A DNA stretch of 64,000 bases from positions 150,510 to 214,509 of the forward strand of contig NZ_LS422984.1 in assembly GCF_900411375.1 (NCBI RefSeq), in the 5' to 3' direction. The position numbers and the translations under genes are program-made. A model generated the notes under the pieces. The model saw only the letters and a program-made list of their open reading frames with translations, was not told the DNA's origin and ran no database searches. This DNA comes from Lentilactobacillus raoultii. Its GTDB lineage: Bacteria > Bacillota > Bacilli > Lactobacillales > Lactobacillaceae. This document shows positions 1-64,000 of the stretch, piece after piece (positions within the stretch are counted from its first letter, which is position 1; each line of letters opens with the position of its first letter).

Positions 1-73
1 AAATGGTCTTTTCGTTATTGACTGAAGTGATAACGACGTTGACCAGCGATTTGATAGATTCACAGTGTCTGAC

Positions 74-102
74 TTGTTAGTACGACTGTTTGGGTGTATT
101 AT
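74..102 (+). promoter_or_regulatory. Promoter for iscS-thiI
   Basis: A -35 element TTGTTA (74-79) lies 17 bp before a -10 element TATTAT (97-102), about 55 bp upstream of the desulfurase start. The rest of positions 1-158 holds no gene I can support. Match to the SigA consensus is fair; it is a sequence-only call. Confidence 0.5.
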
Positions 103-158
103 CGTGGAAGTTATATTTGTTGGAGTCGAACCAATAAATAAAGAGAAGAAGGTTTCAA

Positions 159-1304
159 ATGATTTATTTTGATAATAGTGCAACGACACAAGCATTGCCG
201 GAAGTTGTTGACACGTACGACAAGGTAAGCAAAAGTGTTTGGGGAAATCCCTCAAGCCTCCATAATTTTGGAGAGCAAGCCTTTAATTTACTGGAACAAT
301 CCAGAAAGCAAATTGCCGATTTACTGCACGTTCATCCTGATGAGATTTACTTCACCAGCGGTGGCACAGAAGGCGATAACTGGGTGGTTAAAGGAACGGC
401 ACTTCAAAAACGGGAGTATGGTAAACACCTAATCACAACTTCAGTTGAACATCCTGCTATCCATAATTCGATGGAACAGCTTAAACAACTGGGCTATGAC
501 GTGACTTATCTACCGGTAGATGATGAAGGCCGAATTTCAATTAAAGATTTGAAAGCTGCAATTCGTCCTGATACGACGTTGGTTTCAATTATGGCTGTCA
601 ATAATGAAATTGGCACGATTCAACCCATTAAAGAGGCTGCTGAATTATTAAAGCAGTACCCTAAAATTCATTTTCATATTGATGCCGTCCAAGGAATTGG
701 TAAGGGAATTCAAGACCAGATTTTTAACGATCGTGTTGATTTTGTTACAATTTCAGGGCATAAATTTCATGCGCCAAGGGGAATTGGCTTTATTTATGGT
801 CGCCGTGGTCGCCGCATTGCACAATTAATGAGTGGTGGTGGTCAAGAAAAAAATCAACGTTCTGGAACTGAAAATCTACCAGCAATTGCGGCAATGGCAA
901 AGGCACTTCGGCTGTTGCTCACAAAGGAACCGCAAGCTAATCAAACTGAACGGCAAATTAAACAGCTTATCAGTGATCACATTCGTAAGTTCGATAAGGT
1001 AACCATTTTCTCAAAAAGTACGGATCGGTTTGCACCACATATCCTGTGCTTTGCGATTAAGGGTGTTCGGGGAGAAACGGTCGTTCATGCGTTTGAAAAG
1101 GAAGGTATTTACATTTCGACTACCAGTGCCTGCTCTTCCAAGAAGCATTTGGCATCGAGTACCCTGACTGCAATGCATGTGCCAGAAGAGATTTCAACAA
1201 GTGCTGTTAGAATCTCATTAGGTGATCAGAATACGCTTGATGAGGCTAAAACGTTTATTAAGGTATTTGATCGATTGTATAAAGAGTTTGATAAATTAAG
1301 TTAG
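159..1304 (+). CDS. Cysteine desulfurase (IscS/NifS family), ThiI partner
   Basis: PLP-dependent enzyme that removes sulfur from L-cysteine as an enzyme-bound persulfide. At 381 aa it has the usual family length. The PLP lysine sits in [10 protein letters not shown] near residue 201 and the persulfide cysteine in STTSACSS near residue 325. Start ATG follows GAGAAGAAGG. thiI begins 8 bp downstream, so in this context the sulfur most likely goes to ThiI for 4-thiouridine in tRNA and possibly thiamine. No Fe-S scaffold gene is adjacent, which argues against a general SUF role. The group-specific name (NifZ or IscS) cannot be fixed from sequence alone. Confidence 0.93.
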
Positions 1305-1312
1305 GAGAAACT

Positions 1313-2530
1313 ATGCATTATACTGAAATTATGGTTCGTTATGGCGAACTTTCTACTAAGGGTAAAAACCGAAAAGATTTTATCCGTCAGTTGGGAAGAA
1401 ATGTTCGCGCAGTGTTGCACCGTTTTCCGGCCGTTGAAGTCAAGGCTCAACGCGATCGGCTTCACGTTACTTTGAATGGTGAAGATGATCAAAAAGTGAT
1501 CGCAACTTTACAAGGTGTCTTTGGCATTGAGACCTTGTATCCTTCAATTAAAGTGGCAAAAGACATGGATGCTATCAAGAAGACAGCGCTACAAATGGCT
1601 GAAAAACAATATCAGCCAGGCCAAACTTTTAAGATTAATACCCGCCGACAAGACAAACATTTTGAGTATCATACGAACCAAATTAACAACATGTTGGGTG
1701 ACTATATTTTAGAAAATATCGATGGCATTTCGGTTAACGTCAAACATCCTGACATTGCAATTCGGGTTGAAGTTCGAATGAACGGCGCGTTTTTGTCTTC
1801 AGAAACACTTCATGGCGCTGGCGGTCTTCCAGTGGGAACCGGCGGTCGAGCAACGATGATGTTATCAGGTGGGATTGATTCACCGGTTGCGACTTATATG
1901 GCCATGAAGCGTGGGGTGAAAATTGATATGATTCATTTTTATAGTCCGCCATACACCAGCGAGCAGGCTCTAAACAAAGCCAAGCAACTGACATCCGTAT
2001 TAGCTAAATATTCCGGCAATATTCAATTTATTCAGGTACCCTTCACTGAAATTCAGGAAACCATCAAAGAGAAGGTGCCGGAAGGTTATTTGATGACAAT
2101 TCAAAGACGAATGATGTTGCGAATTGCGGCCGAGATAACGAGGAATCGACATTGTGGTGGTGTCTTTACTGGTGAGGCTTTAGGCCAAGTGGCATCGCAG
2201 ACACTTGAGAGCATGATGGCGATTAACGACGTTACCAATCTGCCCGTATTGCGGCCATTGGTTTCAATGGATAAAACTGAGATTATTAAAATCTCTAAAC
2301 AGATCGGAACTTACGATCTTTCCATCTTGCCTTATGAAGACTGTTGTACAATTTTTACGCCGCCGGCACCAAAGACTCGTCCTAACCTCCAACGATCGCG
2401 AGAATTTGAAAATTATATTGATGTTGAAGGCTTGATTAAAAAAGCGATTGACCATATCCAAATTACTGATATTAAACCCGGTGACGAGTTTTTAAACCAA
2501 AATGCTGATGTTTTTGCGGAATTGCTTTAA
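1313..2530 (+). CDS. thiI: tRNA 4-thiouridine synthase ThiI
   Basis: Activates U8 of tRNA by adenylation and transfers sulfur from the desulfurase to give 4-thiouridine, a near-UV sensor; the family can also feed thiazole synthesis. The protein has the NFLD/THUMP region (about residues 1-165) and a PP-loop ATP site, SGGIDS, near residue 185. At 405 aa it ends after the catalytic domain, so it lacks the C-terminal rhodanese domain of the E. coli form, as is typical of Firmicutes. Start ATG with GGAG; 8 bp after iscS, so one operon. Confidence 0.96.
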
Positions 2531-2625
2531 ATGATCACTATTAACTTACTTGCGTAAACGTCCAGAATGGGCTACATTATTTGTAAACCTAAACTTATTC
2601 ATAACACACCAAGGGAGTGTTTGTA

Positions 2626-3135
2626 TTGCAAGTCACAATCAACGGTAAAGATGAAAAATTGTTTGGTAATCCACCAGAAGTCGGCGAGCAACTACCCAAA
2701 TTCAAGTTGGAAAGTGCAGAAGGCCATAAGGTTAAAACAGCTGATATTATTGGTCGAATTACGTTGATTTCTACTGTGCCGGATATTGATACACCGGTTT
2801 GTTCAATTGAAACCAGAAAGTTTAATCAGGAAGCTGATAATTATCCGGATGCCCGGTTTTTAACAATTTCCAATAATACACTTGAACAGCAGAAAGATTG
2901 GTGTGCTGCCCAAGGCGTTCGCAATTTGCAATTACTATCGGACGAGAGTTTATCGTTTGGATATGCAATGAAATTGTATATGCCAAACTTCGGTGCATTG
3001 GCTCGAACAATCTTTATTGTCGATAAAACCGGCAAAATTGTTTATCGACAAATTGTACCGGAAATCACTGATGAGCCTGATTATCAAGACGCATTATCAG
3101 CATTGGAAAAATTAGCAAAGCGTGTTGACGATTAG
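2626..3135 (+). CDS. tpx: Thiol peroxidase Tpx (atypical 2-Cys peroxiredoxin)
   Basis: Reduces hydrogen and organic peroxides with electrons from thioredoxin in the cytoplasm. With the TTG start at 2626 the protein is 169 aa; the peroxidatic Cys59 is in DTPVCSIET and the resolving Cys93 in KDWCAAQG, the spacing of the atypical 2-Cys group. A GTG nine bases upstream is in frame but lies inside the Shine-Dalgarno AAGGGAG (2611-2617), so TTG is the real start. A thioredoxin gene occurs at 43.7 kb. Confidence 0.95.
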   Translation: MQVTINGKDEKLFGNPPEVGEQLPKFKLESAEGHKVKTADIIGRITLISTVPDIDTPVCSIETRKFNQEADNYPDARFLTISNNTLEQQKDWCAAQGVRNLQLLSDESLSFGYAMKLYMPNFGALARTIFIVDKTGKIVYRQIVPEITDEPDYQDALSALEKLAKRVDD

Positions 3136-3139
3136 CTGA

Positions 3140-3169
3140 TTGTTGAGTAAGATTAGAATTAATTATTAT
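3140..3169 (+). promoter_or_regulatory. Candidate promoter for valS leader
   Basis: TTGTTG (3140-3145) and TATTAT (3164-3169) are 18 bp apart, just ahead of the T-box Stem I. The position fits a leader starting near 3176. Confidence 0.4.
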
Positions 3170-3177
3170 TAAAGCAT

Positions 3178-3410
3178 TGAGCAAGAGAGTAGCTAAAGGG
3201 CATGTTTCAGAAAGAGAATGGGTAATGGAAAATTCTTACATGCGATTAGATGAAAGTAACTTGTGAGCTGTCTGTTCGAAAAGTTTGAGAGCAGATCGGT
3301 GTTATCTGACCGTTATCAAGATACTGAGTGGGGTGTCATAACCCAATTTAGGTGGTACCGCGAAAACATTTCGTCCTAATAATTTTATTTTAAGACGAAG
3401 TGTTTTTATT
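3178..3410 (+). promoter_or_regulatory. T-box leader of valS
   Basis: Stem I begins at GAGCAAG (about 3179). Its 3' side carries GTA (3256-3258) followed by one base and then CTTG closing the lower helix, so GUA (valine) is the likely specifier. The T-box sequence AGGTGGTACCGCG is at 3350-3362; the bulge TGGT suits a tRNA with discriminator A. The terminator pairs AAAACATTTCGTC (3363-3375) with GACGAAGTGTTTT (3394-3406), followed by U-rich sequence. Uncharged tRNA-Val should allow readthrough into valS. It fills the gap between tpx and valS. Confidence 0.9.
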
Positions 3411-3437
3411 TTTGTTTGAATAAGGAGGAGAACCGTT

Positions 3438-6119
3438 ATGTCAGAATCAGACACTAATTCGTCAACTGAAAGTAACGAAATGTCAACCAAATATGATCCG
3501 ACGGCTGTCGAAAAAGGTCGATATCATGAATGGCTTGAGGAAGGCGTCTTTAAGCCTAGTGGGGATAAAAAAGCAAAACCATTTTCGATTGTTTTGCCGC
3601 CACCAAATGTCACAGGCAAGCTTCATTTAGGGCATGCCTGGGATACGACGCTTCAAGATATGATTATCCGAAAGAAACGAATGGAGGGCTATGATACGCT
3701 TTGGCTTCCTGGAATGGATCATGCGGGGATTGCAACCCAAGCCAAAGTTGAAGCCAAACTTCGTGAACAGGGAATTTCCCGTTATGATTTGGGCCGTGAA
3801 AAGTTTATCCAAAAGGTCTGGGAATGGAAGGACACGTTTGCTGCAACTATTAAAGAACAGTGGGCAAAACTCGGCCTTTCACTTGATTATGAACGCGAAC
3901 GGTTTACTTTGGATAAGGGCTTATCAAAAGCAGTTCGGCGGGTTTTTGTTGACCTATATAATAAAGGGTTGATTTATCGGGGTGAGTACATTATTAATTG
4001 GGATCCTCAAGCTCGAACCGCACTTTCAGATATTGAAGTGATTCATAAAGATGATAAAGGTGCCTTTTATCACGTTAAATATCCGTTTACGGATGGAACC
4101 AAATTTAATGGCAAAGATTATATCGAAATTGCAACGACCCGTCCGGAAACAATGATGGGTGATACGGCTGTTGCGGTTAATCCAAGTGATGAGCGATACA
4201 AGGATATTGTCGGCAAAAAAGTGCTGGTCCCCCTTGTTAATCGTGAAGTACCAATTATCGCTGACCAGTACGTTGATCCTGAAGAAGGAACTGGAATGGT
4301 AAAGATTACGCCTGCTCACGACCCCAACGATTTCAAAGTCGGTAATCGGCATAATTTGGAACGAATTAATACCATGAATCCGGATGCCACTATGAATGAA
4401 AAAGCCGGAAAATACCAAGGAATGGATCGCTTTGAAGCTCGAAAAGCAATGGTTAAGGACTTACAAGATCAAAATTTGATTTTAAGTATTGAACCAATTG
4501 TGCACTCGGTTGGTCATTCGGAAAGAACCGGGGTCCAAGTAGAAGCTCGATTGTCCACTCAATGGTTTGTCAAAATGAAGCCTTTAGCCGAACAAGCCAT
4601 TAAAAATCAAGCGACGGATGATAAGGTTAACTTTTTTCCGCCCCGCTTTGAAGAAACGTTTACCCAATGGATGAATAATGTTCATGACTGGGTAATTTCC
4701 CGTCAACTGTGGTGGGGACATCAAATTCCAGCATGGTATAACAAGCAAACGGGTGAAACATATGTCGGAATGGAAGCTCCTAAAGATGCTGAGAACTGGG
4801 AACAGGATCCCGACGTTTTGGATACTTGGTTCTCATCAGCTTTGTGGCCTTTTTCAACGATGGGTTGGCCGGATGATACCGATGATATGGCACGTTATTT
4901 TCCAACTGATACGCTGGTCACCGGTTATGATATTATTTTTTTCTGGGTTTCCAGAATGATTTTTCAGAGTTTGGAATTCACACATCGTCGGCCATTTAAA
5001 GACGTTTTGCTTCATGGATTAATTCGCGATTCACAAGGGCGAAAAATGTCCAAGTCTTTGGGAAATGGTATCGATCCAATGGATGTGATTGACAAGTATG
5101 GTGCGGATGCCCTTCGCTGGTTCTTGTCGGTTGGTGGTACTCCGGGTCAGGATCTTAAGTTTAGTTATGACAAAATGGATTCTGCTTGGAATTTCATTAA
5201 TAAGATTTGGAATGCCAGTCGTTATGTCATTATGAATTTGGATGAGACAACAAAGCCGGAATTGCCAGTTGAATCGGAATGGCAATTATCTGATAAATGG
5301 ATCCTTAGTCGGCTAAATTCGACCATTAGAGAAGTTTCTCAACTGTTTGATAAGTACAACTTTGGTGAAGCTGATCGAAAACTCTATGATTTTATTTGGA
5401 ATGACTTTTGTGATTGGTATATTGAAATGAGTAAGGAAGCTTTAACGGGTCACGACGAAAAGTTGAAGCAAAACACTCAAAGCATTTTGGCGTACGTTCT
5501 GGATAAAACATTGAAATTGTTACATCCGATCATGCCGTTTGTAACGGAATATATTTGGCAAAAAATGCCTCATAATGGTCGATCACTTGTGACGGCGACA
5601 TACCCTGTTGCTAATGAGTCCTTGGCTAATCCAACTGCTGAACATGAGATGCAGTCTCTGATTGATCTAATCAAAGCGGTTAGAAATATTCGTAATGAAG
5701 CTAATGCCCCGTTATCATCACCAATTGATATGTTAGTTCAGACTGAAAACGCCACTCTAAAACAAATTTTTGAAACCAACCGAGACTATATTGATCGATT
5801 CTGTCACACTCAGGAGTTAACGATCGACAGCCAAATTGATGCACCTAAGTTGTCAATGTCAGCTGTTATCACGGACGCAACTATCTACGTTCCGTTGGCT
5901 GAATTGGTTGATTTGCATGAAGAAAGGGATCGAGTAAAAAAAGATGTAGACAAGTTTACGTCTGAAGTTGCTCGTGCCACTAAGAAGTTGGCTAACACAA
6001 GATTTGTTGAAAATGCACCTGAAGCTGTAGTAGATGAAGAACGACAAAAGCAGTCGGATTATCAATCTAAACTTGATGCTGCTAAAGAACGGTTACAGCA
6101 GATTAACAGTGAACTATAG
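3438..6119 (+). CDS. valS: Valyl-tRNA synthetase
   Basis: Class I synthetase charging tRNA-Val, with editing of threonine. The 893-aa protein shows the HIGH-type motif HLGH near residue 63, the editing domain (about 190-390, with [16 protein letters not shown]-type sequence), KMSKS near residue 535, an anticodon-binding domain and a C-terminal coiled-coil arm (about 820-893). The start has a strong AAGGAGGAG. The first 15 residues are Ser/Asn-rich and not part of the conserved core; a later ATG at 3480 in MSTKYDP is possible but has no good ribosome-binding site. T-box controlled. Confidence 0.97.
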
Positions 6120-6127
6120 TTAAGTTT

Positions 6128-6174
6128 GAGGGGACCAGAGCGAAGTTATTGCTCACGGTGCCCCTCGTTTTTTT
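6128..6174 (+). terminator. Terminator after valS
   Basis: GAGGGGACC pairs with GGTGCCCCTC with a GAGC/GCTC inner pairing; a run of T follows from 6168. Confidence 0.85.
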
Positions 6175-6188
6175 GAGGAGAATCGATC

Positions 6189-7517
6189 GTGATTGAAACA
6201 TATGATCAAGCATTATCATTTATTCATGGGCGAACCAAATTTAAGAAGATTCCAACGTTGAAACGGATGCGTCGCTTTTTGGATGAACTTGGTGCACCTG
6301 ATAAAAAAATTAAAGCAATTCACATTGCCGGCACGAATGGTAAAGGTTCAACGTTAGCCTTTTTGCGAAATATTTTACAGAATGATGGCTTAAAGGTTGG
6401 CAGTTTCACGTCACCTTTCCTAATTAAATTTAATGAGCGAATTAGTGTCAACGGTGTCCCAATTTCTGATGAAACGATTGTCCGCTTGACTAAGCAGGTG
6501 TATCCGATTGTTAAAGAACTGGATCGAATCCTTCCGGAAGGTGGTCCAACAGAATTCGAGATTATTACAGCGATGATGTTTCAGTATTTTTCAGAAGGTC
6601 ATGCAGACATTGTTTTAATCGAAGTTGGGCTCGGTGGCTTACTGGATTCAACAAATGTTGTGATGCCTGAACTCTCTGTTATTACAACGATTGGCTGGGA
6701 TCATATGCACATTTTGGGAGATACATTGCCCAAAATCGCCTATCAAAAAGCCGGAATTATTAAACCAGCTGTTCCGGTGATTGTTGGGAAGATCCCTGAA
6801 GCCCCATTGCAGGTTATTGAACATGTTGCTCAAAAGCATGATAGCCCATTGATGGTTTTGGGGAAACAGTTTCTGGTTCGTGATCTTGGCTTTAAGAATT
6901 GGCAGCAACGTTTTTCATTTAGCTCAGGTTCCCAGACTTTTGAGCAGTTAACAACCCAATTAATTGGTGATTATCAAACAAATAATGCCGCATTGGCAAT
7001 TCAAAGTTACCTCGAATATTGCCGGTTAAACAAGCGACCGGTCAATCAAGCCAGCATTATTTCAGGAATTCGGCAAACTAAATGGGCTGGACGATTTGAA
7101 AAAATCAGTAATTCCCCTACAATTGTTATTGATGGTGCGCATAATATCTCAGCCGTAAATGAAATTGTGACGTTGTTGGCAACTGATTTTACTAAGGGAC
7201 ACATTTACGTCTTAATGGGTGTGCTGGCTGATAAACAAGCCGATAAAATGGTTGAAAAAATGGCAACTGTTAAGAATGTGTCCGTTGTCTTGACGAAATT
7301 TAAAGGACCTGGTAAACGACAGGCAGCTAACCCGGAAGCACTTGAAAAAAAGGTTGAGTCACAAAAGGGCCAAACCGTAACAGATGTTATTGAAAACTGG
7401 CAGGAGGCACTTCAGGTTATTCAACAAAAATTGACGGCTGATGATATGTTATTGATTACGGGATCGCTATATTTTATTTCGGATGTGCGGAAGTATTTAC
7501 TTGCGCCACAAAACTAA
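6189..7517 (+). CDS. folC: Bifunctional folylpolyglutamate / dihydrofolate synthase
   Basis: Adds glutamates to folates, keeping them in the cell, and may also make dihydrofolate from dihydropteroate. It has a Mur-ligase-type P-loop GTNGKGS (residues 48-54), the SPFL loop that follows, and a C-terminal glutamate-ligase domain with DGAHN. The 442-aa length is normal. The start is GTG with GAGGAG six bases upstream; it sits just past the valS terminator. The next gene is mreB, with no radC between them, unlike the order I recall for L. plantarum. Confidence 0.94.
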   Translation: MIETYDQALSFIHGRTKFKKIPTLKRMRRFLDELGAPDKKIKAIHIAGTNGKGSTLAFLRNILQNDGLKVGSFTSPFLIKFNERISVNGVPISDETIVRLTKQVYPIVKELDRILPEGGPTEFEIITAMMFQYFSEGHADIVLIEVGLGGLLDSTNVVMPELSVITTIGWDHMHILGDTLPKIAYQKAGIIKPAVPVIVGKIPEAPLQVIEHVAQKHDSPLMVLGKQFLVRDLGFKNWQQRFSFSSGSQTFEQLTTQLIGDYQTNNAALAIQSYLEYCRLNKRPVNQASIISGIRQTKWAGRFEKISNSPTIVIDGAHNISAVNEIVTLLATDFTKGHIYVLMGVLADKQADKMVEKMATVKNVSVVLTKFKGPGKRQAANPEALEKKVESQKGQTVTDVIENWQEALQVIQQKLTADDMLLITGSLYFISDVRKYLLAPQN

Positions 7518-7581
7518 ATTTCAAATAATATCTTAAATCATTCTTTCATTCCTGTGATTTAGTTCATTTTTACGTCCGTTA

Positions 7582-7590
7582 TGATATACT
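7582..7590 (+). promoter_or_regulatory. Extended -10 promoter for mreB
   Basis: TGATATACT (TG at 7582-7583, TATACT at 7585-7590) with a weak TTCATT -35 about 16 bp upstream. The same TATGATATACT string occurs ahead of the rodZ-like gene near 16.98 kb. Confidence 0.5.
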
Positions 7591-7671
7591 TATTTCGTTA
7601 AACAATAATTAATTTATAAAATAACACCAAAAGCGAAATCAACATGATAAAGCAATGAAGGGATGGATAAC

Positions 7672-8679
7672 GTGTTCGGACTTGGGGAAAAAAACATAGG
7701 AATTGACCTTGGAACAGCTAATACGATTGTTTACGTTGAAGGAAAAGGCATTGTCCTTCGTGAACCATCAGTTGTTGCCAAAAGTACCAAGAACGGTGAC
7801 ATTATTGCCGTTGGTGAAGAGGCTCGGGCAATGATTGGACGAACGCCCGCTAGTATTAGTGCGGTAAGACCAATGAAAGATGGTGTTATTGCAGATTATG
7901 ATACAACCGTTGCGATGATGAAGTACTTTATTCAAAAGGCGTTGGGACATTCTTCCGGGAAACCGTATGTTATGGTTTGCGTTCCAACCGGTATCACAGC
8001 AGTCGAAAAACGTGCGGTTATCGATGCAACCCGTGTTGCAGGTGCACGTGACGCTTATGTTATTGAGGAACCATTTGCTGCAGCAATCGGTGCCGGGTTA
8101 CCAGTTATGGATCCTACTGGTAGTATGGTCGTTGATATTGGTGGTGGAACGACTGACGTTGCCACAATTTCGCTGGGTGGCATTGTTTCAAGCCGTTCGG
8201 TTCGCATGGCCGGTGATAAGCTTAATGAATCAATTGCACAATATGTTCGCCAAAAGTATAATTTGCTGATTGGTGAACGAACAGCAGAACAGTTAAAGAT
8301 TGATATTGGTTCAGCATCGCCTAAGGCAGCCAAAGAAATTGAAGCCGTTCCAGTAAGAGGACGTGATTTGGTTACCGGGTTGCCAACAACTGTTCAAGTA
8401 ACCGGAAGTGATGTTAACGAAGCAATTAATGAATCAGTAGCGGAGATCATTGCAACCATTAAGGAAACGCTGGAGGAGACATCACCTGAAATTGCAGCCG
8501 ATGTGATTGATCATGGGATTGTTTTAACCGGCGGCGGGGCTTTACTACGTAATATTACTGATGTGATTGCCGACGCGACTCAAGTGCCGGTTACAATTGC
8601 GGCTGATCCACTTGATTGTGTGGCAATCGGCACCGGTGAATCACTTAAAAGTATTAACGTTATGAAGAAAAAACAATAA
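7672..8679 (+). CDS. mreB: Rod shape-determining protein MreB
   Basis: Actin-like ATPase that polymerises under the membrane and directs lateral cell-wall synthesis. It has the phosphate 1 motif (GIDLGTANT), phosphate 2 ([10 protein letters not shown]) and adenosine motif (LTGGGALL); 335 aa. An ATG nine bases upstream is in frame, but the Shine-Dalgarno GAAGGGATGG (7657-7666) overlaps it, so GTG at 7672, giving [10 protein letters not shown], is the likely start. It heads mreB-mreC-mreD-minC-minD, which suggests a rod-shaped cell. A structured hairpin separates it from mreC. Confidence 0.96.
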
Positions 8680-8689
8680 ACAAACAACA

Positions 8690-8734
8690 TTTACCCAAAC
8701 TTTAAAGCCAGCAATGGCTTCATTTTTGGGTAAA
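8690..8734 (+). other. Two-tier hairpin between mreB and mreC
   Basis: TTTACCCAAA (8690-8699) is a perfect 10-bp complement of TTTGGGTAAA (8725-8734). Inside it AAGCCA/TGGCTT (8705-8720) closes a GCAA tetraloop. The inner hairpin is followed by CATTTTT, so it could act as a weak terminator. The outer stem has no U-run and ends 8 bases before the ATGGAGG region of mreC. Confidence 0.7.
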
Positions 8735-8757
8735 TTATGAAACGGATGGAGGCAATT

Positions 8758-9606
8758 ATGCAAAAATTTTTCTCCAGTCGAAAACTTGTCATTGTTATTG
8801 TGTGTCTGATCATTAGTTTTGGTTTAATGTCAGTTTCAGTGGCGTTTAGAAATAATCGCAATACACCACCATTAATCCAACAATTTGGTAATGATATCGT
8901 TGGATTTGCTGATCGAGTCGTAGCGGTCCCAATGAATGGTGTTCACCATGGCTTTTCTTCGATCAGTAACTTGTTGAACACATATCAAGAGAATCAGAAG
9001 TTAAAGTCTAAAGTGGACCAACTTGCTCAGACACAGGTAAAAGATCAAGTTTTAGAACGAGAAAACAAACAGCTTAAACGTCAGCTGAACGTTGGAAATA
9101 CCCTAACCGGTTATGAAAAAATCAATGCGGCTGTGATTACTCGAACACCTTCTTCGTGGGCGAGTCAAATTATTATTAATAAAGGTCAAGCAGCTGGTGT
9201 AAAGAAAAATATGCCGGTCATTGCTGGGCCGGGATTAATTGGAACCGTTGCGGAAGTTAACAAGACAAACAGTAAAGTTGTTTTGATTTCAAACACAGCA
9301 GAAAACTCCAACCGTTTTGCCATTCAAATTATTGGTGACAATTCAAAAGTTGTTAACGGCATTATTACGTCATATGATTCTCAAAACAACCGAATTATTA
9401 TGGGAAATATTACTTCAAAAGCAAAGCTCTCTAAGGGAGATCGGGTAACCACCAGTGGATTGGGTGGCATTATTCCCAAAGGGATTTATGTCGGTCAAGT
9501 TTCAAAAATTGCTGAAGATGATTATGGATTGGCTAAAAAGGTTTACATTAAACCAGCAGCTAATTTAAATGATATTGAAGTAGTTTCGGTTGCCGTTCGC
9601 AATTGA
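8758..9606 (+). CDS. mreC: Rod shape-determining protein MreC
   Basis: Membrane-anchored scaffold of the elongasome, linking MreB to cell-wall enzymes. It has an N-terminal membrane helix (about residues 9-28), a coiled coil (about 65-105, rich in Gln/Lys/Leu) and the extracellular beta-barrel region. An upstream in-frame ATG (8737) precedes GGATGGAGG; the ATG at 8758, six bases after that site, is the likely start, giving 282 aa. mreD follows 16 bp later. Confidence 0.94.
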   Translation: MQKFFSSRKLVIVIVCLIISFGLMSVSVAFRNNRNTPPLIQQFGNDIVGFADRVVAVPMNGVHHGFSSISNLLNTYQENQKLKSKVDQLAQTQVKDQVLERENKQLKRQLNVGNTLTGYEKINAAVITRTPSSWASQIIINKGQAAGVKKNMPVIAGPGLIGTVAEVNKTNSKVVLISNTAENSNRFAIQIIGDNSKVVNGIITSYDSQNNRIIMGNITSKAKLSKGDRVTTSGLGGIIPKGIYVGQVSKIAEDDYGLAKKVYIKPAANLNDIEVVSVAVRN

Positions 9607-9622
9607 TAGGAGGTTATTCAAA

Positions 9623-10147
9623 TTGAGACGAAGAATTCCTATCACGACTATTTTTGTAGTTGGCCAGTTTATTGCTTTCTTTTTAGATGGTTCAATTAGT
9701 CAGGTCTTGTCGGGGACACTTTATAAATACCCTAATTCTTTAGTACCGGCGTTAACATTATTGTGGCTAGTGCTTGCAGTATTTTTTGGTGATCGTCAGA
9801 AATTGCATTTAGCCATTTGGGCTGCAATAATTGGATTTATTTTTGACATGTATTATACAGGCTTGTTGGGAGTTTATGTTTTTATCTTTCCGCTAGTTGT
9901 TTATCTCTGTCAAACCGTTTATCAAATGCTACCGCCGAATTTTATGAGTGGCTTTTTGGTTTATTTTTTGGGGATCACAGTGTGGATGAGTCTGGGCTTT
10001 ATGGCAAATGAATTTATTGGGCAAACTTCATCCTCGGTTGCGCAATTCTTGGTAAACACATTGGCACCAACGCTCGCAATTAACCTCGTGTTTATGGCGC
10101 TGGCTTATTTTCCGGTGGCATCGTTATACAGGAGTCACAGGCGGTAA
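9623..10147 (+). CDS. mreD: Rod shape-determining protein MreD
   Basis: Small polytopic membrane partner of MreC and MreB. The protein is hydrophobic throughout with about five predicted membrane segments and an RRRIP basic start. The start chosen is TTG at 9623, ten bases after GATAGGAGG; the longer frame upstream overlaps the end of mreC and has no ribosome-binding site. 174 aa is the family length. It is identified by position and hydropathy as much as by sequence, since MreD diverges quickly. Confidence 0.88.
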   Translation: MRRRIPITTIFVVGQFIAFFLDGSISQVLSGTLYKYPNSLVPALTLLWLVLAVFFGDRQKLHLAIWAAIIGFIFDMYYTGLLGVYVFIFPLVVYLCQTVYQMLPPNFMSGFLVYFLGITVWMSLGFMANEFIGQTSSSVAQFLVNTLAPTLAINLVFMALAYFPVASLYRSHRR

Positions 10148-10162
10148 AAAGGGGAGTCTTAT

Positions 10163-10846
10163 ATGCAGGATGCAGCTGTTTTGAAGGGTACAAATGATGG
10201 ATATGAAATTATTTTGGATGATGAAGCGGATTTAGGTGACATTTACGCATCGCTTAAAGAACTGCTTGAAAACTTAAGAGATCAAACCACCGCTACTCAT
10301 CCGCAACCGATTTCTTTTGATATTCAGACTGGTATGCGGCTTTGGTCGGCCGGTAATCGGTCTGAAATTGAAAAGATTTTTTCGAATTTTCAGCTTTTTT
10401 CCGTTCATAAAATTATTTCAGATGTGATTACTAAAGAGGAATCAACTCGAATTTTAGAGCAGGAATCAGTTCACATCATTGATCGAATAATTCGAAATGG
10501 GCAGGAAGTTCATGTTCAAGGGGATGTTTTATTCCTTGGCAATATTCACGAAGGCGGCAAACTTTTTGTCGGTGGCAATATTTATGTCCTTGGTAATGTT
10601 CACGGCGTTATTCAAGCAGGGTATCCTGACTTGGAGGATAAAATGATCATTGGGGATGTACATAACGCACAGCAAGTTCGAATTGGTGAACAATACGAAA
10701 TTCTTGATGATACTAATCAAAAAATCACTGAAAATTCAGTAATTTATGTCAATGATTTACACGTTTTGGATTACGGAAAAGTTGAAGATCTTAAACAAAT
10801 TAATCCCAAATTTTTCAATCGGATAGGAGGCGTCATGAATGGGTAA
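10163..10846 (+). CDS. minC: Septum site-determining protein MinC
   Basis: Inhibitor of FtsZ assembly away from mid-cell. The N-terminal half (about residues 1-100) is the FtsZ-interacting domain and the C-terminal half is the right-handed beta-helix with repeated hydrophobic and Gly turns (QGDVLFLGNIHEGG, GGNIYVLGNVHG). 227 aa. Its last 8 bp overlap minD, so translation is coupled. No minE or divIVA lies in this window. Confidence 0.93.
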   Translation: MQDAAVLKGTNDGYEIILDDEADLGDIYASLKELLENLRDQTTATHPQPISFDIQTGMRLWSAGNRSEIEKIFSNFQLFSVHKIISDVITKEESTRILEQESVHIIDRIIRNGQEVHVQGDVLFLGNIHEGGKLFVGGNIYVLGNVHGVIQAGYPDLEDKMIIGDVHNAQQVRIGEQYEILDDTNQKITENSVIYVNDLHVLDYGKVEDLKQINPKFFNRIGGVMNG

Positions 10847-11645
10847 TGCATACGTAATCACTTCCGGAAAGGGAGGGGTTGGCAAAACAACCTCTTCAGC
10901 TAATATCGGAACAGCACTCGCAATGCTTGGAAAAAAAGTATGTTTAATGGATTTAGATATTGGTTTAAGAAACTTGGATGTTGTTCTTGGGTTGGATAAT
11001 CGGATTATGTACGATATCGTTGACGTGGCATCAGGCCGTGCCAGCCTGGGACAAGCGTTGGTAAAGGATAAGCGATTTGATGATTTGCTATACTTATTGC
11101 CAGCGGCTCAAAATACAGATAAAACAGCCTTAACCCAAGATCAGGTTGTTCAAATTGTTAACGAGATTAAACCCGATTTTGACTATGTTTTAATTGATTG
11201 TCCGGCTGGTATCGAGCAGGGCTTTATGAATGCGATTGCCGGTGCCGATAGTGCAATTATTGTTACAACGCCTGAGATATCGGCTGTTCGAGATGCGGAT
11301 CGAGTAGTTGGACTACTTGAACAACATCCCTTAAAAGAGGAACCTCATCTGATTATTAATCGGATTCGAACGCATATGATGAAGGACGGTTCGGTAATGG
11401 ATGTCGATGAAATAACCCATCACTTGGGGGTCGAATTATTGGGCATTGTTTTTGATGATGATGCAGTGATCACGACTTCCAATCAAGGTGAACCGGTTGT
11501 CCTTCAGGCAGACAATCCGGCAGGCCAAGGGTATCGTGATATTGCTAGGCGTCTTGAAGGTGAATCAGTGCCGCTTATGCAGATGAAGGATGAGATCCAC
11601 CCGTCATTTTGGAAGAAAATCGGGAACTGGTTTAAGAAGGGGTAA
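10839..11645 (+). CDS. minD: Septum site-determining ATPase MinD
   Basis: ParA-type ATPase that carries MinC to the membrane. The deviant Walker A motif SGKGGVGKTT is near residues 8-17. The C-terminus FWKKIGNWFKKG is an amphipathic membrane-targeting helix. 268 aa. The ATG lies inside minC and follows AGGAGGCGTC. It is the last gene of the mre-min group; a new promoter follows. Confidence 0.96.
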   Translation: MGNAYVITSGKGGVGKTTSSANIGTALAMLGKKVCLMDLDIGLRNLDVVLGLDNRIMYDIVDVASGRASLGQALVKDKRFDDLLYLLPAAQNTDKTALTQDQVVQIVNEIKPDFDYVLIDCPAGIEQGFMNAIAGADSAIIVTTPEISAVRDADRVVGLLEQHPLKEEPHLIINRIRTHMMKDGSVMDVDEITHHLGVELLGIVFDDDAVITTSNQGEPVVLQADNPAGQGYRDIARRLEGESVPLMQMKDEIHPSFWKKIGNWFKKG

Positions 11646-11653
11646 TCTATTGC

Positions 11654-11682
11654 TTGACGAATGGCCAATTTCCGATTATGAT
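11654..11682 (+). promoter_or_regulatory. Promoter for the T-box transporter operon
   Basis: TTGACG (11654-11659) and TATGAT (11677-11682) with an exact 17-bp spacer, directly ahead of Stem I of the leader. Strong SigA-type match. Confidence 0.7.
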
Positions 11683-11689
11683 TATTAGC

Positions 11690-11961
11690 ATAAATTAAAG
11701 AATTTTAAAGACAATGATCAGAACGATAGGCTTTATCAAATTTCAGAAAGCTCACGATGATGGAAAGTGGGTATTTGATTAGTTTATCTCACGTCTGGGA
11801 GTCATTTTCCTGAAAAAAGTAGGGAAAAGCGGTGAGCGCGTTATTGCTGAAGTTTAGTTTTCTAAACTCGTTGAGGCTTTTCATTTGAGTGAAAAGTAAA
11901 ACTGAGGTGGAACCGCGATAATTATCGTCCTCTTAAGCTGTAATAGCTTAAGAGGTTTTTT
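11690..11961 (+). promoter_or_regulatory. T-box leader, first module (Stem I, antiterminator, terminator)
   Basis: The lower Stem I helix pairs AATGATCAGA (about 11712-11722) with TCTGG...TCATT. On its 3' side CAC (11790-11792) is followed by one base and then the helix, the same layout seen in the valS and alaS leaders here, so CAC (histidine) is the best specifier candidate. A stem-III-like hairpin CTTTTCA/TGAAAAG (11877-11896) precedes TGAGGTGGAACCGCG (11903-11917). The terminator CCTCTTAAGCT/AGCTTAAGAGG (11929-11955) ends in six T. A caution: TGGA in the T box would pair with a discriminator U. Confidence 0.85.
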
Positions 11962-11962
11962 A

Positions 11963-12087
11963 GTTAGGTTGGAAACTAAACTTCTTGAGGCAGTAAATGT
12001 GAGTTTACTGCGAATTGAGGTGGAACCGCGAACAAACTGTCATCGTCCTCTTGAGTGAATAATGTGATAACTCAAGAGGACTTTTTT
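11963..12087 (+). promoter_or_regulatory. Second T-box antiterminator/terminator module without its own Stem I
   Basis: A second copy of the downstream half of a T box: TAAACTTCTTGAGGC (compare TAAACTCGTTGAGGC in the first module), hairpin GCAGTAAA/TTTACTGC (11990-12011), TGAGGTGGAACCGCG (12016-12030) and terminator GTCCTCTTGAG/CTCAAGAGGAC (12045-12081) with six T. Only about 15 bases separate it from terminator 1, too few for a second Stem I, so one specifier must serve both modules. Confidence 0.85.
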
Positions 12088-12104
12088 AATGGAGGGAAAG
12101 CAAA

Positions 12105-12749
12105 ATGATTCAATACATTGAACAGATTTTACCAGCTTTATTGTCGGGAACTAAAATGACTTTATCAATTTTCTTTTGGACGTTAATTTGTTCAATTCCG
12201 TTAGGCGCTATTTTGGCCTTGGGACTAGTTAGTAATTTTAAACCATTAGTTTGGCTTTTAAACATCTATGATTGGTTAATGCGGGGAACACCGTTGTTGC
12301 TTCAACTAATTTTTGTCTTTTACGGATTACCGATCATGGGCATTATCTTTGAGCGATATGATGCCGCTCTGTTTGCTTTTATTTTGAATTACACAGCCTA
12401 TTTTGCAGAAATTTTTAGAGGTGGTTTTCAATCGGTGCCAAGAGGCCAATTTGAAAGTGCTCGTGTCTTACGCTTGTCTTACAGTCAGACGATTCGAAAG
12501 ATTATTATTCCACAGGTTTTTAAAATTGTGTTGCCTTCAATTGGTAATGAGGTAATCAATCTGGTTAAGGATTCATCTTTAGTTTATGTCATTGGGCTAG
12601 GTGATCTTCTGAGAGCCGGAAATGTTGCCACTGCACGAGATGTCACGTTATTGCCACTCGTACTGGTTGGTATTATTTACCTGGCGCTGACAGCGATTTG
12701 CACGGTTGTTCTAAAAATGATTGAGAAACGTTCAAGCGTGTGGAGATAG
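12105..12749 (+). CDS. Polar amino-acid ABC transporter, permease
   Basis: Inner-membrane subunit of a PAAT-family importer (HisMQ/GlnP type), 214 aa with about five helices. The EAA loop that contacts the ATPase is visible as EIFRGGFQSVPRGQFESARVL-like sequence near residue 100-120. Start ATG after GGAGGGAAAG. It heads a permease-ATPase-binding protein operon behind a double T-box module. The substrate is inferred from the CAC specifier as histidine; homology alone says only a polar amino acid. Confidence 0.9.
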   Translation: MIQYIEQILPALLSGTKMTLSIFFWTLICSIPLGAILALGLVSNFKPLVWLLNIYDWLMRGTPLLLQLIFVFYGLPIMGIIFERYDAALFAFILNYTAYFAEIFRGGFQSVPRGQFESARVLRLSYSQTIRKIIIPQVFKIVLPSIGNEVINLVKDSSLVYVIGLGDLLRAGNVATARDVTLLPLVLVGIIYLALTAICTVVLKMIEKRSSVWR

Positions 12750-12764
12750 AGAGGAGCTTTAGAT

Positions 12765-13400
12765 ATGTTGGAAATTAAGGGATTAACCAAAAAATTTGGT
12801 AATAAAACGGTTATTAATAATTTATCAATGACGGTTAAGGACGATGAGATTATGGCCATAGTTGGGCCGTCAGGGGCAGGTAAGACAACGTTGTTAAGGT
12901 GTATCACCGGATTGGAAAAAGTTAACAGCGGGACGTTTTACTGGGATGGTAAACGGTTTGATCCTGCCAATCCTGGAAAAGAAGATACGATTATTGGTGT
13001 TGTCTTTCAAGATTATCAGTTATTTCCAAATTTAACTGTGATGGGTAATATAACGTTGGCACCAACAATGGTAAAGAAAGAGTCCAAGGACCAGGTAACA
13101 CAGCGGGCAACAGAACTTTTAAAGCGTTTGGGTCTTCAAGACAAAGAAACATTGTATCCTTATCAACTTTCAGGAGGTCAAAAACAACGGGTGGCGATTG
13201 TTCGTGCGCTTGCAATGAATCCTAAAATTTTGTGCTATGACGAGCCGACTTCGGCGCTTGATCCCGCATTGCGTGATGAGGTTGCTCAAATTATTTTAGA
13301 TTTAAAAAAACAAAAAATGACTCAAATTGTTGTAACGCATGATATGGAATTTGCTCAAACCGTTGCCGATGAGATTAAGCGGGTTGAACAAATCCAATAG
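12765..13400 (+). CDS. Polar amino-acid ABC transporter, ATP-binding protein
   Basis: Energises the importer. Walker A GPSGAGKTT (about residues 33-41), Q-loop in VFQDYQLFPN, signature LSGGQKQR, Walker B LCYDEPTSALDP and the switch histidine in VVTHD are all present. The protein is 211 aa and stops about 17 residues after the switch histidine, roughly 30 residues short of GlnQ/HisP-type relatives, which lack nothing catalytic by this loss. Fifteen bp separate it from the permease and 14 bp from the binding protein. Confidence 0.93.
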   Translation: MLEIKGLTKKFGNKTVINNLSMTVKDDEIMAIVGPSGAGKTTLLRCITGLEKVNSGTFYWDGKRFDPANPGKEDTIIGVVFQDYQLFPNLTVMGNITLAPTMVKKESKDQVTQRATELLKRLGLQDKETLYPYQLSGGQKQRVAIVRALAMNPKILCYDEPTSALDPALRDEVAQIILDLKKQKMTQIVVTHDMEFAQTVADEIKRVEQIQ

Positions 13401-13414
13401 AGGGGGATAATCAT

Positions 13415-14269
13415 ATGGCAAAGAAATTTAAGAAATTCCCGCTTATCATCGTTGGACTGCTAGTGCTGACGTTGTTATCTGGCTGTCGATTTGAATCGCG
13501 ACAAAAAATGGCTACGAATCCGGATACTTGGTCGGTCGTTTCCAAGCAAAAAAAGATTGTCATTGGGTTGGATGACAGTTTTGTGCCGATGGGGTTTCAG
13601 ACCAAGAGCGGCCGGATTGTTGGTTATGATGTCGACTTAGCAAAGGCCGTTTTTAAAGAATATGGCATCAAAGTTGACTTTCAGCCAATTGATTGGTCTA
13701 TGAATGTGACTGAGTTAAGAAACGGGACGATTGACTTGATATGGAACGGCTTTTCAATTAATCCACAACGAGCCAAAAAAGTCACTTTTAGCAAACCATA
13801 TTTGGTTAATAAACAAGTATTGGTTTCTAAAAAGAAAAATCACATTAACAATTTTGCGGATATGAAAGGACGCGTTGCAGGTGTCCAGGCGGGTTCTGCC
13901 GGAGCGATGGATATTGATGACAAACCTAAACTATTAAAGGATCTTATTAAAAATCATAGCCCAATTCTTTACGATTCTTTTACTGAGGCGTTCATTGATT
14001 TAAATTCTAATCGAATTCAAGGTCTATTGATCGATAGCATTTATGCAGGGTATTATATTAAACATCAAAAGAATCGGGCTTCTTATCGAAGTGTGCCAAG
14101 TCAATTTCCTAAAGAATATTATGGGGTTGGTATGAGAAAACATGACAAAAAGCTTAAACAGAAAATTGATGCTGGTCTGGATCGACTCGCCAAGAATGGC
14201 CAGTTGGCTAAGATCAACAAGAAGTGGTTTGGAACAAATCAATACAGTCCTTTAATGAAACATCACTAA
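13415..14269 (+). CDS. Polar amino-acid ABC transporter, substrate-binding lipoprotein
   Basis: Extracytoplasmic family 3 binding protein. The signal peptide is basic (KKFKKF) and hydrophobic to residue 21, with the lipobox LLSGC and lipidated Cys24. The mature part shows the usual family motifs: GLDDSFVPMGF, GYDVDLAKAV and LWNGFSINPQRAKKVTFSKPY-like strings. 284 aa. Last gene of the T-box operon; a terminator follows. Ligand is inferred, not shown. Confidence 0.92.
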   Translation: MAKKFKKFPLIIVGLLVLTLLSGCRFESRQKMATNPDTWSVVSKQKKIVIGLDDSFVPMGFQTKSGRIVGYDVDLAKAVFKEYGIKVDFQPIDWSMNVTELRNGTIDLIWNGFSINPQRAKKVTFSKPYLVNKQVLVSKKKNHINNFADMKGRVAGVQAGSAGAMDIDDKPKLLKDLIKNHSPILYDSFTEAFIDLNSNRIQGLLIDSIYAGYYIKHQKNRASYRSVPSQFPKEYYGVGMRKHDKKLKQKIDAGLDRLAKNGQLAKINKKWFGTNQYSPLMKHH

Positions 14270-14288
14270 TTTAGATTTACTCACGATG

Positions 14289-14325
14289 AAGTTTGAATGA
14301 ACCGATGGGTTGTTCAAACTTTTTA
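14289..14325 (+). terminator. Terminator after the transporter operon
   Basis: AAGTTTGAA (14289-14297) pairs with TTCAAACTT (14313-14321), followed by a T-run. Confidence 0.8.
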
Positions 14326-14393
14326 TTATGTATTGAGATTTTTGGGATTTTACTTTAAGATGAAAGTTGTGACAATTAAGGAGGATGAAACAT

Positions 14394-15674
14394 TTGACTA
14401 TAGAAGTTGCAAGAGGCATCGATTTGAAAATTATTCAAACCGATCAGTTTAAAAATAATATGATCGTCTTTAATTTCACTATTCCATCTAATTACCAGAA
14501 TTTTGCCAAATTGGCATTATTAGCTGAACTATTAGAGAATGCATCAACCGTTTATCCAAGTGAGATGCTGGTCTCTAGGAAACTTTCAGAGATGTTTGGC
14601 GCTGGTTACGGTGTTACGGTTTTACGTTATGGAAATCAGCATACTTTAAGAATTCGGCTAACATTTCCACAAAATCAATATTTACCAAACCACACCGACT
14701 TATTGGCCGAGGCGTTTTCTTTTTTAAGAGAAATGATTGAACATCCCTATGCTAATGGTAATCAATTCGAATCCAGTTATTTTAATGTTCATCAAACCAA
14801 TTTAGTAAATTATTTGCAAGCTCTTCCAGACAATCGTGAATTTTATTCAACCTTACAATTACAAAAATTGTATTATGCAAGCGATTTGGATCAAGGACAT
14901 TATTTGCTTGGAACTGCTAATGAGGTTCGAAATCAGGATGCTGATCACTTATATACGTTTTATAAAGAATTTCTAAAAAAAGCACAAATTTCAGTGATTG
15001 TTGCCGGTCAAATTGATTCTGAAGTGGTGAGAAATCAACTCACTTATTTTGCTACCTTCAGTGAGCGAAATGCGGATGACCTAAGCTTATATATTCGGCC
15101 TCAGTTACCAATGAAAACGCGTGAGAAAACAGAAGTGGTCCCTGGATCACAGTCAATATTAAACCTTGGTTATCGATTGCCGGTTTATTTTAACGATCGG
15201 TTATATTTAGCCGCAACAATTTTTAATCAAATTTTTGGTGCGTCAACACGTTCATTGTTATTTACAAATGTTCGCGAAAAAGCTAGTTTAGCCTACGACA
15301 TTCATAGTTCATATAATTCATTTGCGGGGATGTTGAGTGTCCAGGCAGGGATTGACTTTGAAAAAATGCCGCAAGTGATTCAAACGATTAATCTTCAGCT
15401 AACTGCTGTTGTCAATGGTGATTATCCAGATGATTTGTTAATTGGTGTTAAAAATTCAATGATTAATCAACACCGTTCACAGTCAGATTATTTGACTACT
15501 TTGGTTGAGAGACAGTATTTGCGTCAAATTTCCGGTATTTCTTATGAGGATAAACAGTGGGAGTCGGCGGTTATGGCTGTTACAAAGCGTGACATTGCAG
15601 AAGTTGCCAAGCAGGTCCATTATGAAGCCCGATATGTACTTCAGAGTCAGGGAGGTCAGAATGAAACTAATTGA
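14394..15674 (+). CDS. M16-family peptidase-like protein without active site (YmfF type)
   Basis: Clan ME, insulinase-type protein, 426 aa from a TTG start nine bases after AAGGAGG; the ATG at 14385 abuts that site and is too close. At the position of the inverted zinc motif HxxEH it has ALLAELLENAST, so the zinc ligands are missing. It overlaps the active M16 gene by 14 bp. Such inactive/active pairs are common in the family and in Bacillus (ymfF-ymfH), where the inactive partner helps form the closed chamber. The natural substrate is unknown. Confidence 0.85.
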   Translation: MTIEVARGIDLKIIQTDQFKNNMIVFNFTIPSNYQNFAKLALLAELLENASTVYPSEMLVSRKLSEMFGAGYGVTVLRYGNQHTLRIRLTFPQNQYLPNHTDLLAEAFSFLREMIEHPYANGNQFESSYFNVHQTNLVNYLQALPDNREFYSTLQLQKLYYASDLDQGHYLLGTANEVRNQDADHLYTFYKEFLKKAQISVIVAGQIDSEVVRNQLTYFATFSERNADDLSLYIRPQLPMKTREKTEVVPGSQSILNLGYRLPVYFNDRLYLAATIFNQIFGASTRSLLFTNVREKASLAYDIHSSYNSFAGMLSVQAGIDFEKMPQVIQTINLQLTAVVNGDYPDDLLIGVKNSMINQHRSQSDYLTTLVERQYLRQISGISYEDKQWESAVMAVTKRDIAEVAKQVHYEARYVLQSQGGQNETN

Positions 15675-16941
15675 TTATCCGACATTTAATGAACAATTAT
15701 TTACTACAAAATTGGAAAATGGGTTAGCCGTTTTTCTGCAGCCCAAAAAAGGATTTCAAAAAACGTTTGCGACATTGGGGGTTAATTACGGTTCAATTGA
15801 TACTGATTTTACTGTCAACGGACAACTAATTCATCAACCAGCAGGGATTGCCCACTTTATTGAGCATAAAATGTTTGATAAAAAAGGTTACGATGTCTTT
15901 GAACTGTTTAATAAAACGGGAGCAGCTGCTAATGCTTACACAAGCTTCACTAAAACCAATTATTTATTTGCAACAACTGAAGATTTAAAGTCGAATTTGA
16001 ATATTTTACTCGATTTTGTTCAACAACCATACTTCACAACACCAAAAATTGAGCGCGAAAAGGGTATCATTGATCAAGAAATCAATATGTATCAAAATGA
16101 TGCTGACAACCGACTGTATTTTCAAACGGTTCATGACCTCTATCCACGGTCACCACTAGCCGAAGACATTGCCGGGACAACGGCTAGCGTTGACAAAATT
16201 TCATTGGCAGACGCTCAACAAGCATACAAGACGTTTTATCGGCCAGAAAACATGGCTTTATTTGTGACTGGGAAAGTTAATCCACAAGAAACGCTTTCTT
16301 GGATTAAAGAAAATCAACTGAAAAAGCAATGGCCGCCTGCACCCCATGTCAATCGTCAATTAGTATTGCCAAAGGCCGACCAGACTCAACGTCATTATCA
16401 CCAGATGGCGATTTCACGCCCCAAAGCGGCAATTGGCATTCGAGGTACCAACGTGATTCCCCGTAATCGAAAAGGCGTCACGAATGAACTAGCGATTTCA
16501 CTTGTAATGGATTTGTTTTTTAGTGAAACTTCCGAAACTTACACACGGTTATATCAAGATGGTATTTTAGATGATTCATTTTCTTGGGAATTTGAAAATG
16601 AGCGCGGTTTCCATTTTACATTACTAAACGGTAATACGGATCACCCTGAGCAATTCGTAAATCAGATATCAGCAATTTTCAAAAAAATTCCGGATCAGTT
16701 GGTAGGGATGAATCGTGAATTTGATTTGCAAAAGAAAGAATTATTGGGAAATTATATTGAAATGATGGATTCTGAAGAAGCCATCAGTGGTCAATTTGAC
16801 GGTTTTTTGGATGAACCAGTAACGATTTATGATGAAGTTGAAATTTTGAATTCGCTAACACTTGGACAAGCGATCACTTTTGTCACGCAATATTTGAACT
16901 CAGCATCTATTCAGGCTGAAATTATTGAAGCAGATCGTTAA
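15661..16941 (+). CDS. M16-family zinc peptidase (YmfH type)
   Basis: Probable active partner of the preceding protein. The inverted zinc motif HFIEH lies near residues 64-68 and a downstream glutamate-rich helix, EREKGIIDQEI, supplies the third ligand. The ATG at 15661 has GGGAGG four to nine bases upstream; a longer reading frame starts at 15505 but lies inside the upstream gene. 426 aa, soluble, no signal peptide. It likely degrades or processes small peptides in the cytoplasm; no precursor peptide gene is seen nearby. Confidence 0.88.
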   Translation: MKLIDYPTFNEQLFTTKLENGLAVFLQPKKGFQKTFATLGVNYGSIDTDFTVNGQLIHQPAGIAHFIEHKMFDKKGYDVFELFNKTGAAANAYTSFTKTNYLFATTEDLKSNLNILLDFVQQPYFTTPKIEREKGIIDQEINMYQNDADNRLYFQTVHDLYPRSPLAEDIAGTTASVDKISLADAQQAYKTFYRPENMALFVTGKVNPQETLSWIKENQLKKQWPPAPHVNRQLVLPKADQTQRHYHQMAISRPKAAIGIRGTNVIPRNRKGVTNELAISLVMDLFFSETSETYTRLYQDGILDDSFSWEFENERGFHFTLLNGNTDHPEQFVNQISAIFKKIPDQLVGMNREFDLQKKELLGNYIEMMDSEEAISGQFDGFLDEPVTIYDEVEILNSLTLGQAITFVTQYLNSASIQAEIIEADR

Positions 16942-16977
16942 CTTATACTTTCCTTAAAATAACTAAGGGGTTTCGTA

Positions 16978-16986
16978 TGATATACT
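16978..16986 (+). promoter_or_regulatory. Extended -10 promoter for rodZ-like gene
   Basis: TGATATACT, with TG at 16978-16979 and TATACT at 16981-16986; no good -35. Forty bases ahead of the start codon. Confidence 0.5.
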
Positions 16987-17025
16987 AAAAACGGATGAGT
17001 AATTAACTTTAATGGAGAAATGAGT

Positions 17026-18105
17026 ATGAACGACGAAAAAGATAATTTAACAATTGGCAAAAAGCTTCATGATGCCCGAGTTGCCAAGGGTTATACACTC
17101 GATGATTTACAAAAAAATACTAAGATTCAGAAGCGTTATTTGATTGCAATTGAGGATAATGATTTTGATTCGCTGCCCGGTGAGTTTTATGTTCGAGCGT
17201 TCGTAAAGCAGTATGCAGACTCTGTTGGCTTAAACGGCAGTGAGCTTTTGGCACAGTTTGATACTAAACTTCCAGACACAGAAGCTCCTGAATACGTTAA
17301 TCGGGTCAACAGCGACAACCCTAAAACTCGCTCAGCACAACGTCAGGTAGATCAGCGAAATGAAAAAATCAGAAAGTATATCCCGGTCATTTCGGTTTCG
17401 GTGGTTGTCCTGATTATTCTTATCGCAATTTGGGTTGCAGCTGCCCATAGTACGCGAGACACAGCCAAAACGCAAATTGATACTAGTAAAGTTTCAGTTT
17501 CTAGTGGTCAAAAATCGAAAAAGAATTCAACTAGTTCTAGTGCCAAATCTAATCGCTCCGCTGGTAAAAAAACTGCTTCAAAAAAATTAGCTTTTAAAAA
17601 AGTAACAGAATCTGGTAGCAATGTTACCTATCGAGTTACTGGTGCATCAAGTAAGCCAAAAATTCGCATTGCAACTACCGGCTCTGGCAGTGCTTGGAGT
17701 TCTGTTAGTGCCAATGGATCAACTTTATGGCAAGGCTCACAAGCGGGTGGTAAATCACATACTGTCACGCTCCCAAGCAATGCGTCGTCAGTAACAATCA
17801 ACACAGGTAATGCACCACAGACGGCGATTTATGTTGCTGGTAAGCGATTGAAGCTCTCTGATCCAAGTGATGGTAGTTCAAATCAGGTACGTGTCATTAC
17901 ACTTCAGTTTGGTAAGTCTGGTACCAGTACAACTGGGGCATCCAGTTCATCAGCAACTGGTACGACGGGCACCGGGTCCACGACCAGTTCAACGACGACG
18001 GGTAACACGACAACCGGCACTTCTTCTACAACAAACGGAACAACTGGTACAACTGGAACAACTGGGCAAAGTACGACAACTGGTTCTAATACCGGATCAT
18101 ATTAA
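17026..18105 (+). CDS. rodZ: RodZ-like protein: helix-turn-helix, membrane anchor, Thr/Ser/Gly-rich tail
   Basis: YmfM/RodZ-type envelope protein. An N-terminal HTH domain (about residues 8-75, KLHDARVAKGYTLDDLQ) would contact MreB in the cytoplasm. A basic stretch leads to one membrane helix (about 120-145), then a Ser/Lys-rich linker, a DUF4115 beta domain (about 185-290) and a low-complexity tail of Thr, Gly and Ser to residue 359. The second ATG (17026) is chosen; the first, six bases earlier, is too close to GGAG. pgsA follows in the same operon, as in Bacillus. Confidence 0.85.
   Translation: MNDEKDNLTIGKKLHDARVAKGYTLDDLQKNTKIQKRYLIAIEDNDFDSLPGEFYVRAFVKQYADSVGLNGSELLAQFDTKLPDTEAPEYVNRVNSDNPKTRSAQRQVDQRNEKIRKYIPVISVSVVVLIILIAIWVAAAHSTRDTAKTQIDTSKVSVSSGQKSKKNSTSSSAKSNRSAGKKTASKKLAFKKVTESGSNVTYRVTGASSKPKIRIATTGSGSAWSSVSANGSTLWQGSQAGGKSHTVTLPSNASSVTINTGNAPQTAIYVAGKRLKLSDPSDGSSNQVRVITLQFGKSGTSTTGASSSSATGTTGTGSTTSSTTTGNTTTGTSSTTNGTTGTTGTTGQSTTTGSNTGSY
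17925..18100 (+). repeat. Low-complexity ACA/ACT-GGT-rich tract coding the RodZ tail
   Basis: Near-repeats of ACAACTGG and ACGACTGG units code for Thr-Thr-Gly and Ser-Thr runs. This is a slippage-prone tract inside the gene rather than a separate element. Confidence 0.6.
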
Positions 18106-18133
18106 TCGTTTCTGAGTTGTTGGAGGAAATTTA

Positions 18134-18715
18134 ATGAATTTACCTAATAAATTAACAATGTTTAGAATTATCTTAATTCCGTTTTTTATTGTGGTTTTAG
18201 CTATTCCAAACTTTGCCGGCAATGTAGTGGTTACAGGTACATCAATTACTGGTGTTCGTTGGTTAGCCGCGTTAATTTTTATTGTGGCATCAATAACTGA
18301 CTTTTTGGATGGCCAAATTGCCAGAAGACGCCATTTGGTAACAAATTTTGGAAAGTTTGCTGATCCAATGGCTGATAAGATGTTGGTGATGACAGCCTTT
18401 ATCTTTTTAGTTGCCCTAAATGAAGCGCCAGCGTGGGTCATCACGATCATTGTTTGTCGGGAGTTGGCAGTAACCGGGTTGAGATTAATTGTTGTCGAAA
18501 ATGATGGTAAAGTAGTGGCAGCAGCTTGGCCGGGAAAAATTAAAACGACAACGCAGATGCTGGCAATCATCTTCTTGTTGCTCAATAATGTCTTTTTTGC
18601 TGCCATTCATTTTCCATTTGCGCAGATTATGTTATACATTTGCTTATTTTTTACGATTTATTCTGGAATTGATTATTTTGTTCAGAATAGATCGGTTTTC
18701 TCAGACTCGTTTTAA
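18134..18715 (+). CDS. pgsA: CDP-diacylglycerol-glycerol-3-phosphate 3-phosphatidyltransferase
   Basis: Makes phosphatidylglycerol phosphate, the committed step to phosphatidylglycerol and cardiolipin. The CDP-alcohol phosphotransferase motif D-G-x2-A-R-x8-G-x3-D-x3-D is complete (DGQIAR ... GKFADPMADK, about residues 62-85). 193 aa, five to six membrane helices. Start ATG with GGAGG. Downstream of rodZ, 28 bp apart. Confidence 0.95.
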   Translation: MNLPNKLTMFRIILIPFFIVVLAIPNFAGNVVVTGTSITGVRWLAALIFIVASITDFLDGQIARRRHLVTNFGKFADPMADKMLVMTAFIFLVALNEAPAWVITIIVCRELAVTGLRLIVVENDGKVVAAAWPGKIKTTTQMLAIIFLLLNNVFFAAIHFPFAQIMLYICLFFTIYSGIDYFVQNRSVFSDSF

Positions 18716-18738
18716 AACATATTAATGACCATTAACTG

Positions 18739-18774
18739 ACCGGGTGATCTCTTTTCATGTATCCCCGGTTTTTG
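18739..18774 (+). terminator. Terminator after pgsA
   Basis: ACCGGG (18739-18744) pairs with CCCGGT (18764-18769), then TTTT. It isolates the rodZ-pgsA unit from the short cinA gene. Confidence 0.75.
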
Positions 18775-18847
18775 TGTTAAACATAAAGAATTTAAAAAGT
18801 TACAGTTGGTTTTATCGTATCTTATTCTTGAAGGGAGACATTAATGA

Positions 18848-19318
18848 ATGTCATTAGAACAGAAATTGGTTAAACAGTTATTAGCGCAACATTTAACAAT
18901 TACCGCTGCAGAAAGTTTGACAGCCGGGATGTTTCAAAGCACCTTAGGTAACGTAGCTGGGGTTTCGGAAGTGTTTGAAGGAGGCTTTGTCACATACTCT
19001 GATAAAGTTAAGGAACAACTGCTGCATATTCCGCACGACGTCATTGCTCAAAATAGTGTTGTCAGTGAGCCGACCGCCATTTGGATGGCAGATCAAACAC
19101 GACAGATTATGAAGAAAGATTTGGCTGTTTCATTTACCGGAGTGGCCGGTCCGGATGCACTTGAAGGAAACCCAGTGGGAACAGTTTGGATCGGGATTTC
19201 GCATGGCTCACAAATTAATTATGCAAAGAAATTTCAATTTAAGGGCGCCCGTAACGAAATTCGCAAAGCTGCCGTGCAAGCCGGTCTTCAAATGGCGTTA
19301 ACTGAAGTGACCAATTAA
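18848..19318 (+). CDS. CinA C-terminal-domain protein (PncC-type NMN amidase), short form
   Basis: Deamidates nicotinamide mononucleotide, recycling NAD breakdown products. The AESLTAGMFQSTLGNV-type start, GGFVTYSD, and FTGVAGPDALEGNPVGTVWIG signature of the CinA_C fold are present. The protein is only 156 aa: the N-terminal MoeA-like domain found in full CinA (about 410 aa) is absent, and the region upstream is a terminator and leader with no remnant. ATG at 18848 follows GGGAG. It sits before recA as in related genomes, but here recA has its own SOS promoter. Confidence 0.88.
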   Translation: MSLEQKLVKQLLAQHLTITAAESLTAGMFQSTLGNVAGVSEVFEGGFVTYSDKVKEQLLHIPHDVIAQNSVVSEPTAIWMADQTRQIMKKDLAVSFTGVAGPDALEGNPVGTVWIGISHGSQINYAKKFQFKGARNEIRKAAVQAGLQMALTEVTN

Positions 19319-19327
19319 AATTAATTT

Positions 19328-19341
19328 CGAACCTTCGTTCG
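19328..19341 (+). promoter_or_regulatory. LexA (SOS) box of recA
   Basis: CGAACCTTCGTTCG is a perfect CGAAC-N4-GTTCG inverted repeat, the Gram-positive LexA target, 6 bp upstream of the recA -35 element. Confidence 0.85.
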
Positions 19342-19347
19342 TTTTTG

Positions 19348-19376
19348 TTGCTTTTTCGACCAGATGTTTGTATAGT
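19348..19376 (+). promoter_or_regulatory. recA promoter
   Basis: TTGCTT (19348-19353) and TATAGT (19371-19376) with a 17-bp spacer. Confidence 0.65.
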
Positions 19377-19416
19377 AAATGAGTGATCTTTTCAGTTAAA
19401 AAATGGGAGGAATTTC

Positions 19417-20553
19417 ATGGCTGATCAAAGGAAAGTCGCCTTGGATAAGGCATTAAAAAGTATTGAAAAAGAATTTGGCAAGGGCTCGATTATGAGAATG
19501 GGTGATAAAGCCGATACTCAGATTTCAACGGTGCCAACCGGTTCTTTGGCGTTGGATGAAGCGCTGGGAGTTGGTGGCTATCCACGTGGTCGAATTGTTG
19601 AAGTATATGGCCCGGAAAGTTCAGGGAAAACAACCGTTGCGCTGCATGCTGTTGCTGAAGTTCAAAAGCGCGGAGGTACAGCAGCCTATATTGATGCAGA
19701 AAATGCATTGGATCCAGTCTACGCAACTCATTTAGGCGTTAATATCGACGATCTTTTATTATCTCAACCGGATACTGGTGAGCAGGGACTTCAAATTACC
19801 GATGCTCTGGTAACTAGTGGGGCAATTGACATTGTCGTAATTGATTCGGTCGCAGCTTTGGTACCGCGGGCTGAAATTGAGGGTGAAATGGGCGATACTC
19901 ACGTTGGCCTTCAAGCAAGATTAATGTCTCAAGCATTGAGAAAGCTGTCTGGGACAATTAGTAAAACAAAAACCATCGCGATTTTTATTAATCAAATTCG
20001 TGAAAAAGTCGGGGTCATGTTTGGTAGTCCGGAAACAACACCTGGTGGCCGAGCCCTTAAGTTTTATGCAACGATTCGACTTGAAATTCGTCGAGCAGAA
20101 CAGATTAAAGACGGCACCAATATCATTGGTAACCGAGTTCGAATCAAAGTTGTTAAGAATAAAGTGGCTCCGCCATTTAAACGGGCAGAAGTTGATATTA
20201 TGTATGGCAAGGGGATCTCACAGTCTGGCGAATTAGTGGATATGGCTGTCGATAAGGACATCATTAATAAGGCAGGCTCGTGGTATTCTTATGGCGAAGA
20301 ACGAATCGGTCAAGGCCGTGAAAATGCTAAGTCATATTTGGAAGAACATCAAGAAATGTATCAAGAGGTCTTAAAAAAGGTTCGTGATGCATATGGGATT
20401 CCTGATGATGCGGATAAGCCATCAACCGATAGTTCAGACAGTGAAAAGACATCAAGTAAGAAATCAACTACCAAAAAGACAGACAAGACTGGTAAAACAG
20501 AATCTGATTCTTCAAAAACGGTTGATAATATCGATTTAAACATTGGCAAGTAA
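19417..20553 (+). CDS. recA: Recombinase RecA
   Basis: ATP-dependent strand exchange and LexA/UmuD-type co-protease. Walker [10 protein letters not shown] is near residues 67-75; the L1/L2 loop region, [12 protein letters not shown] and [10 protein letters not shown] follow. 378 aa; the last 45 residues are an acidic/Lys/Ser/Thr tail, a common variable feature. ATG after GGGAGG. Single gene between an SOS promoter and a strong terminator. Confidence 0.98.
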
Positions 20554-20570
20554 GCAAGTTTAATTCTAAG

Positions 20571-20616
20571 AAAGCTAACATTTTCCATGTAATATTGGAT
20601 AATGTTAGCTTTTTTG
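20571..20616 (+). terminator. Terminator after recA
   Basis: AAAGCTAACATT (20571-20582) pairs with AATGTTAGCTTT (20601-20612) and runs into Ts. Confidence 0.9.
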
Positions 20617-20712
20617 GCATAAATTCCAATAAGATTGGCGTTATTATGTAGCAAACAATTAATTTACTGATTTTTAAATTCCAAGACGGCTTCCTAAAAA
20701 TTCTTTGTTATA

Positions 20713-20726
20713 TACAATTAATTGTA
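20713..20726. other. 14-bp perfect palindrome upstream of rny
   Basis: TACAATTAATTGTA is a perfect dyad, 18 bp upstream of the -35 element of rny. It has the shape of a repressor or activator site, but I cannot name the protein. Confidence 0.5.
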
Positions 20727-20734
20727 ACGATGCA

Positions 20735-20805
20735 ATAAGATGATTGACACCACGCACAACAAACATTAAAATTAAGGTTGTGTCAATAATCAAATAACAT
20801 CTTAT
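20735..20805 (+). promoter_or_regulatory. rny promoter set inside nested inverted repeats
   Basis: TTGACA (20744-20749) and TAAAAT (20767-20772) have an exact 17-bp spacer. Around them three inverted repeats are nested: ATAAGATG/CATCTTAT (20735-20742, 20798-20805), TTGAC/GTCAA (20744-20748, 20782-20786) and ACAAC/GTTGT (20756-20760, 20777-20781). This accounts for most of the 300-bp recA-rny gap. A second possible -10, TATAAT, is at 20803-20808. Confidence 0.6.
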
Positions 20806-20854
20806 AATTGGTTTAGAAAATAATCATTTTTTATGATGATTTGGAGGTGAAGCC

Positions 20855-22438
20855 ATGAGTGTGGCTGGAATAATCCTCGCAATCATCGCTATTATTGTTG
20901 TTGGTTTTGTTGGAGTTTTAAGTTTTTTAATCGGTAAGTCTGCGCAGAAAAAGGTCCAGGAAACAAAGCTTGAGGGCGCTAAGGGATCGGCAAAGTCTAT
21001 TTTAGCTGATGCAAAAAAACAGGCTGAAACAGTTGTTAAAGAGGCCACTTTATCTGCCCAAGAGAAGAATCACCGCTATCGTTCAAAGATTGAAAAAGAA
21101 CTCAAACAACGACGTGCGGAAATTCAAAAACAAGAGGACCGGCTGTTGCAACGAGAGGAAGCACTTGATCGAAAAGACAGTGCTTTTGAACGCCGCGAAA
21201 ATGGTTTAAATCGCAAAGAGCAAAAAATTAATCACGAACAACAGAATTTGGTGACACAACAAGAAAAAGCAAACTCACTAATTGAAGCACGCCAGGCAGA
21301 AGTTCAAAAAGTTGCCGGAATGACTCAGGAAGAAGCTCGTAACGTTATCTTAAAGGAGACCAGTGACCAGTTAGCTGAAGAGAAGGCCAGAATGGTTAAA
21401 GAAAGTTACTATCAGGCACAGGCAGAAGCTGATAAAAACGCTAAAAACTTGATTGTTGAAGCGATTCAACAAAGTTCGGCCGATGTTGTTTCTGAAACGA
21501 CTGTCTCGGTTGTTAATTTGCCGAATGACGATATGAAGGGTCGAATTATTGGTCGTGAAGGGCGAAATATTCGAACCTTTGAGACTTTGACAGGTATCGA
21601 TCTAATTATTGATGATACGCCAGAGGCTGTCGTATTAAGTGGCTTTGATCCAATTCGTCGCGAAATTGCTAAAATGACGCTTGAGAAGTTGATCAAGGAT
21701 GGCCGAATTCATCCAGCTCGGATTGAAGAAATGGTTGAAAAAAGTCGAAAAGAACTTGATGAACGAATTCAAGAAATTGGTGAAGAAGCGTTGTTTGATT
21801 TGGGCATCCATTCGATGAGTCCTGAAATGATTAAGATGGTCGGACGGATGAACTTTAAGATTTATCAGGGTCAAAATTTACTGGCTCATTCAACAGAAGT
21901 TGCTAAGCTGGCTGGTGCCTTTGCTTCTGAATTAGGTGAGGATGTTACTTTAGCTAAACGCGCAGGATTATTACACGATATCGGAAAAGCTGTCAATAAC
22001 GGCGTTATTCAGGGCTCACATGTACAAGTTGGCGTTGACCTTGCCAAAAAATATCATGAAAGTCCGGTTGTAATTGACACAATTCAAGGCTACGAAGATG
22101 GTCATCAGCCTAAATATATTATTTCGGAGTTAGTTGCAGTAGCCGAAAAGATTGCTATCTCTCGTCCAGGTGCACATAGCGAATCACTTGAAAGCTTTGT
22201 TCATCGCTTGGATAGCCTTGAAAAAATTACAGACAGTTTTGAAGATGTACAGAAGAGTTATGCAATTCAGGCTGGAAGAGAGATCCGTGTCATTGCAAAA
22301 CCCGATAACATTACTGACACGCAGGCGATTGTGCTTGCTAGAAGGATTAAACAAAAGATTGAAGCTGAAATGAAATATCCTGGTCATATTAAAGTTACTG
22401 TGATTAGAGAAGTTCGTTCAGTTGAATACGCAAAGTAA
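20855..22438 (+). CDS. rny: Ribonuclease Y
   Basis: Membrane-bound endoribonuclease that starts mRNA decay in many Firmicutes. 527 aa: one N-terminal membrane helix (about residues 3-25), a long charged coiled coil (about 30-205), a KH RNA-binding domain ([11 protein letters not shown], about 225-290) and the HD catalytic domain with HDIGKA near residue 374. ATG after TTGGAGGTG. It stands alone between the complex promoter region and a terminator, followed by ymdB, as in Bacillus. Confidence 0.97.
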
Positions 22439-22464
22439 AAGATCAGGCTATCTGGTCTTTTTTC
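22438..22464 (+). terminator. Terminator after rny
   Basis: AAAGATCAG pairs with CTGGTCTTT (one G-U pair), then Ts. Confidence 0.8.
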
Positions 22465-22525
22465 TTTTATAATAGATAATGTTAGAATTATTTGAATACA
22501 ATATTAGAAAGTGTAGGATAGTTTG

Positions 22526-23326
22526 ATGCGAATTCTTTTTATTGGAGATGTAGTCGGAGATAAGGGTGTTTCAATGATTAAGACATACTTGCCTAAAATT
22601 AAGCAGGATGTAAAACCACAAGTTACAATTGTGAATGGTGAGAATGCGACTTCAATGGGTCGGGGCATTAGTTTAGCCATTTACAAGCAATTAATGGGGG
22701 CCGGTGTTGATGTCGTTACTTTGGGGAATCATGCTTGGAGTAACAACGAAATTTTGGAGTTTATTGACAAAACTAACCGGTTAATTCGGCCCTACAATTT
22801 TCCCAAGGATGTAACGCCGGGAAGGGGATATACGCTGGTTAACGTTAATGGCAAGCAGTTAGCAGTCTTGAATTTTCAAGGACGAGTATTCATGGATAAT
22901 CTGGATGATCCCTTTTCATTAGCAGATGAGTTAATTAGTCGTCTTCATTCAACGACTAACTGTATTTTTATGGACTTTCACGCAGAAGCAACCAGTGAAA
23001 AGTTGGCAATGGCAAAGTATCTTGATGGTAAAATTTCTGCAGTTGTGGGAACCCATACGCACGTTCAAACAAATGATGCCCGGCTTCTTCCACAAAAAAC
23101 GGCTTTTCTAACGGATGCCGGCATGACCGGTCCTGCTGATGGGATGCTTGGAATGAAACCGGATAGTGTAATCTCCAGATTTTTAAATCAACGGCCGGCA
23201 CGCTTTCAAGTTTTAGAAACTGGACGTGGCATTCTCTCCGGCTGCGTGGTTGATATTGATAATCAAAGTGGCCATGCAACAGCTATCAAGACGATTCTTT
23301 ATACAGATGATCAGTCCTTTGATTAA
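22526..23326 (+). CDS. ymdB: YmdB-type metallophosphoesterase
   Basis: Binuclear-metal phosphodiesterase (TIGR00282); the Bacillus member acts on 2',3'-cyclic nucleotides and affects biofilm and motility choices. Metal-binding strings GDVVGDKG, NGENAT, LGNHAWSN, DFHAEATSEK and VGTHTHVQT are all present. The ATG at 22526 is preferred to the adjoining TTG; the ribosome-binding site (AGGAT) is weak. 266 aa. Downstream of rny, the conserved order. Confidence 0.92.
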   Translation: MRILFIGDVVGDKGVSMIKTYLPKIKQDVKPQVTIVNGENATSMGRGISLAIYKQLMGAGVDVVTLGNHAWSNNEILEFIDKTNRLIRPYNFPKDVTPGRGYTLVNVNGKQLAVLNFQGRVFMDNLDDPFSLADELISRLHSTTNCIFMDFHAEATSEKLAMAKYLDGKISAVVGTHTHVQTNDARLLPQKTAFLTDAGMTGPADGMLGMKPDSVISRFLNQRPARFQVLETGRGILSGCVVDIDNQSGHATAIKTILYTDDQSFD

Positions 23327-23405
23327 CCCTCATTCAGTAAATTAAAAACAGTAACTTAAAAAACTAAAAAACGACAAAAAAGACGATCTTTAAGGAGCGT
23401 TAGAA

Positions 23406-26009
23406 TTGGCAAAAAAAGAAGCAACACCAATGATGGTGCAGTATCAAAAAATTAAAGATCAATATCCGGATGCCTTTTTATTTTATCGATTGGGAGATTT
23501 TTACGAATTATTTAATGAAGATGCAATTAAAGGTTCCCAATTACTGGAATTGACACTCACTAACCGATCAAGAAATGCCGCTCACCCGGTTCCGATGTGT
23601 GGCGTTCCTCACAAAGCTGCTCAAAACTACATTGACATTTTGGTCGACCAAGGTTATAAAGTGGCAATTTGTGAGCAAATGGAAGATCCAAGATTAACGA
23701 AAGGGATGGTTAAACGAGAAGTCATTCAATTAGTCACACCAGGCACTCAAGTTGATGTTGGTAGTCAAAATGCGAAAACAAATAATTATCTGACGGCTGT
23801 TGTTTATGAAGCTGATCAACGGGCATTTGGATTTGCTTATGCAGATCTTTCCACTGGTGAACTAAAAGTTGCTAAACTGACTGATCAGGCTGAATTAGTT
23901 AATGAGTTAGTGTCATTACAAACAAAGGAAACAGTGGTTGACGGCCAACTGCCAGCTACCTATCAGGAAGTTATTAAAAAGTTGGGGATTTTAATTTCCC
24001 ACCAGTCAGCATTACCGGTTAATGCGTCCGTTAGCTACCTTAGCCAGGACGTCGACAATGAGCTTCTCAAGCGCGTTGTTAAATTATTGCTGGATTATAT
24101 TCAGACAACTCAAAAACGCAGCCTGCAGCATCTTAAGCGCGCTGTCGTGTACGAACCGTCCGATTTTCTGGAACTAGATCACAATTCACAGTATAATCTT
24201 GAATTAACCCGAAATATTCGGACTGGTAAAAAAAGCGGGACACTTCTATGGCTCTTGGATCAAACTAAAACAGCCATGGGTGGTCGAAAATTAAAACAGT
24301 GGATCGAGCGGCCATTGGTTAATCGTTCAAAAATTTTATCTCGTCATGATGCAGTGGAGGTTCTACTTGATCATTATTATGAACGTAGTCAATTGCAGGA
24401 TGAGTTAATCAAGGTTTATGATTTGGAACGGTTAGCCGGAAGAATTGCATTTGGCAGTGTTAATGGGCGTGACTTAATTCAGTTAAAGACGTCCTTGCAA
24501 CAAGTGCCAAAAGTTAAATACATTTTGGAACAAATTGCTGATGACAGCTTTGAAAAAATGTTAAAGAATCTGGTCCCACTGGATGATATTGTTGATGAAA
24601 TTCAGCGTTCAATTGTTGACCAGCCACCGATTTCAGTAACCGATGGGGGCGTAATTAAGGATGGCTTTAACAAACAGCTTGATCAATATCGTGACGCTTC
24701 TAATAATGGCCAAAAATGGTTGACAGAATTGGAGGCTAAGGAGCGACGGGTAACCGGTATTAACAATTTAAAGGTTGGCTTTAACCACGTTTTCGGGTAT
24801 TATATCGAGGTCACCAAGGTTAATTTAGATAAGGTGCCTGACAATCGATATCAACGAAAACAGACATTGGCGAATGCTGAACGTTTTTCAACCCCTGAAT
24901 TGAAGGAAAAAGAAGCCTTGATTCTTGAAGCCCAAGAGCAAAGTAAAACGCTGGAATATAAATTATTTGTCCAAATTCGTGATCAAATCAAGAAATCAAT
25001 CAAGCGGATTCAGGCGTTGGCTGACGCCATTGCAACGATTGATGTTCTTCAAAGCTTTGCCAGTGTTAGTGAAGAGTACCGATTTGTTCGACCTAAACTG
25101 GCAAAAGATCATCAAGTCGACGTTGTTGAAGGCCGCCATCCGGTCGTCGAAAAAGTACTTGGTCACCAGCAATACGTTCCCAATGACGTTAAAATGGGAA
25201 ATGACACCAGCATTTTGTTGATTACAGGGCCCAACATGTCAGGTAAGAGTACTTACATGCGACAAATGGCGCTGAGTGTCATTATGAATCAAATGGGGTG
25301 TTTTATTCCTGCTAAGAAAGCCCAATTACCGATTTTCGATAAAATTTTTACCCGAATCGGAGCAGCTGATGATTTGATTTCCGGTCAGAGTACATTCATG
25401 GTGGAAATGAAGGAAGCAAATGATGCAATTGAAAACGCCACCCCAAACAGCTTAATTTTATTTGATGAAATTGGCAGAGGAACGGCGACTTATGACGGCA
25501 TGGCTTTAGCACAGGCAATCATTGAATACGTGCATAATAACATTGGGGCAAAAACTTTATTTTCAACCCATTACCATGAGTTAACCAGTTTGGATAACTC
25601 ATTAAAGCATTTGCAAAATGTTCATGTGGGAGCAACGGAGTCCAATGGCGAATTGGTATTTCTTCACAAGATTCAACCCGGTCCTGCTGATAAATCTTAT
25701 GGAATTCACGTTGCCAAGCTGGCAGGATTACCAAATGGCGTGTTGAGTCGAGCGGCCCATATACTGTCCGGATTGGAAAAGAAGGCTAACCAAATGGCTG
25801 AAAAGCCGACATCAACATCCGAGCAGCCGGTCACCAAACACCATAGACCTAATCAGGAAGAACAAATTTCACTATTCCCACTAGAGCAGGTGGATGACAA
25901 TCAAGCCGAAGTGGTTTCTCAATTAAGAAATCTGGATTTAATGTCTAAGACCCCGATGCAGATTATGAATCAGGTCTATAAATGGCAGCAGAAGATCAAT
26001 AGGGAGTAA
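23406..26009 (+). CDS. mutS: DNA mismatch repair protein MutS
   Basis: Recognises mispairs. The Phe-x-Glu mismatch-contacting motif is in GDFYELF (about residue 36), Walker [10 protein letters not shown] near residue 610, and the Walker B/signature region LFDEIGRGT. 867 aa. TTG start with AAGGAGCG. mutL begins 10 bp downstream. Confidence 0.97.
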
Positions 26010-26019
26010 GGTGATCTAA

Positions 26020-27981
26020 TTGGAGCAAATTCATAAACTACCAACCATTCTTGCAAATCAAATTTCAGCGGGCGAAGTTGTTGAACGACCGGCATCCGTT
26101 GTCAAGGAGCTGGTGGAAAATTCATTAGATGCACACAGTACAGAAATTGATGTGACAATTGAAAATTCAGGGTTGAAACTTATTAAGGTTGTTGATGATG
26201 GTGATGGTATCGAAAGCTCACAGGTGCAAACCGCTTTTTTGCGGCATGCAACCAGCAAAATTACCGAACAACGTGATCTTTTTCGAGTCCGAACACTAGG
26301 TTTTCGTGGTGAAGCATTACCGAGCATTAGTTCAGTTGCTAATGTGCTTTTAAAAACTTCAACCGGCTCAGTTGGCACGCAAGTTGAGTATAAGGGTGGT
26401 AAACTGGTTGCCCAAAAGGCGGCTGAGTCAAGAAAAGGGACGACGGTGATAGTCAGTTCACTATTTTACAATACGCCGGCCAGACTCAAGTATTTGAGCT
26501 CACCTAATACAGAGCTTTCTAAAATTTCCGATATTGTGAATCGATTGGCGCTTAGCCACCCAGAAGTTTCCTTTTCACTTGTCAGCAATGACCGTGAGTT
26601 GCTGAGGACTTCCGGAAGGGGTGACATGCTCCAAGTTTTGGGCGCAATTTACGGCGTTAAAACAGTTTCAAAAATGAAGCCAATCAAAGCCAAAACACCT
26701 GATATTTCAGTTAGTGGCTATGTCAGTTTACCGGAGTTAACCCGGTCGAGCCGAAACTATATTTCACTGATTTTAAATGGTCGTTATGTCCGTAACTTCC
26801 CATTGACTAAAGCCGTGATTAATGGATATGGGTCTAAATTGATGATTGGGCGGTTTCCGATTGCGGTGGTTAAAATCACGGTTGATCCGGCATTAGTTGA
26901 TGTCAATGTCCATCCTACCAAACAGGAAGTTCGGATTAGTGAGGAACCCAAAATTGGTGGGATGCTTTCGGAGGCCATTCGGACCATGCTGGCAAATCAG
27001 CAATTAATCCCGGACGCCACCAGAGATTTAAAAAAATCGTTTAAGCCGACCACAATTGGATCTCATGATTCTGAGGCTATCGGAAACAGGTCACCAAAAA
27101 CTAAACCGGTGCTTGCTGCCGATACGATTCCCCCGGTTTTAACCAAGCTTAAGCAACCTGAGGTAACACCAATTGTTGTAAAGACCCGTACCGATTTGGA
27201 TAGCCCCCAAGTAGCAAAATTTGCTTCACTATTGTCTTCTGAAGCCTCTTCGGTACCAGTCTTTGATGAGCCCGGGTTTAATCTCACATCTAAGCAGCCT
27301 TTAATTAAGACTGATCAATCCGGCGACCAAATCGTTAAGCCCCATCAAGAAGAGTTGGTTCAGGAGACCGGCTTTCCGAAGCTTCAATATATTGGTCAAA
27401 TTCATGGGACTTATTTAGTGGCCGAAACGCCTGATAATATGTATTTGGTTGATCAACACGCTGCTCAGGAAAGAATTAATTATGAATATTATCGACAGGC
27501 AATTGGAGAAGTTGGCCGCGATCAGCAGAACTTATTGGTCCCCATTGTGCTTGATTATTCAACTGCCGACTTTTTGTTAATCAGTGACAAATTGCCATTA
27601 CTCGAAAAGCTTGGCATTCATTTGGAACCCTTTGGTCAGAACAGCTTTATTGTTAGAGAACACCCAATGTGGTTTAAGGCAGGACAGGAAGAATCGACAA
27701 TTAAAGAAATGATTGACTGGCTTTTGTCAGATCACCGGATTTCAGTAGCTGCATTTAGAGAGAAAACGGCAATTATGATGAGCTGTAAACGTGCTATAAA
27801 AGCTAATCACCACTTGGATGAGCGACAAGCAAAGGCTTTACTCGAAAAGCTTCCTCACTGTGAAAATCCCTATAATTGTCCGCATGGTCGGCCAACCTTA
27901 GTGAAATTCAGTAATGAAGATATTGAAAAAATGTTCAAGCGGATTCAGGATCCTCACCATACTGATGAAGAACTTTTGTAA
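26020..27981 (+). CDS. mutL: DNA mismatch repair protein MutL
   Basis: Couples MutS to repair. N-terminal GHKL ATPase: [22 protein letters not shown]. The variable linker is about residues 335-450. The C-terminal domain has [12 protein letters not shown], matching DQHA-x2-E-x4-E, plus ACK-like SCKRAIKA and CPHGRP, so it should be an endonuclease-type MutL that nicks DNA itself; no mutH is expected. TTG start. 653 aa. Confidence 0.97.
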
Positions 27982-28009
27982 ATTAATGGTCGAGGTTGTT
28001 GCCAACTTA

Positions 28010-28043
28010 TGGTACAATTAATAAGCTCACAAACATACGTTTT
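28010..28043 (+). promoter_or_regulatory. ruvA promoter with LexA-like box
   Basis: An extended -10 (TGGTACAAT, 28010-28018) is followed by CAAACATACGTTTT (28030-28043), a CGAAC-N4-GTTCG-like repeat with one change per half. It lies just after the expected transcription start, a good repressor position. The core ACATACGTTT is shared with the dinB box. Confidence 0.65.
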
Positions 28044-28060
28044 AGTAAAGAGGAAAAAGC

Positions 28061-28660
28061 ATGTACGAATTTATGGATGGTCAGATTGTTGAAATCACGC
28101 CTGCTTATGTGGTGATGTTGGTAAATGGCATCGGCTACTTGATTTATACAGCTAATCCATACCGGTTTGAAGTTGATCAACAAAAAACGGTTCGGGTATA
28201 CATTTACCAATCTGTTAGTGATTCAGCGATCTTACTGTATGGATTTTATGAAGCAGACGAAAAAAAACTTTTTCAAAAATTAATTGCTGTTTCTGGCATC
28301 GGCCCGAAAAGTGCACTGGCAATTCTAGCCGGTGAGGATCGAAATGGACTGGTTTCAGCGATTAAGCAAAAGAATGTCAAATTTTTAACGAAGTTTCCAG
28401 GAGTCGGAAAAAAGACAGCCCAACAAATTATTCTGGATCTCCAAGGAAAAGTTGATGATCTGTCTTCAAATGGGGATCAGGCGAATATTCAAACCGCTTC
28501 GAATCAGACAGATCGTAATCTTCAAGACGCGTTAGCCGCTTTAAAAGCACTCGGTTATCCTGCCAAACAGGTGACGGGAATTCAGGCCGATCTTGCCAAG
28601 AAAACGGGATTAACAACGGATGAATATCTGAGCCTTGGACTTAAACTGCTAATGCATTAG
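28061..28660 (+). CDS. ruvA: Holliday junction branch migration protein RuvA
   Basis: Tetramer that binds four-way junctions and loads RuvB. OB-fold domain (residues 1-65), helix-hairpin-helix pair ([12 protein letters not shown] and [16 protein letters not shown], about 75-130) and C-terminal RuvB-contact domain (about 150-199). 199 aa, ATG with AGAGGA. ruvB follows 11 bp later. Confidence 0.96.
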
Positions 28661-28671
28661 GAGATGACGTT

Positions 28672-29679
28672 TTGGATAAGGATGATCGAATCGTGTCTCC
28701 GGAAAATGTTTCCGGAGATGAGCAAAACATTGAAAAAACGTTGCGTCCACAGTCATTAACTGATTATATAGGTCAAACGGATGTTAAAAATGAATTGCGG
28801 GTTTATATTAAGGCTGCCAAACAACGGGAGGAGTCCCTGGATCACGTCCTGCTTTACGGACCACCAGGACTTGGGAAAACCACGCTTGCAATGGTGATTG
28901 CCAATGAAATGGGTGTTAATATTAGAACCACTACCGGGCCGGCCATTGATAAGCCTGGTGATTTATTGTCATTGTTGAATGAACTGAACCCTGGTGATGT
29001 TTTATTTATTGATGAAATTCATCGATTGCCGAAAAATGTTGAAGAGATGTTATATTCAGCAATGGAAGATTTCTTTGTGGATATTATCATTGGTCAAGGA
29101 TCAGGCGCTCATCCCGTTCATTTTCCATTGCCGCCCTTTACGTTAATCGGTGCAACAACTCAAGCTGGAATGCTTTCAGCACCATTAAGGGATCGATTTG
29201 GGATTGTTGAGCATATGAATTATTATCAAACTGTTGATTTGGAAGAAATTGTTCAACGGACAGCAGGTATTTTTCAAATTCCAATTTTAAAATCCGGTGC
29301 TCATGAAATTGCAATGAGATCTCGGGGCACACCGCGGGTCGCTAACCGGCTATTGAAACGGGTCCGTGATTTTGCTCAGGTTTTTGATAAGGATCAAATT
29401 GATCTAAAGATTGTCCAGTATGCTTTAAAAAAACTAAAAGTAGATGACCTGGGATTAGACGCGACTGACATTAAATTACTGCAAACAATGATTAACTATT
29501 ATGATGGTGGTCCGGTTGGATTAAAAACATTAGCTGCTAACATTGGCGAAGAGACGGATACGATTGCAGAAATGTACGAACCATATCTGCTTCAAATTGG
29601 CTTGATCAGGCGAACCGCTCGGGGCAGAAAAGTAACCGCTAAGGGTTATCAGCACTTGCAATACCTATCAGGATCATAA
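28672..29679 (+). CDS. ruvB: Holliday junction branch migration ATPase RuvB
   Basis: AAA+ motor of the RuvAB complex. Walker [10 protein letters not shown] (about residues 63-71), Walker B FIDEIHRL, sensor 1 GATTQAG and the C-terminal winged-helix region are present. 335 aa, TTG start after GGAGATGA. In the SOS-controlled ruvAB unit; queA and tgt follow closely. Confidence 0.97.
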
Positions 29680-29704
29680 TGTTTGGAATGGAAGGAATAA
29701 AAAG

Positions 29705-30745
29705 TTGAAAACAAATTATACTTTAGAGGATTTTGACTATCAGTTACCTCACGAATTAATTGCACAGACACCGATTAAGGATCGGGATGAATCACGCTTA
29801 CTGGTTTTGAACCGAAAAACTGGTGAAATGCAGGATCGCCGATTTTATAACATTATTGATTATCTAAATCCCGGGGATGCACTTGTTATGAATGATTCAA
29901 AAGTGATGCCCGCACGAATTTATGGGGTTAAAAAAGAGACTGGTGCTCATATTGAAGTTTTATTACTTCATAACATTGAAGGCGATCGGTGGGAAACACT
30001 GATGAAACCAGCTAAACGTGCCAAGGTAGGAACGGTAATTGACTTTGGCGAGGGACAATTACAGGCGGTTGTGACTAAAGAACTGGATCATGGTGGCCGG
30101 GAGATCGAATTTAAGTATAATGGCATTTTCATTGAAATCTTGGAACGGCTGGGTGAGACCCCACTGCCACCTTACATTAAGGCAAAGTTGGATGATCCTG
30201 ATCGCTACCAAACAGTTTACGCAAAGGAAATGGGATCGGCTGCCGCACCGACTGCTGGTCTTCACTGGACTAAGGATCTACTTCAAAAAGTAGCTGATAA
30301 AGGTGTCCATCTGGTTTATCTTACGTTACACGTTGGTTTAGGTACTTTTCGCCCGGTTGAAGAAGACAATATCGAAGATCATAAAATGCATAGTGAATTC
30401 TACCGATTATCAGATGAAGCGGCCCAGACTTTAAATCAAGTTCGGCAAGCAGGTGGAAAAATTGTGGCAACTGGAACCACTTCTATTCGAACGCTGGAAA
30501 CCGTGGGAACAAAATTTAACGGCGAGATTCATCCTGATTCCGGATGGACAGACATTTTCATTAAACCCGGTTATCATTGGAAAGTAGTGGATTCGTTTAT
30601 TACCAACTTTCATTTGCCCAAATCAACGCTTGTAATGCTGGTGGCTTCTTTTACAGGCCGTGAAAATATTTTGAACGCTTATCAGCATGCGATTGCAGAA
30701 AAATACCGATTTTTTAGTTTCGGTGATGCAATGTATATCCATTAG
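29705..30745 (+). CDS. queA: S-adenosylmethionine:tRNA ribosyltransferase-isomerase QueA
   Basis: Transfers ribose from SAM to preQ1 in tRNA, forming epoxyqueuosine. The [15 protein letters not shown] start and the [15 protein letters not shown] and [10 protein letters not shown] motifs of the family are present. 346 aa, TTG start after GGAAGGAATAA. Sits with tgt; together they make two steps of queuosine insertion. No preQ1 synthesis genes are in the window. Confidence 0.96.
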
Positions 30746-31906
<1,161 letters not shown>

Positions 31907-31916
31907 CTATGGACGG

Positions 31917-31946
31917 TTGACAAGTTATTTGGTAAAGTATTGTTAT
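31917..31946 (+). promoter_or_regulatory. Candidate promoter for yajC
   Basis: TTGACA (31917-31922) with TGTTAT (31941-31946) 18 bp on; a moderate match. Confidence 0.4.
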
Positions 31947-31967
31947 AGAAGGTGTGGGTGAAAAATT

Positions 31968-32387
31968 TTGAACAACGGTTCTATTTATTCAATTTTAATG
32001 ATTGTTGTTTTATTTGGGTTAATGTATTTTTTAATGATTCGACCACAAAGAAAACAACAGCAAAAGCGTCAGGAACAACTATCAAAGGTTAAACCAGGCG
32101 ATCAGGTTGTGACAATTGGCCGGCTTCATGGTGTCATTGATGAGATTAATGAAGCTGACAAGACAGTGACGCTTGATTGTGATGGCATTTACCTGGTTTT
32201 TGATTTAAGCGCAATTGCACAAGTTAAGCAACCAGCTGTAGCAGCTTCTACGGCAACAAACGCGCCGACTACAGATACTTCTCAAAACCAGTCTGATACT
32301 AAGACTGATACCGAAGCACCTTCGGATCAGGCAAATCAAAAATCCGCTGAAAAGCCGGCAGATGATTCCAAAGCTGAAGATAAGTAA
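31968..32387 (+). CDS. yajC: Preprotein translocase subunit YajC
   Basis: Accessory membrane component of the SecDF complex. One membrane helix (about residues 5-23, ILMIVVLFGLMYFLMI), the RPQRKQQQ basic hinge and the compact cytoplasmic domain to about residue 85. The last 50 residues are an acidic Ser/Thr/Asp/Glu/Lys tail absent from short YajC proteins. TTG start with GGTGTGGGTG. Its place after tgt is conserved. Confidence 0.9.
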   Translation: MNNGSIYSILMIVVLFGLMYFLMIRPQRKQQQKRQEQLSKVKPGDQVVTIGRLHGVIDEINEADKTVTLDCDGIYLVFDLSAIAQVKQPAVAASTATNAPTTDTSQNQSDTKTDTEAPSDQANQKSAEKPADDSKAEDK

Positions 32388-32396
32388 ACTAGAAAA

Positions 32397-32436
32397 GGTT
32401 GGAAGCAGAACAGTGTTTTGTACCAACCGTTTTTTT
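32397..32436 (+). terminator. Terminator after yajC
   Basis: GGTTGG (32397-32402) pairs with CCAACC (32423-32428) followed by seven Ts. One of three look-alike hairpins in the window (see 58628 and 60102). Confidence 0.75.
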
Positions 32437-32446
32437 CGGAAGCTTA

Positions 32447-32460
32447 AGAACATACGTTTA
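32447..32460 (+). promoter_or_regulatory. LexA-like box of dinB
   Basis: AGAACATACGTTTA resembles CGAAC-N4-GTTCG and shares its ACATACGTTT core with the ruvA box. It lies 22 bases before the dinB start. No clear -10/-35 is visible here. Confidence 0.6.
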
Positions 32461-32482
32461 ATGAGTGGCGGAGATGATAACG

Positions 32483-33574
32483 ATGGCAGTAACTTCTCGA
32501 AAAATAATTCATGTCGATATGGATGCTTTTTATGCGTCAATTGAAGAACGGAAAGATCCAACATTAAAAACGCGCCCGTTGATTGTTGCTCGTGACCCCA
32601 AACAAACCGGTGGTAGAGGCGTTGTCACAACAGCAAACTATGTTGCCAGAAAATACGGAGTTCATTCGGCAATGAGCGTTCAAAAAGCACTTGAGTTATG
32701 TCCTCAAGCTACTTTTCGCTTTTCAGGTTTTAAGCTTTACCGAGCGGTTTCAGAGCAGATTCATCAAATCTTTCACGAATATACGGAGATGGTTGAGTAC
32801 GTGGCACTGGATGAAGCCTACCTTGATGTGACACATAATAAACGTCATTTAGATGATGCCATTCAGGTTGGTCGGATGATTCAATCTGAGATTTTAAGAA
32901 AAACCAGTTTGACTTGTTCCGTAGGCGTTTCTTATAATAAATTTTTAGCTAAAGAAGCCTCTGATTATGCGAAGCCGTTTGGGATAACTGTCATTTCACC
33001 CAAGGATGCTTTAGAATTTTTAAAAAGGCTCCCCATCGAAAAATTTAGAGGGGTTGGTAAAAAAACGGTTCCTAAGATGCATTTGCTTGGGATTAAGAAT
33101 GGTGCTGATTTGTTAACCTGGTCCCAGATGGATTTAATCAAACAGTTTGGTAAATTTGGCTACGTGCTTTATCAGCGGGCCCGTGGGGTTGATCATCGGC
33201 CGGTTGAGTACCAACGGATTCGAAAATCTATTGGTAAAGAGCGGACATTTGGACCTGAAATTGAGACGCAGGATCAGGTTGATGATCACTTGATGCGCAT
33301 TGCGGAGTTGGTTACTTCAGAAATGGCTAAAAAGAAGAAACATGGAAAAACATTGGTGTTGAAAATTCGCTACAAAGATTTTTCAACATTTACCAAACGG
33401 GTCACCTTTGACAATTACATTAAAAACGATGCCAACGAGTATTTTTCATTAGCAAGTGATTTATTGACTGAAATGCCGGATATCACATCTGGGGTTCGAC
33501 TATTAGGAATTACGTTAACCAATTTGGCGGATCTGAACTATGAAAATATTGTGTTAGATTTATTTAACAGGTGA
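32483..33574 (+). CDS. dinB: DNA polymerase IV (Y family)
   Basis: Translesion, error-prone polymerase. Catalytic acids are in [14 protein letters not shown] (about residues 8-21) and [11 protein letters not shown] (about 103-113). 363 aa from the ATG at 32483, which has GGCGGAG upstream; a GTG 18 bases earlier is part of the leader. A little-finger domain follows from about 240. The LexA-like box argues for SOS induction. Confidence 0.95.
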
Positions 33575-33609
33575 AACTATTTTAAGCAGAATGTTTATCT
33601 AATTAGTTA

Positions 33610-33716
33610 TTTAGTGTATACTAAAGTGTTCCAAAGATGATATTATAAATAGTTTAGTCACCGTTAGCGTTGGGATGGACAGTCAAGTCTTCGCTAAATA
33701 ATTTGAGAGTGGTGAC
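33610..33716 (+). other. Structured leader ahead of nrnA
   Basis: The 182-bp gap has TTTAGT-GTAT-ACTAAA (33610-33625) over a possible -10 (TATACT), then a nested fold: GTCACC/GGTGAC (33657-33662, 33711-33716) outside TTAGCG/CGCTAA (33664-33669, 33692-33697), with GAC/GTC in the apical loop. It is not a T box, as the TGG-ACC core is missing, and I do not recognise the family. Confidence 0.5.
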
Positions 33717-33756
33717 ACATTCGAATATCAAATAAGTTTATAAGAGGTAATTTAGA

Positions 33757-34704
33757 ATGTCCGTTCAAGAACAAATTTTAGATCAAATTAAGCAACATAA
33801 AAGAATCATTATTCACCGACACAAGCGGCCGGATCCTGATGCAATTGGATCACAACTTGGCTTGGCAGAAATGATTAAAGCTTCTTTCCCAGATAAGCAA
33901 GTCTTGTGTGCCGGAAAAAATTTTCCAGGTTTTAAATGGCTGGGAATGGCGGATGAAATTAAGGATGATCAATATCAAGGAGCACTCGTGATTGTCGTTG
34001 ATACGGCTAATCAACCCCGAGTTGACGATGATCGTTACACAAAGGGCGCTGCTTTGGTCAAAATTGATCATCACCCAAATGATGATCAATTTGGTGATTT
34101 GATGTGGGTTGTCCCGGAAGCTTCCAGTACATCCGAGTTGGTTTTTGATTTCTTTAAAAAATTCCAATCAGAGTTGACGCTTTCTGATGAAGGTGCTCGA
34201 TTATTATACGCGGGAATTGTTGGTGATACTGGTCGATTTATGTATCCATCAACTTCCTCACACACATTTGAAGTAGCAGCTCAACTAACCCAGTATCATT
34301 TTTCCGCTAGTGACGTTAACCAGGCTGAGGATGAAATCGATTTACCGCTGGCCCGCTTATCAGCCTATACTTATGAAAATCTTAAGATACTAGCTAGTGG
34401 CGCTGCTTATCTGATCTTGTCCAACGAGGTTTTACAGCCCTTTGGTTTAGGGGATGAAAGCACCTCTTCCATTGTGCCGCTACCGGGTCGACTTAAGGAA
34501 GTTCTGTCTTGGGCTATTTTTGTCCAACAAAAAGAGGGCAATTACCGAATTAGGTTACGGTCAAAGGGGCCGGAAATTAACGAACTTGCCAAAAGATACG
34601 GCGGAGGTGGCCATCCCCTGGCAAGTGGAGCGGTTGTTGAAAATGATGACCAGATTAAAACCTTCATCCATGACTTAGATGAGTTGGTTCGAAAAAGTAA
34701 ATAG
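33757..34704 (+). CDS. nrnA: DHH/DHHA1 phosphoesterase (NrnA-like nanoRNase / pAp phosphatase)
   Basis: Probably degrades 2-5-nt RNAs and dephosphorylates pAp. The RPDPDAIGSQ string (about residues 26-35), DTANQPR, the DHH signature KIDHHPND (about 108-115) and the C-terminal DHHA1 glycine motif GGGGHPLASGA are all present. 315 aa. ATG after AAGAGGTAA. It is co-directional with a DEAD-box helicase 8 bp downstream, so both may serve RNA turnover. Confidence 0.88.
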   Translation: MSVQEQILDQIKQHKRIIIHRHKRPDPDAIGSQLGLAEMIKASFPDKQVLCAGKNFPGFKWLGMADEIKDDQYQGALVIVVDTANQPRVDDDRYTKGAALVKIDHHPNDDQFGDLMWVVPEASSTSELVFDFFKKFQSELTLSDEGARLLYAGIVGDTGRFMYPSTSSHTFEVAAQLTQYHFSASDVNQAEDEIDLPLARLSAYTYENLKILASGAAYLILSNEVLQPFGLGDESTSSIVPLPGRLKEVLSWAIFVQQKEGNYRIRLRSKGPEINELAKRYGGGGHPLASGAVVENDDQIKTFIHDLDELVRKSK

Positions 34705-34712
34705 GAGAATTT

Positions 34713-36074
34713 ATGACACAGTTTTCAGAATTTAATTTAAAGCCGTATATTCTAAATGCACTGGCTGACTTGAAATTTAGCCAGCCAACACCCGTTCAGG
34801 AAAAATTGATTCCAATTATTTTGCAGCATCGAGACGTTGTGGGCCAATCCGCAACGGGGAGTGGGAAAACCCACGCCTTTTTGCTGCCGATCTTTAATGA
34901 ATTGGATCCAGACCTTAATGAAGTTCAAGCAGTTATTACAACACCCAGTCGGGAGCTGGCCTATCAAATTATTGATGCGGCTAAACAGATTGCCAAATTT
35001 AGTCCTAAACCAATTTCAATTGGGGGCTATGTGGGGGGCACAGACAAGAAACGTCAAGAGGCACATCTGAAAAGAGAACAACCTCAACTGATCGTTGGGA
35101 CACCTGGTCGGGTTTGGGATCTTATCTCTAATGGCGGCCTTGATGTGCATACAGCTTCTAAATTGGTGATCGACGAAGCTGATATGACATTGGACATGGG
35201 CTTCTTGGATGTTGTTGACCATATTGCGGCCAGTTTTGGTCAACATGTCCAGATGTTGGTCTTTTCAGCTACAATTCCGCAAAAATTAACTGTCTTTTTA
35301 AAAAAATATATGGATCAACCCGTTATAGAAGAAATCCCGGTTTCTTCAATTATCAGTCCAACAATTGATAATTGGTTGATTTCAACCAAGGGTCAAGATA
35401 AAAATCAGCTTATTTATAAGTTATTAACTATCGGTGAGCCCTATTTAGTTTTGATTTTTGCTAACACTCGAAAACGCGTTGAAGAATTGACAGACTATTT
35501 GCGGGGTCAGGGATTAAAGGTTGCGATGATTCATGGTGGTGTCAAGCCTCGTGAGCGAAAACAAGTCATGAAACGGGTTAAGAATTTAGAGTTTCAATTT
35601 GTGGTTGCCACAGACTTGGCTGCAAGAGGAATTGACATTGAGGGTGTTTCACACGTCATCAATGATGATATTCCAACTGAAGATCTTGAATTTTTTATTC
35701 ATCGGGTTGGTCGGACAGGCCGAAACGGAATGCCCGGAACCTCCATTACGTTGTATTCGCCGGATGAAGAAAAAGAAGTTGAAGAGCTTGAGGAAATGGG
35801 AATTCATTTCAAGCCTAAAGCATTAAAAGACCATTCAATTATTGATACTTACGATCGAAGGCGACGCCAAACTCACCATAAGAAACGAGAAAAGCTTGAT
35901 CCAACAATGATTGGTTTAATTAAGAAAAAGAAGAAAAAAGTTAAACCAGGATATAAACGCCAAATCAAAATGTCAATTGCCCGCAAAGAGGAGATGGATC
36001 GGCGAGTATCAAAACGTGAACAGGCCAAAACAAAGCGTAAACATCGTAAACAAAGTTCTAAGCGTTATAAGTAA
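34713..36074 (+). CDS. cshB: DEAD-box RNA helicase (CshB-like)
   Basis: ATP-dependent RNA remodelling. Q motif near FSQPTPVQEKLI, motif I ATGSGKT (about residues 46-52), motif II as DEAD (VIDEADMTL), motif III SAT and motif VI HRVGRTGR. The C-terminal 70 residues are strongly basic with KKKKKKVKPGYKR, which resembles Bacillus CshB (YqfR) more than CshA. 453 aa; ATG after AGGAGAA. Confidence 0.88.
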   Translation: MTQFSEFNLKPYILNALADLKFSQPTPVQEKLIPIILQHRDVVGQSATGSGKTHAFLLPIFNELDPDLNEVQAVITTPSRELAYQIIDAAKQIAKFSPKPISIGGYVGGTDKKRQEAHLKREQPQLIVGTPGRVWDLISNGGLDVHTASKLVIDEADMTLDMGFLDVVDHIAASFGQHVQMLVFSATIPQKLTVFLKKYMDQPVIEEIPVSSIISPTIDNWLISTKGQDKNQLIYKLLTIGEPYLVLIFANTRKRVEELTDYLRGQGLKVAMIHGGVKPRERKQVMKRVKNLEFQFVVATDLAARGIDIEGVSHVINDDIPTEDLEFFIHRVGRTGRNGMPGTSITLYSPDEEKEVEELEEMGIHFKPKALKDHSIIDTYDRRRRQTHHKKREKLDPTMIGLIKKKKKKVKPGYKRQIKMSIARKEEMDRRVSKREQAKTKRKHRKQSSKRYK

Positions 36075-36200
36075 AGGTTGTCGCAGTAATTTACGGTATC
36101 TGAGTAACTGAAACAGCAATTTAAAATTAATCATCTGTGTTTAGCCGAATAAGATGATCGTCATTCACTCAGAATTTTGCTTAATTTTGAATAAAGGTAA

Positions 36201-36229
36201 TTGACATCAATTTCTCAAAAAAGTATACT
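36201..36229 (+). promoter_or_regulatory. Promoter for alaS leader
   Basis: Consensus -35 TTGACA (36201-36206), 17-bp spacer, -10 TATACT (36224-36229), the strongest promoter match in the window. Confidence 0.75.
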
Positions 36230-36233
36230 TTGA

Positions 36234-36432
36234 ATGTCTTAAGAATATGTTAGGTCGAATTATTTTTCAGAAACGTTTTGGGTGATGTGAAAAGCGATTT
36301 AATCGATCTGATGCTCTCTTAACGAAATGATAACTAAACACAAGCTCTATTTAGAGATAAAAAGTGGTTACGATTAAACATCGTTGCAATCAGAGTGGTA
36401 CCGCGTCAACCGGCGTCTCTGTTAGCAACGGT
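36234..36432 (+). promoter_or_regulatory. T-box leader of alaS
   Basis: Stem I lower helix TTAAGA/TCTTAA (about 36239 and 36317) and upper helix AGGTCGA/TCGATCT frame an internal loop whose 3' strand is GAT-GCT-C: GCT (36313-36315) is the alanine specifier. The T-box AGAGTGGTACCGCG is at 36392-36405. The terminator that follows (ACCG...CGGT, then TTTTATTTT) is short. The region 36075-36464 is otherwise empty. Confidence 0.9.
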
Positions 36433-36464
36433 GTTTTATTTTGGTTAAAGAGGAGATATTGGTA

Positions 36465-39107
36465 ATGAAGAATTTAAGCAGTGGTCAAGTTAGACAAATG
36501 TTTTTAGATTTTTTCCAAGAAAAGGGACACACGATTGAACCAAGTGCTTCTTTAATTCCGGTGGATGATCCTACTTTACTCTGGATTAATTCCGGAGTTG
36601 CTACCATGAAAAAATATTTTGATGGCTCGGTTGTTCCAAAGAACCCACGAATGACAAGTTCACAAAAAAGTATTCGGACAAATGATATTGAAAATGTCGG
36701 GAAAACCCCTCGTCATCATACCTTGTTTGAGATGCTTGGGAATTTTTCAGTAGGTGACTACTTTAAAAAAGAGGCCATTACATGGGCATTCGAGTTATTA
36801 ACGTCACCCAAGTGGTTTGGTTGGGATAAGGATAAACTGTATATGACCGTTTATCCAAAAGATACTGATGCTAAGAAATATTGGGAAGCAGTTGGTGTTT
36901 CGCCGGACCACATTATTGAAATAGAAGATAATTTCTGGGATATTGGTCAGGGGCCTTCTGGACCTGACTCGGAGATTTTTTATGATCGTGGTGCCGACTT
37001 TGATGAACTGGCACCCGACGATCCAGAAAACTATCCTGGCGGGGAAAATGATCGATGGCTAGAAGTTTGGAATATTGTGTTCTCACAGTTTAATCATACC
37101 CCGCAGGATACTTACGAACCGCTTCCACGTAAAAACATTGATACTGGGATGGGATTAGAACGCGTTGTTTCAATCTTTCAACATGCACGGACTAATTTTG
37201 AGACCGATTTGTTTTTGCCGATGATTAGGAAGACGGAAACTTTTAGTGACCATAAAAAATACGGTGTTAATAAGCAGGATGACGTTGCTTTTAGAATTAT
37301 TGCCGACCATGCGCGGGCTATTACGGTTGCCATTGGTGATGGTGCATTACCGTCCAATGTTGGTCGAGGATATGTCATTCGACGATTAATTCGGCGGGCA
37401 ATTGTTAATGGTCGTCGATTAGGCATTCAATCATCATTTCTGTATAAATTAGCCCCGGTTGTAGGCGAAACGTTGAAGTCTTATTACCCAGAGGTTCTTG
37501 AGCAGCATGACTATATTGAAAAAGTAATTCATTCTGAAGAGGATCGGTTTAACGAAACCTTAGCAGATGGCTTAAAATTACTGCATGAGGTAATTGATGA
37601 CGCTAAAACACAACAGAAAGCCCAAATTGACGGCCCAACTGCGTTTAAATTGTATGATACCTATGGGTTCCCATATGAGTTAACCAAAGAAGAAGCAGCT
37701 GATGCAGGACTTGGTGTTGACAGACATGGTTTTGAAGTAGAAATGCAGAAACAAAAACAGCGGGCTCGTGATGCTAGAAGTGGCGCGAAATCAATGGGCA
37801 TTCAGCGTGATCTACTGGTAAAGGTTAAAGATGATAGCCAATATGTCGGTTATGACACATTAGATGTTCAGGATGCGAAATTACTTGAAATTGTTGAAAA
37901 CGAAAAATTGGTTGATCATTCTAGGGAAGATAGTGTTGAACTGATTTTTGATAAGACACCGTTTTATGCAGAAATGGGTGGCCAAGTTGCAGATCGCGGC
38001 GTGATCCTCGATGAAAATGGGGATAAAGTCGCTGATGTCATTGATGTGCAGCATGCACCAAATGGCCAGAACCTTCATACTGTCAAAACGCAGGAATCAC
38101 TTATCAAGGGTCAGACTTATCATTTAGTTGTGGATCGGCTCTTCCATAGTCGGGTTGAAAAAAATCATACAGCGACTCATTTGCTTGACCAATCATTAAG
38201 AAACGTTTTGGGTGGCCATACGCAGCAAGCGGGATCACTGGTTGAACCTGATTATCTAAGATTTGATTTTAATCACTTTGGTCAGGTTACAGATGAAGAT
38301 TTGCAGAAAGTGGAACGACTGGTTAATAAGCAGATCTTTAAAGAAATTGATGTTAAGACGGTTGTTACCGATCCTAAAACGGGTAAAAAAATGGGTGCGA
38401 TTGCCTTATTTAGTGAAAAATACGGCGATAAGGTCCGAGTTGTCAGCATTGGTGATTTTTCCGTTGAATTCTGTGGTGGGACCCACGTTGCTAATACACG
38501 CGATATCGGGTTATTTAAAATTGTTTCCGAATCCGGTGTTGGTGCCGGTGTCCGTCGAATTGAAGCGGTAACATCACGTGATGCATTCAAACTGCTAAAT
38601 AATGAGGCCGAGGAATTAAAACATATTTCTCATGATTTGAAAGTGACACAATTGAAGGATGTGCCAACTAGAATTGATCAGCTTCAAGAAGAAATTAAGA
38701 ATTTAAAAACCAAACAGGCTTCTCTAGAGGCAAAATTAGCTGGCCAACAGGCTGAATCTGTCTTCAATCATAAGCAACAGGTTGGTCACACCACTATCAT
38801 TACTGGCATTATTAAAGATGCAGGGATGGAGCAACTCAGGCAGTTAGCAGACACGTGGCGTGATAAGGGATTGTCTGATGTATTGGTTTTGGGAACCGGA
38901 AGTGGCCAAAAAGCTAATCTGGTTGTTGCGGTTACCAATGACAAGATTAAAGCAGGCGTTAAAGCAGGTGATTTAATTAAATCAATTGCTTCGAATATCA
39001 AAGGTGGCGGCGGTGGTCGTCCAAATATGGCTCAAGCGGGTGGAAAAGATCCTTCTGGATTGGATAAAGCAATGAAGGCGGCTGTGGAATGGTTGGCTAA
39101 TCGATAA
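36465..39107 (+). CDS. alaS: Alanyl-tRNA synthetase
   Basis: Class II synthetase with editing domain. Catalytic core about residues 1-440, editing HTATHLLDQSL near 565 with CGGTH near 670, and the C-Ala dimer domain (GGGGGRPNMAQAGG) at the end. 880 aa from ATG at 36465, which has AGAGGAG nine bases upstream; the longer frame from 36441 lies inside the T-box leader. Runs towards ireB-ruvX, the conserved Firmicute order. Confidence 0.97.
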   Translation: MKNLSSGQVRQMFLDFFQEKGHTIEPSASLIPVDDPTLLWINSGVATMKKYFDGSVVPKNPRMTSSQKSIRTNDIENVGKTPRHHTLFEMLGNFSVGDYFKKEAITWAFELLTSPKWFGWDKDKLYMTVYPKDTDAKKYWEAVGVSPDHIIEIEDNFWDIGQGPSGPDSEIFYDRGADFDELAPDDPENYPGGENDRWLEVWNIVFSQFNHTPQDTYEPLPRKNIDTGMGLERVVSIFQHARTNFETDLFLPMIRKTETFSDHKKYGVNKQDDVAFRIIADHARAITVAIGDGALPSNVGRGYVIRRLIRRAIVNGRRLGIQSSFLYKLAPVVGETLKSYYPEVLEQHDYIEKVIHSEEDRFNETLADGLKLLHEVIDDAKTQQKAQIDGPTAFKLYDTYGFPYELTKEEAADAGLGVDRHGFEVEMQKQKQRARDARSGAKSMGIQRDLLVKVKDDSQYVGYDTLDVQDAKLLEIVENEKLVDHSREDSVELIFDKTPFYAEMGGQVADRGVILDENGDKVADVIDVQHAPNGQNLHTVKTQESLIKGQTYHLVVDRLFHSRVEKNHTATHLLDQSLRNVLGGHTQQAGSLVEPDYLRFDFNHFGQVTDEDLQKVERLVNKQIFKEIDVKTVVTDPKTGKKMGAIALFSEKYGDKVRVVSIGDFSVEFCGGTHVANTRDIGLFKIVSESGVGAGVRRIEAVTSRDAFKLLNNEAEELKHISHDLKVTQLKDVPTRIDQLQEEIKNLKTKQASLEAKLAGQQAESVFNHKQQVGHTTIITGIIKDAGMEQLRQLADTWRDKGLSDVLVLGTGSGQKANLVVAVTNDKIKAGVKAGDLIKSIASNIKGGGGGRPNMAQAGGKDPSGLDKAMKAAVEWLANR

Positions 39108-39150
39108 TTATTACACCAGCATTACATGTCGGTTACATTCGTTCACTTGA

Positions 39151-39179
39151 TTGTAGTTTCAACGATAATCAGTTAAAAT
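39151..39179 (+). promoter_or_regulatory. Promoter for ireB-ruvX-DUF1292
   Basis: TTGTAG (39151-39156), 17-bp spacer, TAAAAT (39174-39179). Confidence 0.5.
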
Positions 39180-39215
39180 TAATACAAATGACCTTACGTC
39201 ATAGAGGTGAATTGT

Positions 39216-39497
39216 ATGAGTTCGTTAGATAAAACCATGTTTTTTAACTTCAATGAAGATCAGCCAAAGGACGTTCGAGATACGTTATTAACAGTTTATA
39301 AAGCACTGGAAGAGAAGGGTTATAATCCATACAATCAAATTGTCGGTTATCTAATTTCCGGTGACCCTGCTTATATTCCACGCAATCTGGATGCTCGAAA
39401 TTTGATTAGAAGACATGAACGCGATGAAATTATTGAAGAGTTGGTTCGTTTTTATCTTGATAATCATCCAAACGATTCAAAAAAAGGTGAAAAATGA
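39216..39497 (+). CDS. ireB: IreB family protein (UPF0297)
   Basis: Small cytoplasmic protein; the Enterococcus member is a substrate of the Ser/Thr kinase IreK and a negative regulator of cephalosporin resistance. The [12 protein letters not shown] start, the [21 protein letters not shown] core and the [13 protein letters not shown] helix are family hallmarks. 93 aa; the ATG at 39216 follows AGAGGTGA, and an upstream GTG overlaps that site. It overlaps ruvX by 4 bp. No kinase gene is in the window. Confidence 0.93.
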
Positions 39498-39928
39498 GAT
39501 TAATGGGATTAGATGTCGGCTCCAAGACGGTTGGAGTTGCAGTGAGTGATGCGCTAGGGTGGACTTCTCAGGGAGTTGAAATTATCTCTATCGATGAGGA
39601 TAATGGTGAATTTGGGTTACAACGGGTAGCTCAATTAGTTAAAAAGTATCAAGTTGACGGCTTTGTAATCGGTCTTCCGAAGAATATGAATAACTCTTTG
39701 GGCCCTAGAGCAGAAGCCTCGCAACAGTATGGTGATCGATTAGAAAAGAAATTTAATCTTCCGGTAGACTTTGAGGACGAACGCTTGACAACAGTTGAAG
39801 CACAGCGGATGCTAACTGAAGAGGCGGACATTTCACGAAGAAAACGTAAGAAGGTCATTGACAAGTTGGCTGCAGGTTTAATTCTGCAAAACTACTTGGA
39901 CCGAAAAGGAAAATTAACTAGAATATGA
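39494..39928 (+). CDS. ruvX: Putative pre-16S rRNA nuclease / Holliday junction resolvase-like RuvX (YqgF)
   Basis: RNase H-fold protein; the best supported role is maturation of the 16S rRNA 5' end. [15 protein letters not shown] (about residues 4-18) and the D/E-rich [10 protein letters not shown] region carry the metal ligands. 144 aa. ATGA overlap with ireB; the DUF1292 gene starts 12 bp after its stop. Confidence 0.93.
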
Positions 39929-39940
39929 GGTATGCAAAAT

Positions 39941-40270
39941 ATGGCAGAAGATCCAACACAACAACAAATTACGTTAGTCGATGATAATGGCGAGGAAACA
40001 CTCTACGACGTATTATTCACTTTTAAGTCAGAAGATTTCGATCGTTCCTACATTTTGATTTATCCTGCAGGTAAAAAAGATAATGAAGAGGTTGAAATTC
40101 AAGCTTATGCACTTCCTGCCGGTGATGACCCTAGCGATCCTCAAGGAGGAGAACTTCAGCCGATTCAGACTGATAAGGAATGGGATATGATTGAATCTGT
40201 TTTAAATACCTTTTTAGGTAGAGATGGTGACGATCAGAACGGCTCAGACAGCAATAGTGACAATCAGTAA
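39941..40270 (+). CDS. DUF1292 (YrzB) family protein
   Basis: Small acidic protein, 109 aa. The pattern EETLYDVLFTFKSEDF, YILIYPAG and QAYALP is that of DUF1292, always found near ireB-ruvX in Firmicutes. The function is unknown. ATG at 39941 has TGAGG nine bases upstream; the ATG at 39932 directly abuts it. The tail is Asp/Ser/Asn-rich. Confidence 0.88.
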   Translation: MAEDPTQQQITLVDDNGEETLYDVLFTFKSEDFDRSYILIYPAGKKDNEEVEIQAYALPAGDDPSDPQGGELQPIQTDKEWDMIESVLNTFLGRDGDDQNGSDSNSDNQ

Positions 40271-40306
40271 TTGATTATTATTTGAAATATCAGTGTAACA
40301 ATGACA

Positions 40307-40345
40307 AAGGGATTGAGTACAAAGTTTGGGCTCAGTCCTTTTTAG
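40307..40345 (+). terminator. Terminator after DUF1292 gene
   Basis: AAGGGATTGAG pairs with CTCAGTCCTT (with G-U pairs) and is followed by Ts. Confidence 0.7.
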
Positions 40346-40370
40346 TTGAATATTTTTAGGATGTGATTTA

Positions 40371-40634
40371 ATGTCAGAAAACGAGAAGCGGCGTTTCAAA
40401 ACGACAATCGGCGGGAAAAAGTATATTCTGGTTGGCAAAGGTTCAGATGAACATTTACAGGCTGTCTCAGACCTTCTTAATGAACAGTTAACGCAACTAC
40501 GTCGGGCGATGCCTAATGCTTCTGATGAACAGCGAGCCATTCTATCAGCCTTTAACGCAATTTCTAAACAATTTGAATTAGAAGAGCGATTGACTAAAAT
40601 TAAGGGTAAATCCCAGTCTCAAGAATTGGAGTGA
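40371..40634 (+). CDS. zapA: Cell division protein ZapA
   Basis: Small FtsZ-bundling protein, 87 aa. The beta-hairpin RRFKTTIGGKKYILVG and the Q/A-rich coiled-coil helix to the end match ZapA (YshA). ATG after AGGATG. cvpA follows after 7 bp and mutS2 overlaps that, an order (zapA-cvpA-mutS2) seen in Bacillus. Confidence 0.9.
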   Translation: MSENEKRRFKTTIGGKKYILVGKGSDEHLQAVSDLLNEQLTQLRRAMPNASDEQRAILSAFNAISKQFELEERLTKIKGKSQSQELE

Positions 40635-40641
40635 CCAATCC

Positions 40642-41151
40642 ATGGTACTGAATTTAATCATCATGGCTATTTTGGCGATTGGTTTTTGGACTGGATGGAG
40701 ACGGGGATTTGTTAATGAACTTTTGAGTCTGGTTGGACTTGTCATTTCAGTTTCAGCGGGCTTTCTCCTGACAGATCCAGTCATGACATTTATCAGTTAT
40801 TGGTTTAGTCATTCAGATAAAAATCACCCTCTTTTTAAAGTTATCATTTTCATCATTGTGTTTTCACTTGCTTGGCAAGTCATCCGAGTACTACGTCAGT
40901 TGTTTAATCCAATAACTAAATTACCAGTCATAAGTCAGATCAATTCATTACTTGGCAGTGGGATTAGTTTAGTGATCAGGTATCTGCTGGTTTTTATATT
41001 GCTAAATTTTTTAATCCTGGTCCCCAGCCAAGAAATCCAACAGCAGTACAATCAATCAGTCATTTCGCAATGGATTATCAAGCAGACACCGATTTTATCT
41101 GAAAAATTGGCAAACTTTTGGACTACAAATTCAAATGGGGAAAATTTATGA
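40642..41151 (+). CDS. CvpA family membrane protein
   Basis: 169 aa with four to five membrane helices. The WTGWRRGFVNELLSLVGLVIS-like opening is typical of CvpA. The family is named for colicin V production, but its function in Gram-positive bacteria is not settled. It overlaps mutS2 by 4 bp (ATGA). Confidence 0.88.
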   Translation: MVLNLIIMAILAIGFWTGWRRGFVNELLSLVGLVISVSAGFLLTDPVMTFISYWFSHSDKNHPLFKVIIFIIVFSLAWQVIRVLRQLFNPITKLPVISQINSLLGSGISLVIRYLLVFILLNFLILVPSQEIQQQYNQSVISQWIIKQTPILSEKLANFWTTNSNGENL

Positions 41152-43511
41152 ACGAAAAAGTTTTAGAAACACTCGAATATAATAAAATCAAAGGGCAACT
41201 TGCGGACTTTTTGACGACCGATCGTGGTCATGAAATTGTTCAAAAGCTGCGACCAAGTTCCGATCACCGGGAAGTTGCCAAACGACTTCAGGAAACTGAA
41301 GACGGGGCAAACATTGTTCGGTTAAAGGGTGAGATACCGATCCCAAAGTTAACAGAAATTTCACCATATATGAAGCGGTTGAGAATTGAAAACGCTGCTT
41401 TAAGCGGGACGGAACTTTCTCATATAACTAAATTATTAAGAGCCGTTAAAACCGTTAGTGACTTTTTTGATGATTTTCAGGATGAAGCAGTCGACTTATC
41501 CGTGGTTTCTCAAACAGTTCAGCGTTTGACGCTAATGCCTGAAATTACGAGTCGAATGATTCGTTCGATTGATGATGACGGCAGCATTTTAGATGATGCT
41601 TCACCGCAGCTGCGTCGGATTCGTCAAACGATTTCTCGAGCACAAAGTGATATCCGGACGCGGATGGGTAAATATCTAAAGGGATCGGATGCTAAATATT
41701 TAACAGAACCGATTATCACAATGCGTGAAGATCGGTTTGTATTGCCAATCCGGGCAGACTATAAGCAACACTTTGGTGGCATTGTCCATGATCAAAGTGC
41801 TTCTGGGCAAACACTGTATGTTGAACCAAGCAATGTCGTTGAAATGAATAATCAATTGCGGCGCGATCAGCTGGCTCAACGAACGGAAGAAAGACGAGTT
41901 TTAGCAGAGTTAACTGATTTGCTTAGACCATATCGACAGGAACTATTAATGAATATGAATTTGATGGGTCAGCTTGATTTTGTTAACGCAAAGGCAAAAT
42001 ATGCCCATCAAATTGGTGCTGTATTACCGGAAATCTCCAGTAAAAATAGTGTTAACCTGCGTCAGGCACGCCATCCATTGATTGATCGAAATAAGGTCGT
42101 TGCCAATGATATTCAATTTGGCGATCAATATACCACTATTATTATTACCGGACCTAATACTGGTGGTAAAACGATTACAATCAAGACGGTTGGGCTTCTC
42201 CAATTAATGGGTCAATCAGGATTGTTTATTACGGCCAATGAGGAAAGTCGAATCGGAGTTTTCGATGATATTTTTGCGGATATTGGTGATGATCAATCTA
42301 TTGAAGCGAATTTAAGTACTTTTTCGTCTCATATGGATAACATTGTCTCGATTTTAAAATCAATGACGCCAAAAAGTCTTATCTTGTTGGACGAGTTGGG
42401 TGCTGGAACTGATCCTAAAGAGGGAGCGGCTCTAGCAATGGCAATTATTGATGCGATTCACCAAACAGGTTGTGACTTGATTGCAACAACTCATTATCCG
42501 GAACTGAAAGCTTATGCTTATAACCGACCGGGGATTATTAATGCATCGATGGAATTTGATGTTGACACATTACGACCAACTTATCGATTTTTACTGGGAA
42601 TTCCAGGTCAAAGTAATGCGCTTAACATTGCGAGTCGGCTGGGACTATCTCCAAAAATTATTAATCAAGCCAGATCTTTTACTGATACAGATAATCAGGA
42701 TATTAATCATATGATTGATGAATTAACGGCTCAAACCAAACGAGCCCATGATGAGGCAGATAAATTAAATCAACAATTGGCAGAATCGACCAAATTGCAC
42801 GCAGATCTTCAAAGTAAATTTGATCAGTATCAAGTTCAAAAAGACCGGCTATTGGAACAAGCCCGCGAACAGGCAAATCAGGTTGTTGAAAAGGCCAAAA
42901 AACGTGCTGATCAAATTATTGAGGATCTTCATCGTAAACAGCAATTAGTTGGTCAAACTCCCGTGAAAGAAAATGAATTAATTGATGCCAAAGGGGCTTT
43001 AAATCAGCTTGAAGTAGCGCCGGCGCTCAAAAAAAATAAGGTACTTCGAAAGGAAAAGGCCAAGCATAATTTTCATCCAGGTGATGAAGTTTTGGTCAAA
43101 TCTTACGGTCAACAAGGAACTTTGATTCGTCGTAGTAAGAATGGGACTTGGGAAGTTCAACTGGGAATTCTGAAAATGCAGATCGATGAGAGTGATCTTG
43201 AAAAGGCAGCTCCTGAAAAGCAACCTAAACAACAGTTTCAGACACATGTTTCAAGAACTCGTTCCAGTGGTATGTCTCCCACTTTAGATTTACGGGGGCA
43301 TCGTTATGAAGAGGCGATGTATGAGCTTGACAGGTACATTGATGCCGCTTTACTGGCAGGCTATCCCTCTGTTACAATTATTCATGGAAAGGGCACAGGC
43401 GCGCTTAGAAAGGGCGTAACAGAATACCTGAAGCGAAATAGTCGAGTGAAGAGTTTTGGCTACTCAGCTCCTAATGCAGGCGGCGATGGTTCCACAGTAG
43501 TCAAATTTTAG
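41148..43511 (+). CDS. mutS2: Endonuclease MutS2 / ribosome rescue factor
   Basis: MutS-like ATPase without the mismatch-recognition domain; shown in Bacillus to bind collided ribosomes and in other species to suppress recombination. Walker A GPNTGGKTI near residue 335, signature LLDELGAGTDPKEGAAL, a long Gln/Lys coiled coil (about 510-620), a KOW-like patch, and the Smr domain at the C-terminus with LDLRGHR (about 714) and HGKGTGALR (about 752). 787 aa; the ATG at 41148 overlaps the cvpA stop. Confidence 0.95.
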   Translation: MNEKVLETLEYNKIKGQLADFLTTDRGHEIVQKLRPSSDHREVAKRLQETEDGANIVRLKGEIPIPKLTEISPYMKRLRIENAALSGTELSHITKLLRAVKTVSDFFDDFQDEAVDLSVVSQTVQRLTLMPEITSRMIRSIDDDGSILDDASPQLRRIRQTISRAQSDIRTRMGKYLKGSDAKYLTEPIITMREDRFVLPIRADYKQHFGGIVHDQSASGQTLYVEPSNVVEMNNQLRRDQLAQRTEERRVLAELTDLLRPYRQELLMNMNLMGQLDFVNAKAKYAHQIGAVLPEISSKNSVNLRQARHPLIDRNKVVANDIQFGDQYTTIIITGPNTGGKTITIKTVGLLQLMGQSGLFITANEESRIGVFDDIFADIGDDQSIEANLSTFSSHMDNIVSILKSMTPKSLILLDELGAGTDPKEGAALAMAIIDAIHQTGCDLIATTHYPELKAYAYNRPGIINASMEFDVDTLRPTYRFLLGIPGQSNALNIASRLGLSPKIINQARSFTDTDNQDINHMIDELTAQTKRAHDEADKLNQQLAESTKLHADLQSKFDQYQVQKDRLLEQAREQANQVVEKAKKRADQIIEDLHRKQQLVGQTPVKENELIDAKGALNQLEVAPALKKNKVLRKEKAKHNFHPGDEVLVKSYGQQGTLIRRSKNGTWEVQLGILKMQIDESDLEKAAPEKQPKQQFQTHVSRTRSSGMSPTLDLRGHRYEEAMYELDRYIDAALLAGYPSVTIIHGKGTGALRKGVTEYLKRNSRVKSFGYSAPNAGGDGSTVVKF

Positions 43512-43580
43512 AATGACTTTATAGCGTAGTGAATAGGCGATGTAACAGGTCTAAATAAATTCATTCAGATTAATATAAAG

Positions 43581-43613
43581 AATTGCGTGCAATTGGTTGC
43601 TTTTTACTATAAA
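43581..43613 (+). promoter_or_regulatory. Promoter region of trxA
   Basis: TTGCGT (43583-43588) and TATAAA (43608-43613), 19 bp apart. The -35 overlaps an inverted repeat AATTGC-GT-GCAATT (43581-43594), which could be an operator. Confidence 0.4.
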
Positions 43614-43653
43614 ATTGTTAGTATAAAACTATTGAAAGATTGGAGTGTTTGAT

Positions 43654-43965
43654 ATGGTAAAAGAAACAACAGATCAAACTTTTGAAAATGATACTGCCAA
43701 GGGTGTTACCTTGACCGATTTCTGGGCAACTTGGTGTGGTCCTTGCCGCATGCAGTCACCCGTTGTCGAAGAGTTGTCGGATGAAATGGATAACGTCACC
43801 TTTAATAAAATGGACGTTGACAAAAATCCGGAAACACCTTCCAAATTTGGGATTATGAGTATTCCAACACTTTTAATTAAGAAAGATGGTCAAGTGGTCG
43901 ATACGGTGGTTGGCTATCATCCCAAGGAACAGTTAAAGAAAGTCTTAGCTCAGTATACTGACTAA
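43654..43965 (+). CDS. trxA: Thioredoxin
   Basis: Disulfide reductase, 103 aa. The active site WCGPCRMQ is at about residues 28-35 and the cis-Pro loop is SIPTL. ATG at 43654 with TTGGAG; a GTG nine bases upstream is in frame but sits on that ribosome-binding site. Likely electron donor for Tpx (2.6 kb). Confidence 0.96.
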   Translation: MVKETTDQTFENDTAKGVTLTDFWATWCGPCRMQSPVVEELSDEMDNVTFNKMDVDKNPETPSKFGIMSIPTLLIKKDGQVVDTVVGYHPKEQLKKVLAQYTD

Positions 43966-43975
43966 TTTTTAAAAT

Positions 43976-44020
43976 AAAAGCGACCCGCAATCTTCTTAAA
44001 GAAAATTGTGGGTCGTTTTT
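43976..44020. terminator. Bidirectional terminator between trxA and yslB
   Basis: AAAAGCGACCCGCAAT (43976-43991) pairs with ATTGTGGGTCGTTTTT (44005-44020). A-tract on the left and T-tract on the right serve both convergent genes. Confidence 0.9.
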
Positions 44021-44022
44021 AT

Positions 44023-44535
44023 TTAGTCATCGTCAGCTGAATTAACTCCTGATTGATTTAATTTAAAAATGCTGGTAGATTCCTGATCGTCAGTTGGTTT
44101 ATCCTTTCCTAGAAAGGCATCAATTAGGACGATTCCCTTATTAGGACTGGTTTTTTCGATCTCAGCTTCAGCAGTTTGATCTGTGATGTACTGGCAACTT
44201 TGGGCAATAAACCCGGTTTCCAAATAGAAATCCGGATCATCAAACAAATCTAATCGACTCTTGACAATTTCACCGCTTAATTGCCAGCTGATCTGACGAC
44301 TAGTTTGTTTGAGCAACTTTAAAGAGCCCAGTTTAAATTGCTCAAAGAAGGCAATTAGGTCATCGAAATTTGCCAAGCGGTGATTTCTAGCCAAATGCTT
44401 TCCTGCCCAATATGAAATTTCATGATTATCTGATCCGAGAATGCTTGGCATCAGGTCATCTCTGATAAGAGCTTGACCTAACAAATCTGCCAGTTGCGGA
44501 TTGCGTATGATTGTGTTATATGTTTCATTATCCAT
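44023..44535 (-). CDS. yslB: DUF2507 family protein (YslB)
   Basis: 170-aa soluble protein. SYWAGKHLAR (about residues 41-50) and the SWQLSGEIV and LETGFIAQ strings are DUF2507 hallmarks; it is related to the V4R fold. Function unknown. The neighbourhood trxA-yslB-murI matches Bacillus, though here yslB is on the opposite strand. The tail (about 140-170) is acidic. Confidence 0.85.
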   Translation of the reverse strand: MDNETYNTIIRNPQLADLLGQALIRDDLMPSILGSDNHEISYWAGKHLARNHRLANFDDLIAFFEQFKLGSLKLLKQTSRQISWQLSGEIVKSRLDLFDDPDFYLETGFIAQSCQYITDQTAEAEIEKTSPNKGIVLIDAFLGKDKPTDDQESTSIFKLNQSGVNSADDD

Positions 44536-44664
44536 TTTTTAATCTCCATCAATGCAAATTGTCATAAATTTATTATACAATATATTCATGAAATCTGTTT
44601 TGTTTGTCAAATATCGCAAAGAATAATTAAAGTGATTGTTGGCAAAAAGGAAGAAGGAATTGAC

Positions 44665-45483
44665 GTGGATAATCGGCCAATTGGCGTAATGGATTCTGGA
44701 GTTGGCGGTCTGACCGTCTTAAGAGAAATTGTTAAAATTCTTCCCAACGAATCTTATATTTTTGTTGGGGATCAGGCTAACTTGCCATATGGTCAGAAAA
44801 GTTCAGCAACTGTTAGGAAATTAACTAAACGGATTGCAGATTACATGTTGAAACAGGACGTTAAGATGTTCGTGATTGCTTGTAACACCTCAACGGCTGC
44901 TTCACTGGATTACTTAACAAAATATTTACCAATTCCGGTAATTGGTGTCATTATGCCTGGTGCAAAATCAGCAGTTGCGTCAACAAAGAATAATCAAATT
45001 GGTGTGATTGCGACTAATGGAACGGTTAATTCCGGAGATTACGAAAGAATTATTACGAGATTAGACGCTGGTTCAAAGGTTTACTCATTGGGTTGCCCAG
45101 ATTTTGTTACAATGGTTGAACATGGAGATGCTGGTACAAAAGACGCTCAAAAAAAGGTTAGTCGGCAACTAGCTTTTTTTGATGATAAACAAATTGATAC
45201 TTTGGTAATGGGATGTACTCATTTTCCGGCTCTTGAATCTGAAATTCGAAGTTCAATTGCTAAAAATATAACATTGATCAATCCAGGAATCTCTACAGCC
45301 AAGGATGTGGCTGGGTATCTTAAGTCACATCATCAATTAAGGCAGGCGGGTTCTGAACAACAGATTAAGGCTTTCTTTACCACTGGTGATCAAAAAGAGT
45401 TTACACGAATTGCTGATCAACTATTAGGAAAGCAGATTCATGCCGACCATCTAAACTTAGGGAAAGAAGATGCTATTAGTTGA
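44665..45483 (+). CDS. murI: Glutamate racemase
   Basis: Makes D-glutamate for peptidoglycan. The two catalytic cysteines are in ACNTST (about residue 73) and GCTHFP (about residue 185); DSGVGGLT is at the start. The long frame back to 44494 overlaps the yslB end and its control region; GTG at 44665, 6 bases after GAAGGAAT, gives the family start VDNRPIGVMDSG and 272 aa. The last four bases overlap rdgB. Confidence 0.95.
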   Translation: MDNRPIGVMDSGVGGLTVLREIVKILPNESYIFVGDQANLPYGQKSSATVRKLTKRIADYMLKQDVKMFVIACNTSTAASLDYLTKYLPIPVIGVIMPGAKSAVASTKNNQIGVIATNGTVNSGDYERIITRLDAGSKVYSLGCPDFVTMVEHGDAGTKDAQKKVSRQLAFFDDKQIDTLVMGCTHFPALESEIRSSIAKNITLINPGISTAKDVAGYLKSHHQLRQAGSEQQIKAFFTTGDQKEFTRIADQLLGKQIHADHLNLGKEDAIS

Positions 45484-46079
45484 AAAAGCCAAGGGTCATT
45501 GTGATTGCTTCTAAAAATGTCAATAAGGTTAAAGAATTTAACGAGGCTTTCAAGGGAACCGATATTCAAATTGAATCCTTGAAATCATTTGATCACGTTC
45601 CCGATGTTGATGAAACCGGCCAGACCTTTGAAGAGAATGCTTTATTAAAGGCTTCAGCCATCATGTCATTTACGAAACTACCGGTTATTGCTGATGATTC
45701 AGGGTTGGTTGTCAAAGCTCTGGATGGTCGACCGGGGGTCCATTCGGCTCGTTATGCTGGGGATCATGATGATGATGCTAATAATGCTAAACTTCTTAAA
45801 GAAATGGAAAATAAAACAGATCGGGATGCCTATTTTGAATCAGTTCTGATATATTTAACACCAGAGGGGGAAAAGGTTGTTGCTAAGGGACGCGTTAATG
45901 GTCAAATTTTACGCGACAAGCGTGGTGCCAATAATTTCGGTTATGACCCGTTGTTTTATGTACCAGAACGGCAGCTAACTTTAGCAGAAATGTCGACACA
46001 CGACAAAAATGCTATTAGTCATCGTGGCCGGGCTATTCGACAACTGATCTCGCAGCTTCAGGAACGGTGGGAAAATTGA
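45480..46079 (+). CDS. rdgB: dITP/XTP pyrophosphatase (RdgB/HAM1)
   Basis: Hydrolyses non-canonical purine NTPs. The substrate loop ASKNVNKVKEF (about residues 10-20), ADDSGLVV and the GVHSARYAG string are visible. 199 aa. TTG start within the murI stop (TTGA overlap); the same arrangement couples it to the next gene. Confidence 0.94.
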   Translation: MKKPRVIVIASKNVNKVKEFNEAFKGTDIQIESLKSFDHVPDVDETGQTFEENALLKASAIMSFTKLPVIADDSGLVVKALDGRPGVHSARYAGDHDDDANNAKLLKEMENKTDRDAYFESVLIYLTPEGEKVVAKGRVNGQILRDKRGANNFGYDPLFYVPERQLTLAEMSTHDKNAISHRGRAIRQLISQLQERWEN

Positions 46080-46585
46080 AAATACTGGTTGTTAGTGACA
46101 GTCATGGCAATCATCAAATTATTTCAGATTTGATTGATCGGTATGATCACCAAGTTGACGGTATTTTTCATTGCGGTGATTCCGAACTCGATTTAACCGA
46201 TCCTTTAATACCCCATTTACACATTGTCAAGGGAAATATGGATCATGCAGCGTTCGCCAATCAAGAACTTGTGACACTTGATCAGCAAACTATTTTACTG
46301 ACACATGGTCATTTATAAAATGTAAATGCTGGTTTACTGAATTTGGAATTATTGGCCAAAAGTGAAGCTGCCAAGATTGTCTTGTATGGACATACTCATC
46401 AGTTGGGGGTTGTGAAGGATCAAGGGATCTTGTTTATTAATCCGGGCAGTATTTCTTTTCCACGCGGTCAATATGCTTATCTTGGTGGAACGTATGCAAT
46501 TGTCAGTTTGGAAAATTTCCACTTGATTGTTCAATTTTATGATCGAAAATTTAACGCGCTCAATAATTTACGGTTTTGCTTCTGA
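46076..46585 (+). pseudogene. YfcE/YsnB-type phosphodiesterase gene with an in-frame stop
   Basis: Calcineurin-type metallophosphoesterase split by TAA at 46316-46318 (codon 81). Both halves are in one frame: DSHGN, CGDSE and KGNMDH before, YGHTH and NPGS after. The stop falls inside the THGHLYNV-like motif, where a tyrosine is expected, so one base (TAT/TAC to TAA) explains it. TTG at 46076 overlaps the rdgB stop. Without the stop it would be about 169 aa, the family size. Truncation removes one metal-binding cluster, so the product should be inactive, unless this is a sequencing error. Confidence 0.85.
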
Positions 46586-46611
46586 TCAATTGAAAGGAAG
46601 GTCATTTTTAG

Positions 46612-47112
46612 ATGATTGACAAACCAATTGAAACGGTGATGCGCCAAAGCAAGCGGGATATTCTAATCCCTGCAGATTTGGTGGCCACTGTCAATGAGGA
46701 CAACAATTTACAACACGCATTTCTGGTGTTGACGAAGGTAAAATATGCTAAAATCCCGGTACTTGATAAGGATAATCATTTCAAGGGTTTGGTTTCATTA
46801 TCAATGATTACGGAACAGATGCTGTTGGATACCGGCATTACAACGCGTCCCTTGGATAGTATGAAAATTAAAGAGGTCATGCAAAAAGATGTTCCGACAA
46901 TTTATGAGCGTGAAAATTTAGAGGTTATCTTGCGTCATTTGGTTAACGAAAATTTTCTTCCCTACGTTGATCACAATAATAGTTTTTTGGGAATCATTAC
47001 ACGCCGGGAACTATTTAAAGAAATTAATTTTCTTGCCCATAACTTTTCTAAACGTTACATTGCATTACCAGCTTATCAAGAAGCGAATTTGAAGCAATCG
47101 GCTGCTCAATAA
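46612..47112 (+). CDS. CBS-domain protein (CbpB/DarB/YkuL type)
   Basis: 166 aa with two CBS domains (about residues 10-70 and 85-145). Homologs in Listeria and Bacillus bind cyclic di-AMP and then affect the stringent response or pyruvate carboxylase. The opening IDKPIETVMRQSKRDILIPAD and the end ITRRELFKEINF fit that group. ATG after GAAAGGAAGG. A c-di-AMP role here is inference. Confidence 0.8.
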   Translation: MIDKPIETVMRQSKRDILIPADLVATVNEDNNLQHAFLVLTKVKYAKIPVLDKDNHFKGLVSLSMITEQMLLDTGITTRPLDSMKIKEVMQKDVPTIYERENLEVILRHLVNENFLPYVDHNNSFLGIITRRELFKEINFLAHNFSKRYIALPAYQEANLKQSAAQ

Positions 47113-47165
47113 CAATTGGTTTCTAAATTTGGTGAATATTTACAAAATTGAATTAGATTAAACTT

Positions 47166-47199
47166 AAAAGCCCCGGCAATAAACAAAGTCGGGGCTTTT
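47166..47199. terminator. Bidirectional terminator between cbpB-like gene and mscS
   Basis: AAAAGCCCCGGC pairs with GTCGGGGCTTTT; symmetric A and T tracts. Confidence 0.9.
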
Positions 47200-47225
47200 A
47201 GTGACGAAAATTGGTAGATTGCCAG

Positions 47226-48107
47226 CTACTTTTCAGGCGGACGATTAAAAACGACCGGGCTGGACGGCAAGTGGATGTGGCGCTTGTTAAGTTCAGCTAA
47301 ATACAGAGCTAAAAAGTCATGAGAAATTTTGGCTTGGGCACCGTTTTTAGTAGTGATATTGACCTGAACCACTAATTTACCATCTGGCAGACTAACTGCT
47401 CCAATCACTTTTGGATCACCGATAATATCTGGATAATGTTTGATTTCGCGTTGATTTACCTGATTAATAATCGTAATAACCTGATCAATCGGTGTTTCTG
47501 GTAGAATGCCAACTTGAATCATGGCAGTCATGTTGTTTCGAGACATATTTGCAATCATCGTAATTGACCGATTTGGAATAAAGTTTAGCGTTCCGTCATC
47601 GGCAACAATCTGAGTGGTTCGAAGACCAACAGCGGTAATGGTGCCACGGATATTGTTTATTTGAACGTATTCGCCGACCTCAATCTGTTTTTCCAAAAGA
47701 ATAAAAAAGCCACTCACAATATCTGTAACAAATCCTTGGGCACCAAGCCCAATAGCTAAACTAAAAACACCAGCACTGGCAATTAATGTGCCAACTGGTA
47801 CACCGAGAGTGGAGAGAACCGAATATATCCAGAAAAACCACAGTACGTAACTTAACACATTAATTGAAAGGGTATGGAAAGTTCGAATGCGCTTTTCCGT
47901 AACAGTATCTTGGTATTTTTGACGATATCGCTTAAAGAAATGGTTAATTAGTGCCTTGCCAATTTTTCGGAACACCAGCATTAAAATTGTAAAAAAAATC
48001 AAAATAATTAGTTTTTCGCTAATTGTTGTGAGCAGTTGTTGCCAGTTAACAAAGTGAATGTATTGCTGCCAATTAACGGTATTGGATATTAAATGAGTTA
48101 CTTGCAT
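47226..48107 (-). CDS. MscS-family mechanosensitive channel
   Basis: Small-conductance osmotic release channel, 293 aa. N-terminal membrane helices, then the pore helix with SAGVFSLAIGLGAQGFVTDIVSG-type Gly/Ala packing (about residues 115-137) and the beta domain with IEVGEYVQI and FIPNRSI. Similar to Bacillus YkuT, which also neighbours ykuL. Start ATG at 48107, preceded by a weak AAGGACGG. A 13-bp hairpin ending in TTTT lies just upstream on the same strand. Confidence 0.9.
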   Translation of the reverse strand: MQVTHLISNTVNWQQYIHFVNWQQLLTTISEKLIILIFFTILMLVFRKIGKALINHFFKRYRQKYQDTVTEKRIRTFHTLSINVLSYVLWFFWIYSVLSTLGVPVGTLIASAGVFSLAIGLGAQGFVTDIVSGFFILLEKQIEVGEYVQINNIRGTITAVGLRTTQIVADDGTLNFIPNRSITMIANMSRNNMTAMIQVGILPETPIDQVITIINQVNQREIKHYPDIIGDPKVIGAVSLPDGKLVVQVNITTKNGAQAKISHDFLALYLAELNKRHIHLPSSPVVFNRPPEK

Positions 48108-48133
48108 GCGAGTTGATCCGTCCTTGTGTAAAA

Positions 48134-48188
48134 TCTTGATTCACTTTATCCTATCAAAAATTGATGGTTGAGCACAAGTGAATCAAGA
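48134..48188 (-). other. 13-bp perfect inverted repeat upstream of mscS
   Basis: TCTTGATTCACTT (48134-48146) and AAGTGAATCAAGA (48176-48188) are exact complements over 13 bp with a 29-bp loop. Read towards mscS, the 3' arm is followed by TTTTAC, so it resembles a terminator or attenuator ending about 27 bases before the mscS start. The loop holds a small ATCA/TGAT repeat. Confidence 0.6.
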
Positions 48189-48316
48189 AAGTGATGTTAG
48201 CTAATTTTGCATGAATGACAGAGCGATCAATCTAAAAATCGCCTTAAACGATTCTGAAAAGCCAAAAATCAGATAGTAAATGACAGCGATTACGGTGATT
48301 AAAATAGACAATTTCA

Positions 48317-48345
48317 TTGTCAAAAGCTTATTAGAATGCTATTCT
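48317..48345 (+). promoter_or_regulatory. Promoter for DUF948-ytxH genes
   Basis: TTGTCA (48317-48322), 17-bp spacer, TGCTATTCT extended -10 (48337-48345). Confidence 0.6.
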
Positions 48346-48375
48346 TAAGTAAATTGTTGCACAAGGAGGAAGAAC

Positions 48376-48786
48376 ATGACGGCTGGACAAATTGCGGGAT
48401 TGATTGCTGCAATTGCATTTTTGTTGTTGGTAATTTTTATTGGGATGTTCTTACTAAAACTTAGTCGGACAATCTCTGAAGTAAATACGTCAATTCGGTC
48501 AATGACGAGCAACGTCGATGTAATTGCCAAGCAGACGGATAAAATTATGGCGACTTCCAATACATTGGTTAAAGATGTTGATGATAAGCTGAATATTGTG
48601 ACACCGGTATTTCAAGCAGCTGCCGATTTAGGTGAGAGTGTTTCAGATTTAAATAAAGCGACGCAGCATTTAACATCGAAAGTTAAAAACACAGGTAAAA
48701 AAGGTGCAGCGGCTGGTATTGCCGGTACAGTCGGTAAAACTGCTTGGAATATGTTTAGTAAGCATCGACATTCTAAGAAAAATTAA
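48376..48786 (+). CDS. DUF948 membrane-anchored protein (YtxG type)
   Basis: 136 aa. An N-terminal membrane helix (about residues 4-28) and a coiled coil of Thr/Ser/Asp heptads, then a basic end. Like Bacillus YtxG, it pairs with a YtxH protein. Function unknown; general-stress proteins of this kind are known in Bacillus. ATG after AAGGAGGAAG. Confidence 0.82.
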   Translation: MTAGQIAGLIAAIAFLLLVIFIGMFLLKLSRTISEVNTSIRSMTSNVDVIAKQTDKIMATSNTLVKDVDDKLNIVTPVFQAAADLGESVSDLNKATQHLTSKVKNTGKKGAAAGIAGTVGKTAWNMFSKHRHSKKN

Positions 48787-48821
48787 AATTAGCTCAACTT
48801 TAAAGGGAAAGGATGTTTTTA

Positions 48822-49331
48822 ATGGGTAAAAAATTAGTTGGTGGCTTGTTTGCAGGATTATTAGGTGCAGGTTTGTATGCAGCTTACCAAAAAATGGATG
48901 AGAATCGTAAGCATCAGTTAAAACGCGGACTTCGGGAAAAAACAGATGAATTAAAAGATCGGGCGGTTGATTACGCTTTTTACGCTAACGATGCTGTAAG
49001 TGATTTTAGGGACGCATTTAAAGACGAATTCCATCATACTAAAGATCATGTTAGGGAGGCTTCCGATGATTTAGCAGGGAAAGCCAAGTCCTTTAAATCC
49101 GGTAAGAATGAGGATAAGGATGTTCGAACACCGGCACAGGATGATATTATTGTCGATGCGCGAGACGCTTTTGGCGATGCAGATTATTCAAAAGCTACCT
49201 CAACTGAAAAATCAGAACAGAAAAACAATACTTCTTCTACCAAGGCTGATCAATCAGCTGAAACAAGTCAACCAAACTCAACTGATTCGAAATCAACGGA
49301 GTCTGATTCAGACGATCACACATCTAATTAA
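48822..49331 (+). CDS. YtxH-like protein
   Basis: 169 aa. GKKLVGGLFAGLLGAGLYAAY forms one N-terminal helix, then a highly charged Lys/Asp/His coiled coil (about 25-90) and an acidic Ser/Thr/Asn tail. The second ATG (48822) follows AAAGGATG; the first is too close. Partner of the preceding DUF948 protein. Confidence 0.8.
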   Translation: MGKKLVGGLFAGLLGAGLYAAYQKMDENRKHQLKRGLREKTDELKDRAVDYAFYANDAVSDFRDAFKDEFHHTKDHVREASDDLAGKAKSFKSGKNEDKDVRTPAQDDIIVDARDAFGDADYSKATSTEKSEQKNNTSSTKADQSAETSQPNSTDSKSTESDSDDHTSN

Positions 49332-49359
49332 ATTATCGTCAATCACACCTATTGATTAC

Positions 49360-49392
49360 AAGGGCTGGACGTCATTAAACGTTCAGCCCTTT
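49360..49392. terminator. Bidirectional terminator between ytxH-like gene and pepQ
   Basis: AAGGGCTGGACGT pairs with ACGTTCAGCCCTT (13 pairs, one G-U). Confidence 0.85.
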
Positions 49393-49411
49393 GATGTATT
49401 AAGAATTATTT

Positions 49412-50509
49412 TTAACCAAAATACCGTAATTCTTTTGTCGTGTGAGTAAATGCTTCATTACCATCTTCAGTAATGTGTACGCAATCTTCAATTCTAACCC
49501 CGGCTACGTTTGGAATGTAGATGCCGGGTTCAATCGAAAAACACATGCCGGGTTGGAGTACCAAATCATTTCCAGACATGATTGATGGAAATTCATGTTC
49601 ACTCATGCCCATACCATGCCCTAATCGGTGATTAAAGTAGTCGCCGTAACCAGCTTTTGAAATAATATCCCGGGCCACTTTATCAAGTTCTGCCGCCGTA
49701 ATCCCAGGCTTAGCAGCTTCTTGAGCGGCTAACTGAGCCTCTAGGCAAACTTTATAAATATCTAGGGATTTTTCATTGGGCTTTCCAACGGCGATTGTTC
49801 TGGTTGCATCGCTAATGTAGCCATCCCAGACAGTGCCCAAATCGAAAAGAACCAACGCGTTATTTTCGATTCTTTTATCACTGGTTGCACCATGTGGTTC
49901 TGCCGCGTGGGCTGCCGATTGAATTAGTGCTGGGAAACTAAGCTCCATTATGCCACTTTTCATTAAAGCATAGGACATTTCAGCGGCCACTCTTGATTCT
50001 GGGCGACCGACCCGAACGGCTTCAAAACAGGTTTTAAAGGCAAAGTCGGCCCATTTTCCAGCAACTTTTAGTTTTTCAATTTCACCTTGATCTTTGATGA
50101 GTCGCATTTGATTTATCATTGGCGTGAGATCAGTTGAAAAATCAGCGCTTGGGAATTCTTGTTGCGCTGATTCAAGCCAGGCAACTGACAAATTACTTTT
50201 TTCAATTGCAAAATAAGTGTCATCCGTTTCACGGGCACGAATTTGATCTCCAATCAGTTTCCATGGTGCTTCATGATCCAGATATCCATAAACTGGGTCG
50301 GACCAGCCAGATTCTTTAATGGCTTCGGTTTCAAGTGCCGGACCAAACAGAAATGGCGCTTTATTTTTGAAAATAACCAGCAGTAACACCCGTTCATTGG
50401 GATCACTATAAAAGCCGCTCAGATATTGAATCGTTTTGGGATCACTAATAAAAGCGATATCACGGTTTTTCTCAGCAAGCCAACGTTGTATTTTCTCAAT
50501 CTTGTCCAT
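49412..50509 (-). CDS. pepQ: Xaa-Pro dipeptidase PepQ
   Basis: M24 metallopeptidase cleaving Xaa-Pro dipeptides. The C-terminal pita-bread domain has the metal ligands DLGTVWDGYISDATRT-type (Asp, Asp), HRLGHGMGMSEHE (His), FSIEPGIY (Glu) and GVRIED (Glu). 365 aa from ATG at 50509 (minus strand), 6 bases after AGGAGTG; a longer frame starts in the leader. Divergent from ccpA, the usual lactobacillus arrangement. Confidence 0.94.
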   Translation of the reverse strand: MDKIEKIQRWLAEKNRDIAFISDPKTIQYLSGFYSDPNERVLLLVIFKNKAPFLFGPALETEAIKESGWSDPVYGYLDHEAPWKLIGDQIRARETDDTYFAIEKSNLSVAWLESAQQEFPSADFSTDLTPMINQMRLIKDQGEIEKLKVAGKWADFAFKTCFEAVRVGRPESRVAAEMSYALMKSGIMELSFPALIQSAAHAAEPHGATSDKRIENNALVLFDLGTVWDGYISDATRTIAVGKPNEKSLDIYKVCLEAQLAAQEAAKPGITAAELDKVARDIISKAGYGDYFNHRLGHGMGMSEHEFPSIMSGNDLVLQPGMCFSIEPGIYIPNVAGVRIEDCVHITEDGNEAFTHTTKELRYFG

Positions 50510-50570
50510 ATCACACACTCCTAAATAGAATATCAACAGTATATCACGAAGGGCCAGTCAATTTACTATA

Positions 50571-50584
50571 ATTTAGCGTTTTCA
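50571..50584. promoter_or_regulatory. Second, imperfect cre half-site
   Basis: AGCGTTTTCA (50575-50584) is one good half of a cre site, the other half (ATTTA) being degenerate. It lies between the perfect cre and pepQ. Confidence 0.4.
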
Positions 50585-50619
50585 CTTGAATTTTCACAGT
50601 TCTTAGTTTATGATTTACT

Positions 50620-50633
50620 TGAAAACGTTTTCA
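50620..50633. promoter_or_regulatory. Catabolite response element (cre) of pepQ/ccpA
   Basis: TGAAAACGTTTTCA, a perfect 14-bp palindrome and match to the cre consensus. It ends just before the likely ccpA -35, so CcpA should control its own gene and possibly pepQ. Confidence 0.85.
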
Positions 50634-50635
50634 GT

Positions 50636-50664
50636 TTGCTGTCAGCGTGTTTATTTGGTATATT
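50636..50664 (+). promoter_or_regulatory. Promoter for ccpA
   Basis: TTGCTG (50636-50641), 17-bp spacer, TATATT (50659-50664). Confidence 0.55.
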
Positions 50665-50723
50665 GAATGATGTTTTGAAAAGACATGAAAACTGATGATA
50701 TCTGGATAGAAAGGGCTATTAAA

Positions 50724-51725
50724 ATGGATAAACAGACGATTACAATTTATGATGTTGCCAGAGAAGCTGATGTTTCAATGGCAACGGTCTCAAGAGTTGT
50801 GAATGGAAATGCCAATGTGAAGCCGGCAACTCGCAAGAAAGTTCTGGACGTAATTGAAAAATTAGATTACCGGCCAAATGCAGTTGCCAGAGGATTAGCA
50901 AGTAAGAAGACCACTACGGTCGGTGTTATTGTTCCGGATGTAACCAATATGTACTTTGCATCATTAGCCAGAGGGATTGATGATGTTGCTTCTATGTACA
51001 AATACAATATTATTTTGACTAATTCTGATTCAAACAGTGAAAAGGAAATCAAGGTTCTAAATACGTTGTTGTCAAAACAGGTTGATGGAATTGTTTTCAT
51101 GGGTAATGAAATTACAGACCAGTTGCGAGAAGAATTCAAACGAACCAAGACGTCAATTGTACTGGCAGGTTCCGTTGACGAGCAGAATTTAAAGCCAAGC
51201 GTTAATATTGATTACGTTGCCGCAGTTCAGGAAGAAGTTAAAAACCTGATTGATCGGGGTAACAAGCGGGTTGCTTTTGTATGTGGACCTTTGGAGCAAG
51301 CCATTAACAGAGAGTTCCGTCTGGAAGGATATAAAAAAGCACTTAAAAGTGCAGGAATTCCTTACGACGACAAGCTGGTCTTTGAAACGGATGATACATA
51401 CAAGACTGGCACGTTGTTACAACCTGCGTTAATGTCAGTTAACGCAACAGCTGCAATGGTAACGGATGATGAGTTGGCTGCAGGTATTATGAATGGGATG
51501 TCTGATGCCGGCGTTAAGGTGCCAGATCAGTTTGAAGTGATCACCAGTAATGATACCAAGTTAACTGAAATGGTACGACCGAAGATGTCTTCAATTACAC
51601 AACCTCTTTATGACATTGGTGCTGTGGCAATGCGGCTATTAACCAAGTTAATGAACAATGAAGAAGTGGATGAAAAAAATGTTTTACTGCCGTATGGACT
51701 GATGAAGCGGGAATCGACTAAGTAA
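50724..51725 (+). CDS. ccpA: Catabolite control protein A
   Basis: LacI-family global regulator of carbon use; binds cre with HPr-Ser46-P as corepressor. The HTH TIYDVAREADVSMATVSRVVNGN-type is at about residues 5-26, followed by the PurR-like core. 333 aa; the ATG at 50724 has GAAAGGG; the upstream in-frame ATG at 50685 lies in the leader. Located next to pepQ, with a cre at its promoter. Confidence 0.96.
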   Translation: MDKQTITIYDVAREADVSMATVSRVVNGNANVKPATRKKVLDVIEKLDYRPNAVARGLASKKTTTVGVIVPDVTNMYFASLARGIDDVASMYKYNIILTNSDSNSEKEIKVLNTLLSKQVDGIVFMGNEITDQLREEFKRTKTSIVLAGSVDEQNLKPSVNIDYVAAVQEEVKNLIDRGNKRVAFVCGPLEQAINREFRLEGYKKALKSAGIPYDDKLVFETDDTYKTGTLLQPALMSVNATAAMVTDDELAAGIMNGMSDAGVKVPDQFEVITSNDTKLTEMVRPKMSSITQPLYDIGAVAMRLLTKLMNNEEVDEKNVLLPYGLMKRESTK

Positions 51726-51828
51726 GTTGTTTTGGATTATATGCCGTGACTTGAAACAGCTTCTGGTATCTGGTAAGATATTGTCGTATGTTTGAAACTA
51801 GTAATAAATTTAGAAAAGAGGAGTCATT

Positions 51829-52563
51829 ATGTCAGGACATTCAAAATGGCATAACATCCAAGGGCGTAAGAATGCCCAAGATGCTAAACGTGGAAAGATT
51901 TTCCAAAAAATATCACGTGACTTGTATCAAGCTGCTAAAGCAGGTGATCCTGATCCAGAAAATAATCCTCAATTACGGTTAGTAATGGAAAAAGCTCGAG
52001 CTGCCAATATGCCAAAAGATAATGTTCAACGTGCAATTGATAAGGCATCAGGTGTTGGCGGTGCTAAATTTGAAGAAATCACTTACGAAGGTTACGGACC
52101 TGGTGGCACAGCGATCATGGTTTTAGCTTTGACTGATAATAAAAATCGGACTGCGGCCGCTATTCGATCGGCATTTACACATCACGGTGGTTCCCTAGGT
52201 GCCAGTGGTTCTGTATCATACATGTTTGATCGTAAAGGTTTTATCGAAATCTTGCGTGAGGGTCTAAACAAAAGTGAAGATGATGTTTTAATGGATGCAT
52301 TGGATGCCGGCGCAGATGATATGAAGACAACGGACGAAGCCTTTCAGATCTTTACAGATCCATCTTCGATGACAACCGTTCGTGATGAATTACAAAAAAA
52401 GGGTTATGATTTGGATACAGCTGAGGTTCGTCTTTTCCCTGAAACGACAACTGAGGTTCCTGGAGACAAAATTTCTCAATATACAGGTTTAATTGATGAA
52501 CTTGAAAATAATGATGATGTCCAGGATGTTTATGAAGCAGCTGTTTTACCCGAAAATAGTTAA
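51829..52563 (+). CDS. yebC: YebC/PmpR family transcriptional/translation factor
   Basis: 244 aa, three-domain YebC fold starting [24 protein letters not shown]. Family members are described as DNA-binding regulators and, in Bacillus-type YebC paralogs, as factors that ease ribosome stalling at proline stretches. ATG after AAGAGGAG. It stands alone between ccpA and the comG operon, the position found in several lactobacilli. Confidence 0.92.
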
Positions 52564-52590
52564 GCTTAATTTAATAACCAAACAACCAGT

Positions 52591-52634
52591 AAGACTGACT
52601 AAGAACAGAAATGTTTTAGTCAGTCTTATTTTTT
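52591..52634 (+). terminator. Terminator after yebC
   Basis: AAGACTGACTAA pairs with TTAGTCAGTCTT, then TATTTTTT. Confidence 0.9.
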
Positions 52635-52683
52635 GAGAAAATTCGGCCTTACTTCACGTATTTAATTATTGTGAGGTGAAAAA

Positions 52684-53655
52684 ATGGAAATTAGTGAACA
52701 AGTGGCTCAATTGTATAATGCGGCCATTAAACATCAAGCAAGTGACATTTACTTTTTGCCAGTCAATGATTATTACTTAATTAAGATTCGCAATGCTGAA
52801 TTATTGATGATTTGGGATAAGGTCAAGAATGAGCAAGCCCGTCGAATGATTAATTATTGTAAATATATGGCAAATATGGCGCTTAGTGAGAGCCGGCGAC
52901 CACAAATTGGTTCAATGACTTGGCAAGCGGATCATAAACAGTATTCATTACGGCTTTCTTCTGTTGGTGATTTTTTAGGTGCTGAATCCATGGTTATTCG
53001 AATCATCTATGAGCTTCAAGATGTTAAGACAGCTTTTTTTAATCAACAAGCCTTATTTGAACTTCAGGAATTGACAGGTCATCGAGGGCTTATTGTTTTT
53101 TCCGGGCCAACCGGATCCGGAAAAACAACGACGATTTATAATTTGGTGAATCAGATTGCGGCGGATCAAGTTGTGATGACAATTGAAGATCCAGTTGAAA
53201 TCAAACAGCTTAATTATCTGCAGCTCCAAGTTAATCGTGAGGCTGGGATGGATTATTCAGATTTGATAAAGGTCGGTTTAAGGCATCGACCAGATATTTT
53301 TATAATTGGGGAAATTCGCGATTCCCTTACAGCACAGGCGGCAATTAAAGCGGCACTTAGTGGCCATTTAGTTTATTCAACGATTCACGCCCAAGACCCT
53401 TGTGGGGTAATCAGTCGATTGAAACAATTGGGAATTGAAGAACAATTTATCTTTCAATCTTTAACCGCAATCGGTTATCAGCGATTGATTCCGACAATTA
53501 ATGGCGGTAAACGAGCCTTATTAAAGGCACATTCTTTACACGAACTGACAAGAATAAAATCATATGATTGGAGTGATTGGCAAGGTGAACTCGAACGCGC
53601 AATCTCTAAACGCCAAATTACACGAGAAACTGCCAAAAAATATTGGTACGGTTAA
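52684..53655 (+). CDS. comGA: Competence pilus ATPase ComGA
   Basis: Secretion-type ATPase that powers the competence pseudopilus. Walker A FSGPTGSGKTTT near residues 139-149, Asp box and Walker B IFIIGEIRD, and the His box STIHAQDP are present. 323 aa, shorter than PilB because it lacks the N1 domain. ATG after GTGAGGTG. First of seven overlapping genes; no clear SigA promoter is visible ahead of it. Confidence 0.94.
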   Translation: MEISEQVAQLYNAAIKHQASDIYFLPVNDYYLIKIRNAELLMIWDKVKNEQARRMINYCKYMANMALSESRRPQIGSMTWQADHKQYSLRLSSVGDFLGAESMVIRIIYELQDVKTAFFNQQALFELQELTGHRGLIVFSGPTGSGKTTTIYNLVNQIAADQVVMTIEDPVEIKQLNYLQLQVNREAGMDYSDLIKVGLRHRPDIFIIGEIRDSLTAQAAIKAALSGHLVYSTIHAQDPCGVISRLKQLGIEEQFIFQSLTAIGYQRLIPTINGGKRALLKAHSLHELTRIKSYDWSDWQGELERAISKRQITRETAKKYWYG

Positions 53656-54646
53656 AAAATGGCGTATGGCAACCCAGGCTGAATTTTTTAGCTCATTGGC
53701 GAATCTTTTGAAGATTGGTTTTTCATTAACAGCAGCTTTGAAATTTATTCGGGAAACCGATCAAACTTTGAAACCTGGAACGGAAAAAATTATTCTTAAT
53801 TTGCAAACCGGTTTGGGCTTTTCAGAATGTGCTAAGCCCCTAATTTCTCCGTCTGCTTATTATCAACTGATGATTGCAGAAAAACATGGTCAACTTCAGT
53901 CTGTCTTACAAGAGTTGGCAACATTTGATCGGTTAAAAATTAAACAAATTCAGAAAATAAAGGCCATGATGGTCTACCCGTTATTTCTCTGTTTTATTCT
54001 TTTGTTGCTGGTCGTGCTCATTCATACCGTTGTTTTTCCACAAATTGCAACATTACTGCCAGAAGTTTCAGCTGCTAATTCATCACGAATTAACCCAATT
54101 TTTTTAGGAATTATCGGATTATTTGTTGCACTTGTTTTTCTCATGAGTGGCATTTATCTATTCCGACAATCGCCTTTAAAGAAAGCCGAAATTTTGGCCA
54201 AAACGCCATTGCTTGGACCAATTTTTAAATGCTATTTGAATTACTATTTGGCTAGTAATCTTGCAATTCTATTGAAAAACGGTCTTAGCGTCAAAGAAAT
54301 TTATGAAACATTCATGGCACAAAATAAAAATTCAATTATTTATGAATTGGGCGAGAAACTTCACATTGCACTTACCAATGGAAGCTCGTTAAAAAAGCTG
54401 TTAAGAACCCATCAGATTATCCCGAGAGAAATTATTAAATTTCTAAATTCGGGCGATACAGTTTCTGGTATGGCAAATTCAATGACTGCTTATTCAAAGT
54501 TAATGTTTGAAGAGATGATCGCTAAAACAAATAAGGCGATTGGCTTTATTCAACCGACAATGTTTTTGATTATTGGTGTCACCATTGTATTGACTTATTT
54601 TCAACTCTTAATGCCAATCTATAATTCAGTAAAGGGGCTTTATTAA
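53564..54646 (+). CDS. comGB: Competence pilus platform protein ComGB
   Basis: Polytopic platform protein of the type II secretion F domain family, with two T2SSF domains and three membrane regions (about residues 140-165, 195-215, 325-350). Start uncertain: ATG 53564 has no clear ribosome-binding site and overlaps comGA by 92 bp; GTG 53585 follows GGAG by 11 bases; ATG 53666 would give a shorter protein. The core begins at MATQAEFFSSLANLL. Confidence 0.88.
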   Translation: MIGVIGKVNSNAQSLNAKLHEKLPKNIGTVKKWRMATQAEFFSSLANLLKIGFSLTAALKFIRETDQTLKPGTEKIILNLQTGLGFSECAKPLISPSAYYQLMIAEKHGQLQSVLQELATFDRLKIKQIQKIKAMMVYPLFLCFILLLLVVLIHTVVFPQIATLLPEVSAANSSRINPIFLGIIGLFVALVFLMSGIYLFRQSPLKKAEILAKTPLLGPIFKCYLNYYLASNLAILLKNGLSVKEIYETFMAQNKNSIIYELGEKLHIALTNGSSLKKLLRTHQIIPREIIKFLNSGDTVSGMANSMTAYSKLMFEEMIAKTNKAIGFIQPTMFLIIGVTIVLTYFQLLMPIYNSVKGLY

Positions 54647-54647
54647 A

Positions 54648-54971
54648 ATGAAAAATCAAATGACAGCTAATCATCGTAAATCTCGTGACGGTTTTACTTT
54701 GATTGAGATGACAATTGTTCTGTTTATTATTTCTTTACTAATCATGATCGTCATCCCTAATCTATCGAACCAGCGAAAGCACGCACAAACTGTTCATACG
54801 TCAGCAATGAAATCGATGGTTCAAGCTCAAATTGATGCTTATCAAAGTCAGCATCCAACTGACTCGCAGGTTTCTTATGAAGATCTGTCAAACGGTGGAT
54901 ATCTAACCAAAAAGCAGATTTCGCAAGCTAAACGTGAAGGAATTAAAATTTTAGAAAATAATGCCAAATAG
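54648..54971 (+). CDS. comGC: Major competence pseudopilin ComGC
   Basis: 107 aa. Prepilin site with basic KSRDG before FTLIE, Glu at +5, then a hydrophobic helix VLFIISLLIMIVIP-type. Processed by ComC peptidase, which is not in the window. ATG directly after the comGB stop; the gene end overlaps comGD by 11 bp. Confidence 0.93.
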   Translation: MKNQMTANHRKSRDGFTLIEMTIVLFIISLLIMIVIPNLSNQRKHAQTVHTSAMKSMVQAQIDAYQSQHPTDSQVSYEDLSNGGYLTKKQISQAKREGIKILENNAK

Positions 54972-55398
54972 AAAAGGATTCACCGTTTTAGAGTTAATCA
55001 TTTACTTAGGAATTATTGTCAGTGTGCTTTTAATTAATTTGATGTTGATAACGGTAATAAAGAGTAGTCATCCAGACAATGCCCTGTTCTGGCAATTATT
55101 CAAAAAATGTTGGGCAGAGTCTCAACAATCTGCTCGGCTAAATAATTGTAAATACGAAGTCCTGATTGAACGTGCGGAAAATCAGGTGGAGTTTATCCCA
55201 TTTAGTCCTAATGCTCGAGAACAGATTTTGAAATGTCCGGCTCAGTTAGTACCTTATCGTGCTCGACGACTTTTTATTAATGCTGACGGTTATTCAGCTC
55301 CAACGACGGTTTACTGGCATTCCAAGAATAACGAAACGGTTTATTTACAAAAATTTCAACTAGGATGGAGTGGTTTTAAAGTTGATCAAAAAAAGTAG
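54961..55398 (+). CDS. comGD: Minor pseudopilin ComGD
   Basis: 145 aa. Prepilin motif RKG-FTVLE with Glu at +5 and a helix to about residue 30, then a globular part. Named by position and the motif; the sequence is divergent outside the N-terminus. Confidence 0.85.
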   Translation: MPNRKGFTVLELIIYLGIIVSVLLINLMLITVIKSSHPDNALFWQLFKKCWAESQQSARLNNCKYEVLIERAENQVEFIPFSPNAREQILKCPAQLVPYRARRLFINADGYSAPTTVYWHSKNNETVYLQKFQLGWSGFKVDQKK

Positions 55399-55564
55399 AG
55401 AAGGGTTTACATTGATTGATTCCTTGATTGGGTTAACAATCATTTCACTTTTTAGTGTTTTCTATATTGGCATGACGCGCCAAATGAACCAGCAAATTGA
55501 TCGCAGCCAGCAAACCCTAATTACCGAGAGGCATCGATATGAAAATCAACTTCGATCAAAATAG
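55382..55564 (+). CDS. comGE: Minor pseudopilin ComGE
   Basis: 60 aa from the TTG at 55382, 11 bases after GGATGGAG; a GTG 12 bases earlier overlaps that site. The motif REG-FTLIDS has Asp instead of Glu at +5. Very short: the helix to about residue 30 and a charged end. Overlaps comGD by 17 bp and comGF by 26 bp. Confidence 0.7.
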   Translation: MIKKSREGFTLIDSLIGLTIISLFSVFYIGMTRQMNQQIDRSQQTLITERHRYENQLRSK

Positions 55565-55988
55565 ACGATTTAACCGTCCGGGATATTTGTTGATTGAAAG
55601 TATGATTAGTTTAATTATCTGTACATTTGCAATTTGGACGATTATGACAATGATTAATTTTGTAACACGTGCTTTTGAAGATCAAACAACCAATTTTTAT
55701 GCTTTCATCGACTTGTTAGAATCAGATCACTTTCGGTTTCAAATTGTAAAAGCTACCAATGATGATGTCTTACTTTACAGTCCAGTAACTAAAAAGCGGT
55801 ATCATATGGAACAATATCAAACGATGATTCGGTTTACTGGTAATCATTTGGGGCACGTGCCGATCTTAATTAATGTTCAAAAGGTTTGCTGGAAAAAGTC
55901 AGCGAAAGGGGTGACGACAAGTGTTACGTTTAAAAACGGTGAAAAAAACATCGCATATTCAAAGTTGCCGACTACTTCGAAAAAATAG
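55539..55988 (+). CDS. comGF: Minor pseudopilin ComGF
   Basis: 149 aa. Prepilin motif RPG-YLLIES, Glu at +5, then a helix and a globular domain with the VTSVTFKNGE-like strand set of ComGF. ATG after GAGAGGCATC. Overlaps comGG by 68 bp. Confidence 0.85.
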   Translation: MKINFDQNRRFNRPGYLLIESMISLIICTFAIWTIMTMINFVTRAFEDQTTNFYAFIDLLESDHFRFQIVKATNDDVLLYSPVTKKRYHMEQYQTMIRFTGNHLGHVPILINVQKVCWKKSAKGVTTSVTFKNGEKNIAYSKLPTTSKK

Positions 55989-56193
55989 CCGAAGCGGCTC
56001 CCTGACGGTTGTTTCAATTATTTTTACAGGACTCCTATTATCATGTTTAATTTTTCAATGTCTTTCATATCGACGAGAAATCGAAACAATCCAAACAATG
56101 ACTCGCACTTATCGCTGGAAGCAGAAACACTTTCAGAATCAGCCGACAGCGGTTAAATCACACTTTAATCATTCTAGGGACACTCATCGTTAA
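55921..56193 (+). CDS. comGG: Probable ComGG
   Basis: 90 aa from GTG at 55921, after GGGGTGACGACAA. A basic N-terminus, one membrane helix (about residues 27-50), then a charged tail. Like Bacillus ComGG it lacks a clear prepilin site; SGSLTVVS is the nearest match. Called by position and shape; similarity is too low to be sure. Confidence 0.65.
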   Translation: MLRLKTVKKTSHIQSCRLLRKNSRSGSLTVVSIIFTGLLLSCLIFQCLSYRREIETIQTMTRTYRWKQKHFQNQPTAVKSHFNHSRDTHR

Positions 56194-56285
56194 TTAATAT
56201 TATGATAAAGCTACTTGAATTACTAAAGCTATTTCTGGTAGTATTTAGTAGTATTATAGTAATTTACGAAAAGGAGTTGAGTGTT

Positions 56286-57290
56286 CTGACAGAAGGACAA
56301 ATCGAACGCTTCTTTAGTTTACTTAACGAAACGACTGAACTCGTTCAAAAGCAACGAGACCAATCATATCTGGATTCGTTAATTGAAGTGTTGGATACTG
56401 TTCAAAGCGGTGACGATGATTCTTTGGGATTAACCGGTACTGGTGCTGAACAAGTTCGACAACGGTATGCCGAATTTGATCGGGAGGATTATGACGCTGA
56501 AACCTTACGTAAAGCAATCCAAATGGCAGTTTTAAAGGCAATTCGAGTTGATAAGATACAGGCTAATTACCAAATAACCCCGGATACGATTGCCAACGTT
56601 ATTGGCTACATCATTGCAGGCATCTTCAATGGGCGATCACAACTTAGTCTACTTGACCCTGCTATGGGGACAGGTAATTTACTAACGGCTATTTATAACC
56701 AGTTGGTGGAGAGCATTCACGTCCAGCCTTCAATTTCAGGTATTGAAAATGATGACGCAATGTTTGAATTGGCGGCCAATTCATTTGATATTCAACATAT
56801 ACATGCGGAACTGTTTCATGAAGATACAATCCAGAATGTGTTGGCACCAATCGTTGATGTAGTTGTCAGTGATTTACCAATTGGCTATTACCCAATTGAT
56901 GAAAACACTAAAGGGTTCAGTACGCGAGCTTCGACTGGTCATTCATATGTGCATCACTTGATGATTGAATTTGCGATGGACCATGTTAAAAAAGGTGGTT
57001 ATGGTTTTTTCCTTGTTCCAAGTCAACTCTTTAAAACGGCTGAAGCTAAGCAATTGCTTAAATGGATGCAAGGAAATGTGTATTTACAAGGTCTTTTAAA
57101 TTTGCCAAATGAACTTTTTCAAAATAAGTCGGCTCAAAAAGCGATTATGATCTTGCAAAAAGTTGGTGGAAATGCCAAGCAGGCCAGTCCAATTATGTTG
57201 GGAGAATTTCCGTCATTTAAAGATCGGTCAGCTTTTCAGAAATTTTTAACTGAAATTGACGATTGGCAGAAAAAGGATCTTTTACAATAA
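56286..57290 (+). CDS. YtxK-type class I SAM-dependent methyltransferase
   Basis: Resembles N6-adenine DNA methylases. SAM motif LLDPAMGTGNLL is near residue 127 and motif IV is SDLPIGYYP, a DLPIGYY variant of (D/N)PPY. It lies between comG and ackA, as in Bacillus (ytxK). Start: AAAAGGAG (56270-56276) is 9 bases before CTG at 56286, giving LTEGQIERFF as the family-like start; a TTG at 56277 is too close, and ATG 56202 adds a hydrophobic stretch over a promoter-like region. Target unknown; it may not methylate DNA. Confidence 0.8.
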   Translation: MTEGQIERFFSLLNETTELVQKQRDQSYLDSLIEVLDTVQSGDDDSLGLTGTGAEQVRQRYAEFDREDYDAETLRKAIQMAVLKAIRVDKIQANYQITPDTIANVIGYIIAGIFNGRSQLSLLDPAMGTGNLLTAIYNQLVESIHVQPSISGIENDDAMFELAANSFDIQHIHAELFHEDTIQNVLAPIVDVVVSDLPIGYYPIDENTKGFSTRASTGHSYVHHLMIEFAMDHVKKGGYGFFLVPSQLFKTAEAKQLLKWMQGNVYLQGLLNLPNELFQNKSAQKAIMILQKVGGNAKQASPIMLGEFPSFKDRSAFQKFLTEIDDWQKKDLLQ

Positions 57291-57311
57291 AAACAGAGGA
57301 GTAATATTACG

Positions 57312-58508
57312 ATGGGAAAATCGATTGCAATTAATGCTGGTAGTTCTACTTTGAAATATAAGTTGTTCCAAATGCCTGAAGAAACGGTTTTATCAAGTGG
57401 GGCGATTGATCGAATCGGGCTTGGCTCTTCATCAGTGTCAATTAAATATGGTGATGGTCAAAAGTACAAGGATACACTTGACATTGACAATCATGAGCAG
57501 GCAATCCAATTAGTTTTAGATAAGCTGTTGAGTCTAAATATTATTAAAGATTATAGCGAAATTACCGGTGTTGGACATCGAATTGTGGCTGGTGGTGAAG
57601 ATTTTAAAGATTCCGTCGTAATCGATGATAACGTCATTAAGAAAATTGAAGGATTGACTGAATTTGCACCTCTTCATGAACCAGCTGCAATTCTCGGCAT
57701 TAAGGCATTTAAAAAGATTTTGCCGAATACAATTAGCATCGCTGTTTTTGATACCTCTTTCCATACGACGTTACCTGAAGTTAATTACATGTACAGCCTA
57801 CCTTATGAATACTATCAAAACTTTAAGGTGCGTAAGTATGGCGCTCACGGTACGAGTTACCGGTACGTTTCACAACGTGCGGCTAAGATGCTTAACAAAC
57901 CGCTAGAAGATCTTAAATTAGTTATCTTGCATTTGGGAGCTGGTGCTTCAATTGATGCCATTAAAGATGGTAAGTCATTTGACACTTCAATGGGCTTCTC
58001 ACCAGTAGCTGGAATTACAATGGCCACTCGTTCTGGTGATGTAGATCCATCAGCACTTCAGTATGTGATGGAAAAGGCCAACATTAAGAACATGGATGAT
58101 ATGGTTGATATTTTAAATCACAAATCAGGCTTAGTTGGTCTTTCAGGTGTTTCAGCTGATATGCGCGAAATCGAAGGTGTTATGCACGAAAATCATCGAG
58201 CAATGTTGGCTCGTGAAATTTTTAAGAACCGAATTATCCGTTATATCGGAAGCTATGTTGCTGAAATGGGTGGTATCGATGCGCTGGTATTTACTGCTGG
58301 AATTGGTGAAAATGATATCATGATTCGTCAAGAAGTAACTGATAAATTAGGCTATTTTGGGATTAAAGTTGACCCTAAGAAGAATGATATTCGAGGTGTG
58401 GAACGTGATCTTTCGGCTGAGGATGCTAAGGTTAAGACTTTATTGATTCCAACTAATGAAGAATTGATGATTGTTCGAGATATTGAAAGATTGCGTCAAC
58501 AGGGTTAG
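57312..58508 (+). CDS. ackA: Acetate kinase
   Basis: Converts acetyl phosphate and ADP to acetate and ATP. NAGSSTLKYKLF at the start, FDTSFHTTLP (about residues 148-157), the ATP loop HLGAGASI and GIGEN near the end. 398 aa; ATG after AGAGGAG. Follows ytxK with a 21-bp gap and no terminator. Confidence 0.97.
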   Translation: MGKSIAINAGSSTLKYKLFQMPEETVLSSGAIDRIGLGSSSVSIKYGDGQKYKDTLDIDNHEQAIQLVLDKLLSLNIIKDYSEITGVGHRIVAGGEDFKDSVVIDDNVIKKIEGLTEFAPLHEPAAILGIKAFKKILPNTISIAVFDTSFHTTLPEVNYMYSLPYEYYQNFKVRKYGAHGTSYRYVSQRAAKMLNKPLEDLKLVILHLGAGASIDAIKDGKSFDTSMGFSPVAGITMATRSGDVDPSALQYVMEKANIKNMDDMVDILNHKSGLVGLSGVSADMREIEGVMHENHRAMLAREIFKNRIIRYIGSYVAEMGGIDALVFTAGIGENDIMIRQEVTDKLGYFGIKVDPKKNDIRGVERDLSAEDAKVKTLLIPTNEELMIVRDIERLRQQG

Positions 58509-58627
58509 TTAAATAATTAGTTTTAGAAAGGGTAAACGTCGTTAGCAACGCTTAGCCTGTTACGATCAAATAATTTTCAAAATAAAAGATCGTATTCTAT
58601 GTTTTGTTAAATCTAATTACTCTAGAG

Positions 58628-58666
58628 AGGCTGAGTGCAAAACGTTAGTTTTGTTTCGGCCTTTTT
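58628..58666 (+). terminator. Terminator after ackA
   Basis: AGGCTGA pairs with TCGGCCT (one G-U); an inner AAAAC/GTTTT pairing; then TTTT. Positions 58509-58627 hold no gene I can support. Confidence 0.7.
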
Positions 58667-58713
58667 GTTTAATTTAGCTGTTAATTTTAATTTAAGAATT
58701 AGGAGGCGTTTTT

Positions 58714-60090
58714 TTGGAGAATCAAAATGACGATCATCAGTTTTCACGTGGCTTAAAAAATCGTCACGTTCAATTAATTGCTTTAGGAGGAACGATTGGA
58801 ACCGGTTTGTTCTTGGGAGCTGGTCAATCAATTCATCTCGCTGGACCGTCAATTATTCTCGCTTATTTACTTGCGGGTTTTGCCTGTTTTCTATTAATGC
58901 GAGCCTTGGGTGAACTACTATTATCAGATTTAAGCGGTAATTCGTTTGTCTTTTTTATTAAAAAATATTTGGGCGATAAAGCCGGTTTTGTCATTGGCTG
59001 GACCTATTGGACCTGTTGGATTTCGATTGCGATGGCTGATTTAACCGCTACGGGACTCTATGTTCAATTCTGGTTTCCAAAAATTCCCGTGTGGCTAACC
59101 GGTTTAGTTATTTTAACAGTTTTATTTCTGGTTAATATCATTGCTGTCTCTGCCTTTGGTGAAACAGAATTTTGGTTGTCAATCATTAAAATCGCGGCAA
59201 TTGTGGCGTTGATTGTCATTGGCATCGTTTTAGTGTTGGTTCATTACAAAACACCCTATGGTCACGCTCAGGTAAGCAATATTTTAAGTGGTGGCTTTTT
59301 TGCGAATGGTGCTTCCGGTTTTTTTCTTTCCTTCCAAATGGTTTTATTCGGATTTGCTGGAATTGAAATGATTGGGATGACGGCTTCTGAAACTCAAGAT
59401 CCGGAGGTCACAATTCCAAAAAGTATTAATGAAGTGCCCACGCGTGTCCTACTTTTTTACGTTGGATCACTATTAGCATTGATGAGCATTTTCCCGTGGC
59501 AAAATGTTTCGCCAACATCCAGTCCGTTTGTACAAGTTTTCTCCGGGATTGGTATTCGCTCGGCGGCGACAATTATCAACTTTGTTGTATTGACGGCGTC
59601 AATTTCGGCTTGTAATAGTTCAATTTTTACAACGGGACGAATGATGTTTTCATTGACTTATAATGGGCAATCTAAATTTCATCGAACAGTTGGTAAACTA
59701 TCGCGACGGCAAATCCCGTTTAATGCCATTTTATTTTCGACCTTTGTCATCGCATTAATCGTTGTGCTGAGTATTTTAATGCCTGGCGATGTGTTTAGCT
59801 TTATTTCGAGTGTCACCACCACGTGTTTCTTATTTGTTTGGGGAATGATTGTGTTAGCACATATTAAGTACAGAAAGCTTGCTAAAAAAAGGATTTCTGC
59901 TAAAAAGCTGGAATTTAAAATGCCATTTTACCCGTTTTCTGATTATTTTGTATTGGCATTTCTCGTATTTGTGGGAATTGTTCTGCTTTTTAAGACCGAC
60001 ACGTTGGTTGCGTTGCTTGGTTCAATAATTTGGTTAACTATTTTATTTCTTGGTAAAACCTTTAAAAATAAAGTTGACTCAAAAAGTTAG
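58714..60090 (+). CDS. APC-superfamily amino-acid permease
   Basis: 458 aa, about 12 membrane helices. The N-terminal signature RHVQLIALGGTIGTGLFLGAG and the later ETQDPEVTIPKSI place it in the AAT family (AnsP/GabP/CycA-like). TTG start after TAGGAGGCG. The substrate cannot be told from sequence. Single gene between two look-alike terminators. Confidence 0.9.
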   Translation: MENQNDDHQFSRGLKNRHVQLIALGGTIGTGLFLGAGQSIHLAGPSIILAYLLAGFACFLLMRALGELLLSDLSGNSFVFFIKKYLGDKAGFVIGWTYWTCWISIAMADLTATGLYVQFWFPKIPVWLTGLVILTVLFLVNIIAVSAFGETEFWLSIIKIAAIVALIVIGIVLVLVHYKTPYGHAQVSNILSGGFFANGASGFFLSFQMVLFGFAGIEMIGMTASETQDPEVTIPKSINEVPTRVLLFYVGSLLALMSIFPWQNVSPTSSPFVQVFSGIGIRSAATIINFVVLTASISACNSSIFTTGRMMFSLTYNGQSKFHRTVGKLSRRQIPFNAILFSTFVIALIVVLSILMPGDVFSFISSVTTTCFLFVWGMIVLAHIKYRKLAKKRISAKKLEFKMPFYPFSDYFVLAFLVFVGIVLLFKTDTLVALLGSIIWLTILFLGKTFKNKVDSKS

Positions 60091-60101
60091 TCGTTTTTGA
60101 T

Positions 60102-60147
60102 AGAGGTTGGAACAAGATCGCTTTTGTTTCGGACCTCTATTATTTTC
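60102..60147 (+). terminator. Terminator-like hairpin after the permease
   Basis: AGAGGT (60102-60107) pairs with ACCTCT (60133-60138); AACAAG/CTTTTGTT pair inside. The T-run is broken, so it may be weak. Confidence 0.6.
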
Positions 60148-60224
60148 GTTATAATAACGGAAAATATAATGAGGCAGTGTTATGATAGTTAAGGTAATGG
60201 CTGTACTTGAAAGAAGAATGTTAT

Positions 60225-60833
60225 ATGCAATTTTTTACGGCTGATACTCATTTTTTTCATGAAAGATTACTTGGAATAAGTGAATTTGCGCCCAGACCAT
60301 TTTTGACAGTTGAAGATATGAATGACACAATTATCGAGAATTGGAATCGACGGGTTGGCAAAGATGACGTTGTTTATCATTTGGGAGATATTGCAATTTT
60401 GCATACCAAGCCGGAAAAAGAAGCCTATAAACGGATTTTTGAAATTTTAAAGCAATTAAACGGTAGGTTGGTTTTAATTAAGGGGAATCATGATTCCAGA
60501 AATTTGTTTAAATATCTGGCTAAACATAACTACTTGGTTGATAATCACCCTAAGTTTGAATTTCATGATGTGGGTGTTTTGATTAAAATGAATCATTGTC
60601 AGTATTATTTAACACATTATCCTATGATGATGGGGATTGTTAAACAGATTATTAACCTTCATGGTCATATTCATCATTACTCAGTACCAATTAAAGAAGA
60701 TATTAATGTCGGCGTTGATACACCGGAAGTTGACTATTTAAAGCATAAACCACCATTTGGAACACCCTTTTCTCAACAAGAAATTGAAGAAATGGTGGCT
60801 CAAAAACAAATAGATTTTGCAAAACGACATTGA
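60225..60833 (+). CDS. Calcineurin-type phosphoesterase
   Basis: 202 aa. Metal-binding strings ADTHFFH, HLGDIA, KGNHDSRN, THYPMM and LHGHIHHY follow each other in family order. The ATG at 60225 is favoured over the in-frame ATG at 60207. Looks like the small phage- or YfcE-type metallophosphoesterases; substrate unknown. yunD-like gene follows 12 bp downstream. Confidence 0.82.
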   Translation: MQFFTADTHFFHERLLGISEFAPRPFLTVEDMNDTIIENWNRRVGKDDVVYHLGDIAILHTKPEKEAYKRIFEILKQLNGRLVLIKGNHDSRNLFKYLAKHNYLVDNHPKFEFHDVGVLIKMNHCQYYLTHYPMMMGIVKQIINLHGHIHHYSVPIKEDINVGVDTPEVDYLKHKPPFGTPFSQQEIEEMVAQKQIDFAKRH

Positions 60834-60845
60834 TAGGTGGAACTC

Positions 60846-62237
60846 ATGACGGAAAAAATAACAATTTTGCACACTAATGATCTGCATTCGCATTTTGAAA
60901 ATTGGCCACGAATTCGTAGATATATATTAGAAACTCGAAAAAAATTATTAAACGAAAAGAATTCATCTGTCATTACCGTGGATTTAGGCGATGCTGTTGA
61001 CCGGGTCCACCCCCTAACAGAAGTAACTAACGGTCAAGCTAATGTTGAATTACTTAACCAGATCCACTATGATGCAGTGACAATTGGCAATAATGAAGGG
61101 TTAACTAATACGCATGAGCAACTGAATCGACTATATAACGATGCTAATTTTGATATAGTTCTTGGAAACTTATTGGATATGAAAACAAAGTTAATGCCCA
61201 AATGGTCTCAGCCAGCAAAACTCATGACAACCTCTAATGGCACTAAAATTTTAATTTTGGGGCTAACTGCACCATATTCATTGACTTATCCAATCCTGGG
61301 CTGGCGACCAATTGAACCTGAAAAGGTCTTACCGAGATTATTGAAACGATATGCTGGCCAATATGATTTAGTAGTGTTACTTTCCCATTTAGGGCTACCA
61401 GAGGATCAATTGTTGGCTCGTAAATTTCCACAGCTGAATGTTATTATTGGTTCTCATACACACCATTTATTGATTCACGGACAGCGGGTTAATCAATCTT
61501 TACTGGCAGCGGCTGAAAAGTGGGGACACTATATCGGCCAAATCACGTTAACAGTGGATTCAAATCATAAATTGGTTGATAGTCAAGCCATGGTTATTCA
61601 GACAAATACTTTACCCGAAAAATCAACTGACAAAGCTGAAATCAAAAATTATGAAGAAACTGGCGAAAAATTATTAGCCAGAAATAAATTGGCCAGAATT
61701 AAAACGCCAATGACTACGAATTTAATTGGTCATTCTCGTTTGGTAAATGAAGGCCTGCACGCAATTATGGAGAAAGCTGGAACACGAGCCGGCATTTTAA
61801 GCTCAGGGTTGTTTCTTCGTAACTTACCTGAAGGGTTGGTTGATCGAAATGAATTGCATCAAATGCTGCCGCATGCAATGCATGTGATGCGAGTAACGCT
61901 GGGTGGGTATGATCTATGGCGATTAATTAAGGAAATGGAAAAAAATCGAAACTTTTTAGTTAAATTTCCCCAAAAAGGAATGGGCTTTCGAGGGAAGGTT
62001 TTTGGTGAGTTGCATTATAGTGGGTTACGCTATGATTCAGATGCCGGCCAACTTTTTTACCATGAAGAATTAGTTTCGCCTGTTAAAAAGTATCAAGTTG
62101 CAATGCCGGATCACTATTTATTTATTCCTTTTTTTCCAACTCTGGAAATTGTGGGTCATAATGAAATTTTATATGATCAAAACTTGAGAGATGTCTTCGG
62201 TGATTACATGGCAAAACATTATCCGATCAATGGTTGA
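60846..62237 (+). CDS. yunD: 5'-nucleotidase-like metallophosphatase (YunD type)
   Basis: 463 aa, no signal peptide, so cytoplasmic. Metal motifs ILHTNDLHSHFE (about residues 6-17), LGDAVDR, NNEG, and the SHLG/GSHTHH pair; the C-terminal domain of 5'-nucleotidases (about 290-463) follows. Start ATG 60846; the GTG at 60837 lies on the GGTGG ribosome-binding site. Likely a nucleotide phosphatase. Confidence 0.87.
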   Translation: MTEKITILHTNDLHSHFENWPRIRRYILETRKKLLNEKNSSVITVDLGDAVDRVHPLTEVTNGQANVELLNQIHYDAVTIGNNEGLTNTHEQLNRLYNDANFDIVLGNLLDMKTKLMPKWSQPAKLMTTSNGTKILILGLTAPYSLTYPILGWRPIEPEKVLPRLLKRYAGQYDLVVLLSHLGLPEDQLLARKFPQLNVIIGSHTHHLLIHGQRVNQSLLAAAEKWGHYIGQITLTVDSNHKLVDSQAMVIQTNTLPEKSTDKAEIKNYEETGEKLLARNKLARIKTPMTTNLIGHSRLVNEGLHAIMEKAGTRAGILSSGLFLRNLPEGLVDRNELHQMLPHAMHVMRVTLGGYDLWRLIKEMEKNRNFLVKFPQKGMGFRGKVFGELHYSGLRYDSDAGQLFYHEELVSPVKKYQVAMPDHYLFIPFFPTLEIVGHNEILYDQNLRDVFGDYMAKHYPING

Positions 62238-62251
62238 AGGGAGGCTTTAAG

Positions 62252-62845
62252 ATGGATCGAAAACAATTTGATGCATTAATTTCTGAGCAGGATTCCAAAA
62301 GGCGACCACTCGCCCAAATTAAACGTGAAACCGAAGATAAGTTTACTATTAATAATCATCAGTATACGGTTTCACTTGACTCACAAAATGGTTTTCAGTT
62401 TGATGAATTCGCTCGACGCTATAACCCTGCACTAAGCCAATATGATTATATTGTTGGCGATTGGGGATATGGCCAGTTACGGCTTAAGGGATTTTATAAT
62501 GATGATCGAGACATTGCGGGCGGCCCATTTATTGGTGAATTAAATGATTATTTACTTGAAGATATCAACTTTGGTGCGGCATATTTTGTCGTACATAATT
62601 TAGAAGCAAGGCCAATCATTCGTAAATCAAGAAATAATAAAAATTCCCGATCTCGTAATAACAATCGTCGGCGAGGTTCTAAAAACCACTCTCGGAACAG
62701 TCATCGTCGAAACAACCAACATGCATTTGTTGAACAAAAGGTTGCCCCGGTTAAGCCGCCGCTTCAAAAACGGAAAAATTTAGTTGTGAAGACTGAAGAA
62801 AGCGCCAATAAACACCATTTTATTATCCGAGAAAGTAAAAAATAA
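62252..62845 (+). CDS. yutD: YutD-like protein (DUF1027) with a basic tail
   Basis: 197 aa. The conserved core (about residues 35-110) includes FARRYNPALSQYDYIVGDWGYGQLRLKGF-like strings of DUF1027. From about residue 130 the chain turns into Arg/Asn/Ser-rich repeats and a Lys-rich end, unusual for short YutD. Function unknown. ATG at 62252 after GGGAGG. Followed by a HAD phosphatase, as in Bacillus (yutD near yutF). Confidence 0.85.
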   Translation: MDRKQFDALISEQDSKRRPLAQIKRETEDKFTINNHQYTVSLDSQNGFQFDEFARRYNPALSQYDYIVGDWGYGQLRLKGFYNDDRDIAGGPFIGELNDYLLEDINFGAAYFVVHNLEARPIIRKSRNNKNSRSRNNNRRRGSKNHSRNSHRRNNQHAFVEQKVAPVKPPLQKRKNLVVKTEESANKHHFIIRESKK

Positions 62846-62865
62846 AAATATGGAGGCAATAAGAG

Positions 62866-63642
62866 GTGGCAAAATCTTATAAGGGCTATTTGATTGATCT
62901 TGATGGAACGGTGTATGCGGGCAAAAAAAGAATTCCCGCTGCTAAAAGATTTATTGAGAGACTGCAAGCTCAAAAAATACCGTTCTTGTTTGTTACGAAT
63001 AATTCAACACAGCTGCCGCGAGATGTTGTTAAAAATTTGAGTGAAAATCATGATATTCATGTTGAACCGGACAATGTTTATACATCAGGGATGGCAACTG
63101 TGGATTTCATGAATGCTGATAAAAAAAGTCCAAACCCTTCAGTTTACATTGTTGGAGAAATTGGGCTTAAGCAAGTTATTCTGGCAAGTGGGTTTCGGCT
63201 TGAAGCTGATCATCCGGATTATGTTGTCGTTGGATTAGATTCGGATTTAACTTATGAGAAGCTCTCAGAGGCTGTCTTAGCAGTTCGAGCGGGGTCCCGG
63301 TTTATTGGGACTAACCCAGATACTAACATTCCTAAAGAACGCGGCATGATGCCTGGTGCGGGGTCAGTGGTTAAGTTTGTTGAATATGCTACCCAACAAG
63401 CACCCATTATGATTGGTAAACCACGGGCTCGGATTATCGAAAGTGCTTTAACCAAAATTGGCCTTAACAAAAAAGATGTTTTGATGGTCGGCGATAATTA
63501 TAATACTGATATTAAAGCCGGAATAAATGCTAATATTGATACATTAATCGTTTACACAGGGTTATCAACTAGAAAGCAAGTTCAAGCACAAGCAATTATG
63601 CCAACGTATCAGATTGATAGTTTAGATGAATGGCGGCTTTAA
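62866..63642 (+). CDS. HAD-superfamily phosphatase (NagD/YutF type)
   Basis: 258 aa. Motif I DLDGTVYAG (residues 9-17), motif II VTNNST, Lys motif IGKPRARI and motif IV GDNYNTDI are complete, with the C2 cap between. Probably a sugar- or nucleotide-phosphate phosphatase. GTG start after GGAGGCAATAAGAGG. Confidence 0.9.
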   Translation: MAKSYKGYLIDLDGTVYAGKKRIPAAKRFIERLQAQKIPFLFVTNNSTQLPRDVVKNLSENHDIHVEPDNVYTSGMATVDFMNADKKSPNPSVYIVGEIGLKQVILASGFRLEADHPDYVVVGLDSDLTYEKLSEAVLAVRAGSRFIGTNPDTNIPKERGMMPGAGSVVKFVEYATQQAPIMIGKPRARIIESALTKIGLNKKDVLMVGDNYNTDIKAGINANIDTLIVYTGLSTRKQVQAQAIMPTYQIDSLDEWRL

Positions 63643-64000
63643 ATTGAAATTAACAGCTCAACAAATCGGTATCGCATTAATCATTGTTCTTGGAAGCCTT
63701 TCATTTTCGATTTTTCTGACAATTAATTCAATTTGGCTATTTGATCTAAATAGTCATTTGTTTCATTTGTCAGCGGCAACCGGAATCTCCGCAGATAAGC
63801 TTCACGTCGTTTATCTGCGGATGATTAACTATATTCAAAATCCATTTGTTAAATCACTTAATCTAAAGTATTTTATTAGCTCTGATAATGGATTAAAACA
63901 TTTTCGTGATGTTCGCCATCTGGTGATTTTTAATAATATTGTGATGCTTATTCTAGGCCCATGTTCAATATGGATAATTCATCGCTTAAACAAAAAATCA
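63626..64000 (+). CDS. DUF1461 / TIGR01906 integral membrane protein, 5' part
   Basis: The reading frame is open to the window end (125 codons). It has a first hydrophobic helix from about residue 13 and the family signature GLKHFRDVRHL near residue 90, followed by a second helix. Start is either ATG 63626 (inside the HAD gene end) or TTG 63644, seven bases after GGCGG. The order yutD-HAD-DUF1461 is common in lactobacilli. Function unknown. Confidence 0.78.
   Translation, partial: MNGGFKLKLTAQQIGIALIIVLGSLSFSIFLTINSIWLFDLNSHLFHLSAATGISADKLHVVYLRMINYIQNPFVKSLNLKYFISSDNGLKHFRDVRHLVIFNNIVMLILGPCSIWIIHRLNKKS

Follow-up and report, generated by a model that had tools for sequence, protein, structure and literature searches.

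Our findings point to a riboswitch in which a single tRNA sensor serves two decision points and in which one strand of the leader RNA has a partner in each. The window, that is, the whole 64,000-nucleotide stretch of DNA analysed here, carries a leader that by its sequence is a histidine (His) T-box riboswitch, in which a single Stem I is followed by two consecutive discriminator/terminator modules. The strand just 3' of its F-box, which we call P, can pair with either of two alternative partners, P1 in module 1 or P2, which opens module 2; the two predicted helices exclude each other, and covariation of both P:P1 and P:P2 is seen in 35 leaders from 20 genera. We observe these parts, the two alternative covarying helices, a fixed place of P2 before the second T-box, and the conservation of all of this across relatives. 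On this basis it seems to us probable, by a modest degree, that P2 displaces P1 once terminator 1 has been read through and so offers a second discriminator to the same Stem I for a second check.

The T-box family model (RF00230, positions 1-219) matched 11705-11935 of the forward strand, on which all features described here lie, from end to end at 95.7 bits (gathering score 93). Its alignment places Stem I at 11711-11802, the specifier CAC at 11790-11792 and, together with a pattern found in relatives, the F-box at the end of Stem IIA/B at 11839-11843, where the letters CGTTA are what we take to be the F-box. An excerpt of PMC7583486 names the F-box as part of the IIA/B pseudoknot. Upstream, a sigma-70-like promoter, TTGACG-17-TATGAT at 11654-11682, is a weak candidate, with 10 of 12 matches and three such sites on both strands of the region where 1.1 are expected. 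Directly downstream of the first T-box unit lies a second Stem III/T-box/terminator module (11986-12087). Scored alone, 11936-12110 returned only the 3' part of the model (32.7 bits, E 4.5e-6), in an alignment where Stem III, T-box and antiterminator are well placed and the preceding letters align weakly, mostly as insertion or deletion. This rules out a second Stem I in 11936-12015 and bears out the initial annotation, which had described one Stem I followed by two antiterminator/terminator modules with no room for another. Fully tandem T-boxes have a Stem I in each unit, and the match of 11936-12110 to the 3' part of the model alone sets the leader apart from them; a second unit without its own Stem I, as in partially tandem T-boxes, is found in the window by RF00230 and in relatives by spacing only. 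Given the usual length of Stem I, the 86-116 nt between T-box cores would leave no space for a long one.

Direct reading confirmed the letters and coordinates on which that annotation had relied: TAAACT-x2-TTGAGGC is present twice, each terminator begins with CGTCCTCTT, and the T tract of terminator 1 is followed by 15 bases (11962-11976) before the TAAACT of module 2. Each module consists of Stem III, a TGAGGTGGAACCGCG box, a CCTC strand and a terminator, and the CCTC strands (11929-11932 and 12047-12050) belong to antiterminator and terminator alike. In module 1, Stem III (11876-11897; window fold and covariation) is followed by T-box 1 (11903-11917, core from 11906; RF00230), whose antiterminator helix A1 joins 11904-11907 to 11929-11932, and by terminator 1 (11929-11961), a 12-bp stem with a T tract at 11956-11961 that is supported by folding and by a terminator scan (11929-11955, 0.1 expected by chance). 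Module 2 repeats this order with Stem III at 11990-12011 (window fold and covariation), T-box 2 at 12016-12030 (core from 12019; 3' match of RF00230), an A1 helix between 12017-12020 and 12047-12050, and terminator 2 at 12045-12087, whose 12-bp stem has a 13-nt loop, past the scan's loop limit of 8, and folds at -20.3 kcal/mol before a T tract at 12082-12087. In all of 126 leaders each T-box has, 3' of it, a stable fold (averaging -21.3 kcal/mol for the first and -20.6 kcal/mol for the second) and then a T-rich tract; in addition, Stem III of module 2 covaries across relatives, and both results argue that the two-module leader is not a product of chance. The A1 helix of module 2 pairs in four of four positions in 121 of the 126, mostly with the same letters and hence less informatively. 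The pairing support among relatives that the annotation had called for is thus present, and its arrangement of one specifier with two decision points recurs in the 20 genera of the aligned set.

Several observations tie the leader to histidine, as had been guessed at the outset. The specifier fits the tRNA-His of the genome, located by a tRNA family search and bearing the anticodon GTG, and 128 of the 130 leaders show a CAC pattern ahead of the F-box; of the remaining two, L144 has the triplet when read by eye. Both T-box bulges of the window hold UGG followed by A in each module, the tRNA-His gene has, by eye, C at position 73 and a G before position 1, and the variable bulge base is G in one (module 1) and four (module 2) of 126 leaders; the rule that UGGN matches NCCA is waived for His in PMC7778990. 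The genes 3' of the leader encode a HisYZX-type transporter, namely an amino-acid ABC permease (12105-12749), which is the first regulated gene, and, in the same operon, an ATPase (12765-13400) and a substrate-binding protein (13415-14269). As far as an excerpt of PMC9413887 goes, His T-boxes precede hisYZX in Lactobacillales, with tandem ones in five Enterococcus species, and this, together with the specifier and the genomic tRNA-His(GTG), is why we label the operon histidine-related and its permease HisY-type. Relatives of that permease, the best of them from L. farraginis at 97% identity, place the window in Lentilactobacillus.

The strand P was absent from the initial annotation. It occupies 11849-11862, is defined by pairing and covariation, and in the window forms 14 bp with P2 (11849-11862 with 11971-11984, GAAGTTTAGTTTTC with GGAAACTAAACTTC) or 7 bp with P1 (11851-11857 with 11862-11868). 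When leaders are read side by side, P fits the start of module 2 better than that of module 1. In an alignment of 35 leaders made from sequence with no structure used, 83.6% of P:P2 cells are paired and covariation is 0.584, compared with 0.196 in shuffled versions, none of which reached as high in 500 trials, and at most 0.218 when the strands are slid out of register; the shuffles do not keep kinship and the slid versions do. P:P1, with the same P, gave 83.9% paired cells and a covariation of 0.418, compared with 0.200 shuffled and at most 0.185 slid. In nine of the 35 leaders no more than five of the nine P:P2 columns pair, which inspection by eye puts down to a shift of register, and this lowers the signal. 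Across 126 leaders the contiguous helix averages 11.8 bp for P:P2 and 6.9 bp for P:P1, with P:P2 longer in 119, equal in 4 and shorter in 3, and it extends at least 2 nt into the loop of P:P1 in 106.

Partners were also exchanged between genera. With offsets optimised alike for own and exchanged pairs and P2-TGAG spacings limited to 0-2 nt, own strands of 20 genera formed 188.3 of 200 pairs (minimum 179 in 300 draws) and exchanged strands 141.5 (maximum 155); the corresponding values are 116.5 (minimum 110) and 84.7 (maximum 92) for the 12 Lactobacillaceae genera, and 72.3 (minimum 67) and 59.7 (maximum 67) for the 8 other genera, where the effect is weaker and the ranges touch at 67. The P:P2 duplex has an energy of -18.2 kcal/mol with its own partner versus -9.1 kcal/mol with those of other genera, and the own duplex beats all other-genus partners in 75 of 129 leaders and lies within the best 5% in 111. 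An unanchored search of all letters between the T-boxes looked for the longest run complementary to P. This run ended 33-38 nt ahead of T-box 2 in 112 of 130 leaders, made up of 93 of the 100 from Lactobacillaceae and 19 of the 30 from elsewhere. A like search of module 1 put the partner at the same distance from T-box 1 in only 57 of the 130. Equal placing in the two modules is thus shown as far as module 2 goes and, for module 1, is no more than likely. The 130 leaders comprise 127 distinct stretches (repeats L032/L036, L033/L045 and L059/L159), the 126-leader set leaves out L127, L135, L188 and L193, and the 129-leader set leaves out L127. Two other origins for the fit of P2 to P were also considered and rejected: copying from module to module, as none of 126 leaders has the same 10 nt ahead of TGAG in both modules, and local hairpins in module 2, for which the mean pairing probability is 0.05 versus 0.70 with the P region.

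Folding predictions, which leave out Stem I, tRNA, polymerase and time, give a more mixed account. The fold of 11844-12036 holds exactly the 14-bp P:P2 helix (z -5.07, unmatched by any of 200 shuffles), with helix probabilities in the window of 0.99 for P:P2 and 0.003 for P:P1. From F-box to T-box 2, the mean predicted probability over 126 leaders is 0.67 for P:P2 and 0.20 for P:P1; in RNA lacking P2, that of P:P1 exceeds 0.5 in 85 of 126. P:P2 is favoured in only 95 of the 126, the genera g16, g25, g55 and g83 favour P1 on average, and P:P1 is absent from the minimum-energy structure of the truncated window RNA (genera are labelled by g-numbers, with named loci assigned to g1, g15 and g12 from their names or by likeness). 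These four genera and the absence of P:P1 from the truncated fold count against a handover from P1 to P2 and are not minor. RNAalifold, asked for a single consensus, returned neither P:P1 nor P:P2.

In the mechanism that we propose, P would pair with P1 as polymerase moves past Stem II, setting module 1 beside Stem I, where uncharged tRNA-His would hold antiterminator 1 open. Read-through of terminator 1 would then let P2 emerge. Because P2 lies 3' of terminator 1, strand exchange could take place only after read-through, and because P2 has the longer match to P, including the loop of P:P1, it could displace P1 by a toehold and so loop out module 1. Stem III and T-box of module 2 would come to lie about where module 1 had been, and Stem I, holding the same or a fresh tRNA-His, would be queried a second time before the transporter genes are reached; in the window the two tests of charging would be separated by 113 nt of transcription. 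Most leaders have a TGAG-to-T-box distance of 33 or 34 nt, both in module 1 (111 of 127) and in module 2 (116 of 128). In the window itself, the end of P1 lies 37 nt ahead of T-box 1 and that of P2 34 nt ahead of T-box 2. These distances suggest that P:P1 and P:P2 place both discriminators at approximately the same spot relative to Stem I. We infer that the strands exchange in real time and that tRNA is transferred, or rebinds, between the modules; the benefit would be less leak and a second look at tRNA charging, and two checkpoints could, as the initial annotation had proposed, sharpen the response or cut leak. A stronger form of the idea amounts to proofreading in hardware, in which toehold exchange hands one tRNA-holding aptamer from platform to platform and a single sensor suffices for two tests of tRNA-His charging; we put this form just short of an even call. 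A bound antiterminator may, as a counterpoint, be too stable to release its tRNA. If the handover is real, one riboswitch sensor drives two expression platforms in series, a design that would be of use for low-leak RNA control and for the study of proofreading by transcription time.

The same data must be weighed against other readings. The two modules might act as independent checkpoints with no handover, module 2 sensing tRNA-His alone or through a loosely tethered Stem I, and P2 being a relic of duplication. Both modules do possess Stem III and T-box elements, and hairpins of the P:P1 type also stand ahead of TGAG in single-module hisY leaders (by eye, for example L212, L217 and L223), so that any copy of P's partner would have been able to pair with P from the outset. 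A relic would drift, however, whereas P2 co-varies with P across genera, and simple duplication would not yield pairing with loop bases beyond the reach of P1, as seen in 106 leaders, in a helix that is longer than P:P1 in 119 of 126; we therefore regard this reading as unlikely. P:P2 could instead serve some other purpose, such as nuclease protection of the leader or, once terminator 1 has been passed, clearance of module 1, which the helix encloses entirely as a loop, with the tRNA staying on antiterminator 1 and terminator 2 acting as a fixed leak filter. A protective helix needs no fixed position, yet P2 lies 33-38 nt ahead of T-box 2 in 112 of the 130 leaders searched without anchors, and a fixed terminator has no need of the T-box and A1 helix that module 2 keeps in 121 of 126. 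This, too, strikes us as rather unlikely.

We consider it very improbable that module 2 is a duplicate in decay that no longer has a role. Some second T-boxes do have an altered core, ACAGCG for ACCGCG (L048 and L065, both Levilactobacillus, and L200), but the second Stem III covaries, A1 pairs fully in 121 of 126, a T tract after a stable fold follows T-box 2 in all 126, and the form persists in many genera. As to origin, the single-module hisY leaders and the hairpins that other T-boxes of the genome carry at this place suggest a likely history, in which there was one docking hairpin whose 3' strand was duplicated together with the discriminator, giving one 5' strand and two 3' strands. The hairpin before Stem III was considered as a mark of His T-boxes and rejected, since similar hairpins occur in the genome's other T-boxes; that comparison covers 14 of 30 loci, and its value for the window's own leader (L014) is off owing to a false CGTTG match.

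A class of T-boxes with duplicated terminator-antiterminator elements was reportedly described by Vitreschak et al. in RNA in 2008 and appears to have the same architecture. The initial annotation had likewise held that partly duplicated T boxes are known, and 'partially tandem T-boxes' are indeed listed, with modes of action unknown, in an excerpt of the 2020 review PMC7583486; these appear to share the architecture of the window, to which we add a shared covarying strand. We accordingly treat the architecture as already known and the shared-strand mechanism as the new part. Among the titles and abstracts listed on tandem, partial, duplicated or strand-exchange T-boxes, key 2008/2009 surveys aside, none describes a strand common to two T-box modules, and a covarying strand with two competing partners would supply a concrete, testable mechanism for the partially tandem class. 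Compared with the His type before hisYZX, as it appears in PMC9413887, the window has the same Stem I, specifier, F-box, Stem III, T-box, terminator and transporter operon, and adds a second module on one Stem I and the contested strand P. The portion of PMC12452182 on which we draw treats tandem T-boxes as complete copies: the fully tandem thrS and trp leaders, like the window, make two T-box decisions in series before one operon, but in those leaders every copy comes with a sensor and a platform to itself, and two uncharged tRNAs are reportedly required. The tandem glycine riboswitch in the same portion shares with the window an unequal number of sensors and platforms, and is its mirror image, with two sensors and one platform.

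Doubling is found for another amino acid as well. Nine loci of another Bacilli family (L260-L267 and L269) are double-module T-boxes with a UUC specifier, where it could be read from alignments, and have chorismate mutase- or DAHP synthase-like ORFs of the aromatic pathway downstream, by eye. These Phe-type doubles gave no signal of a shared strand (own duplexes -12.6, barely different from swapped ones at -10.3; runs 7.2 versus 6.4), so that doubling does not require one. Some of their module 2 strands seem by eye to fit Stem III of module 1, a likeness without statistical support.

Elsewhere in the window, 3168-3381 is another T-box (123.7 bits), ahead of an ORF that resembles valyl-tRNA synthetase by eye, and 36230-36423 gives a third RF00230 match of 63.3 bits, under the gathering score. 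Scoring of 150 of the 209 candidates in the whole genome (3.07 Mb) gave 50 matches to RF00230 with E no higher than 0.001, a lower bound, and the double-module pattern occurs in this genome at one place only.

A strict pattern of two T-boxes with 86-116 nt between their cores, which is blind to the amino acid, was found in 176 of 397 Lactobacillaceae genomes (18 of 40 genera), 70 of 395 Lactobacillales genomes (22 of 80 genera) and 10 of 299 genomes of the class (6 of 119 genera), in samples that overlap. The reversed control pattern occurred in one genome of the family sample and one of the class sample, and was not seen among the matches listed for the order sample. These counts are a lower bound, as several loci outside the pattern are double by eye. 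The loci read from the family and order samples are 30 each among the matches listed, a further 40 were hand-picked to span genera, and 30 of 40 hisY leader matches were read by eye. Within the 34 named Lactobacillaceae loci (L035-L068), the pattern finds two T-boxes 105-128 nt apart in 25; six Levilactobacillus loci have one T-box by pattern, and the two of these that were read by eye, L048 and L065, have an altered T-box in addition; three Lapidilactobacillus loci have none by pattern and one altered T-box each by a looser pattern.

A HisY permease lies directly 3' of 95 of the 100 double loci L100-L199 (tblastn), which with the CAC pattern in 128 of 130 leaders indicates that the double form is almost confined to histidine among the Lactobacillales loci read. 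For two of the other five the downstream gene was named by eye from its translation: L152 precedes a HisX-like binding protein, and L185 lies ahead of a hisZ-like gene, which implies that the form is not confined to transport. Of the last three, L150 has a CAC specifier with no permease match, the contig ends 3' of L155, and L127 precedes an APC-type permease (by eye), has no CAC specifier and matches Stem I weakly. In L127, the 5' flanks of the two modules are near complements by eye (14 of 15), a pairing that the scripted duplexes did not pick. Two hisY leaders, L213 and L218, have T-boxes about 350 and about 280 nt apart with an F-box before each, and are apparent full tandems.
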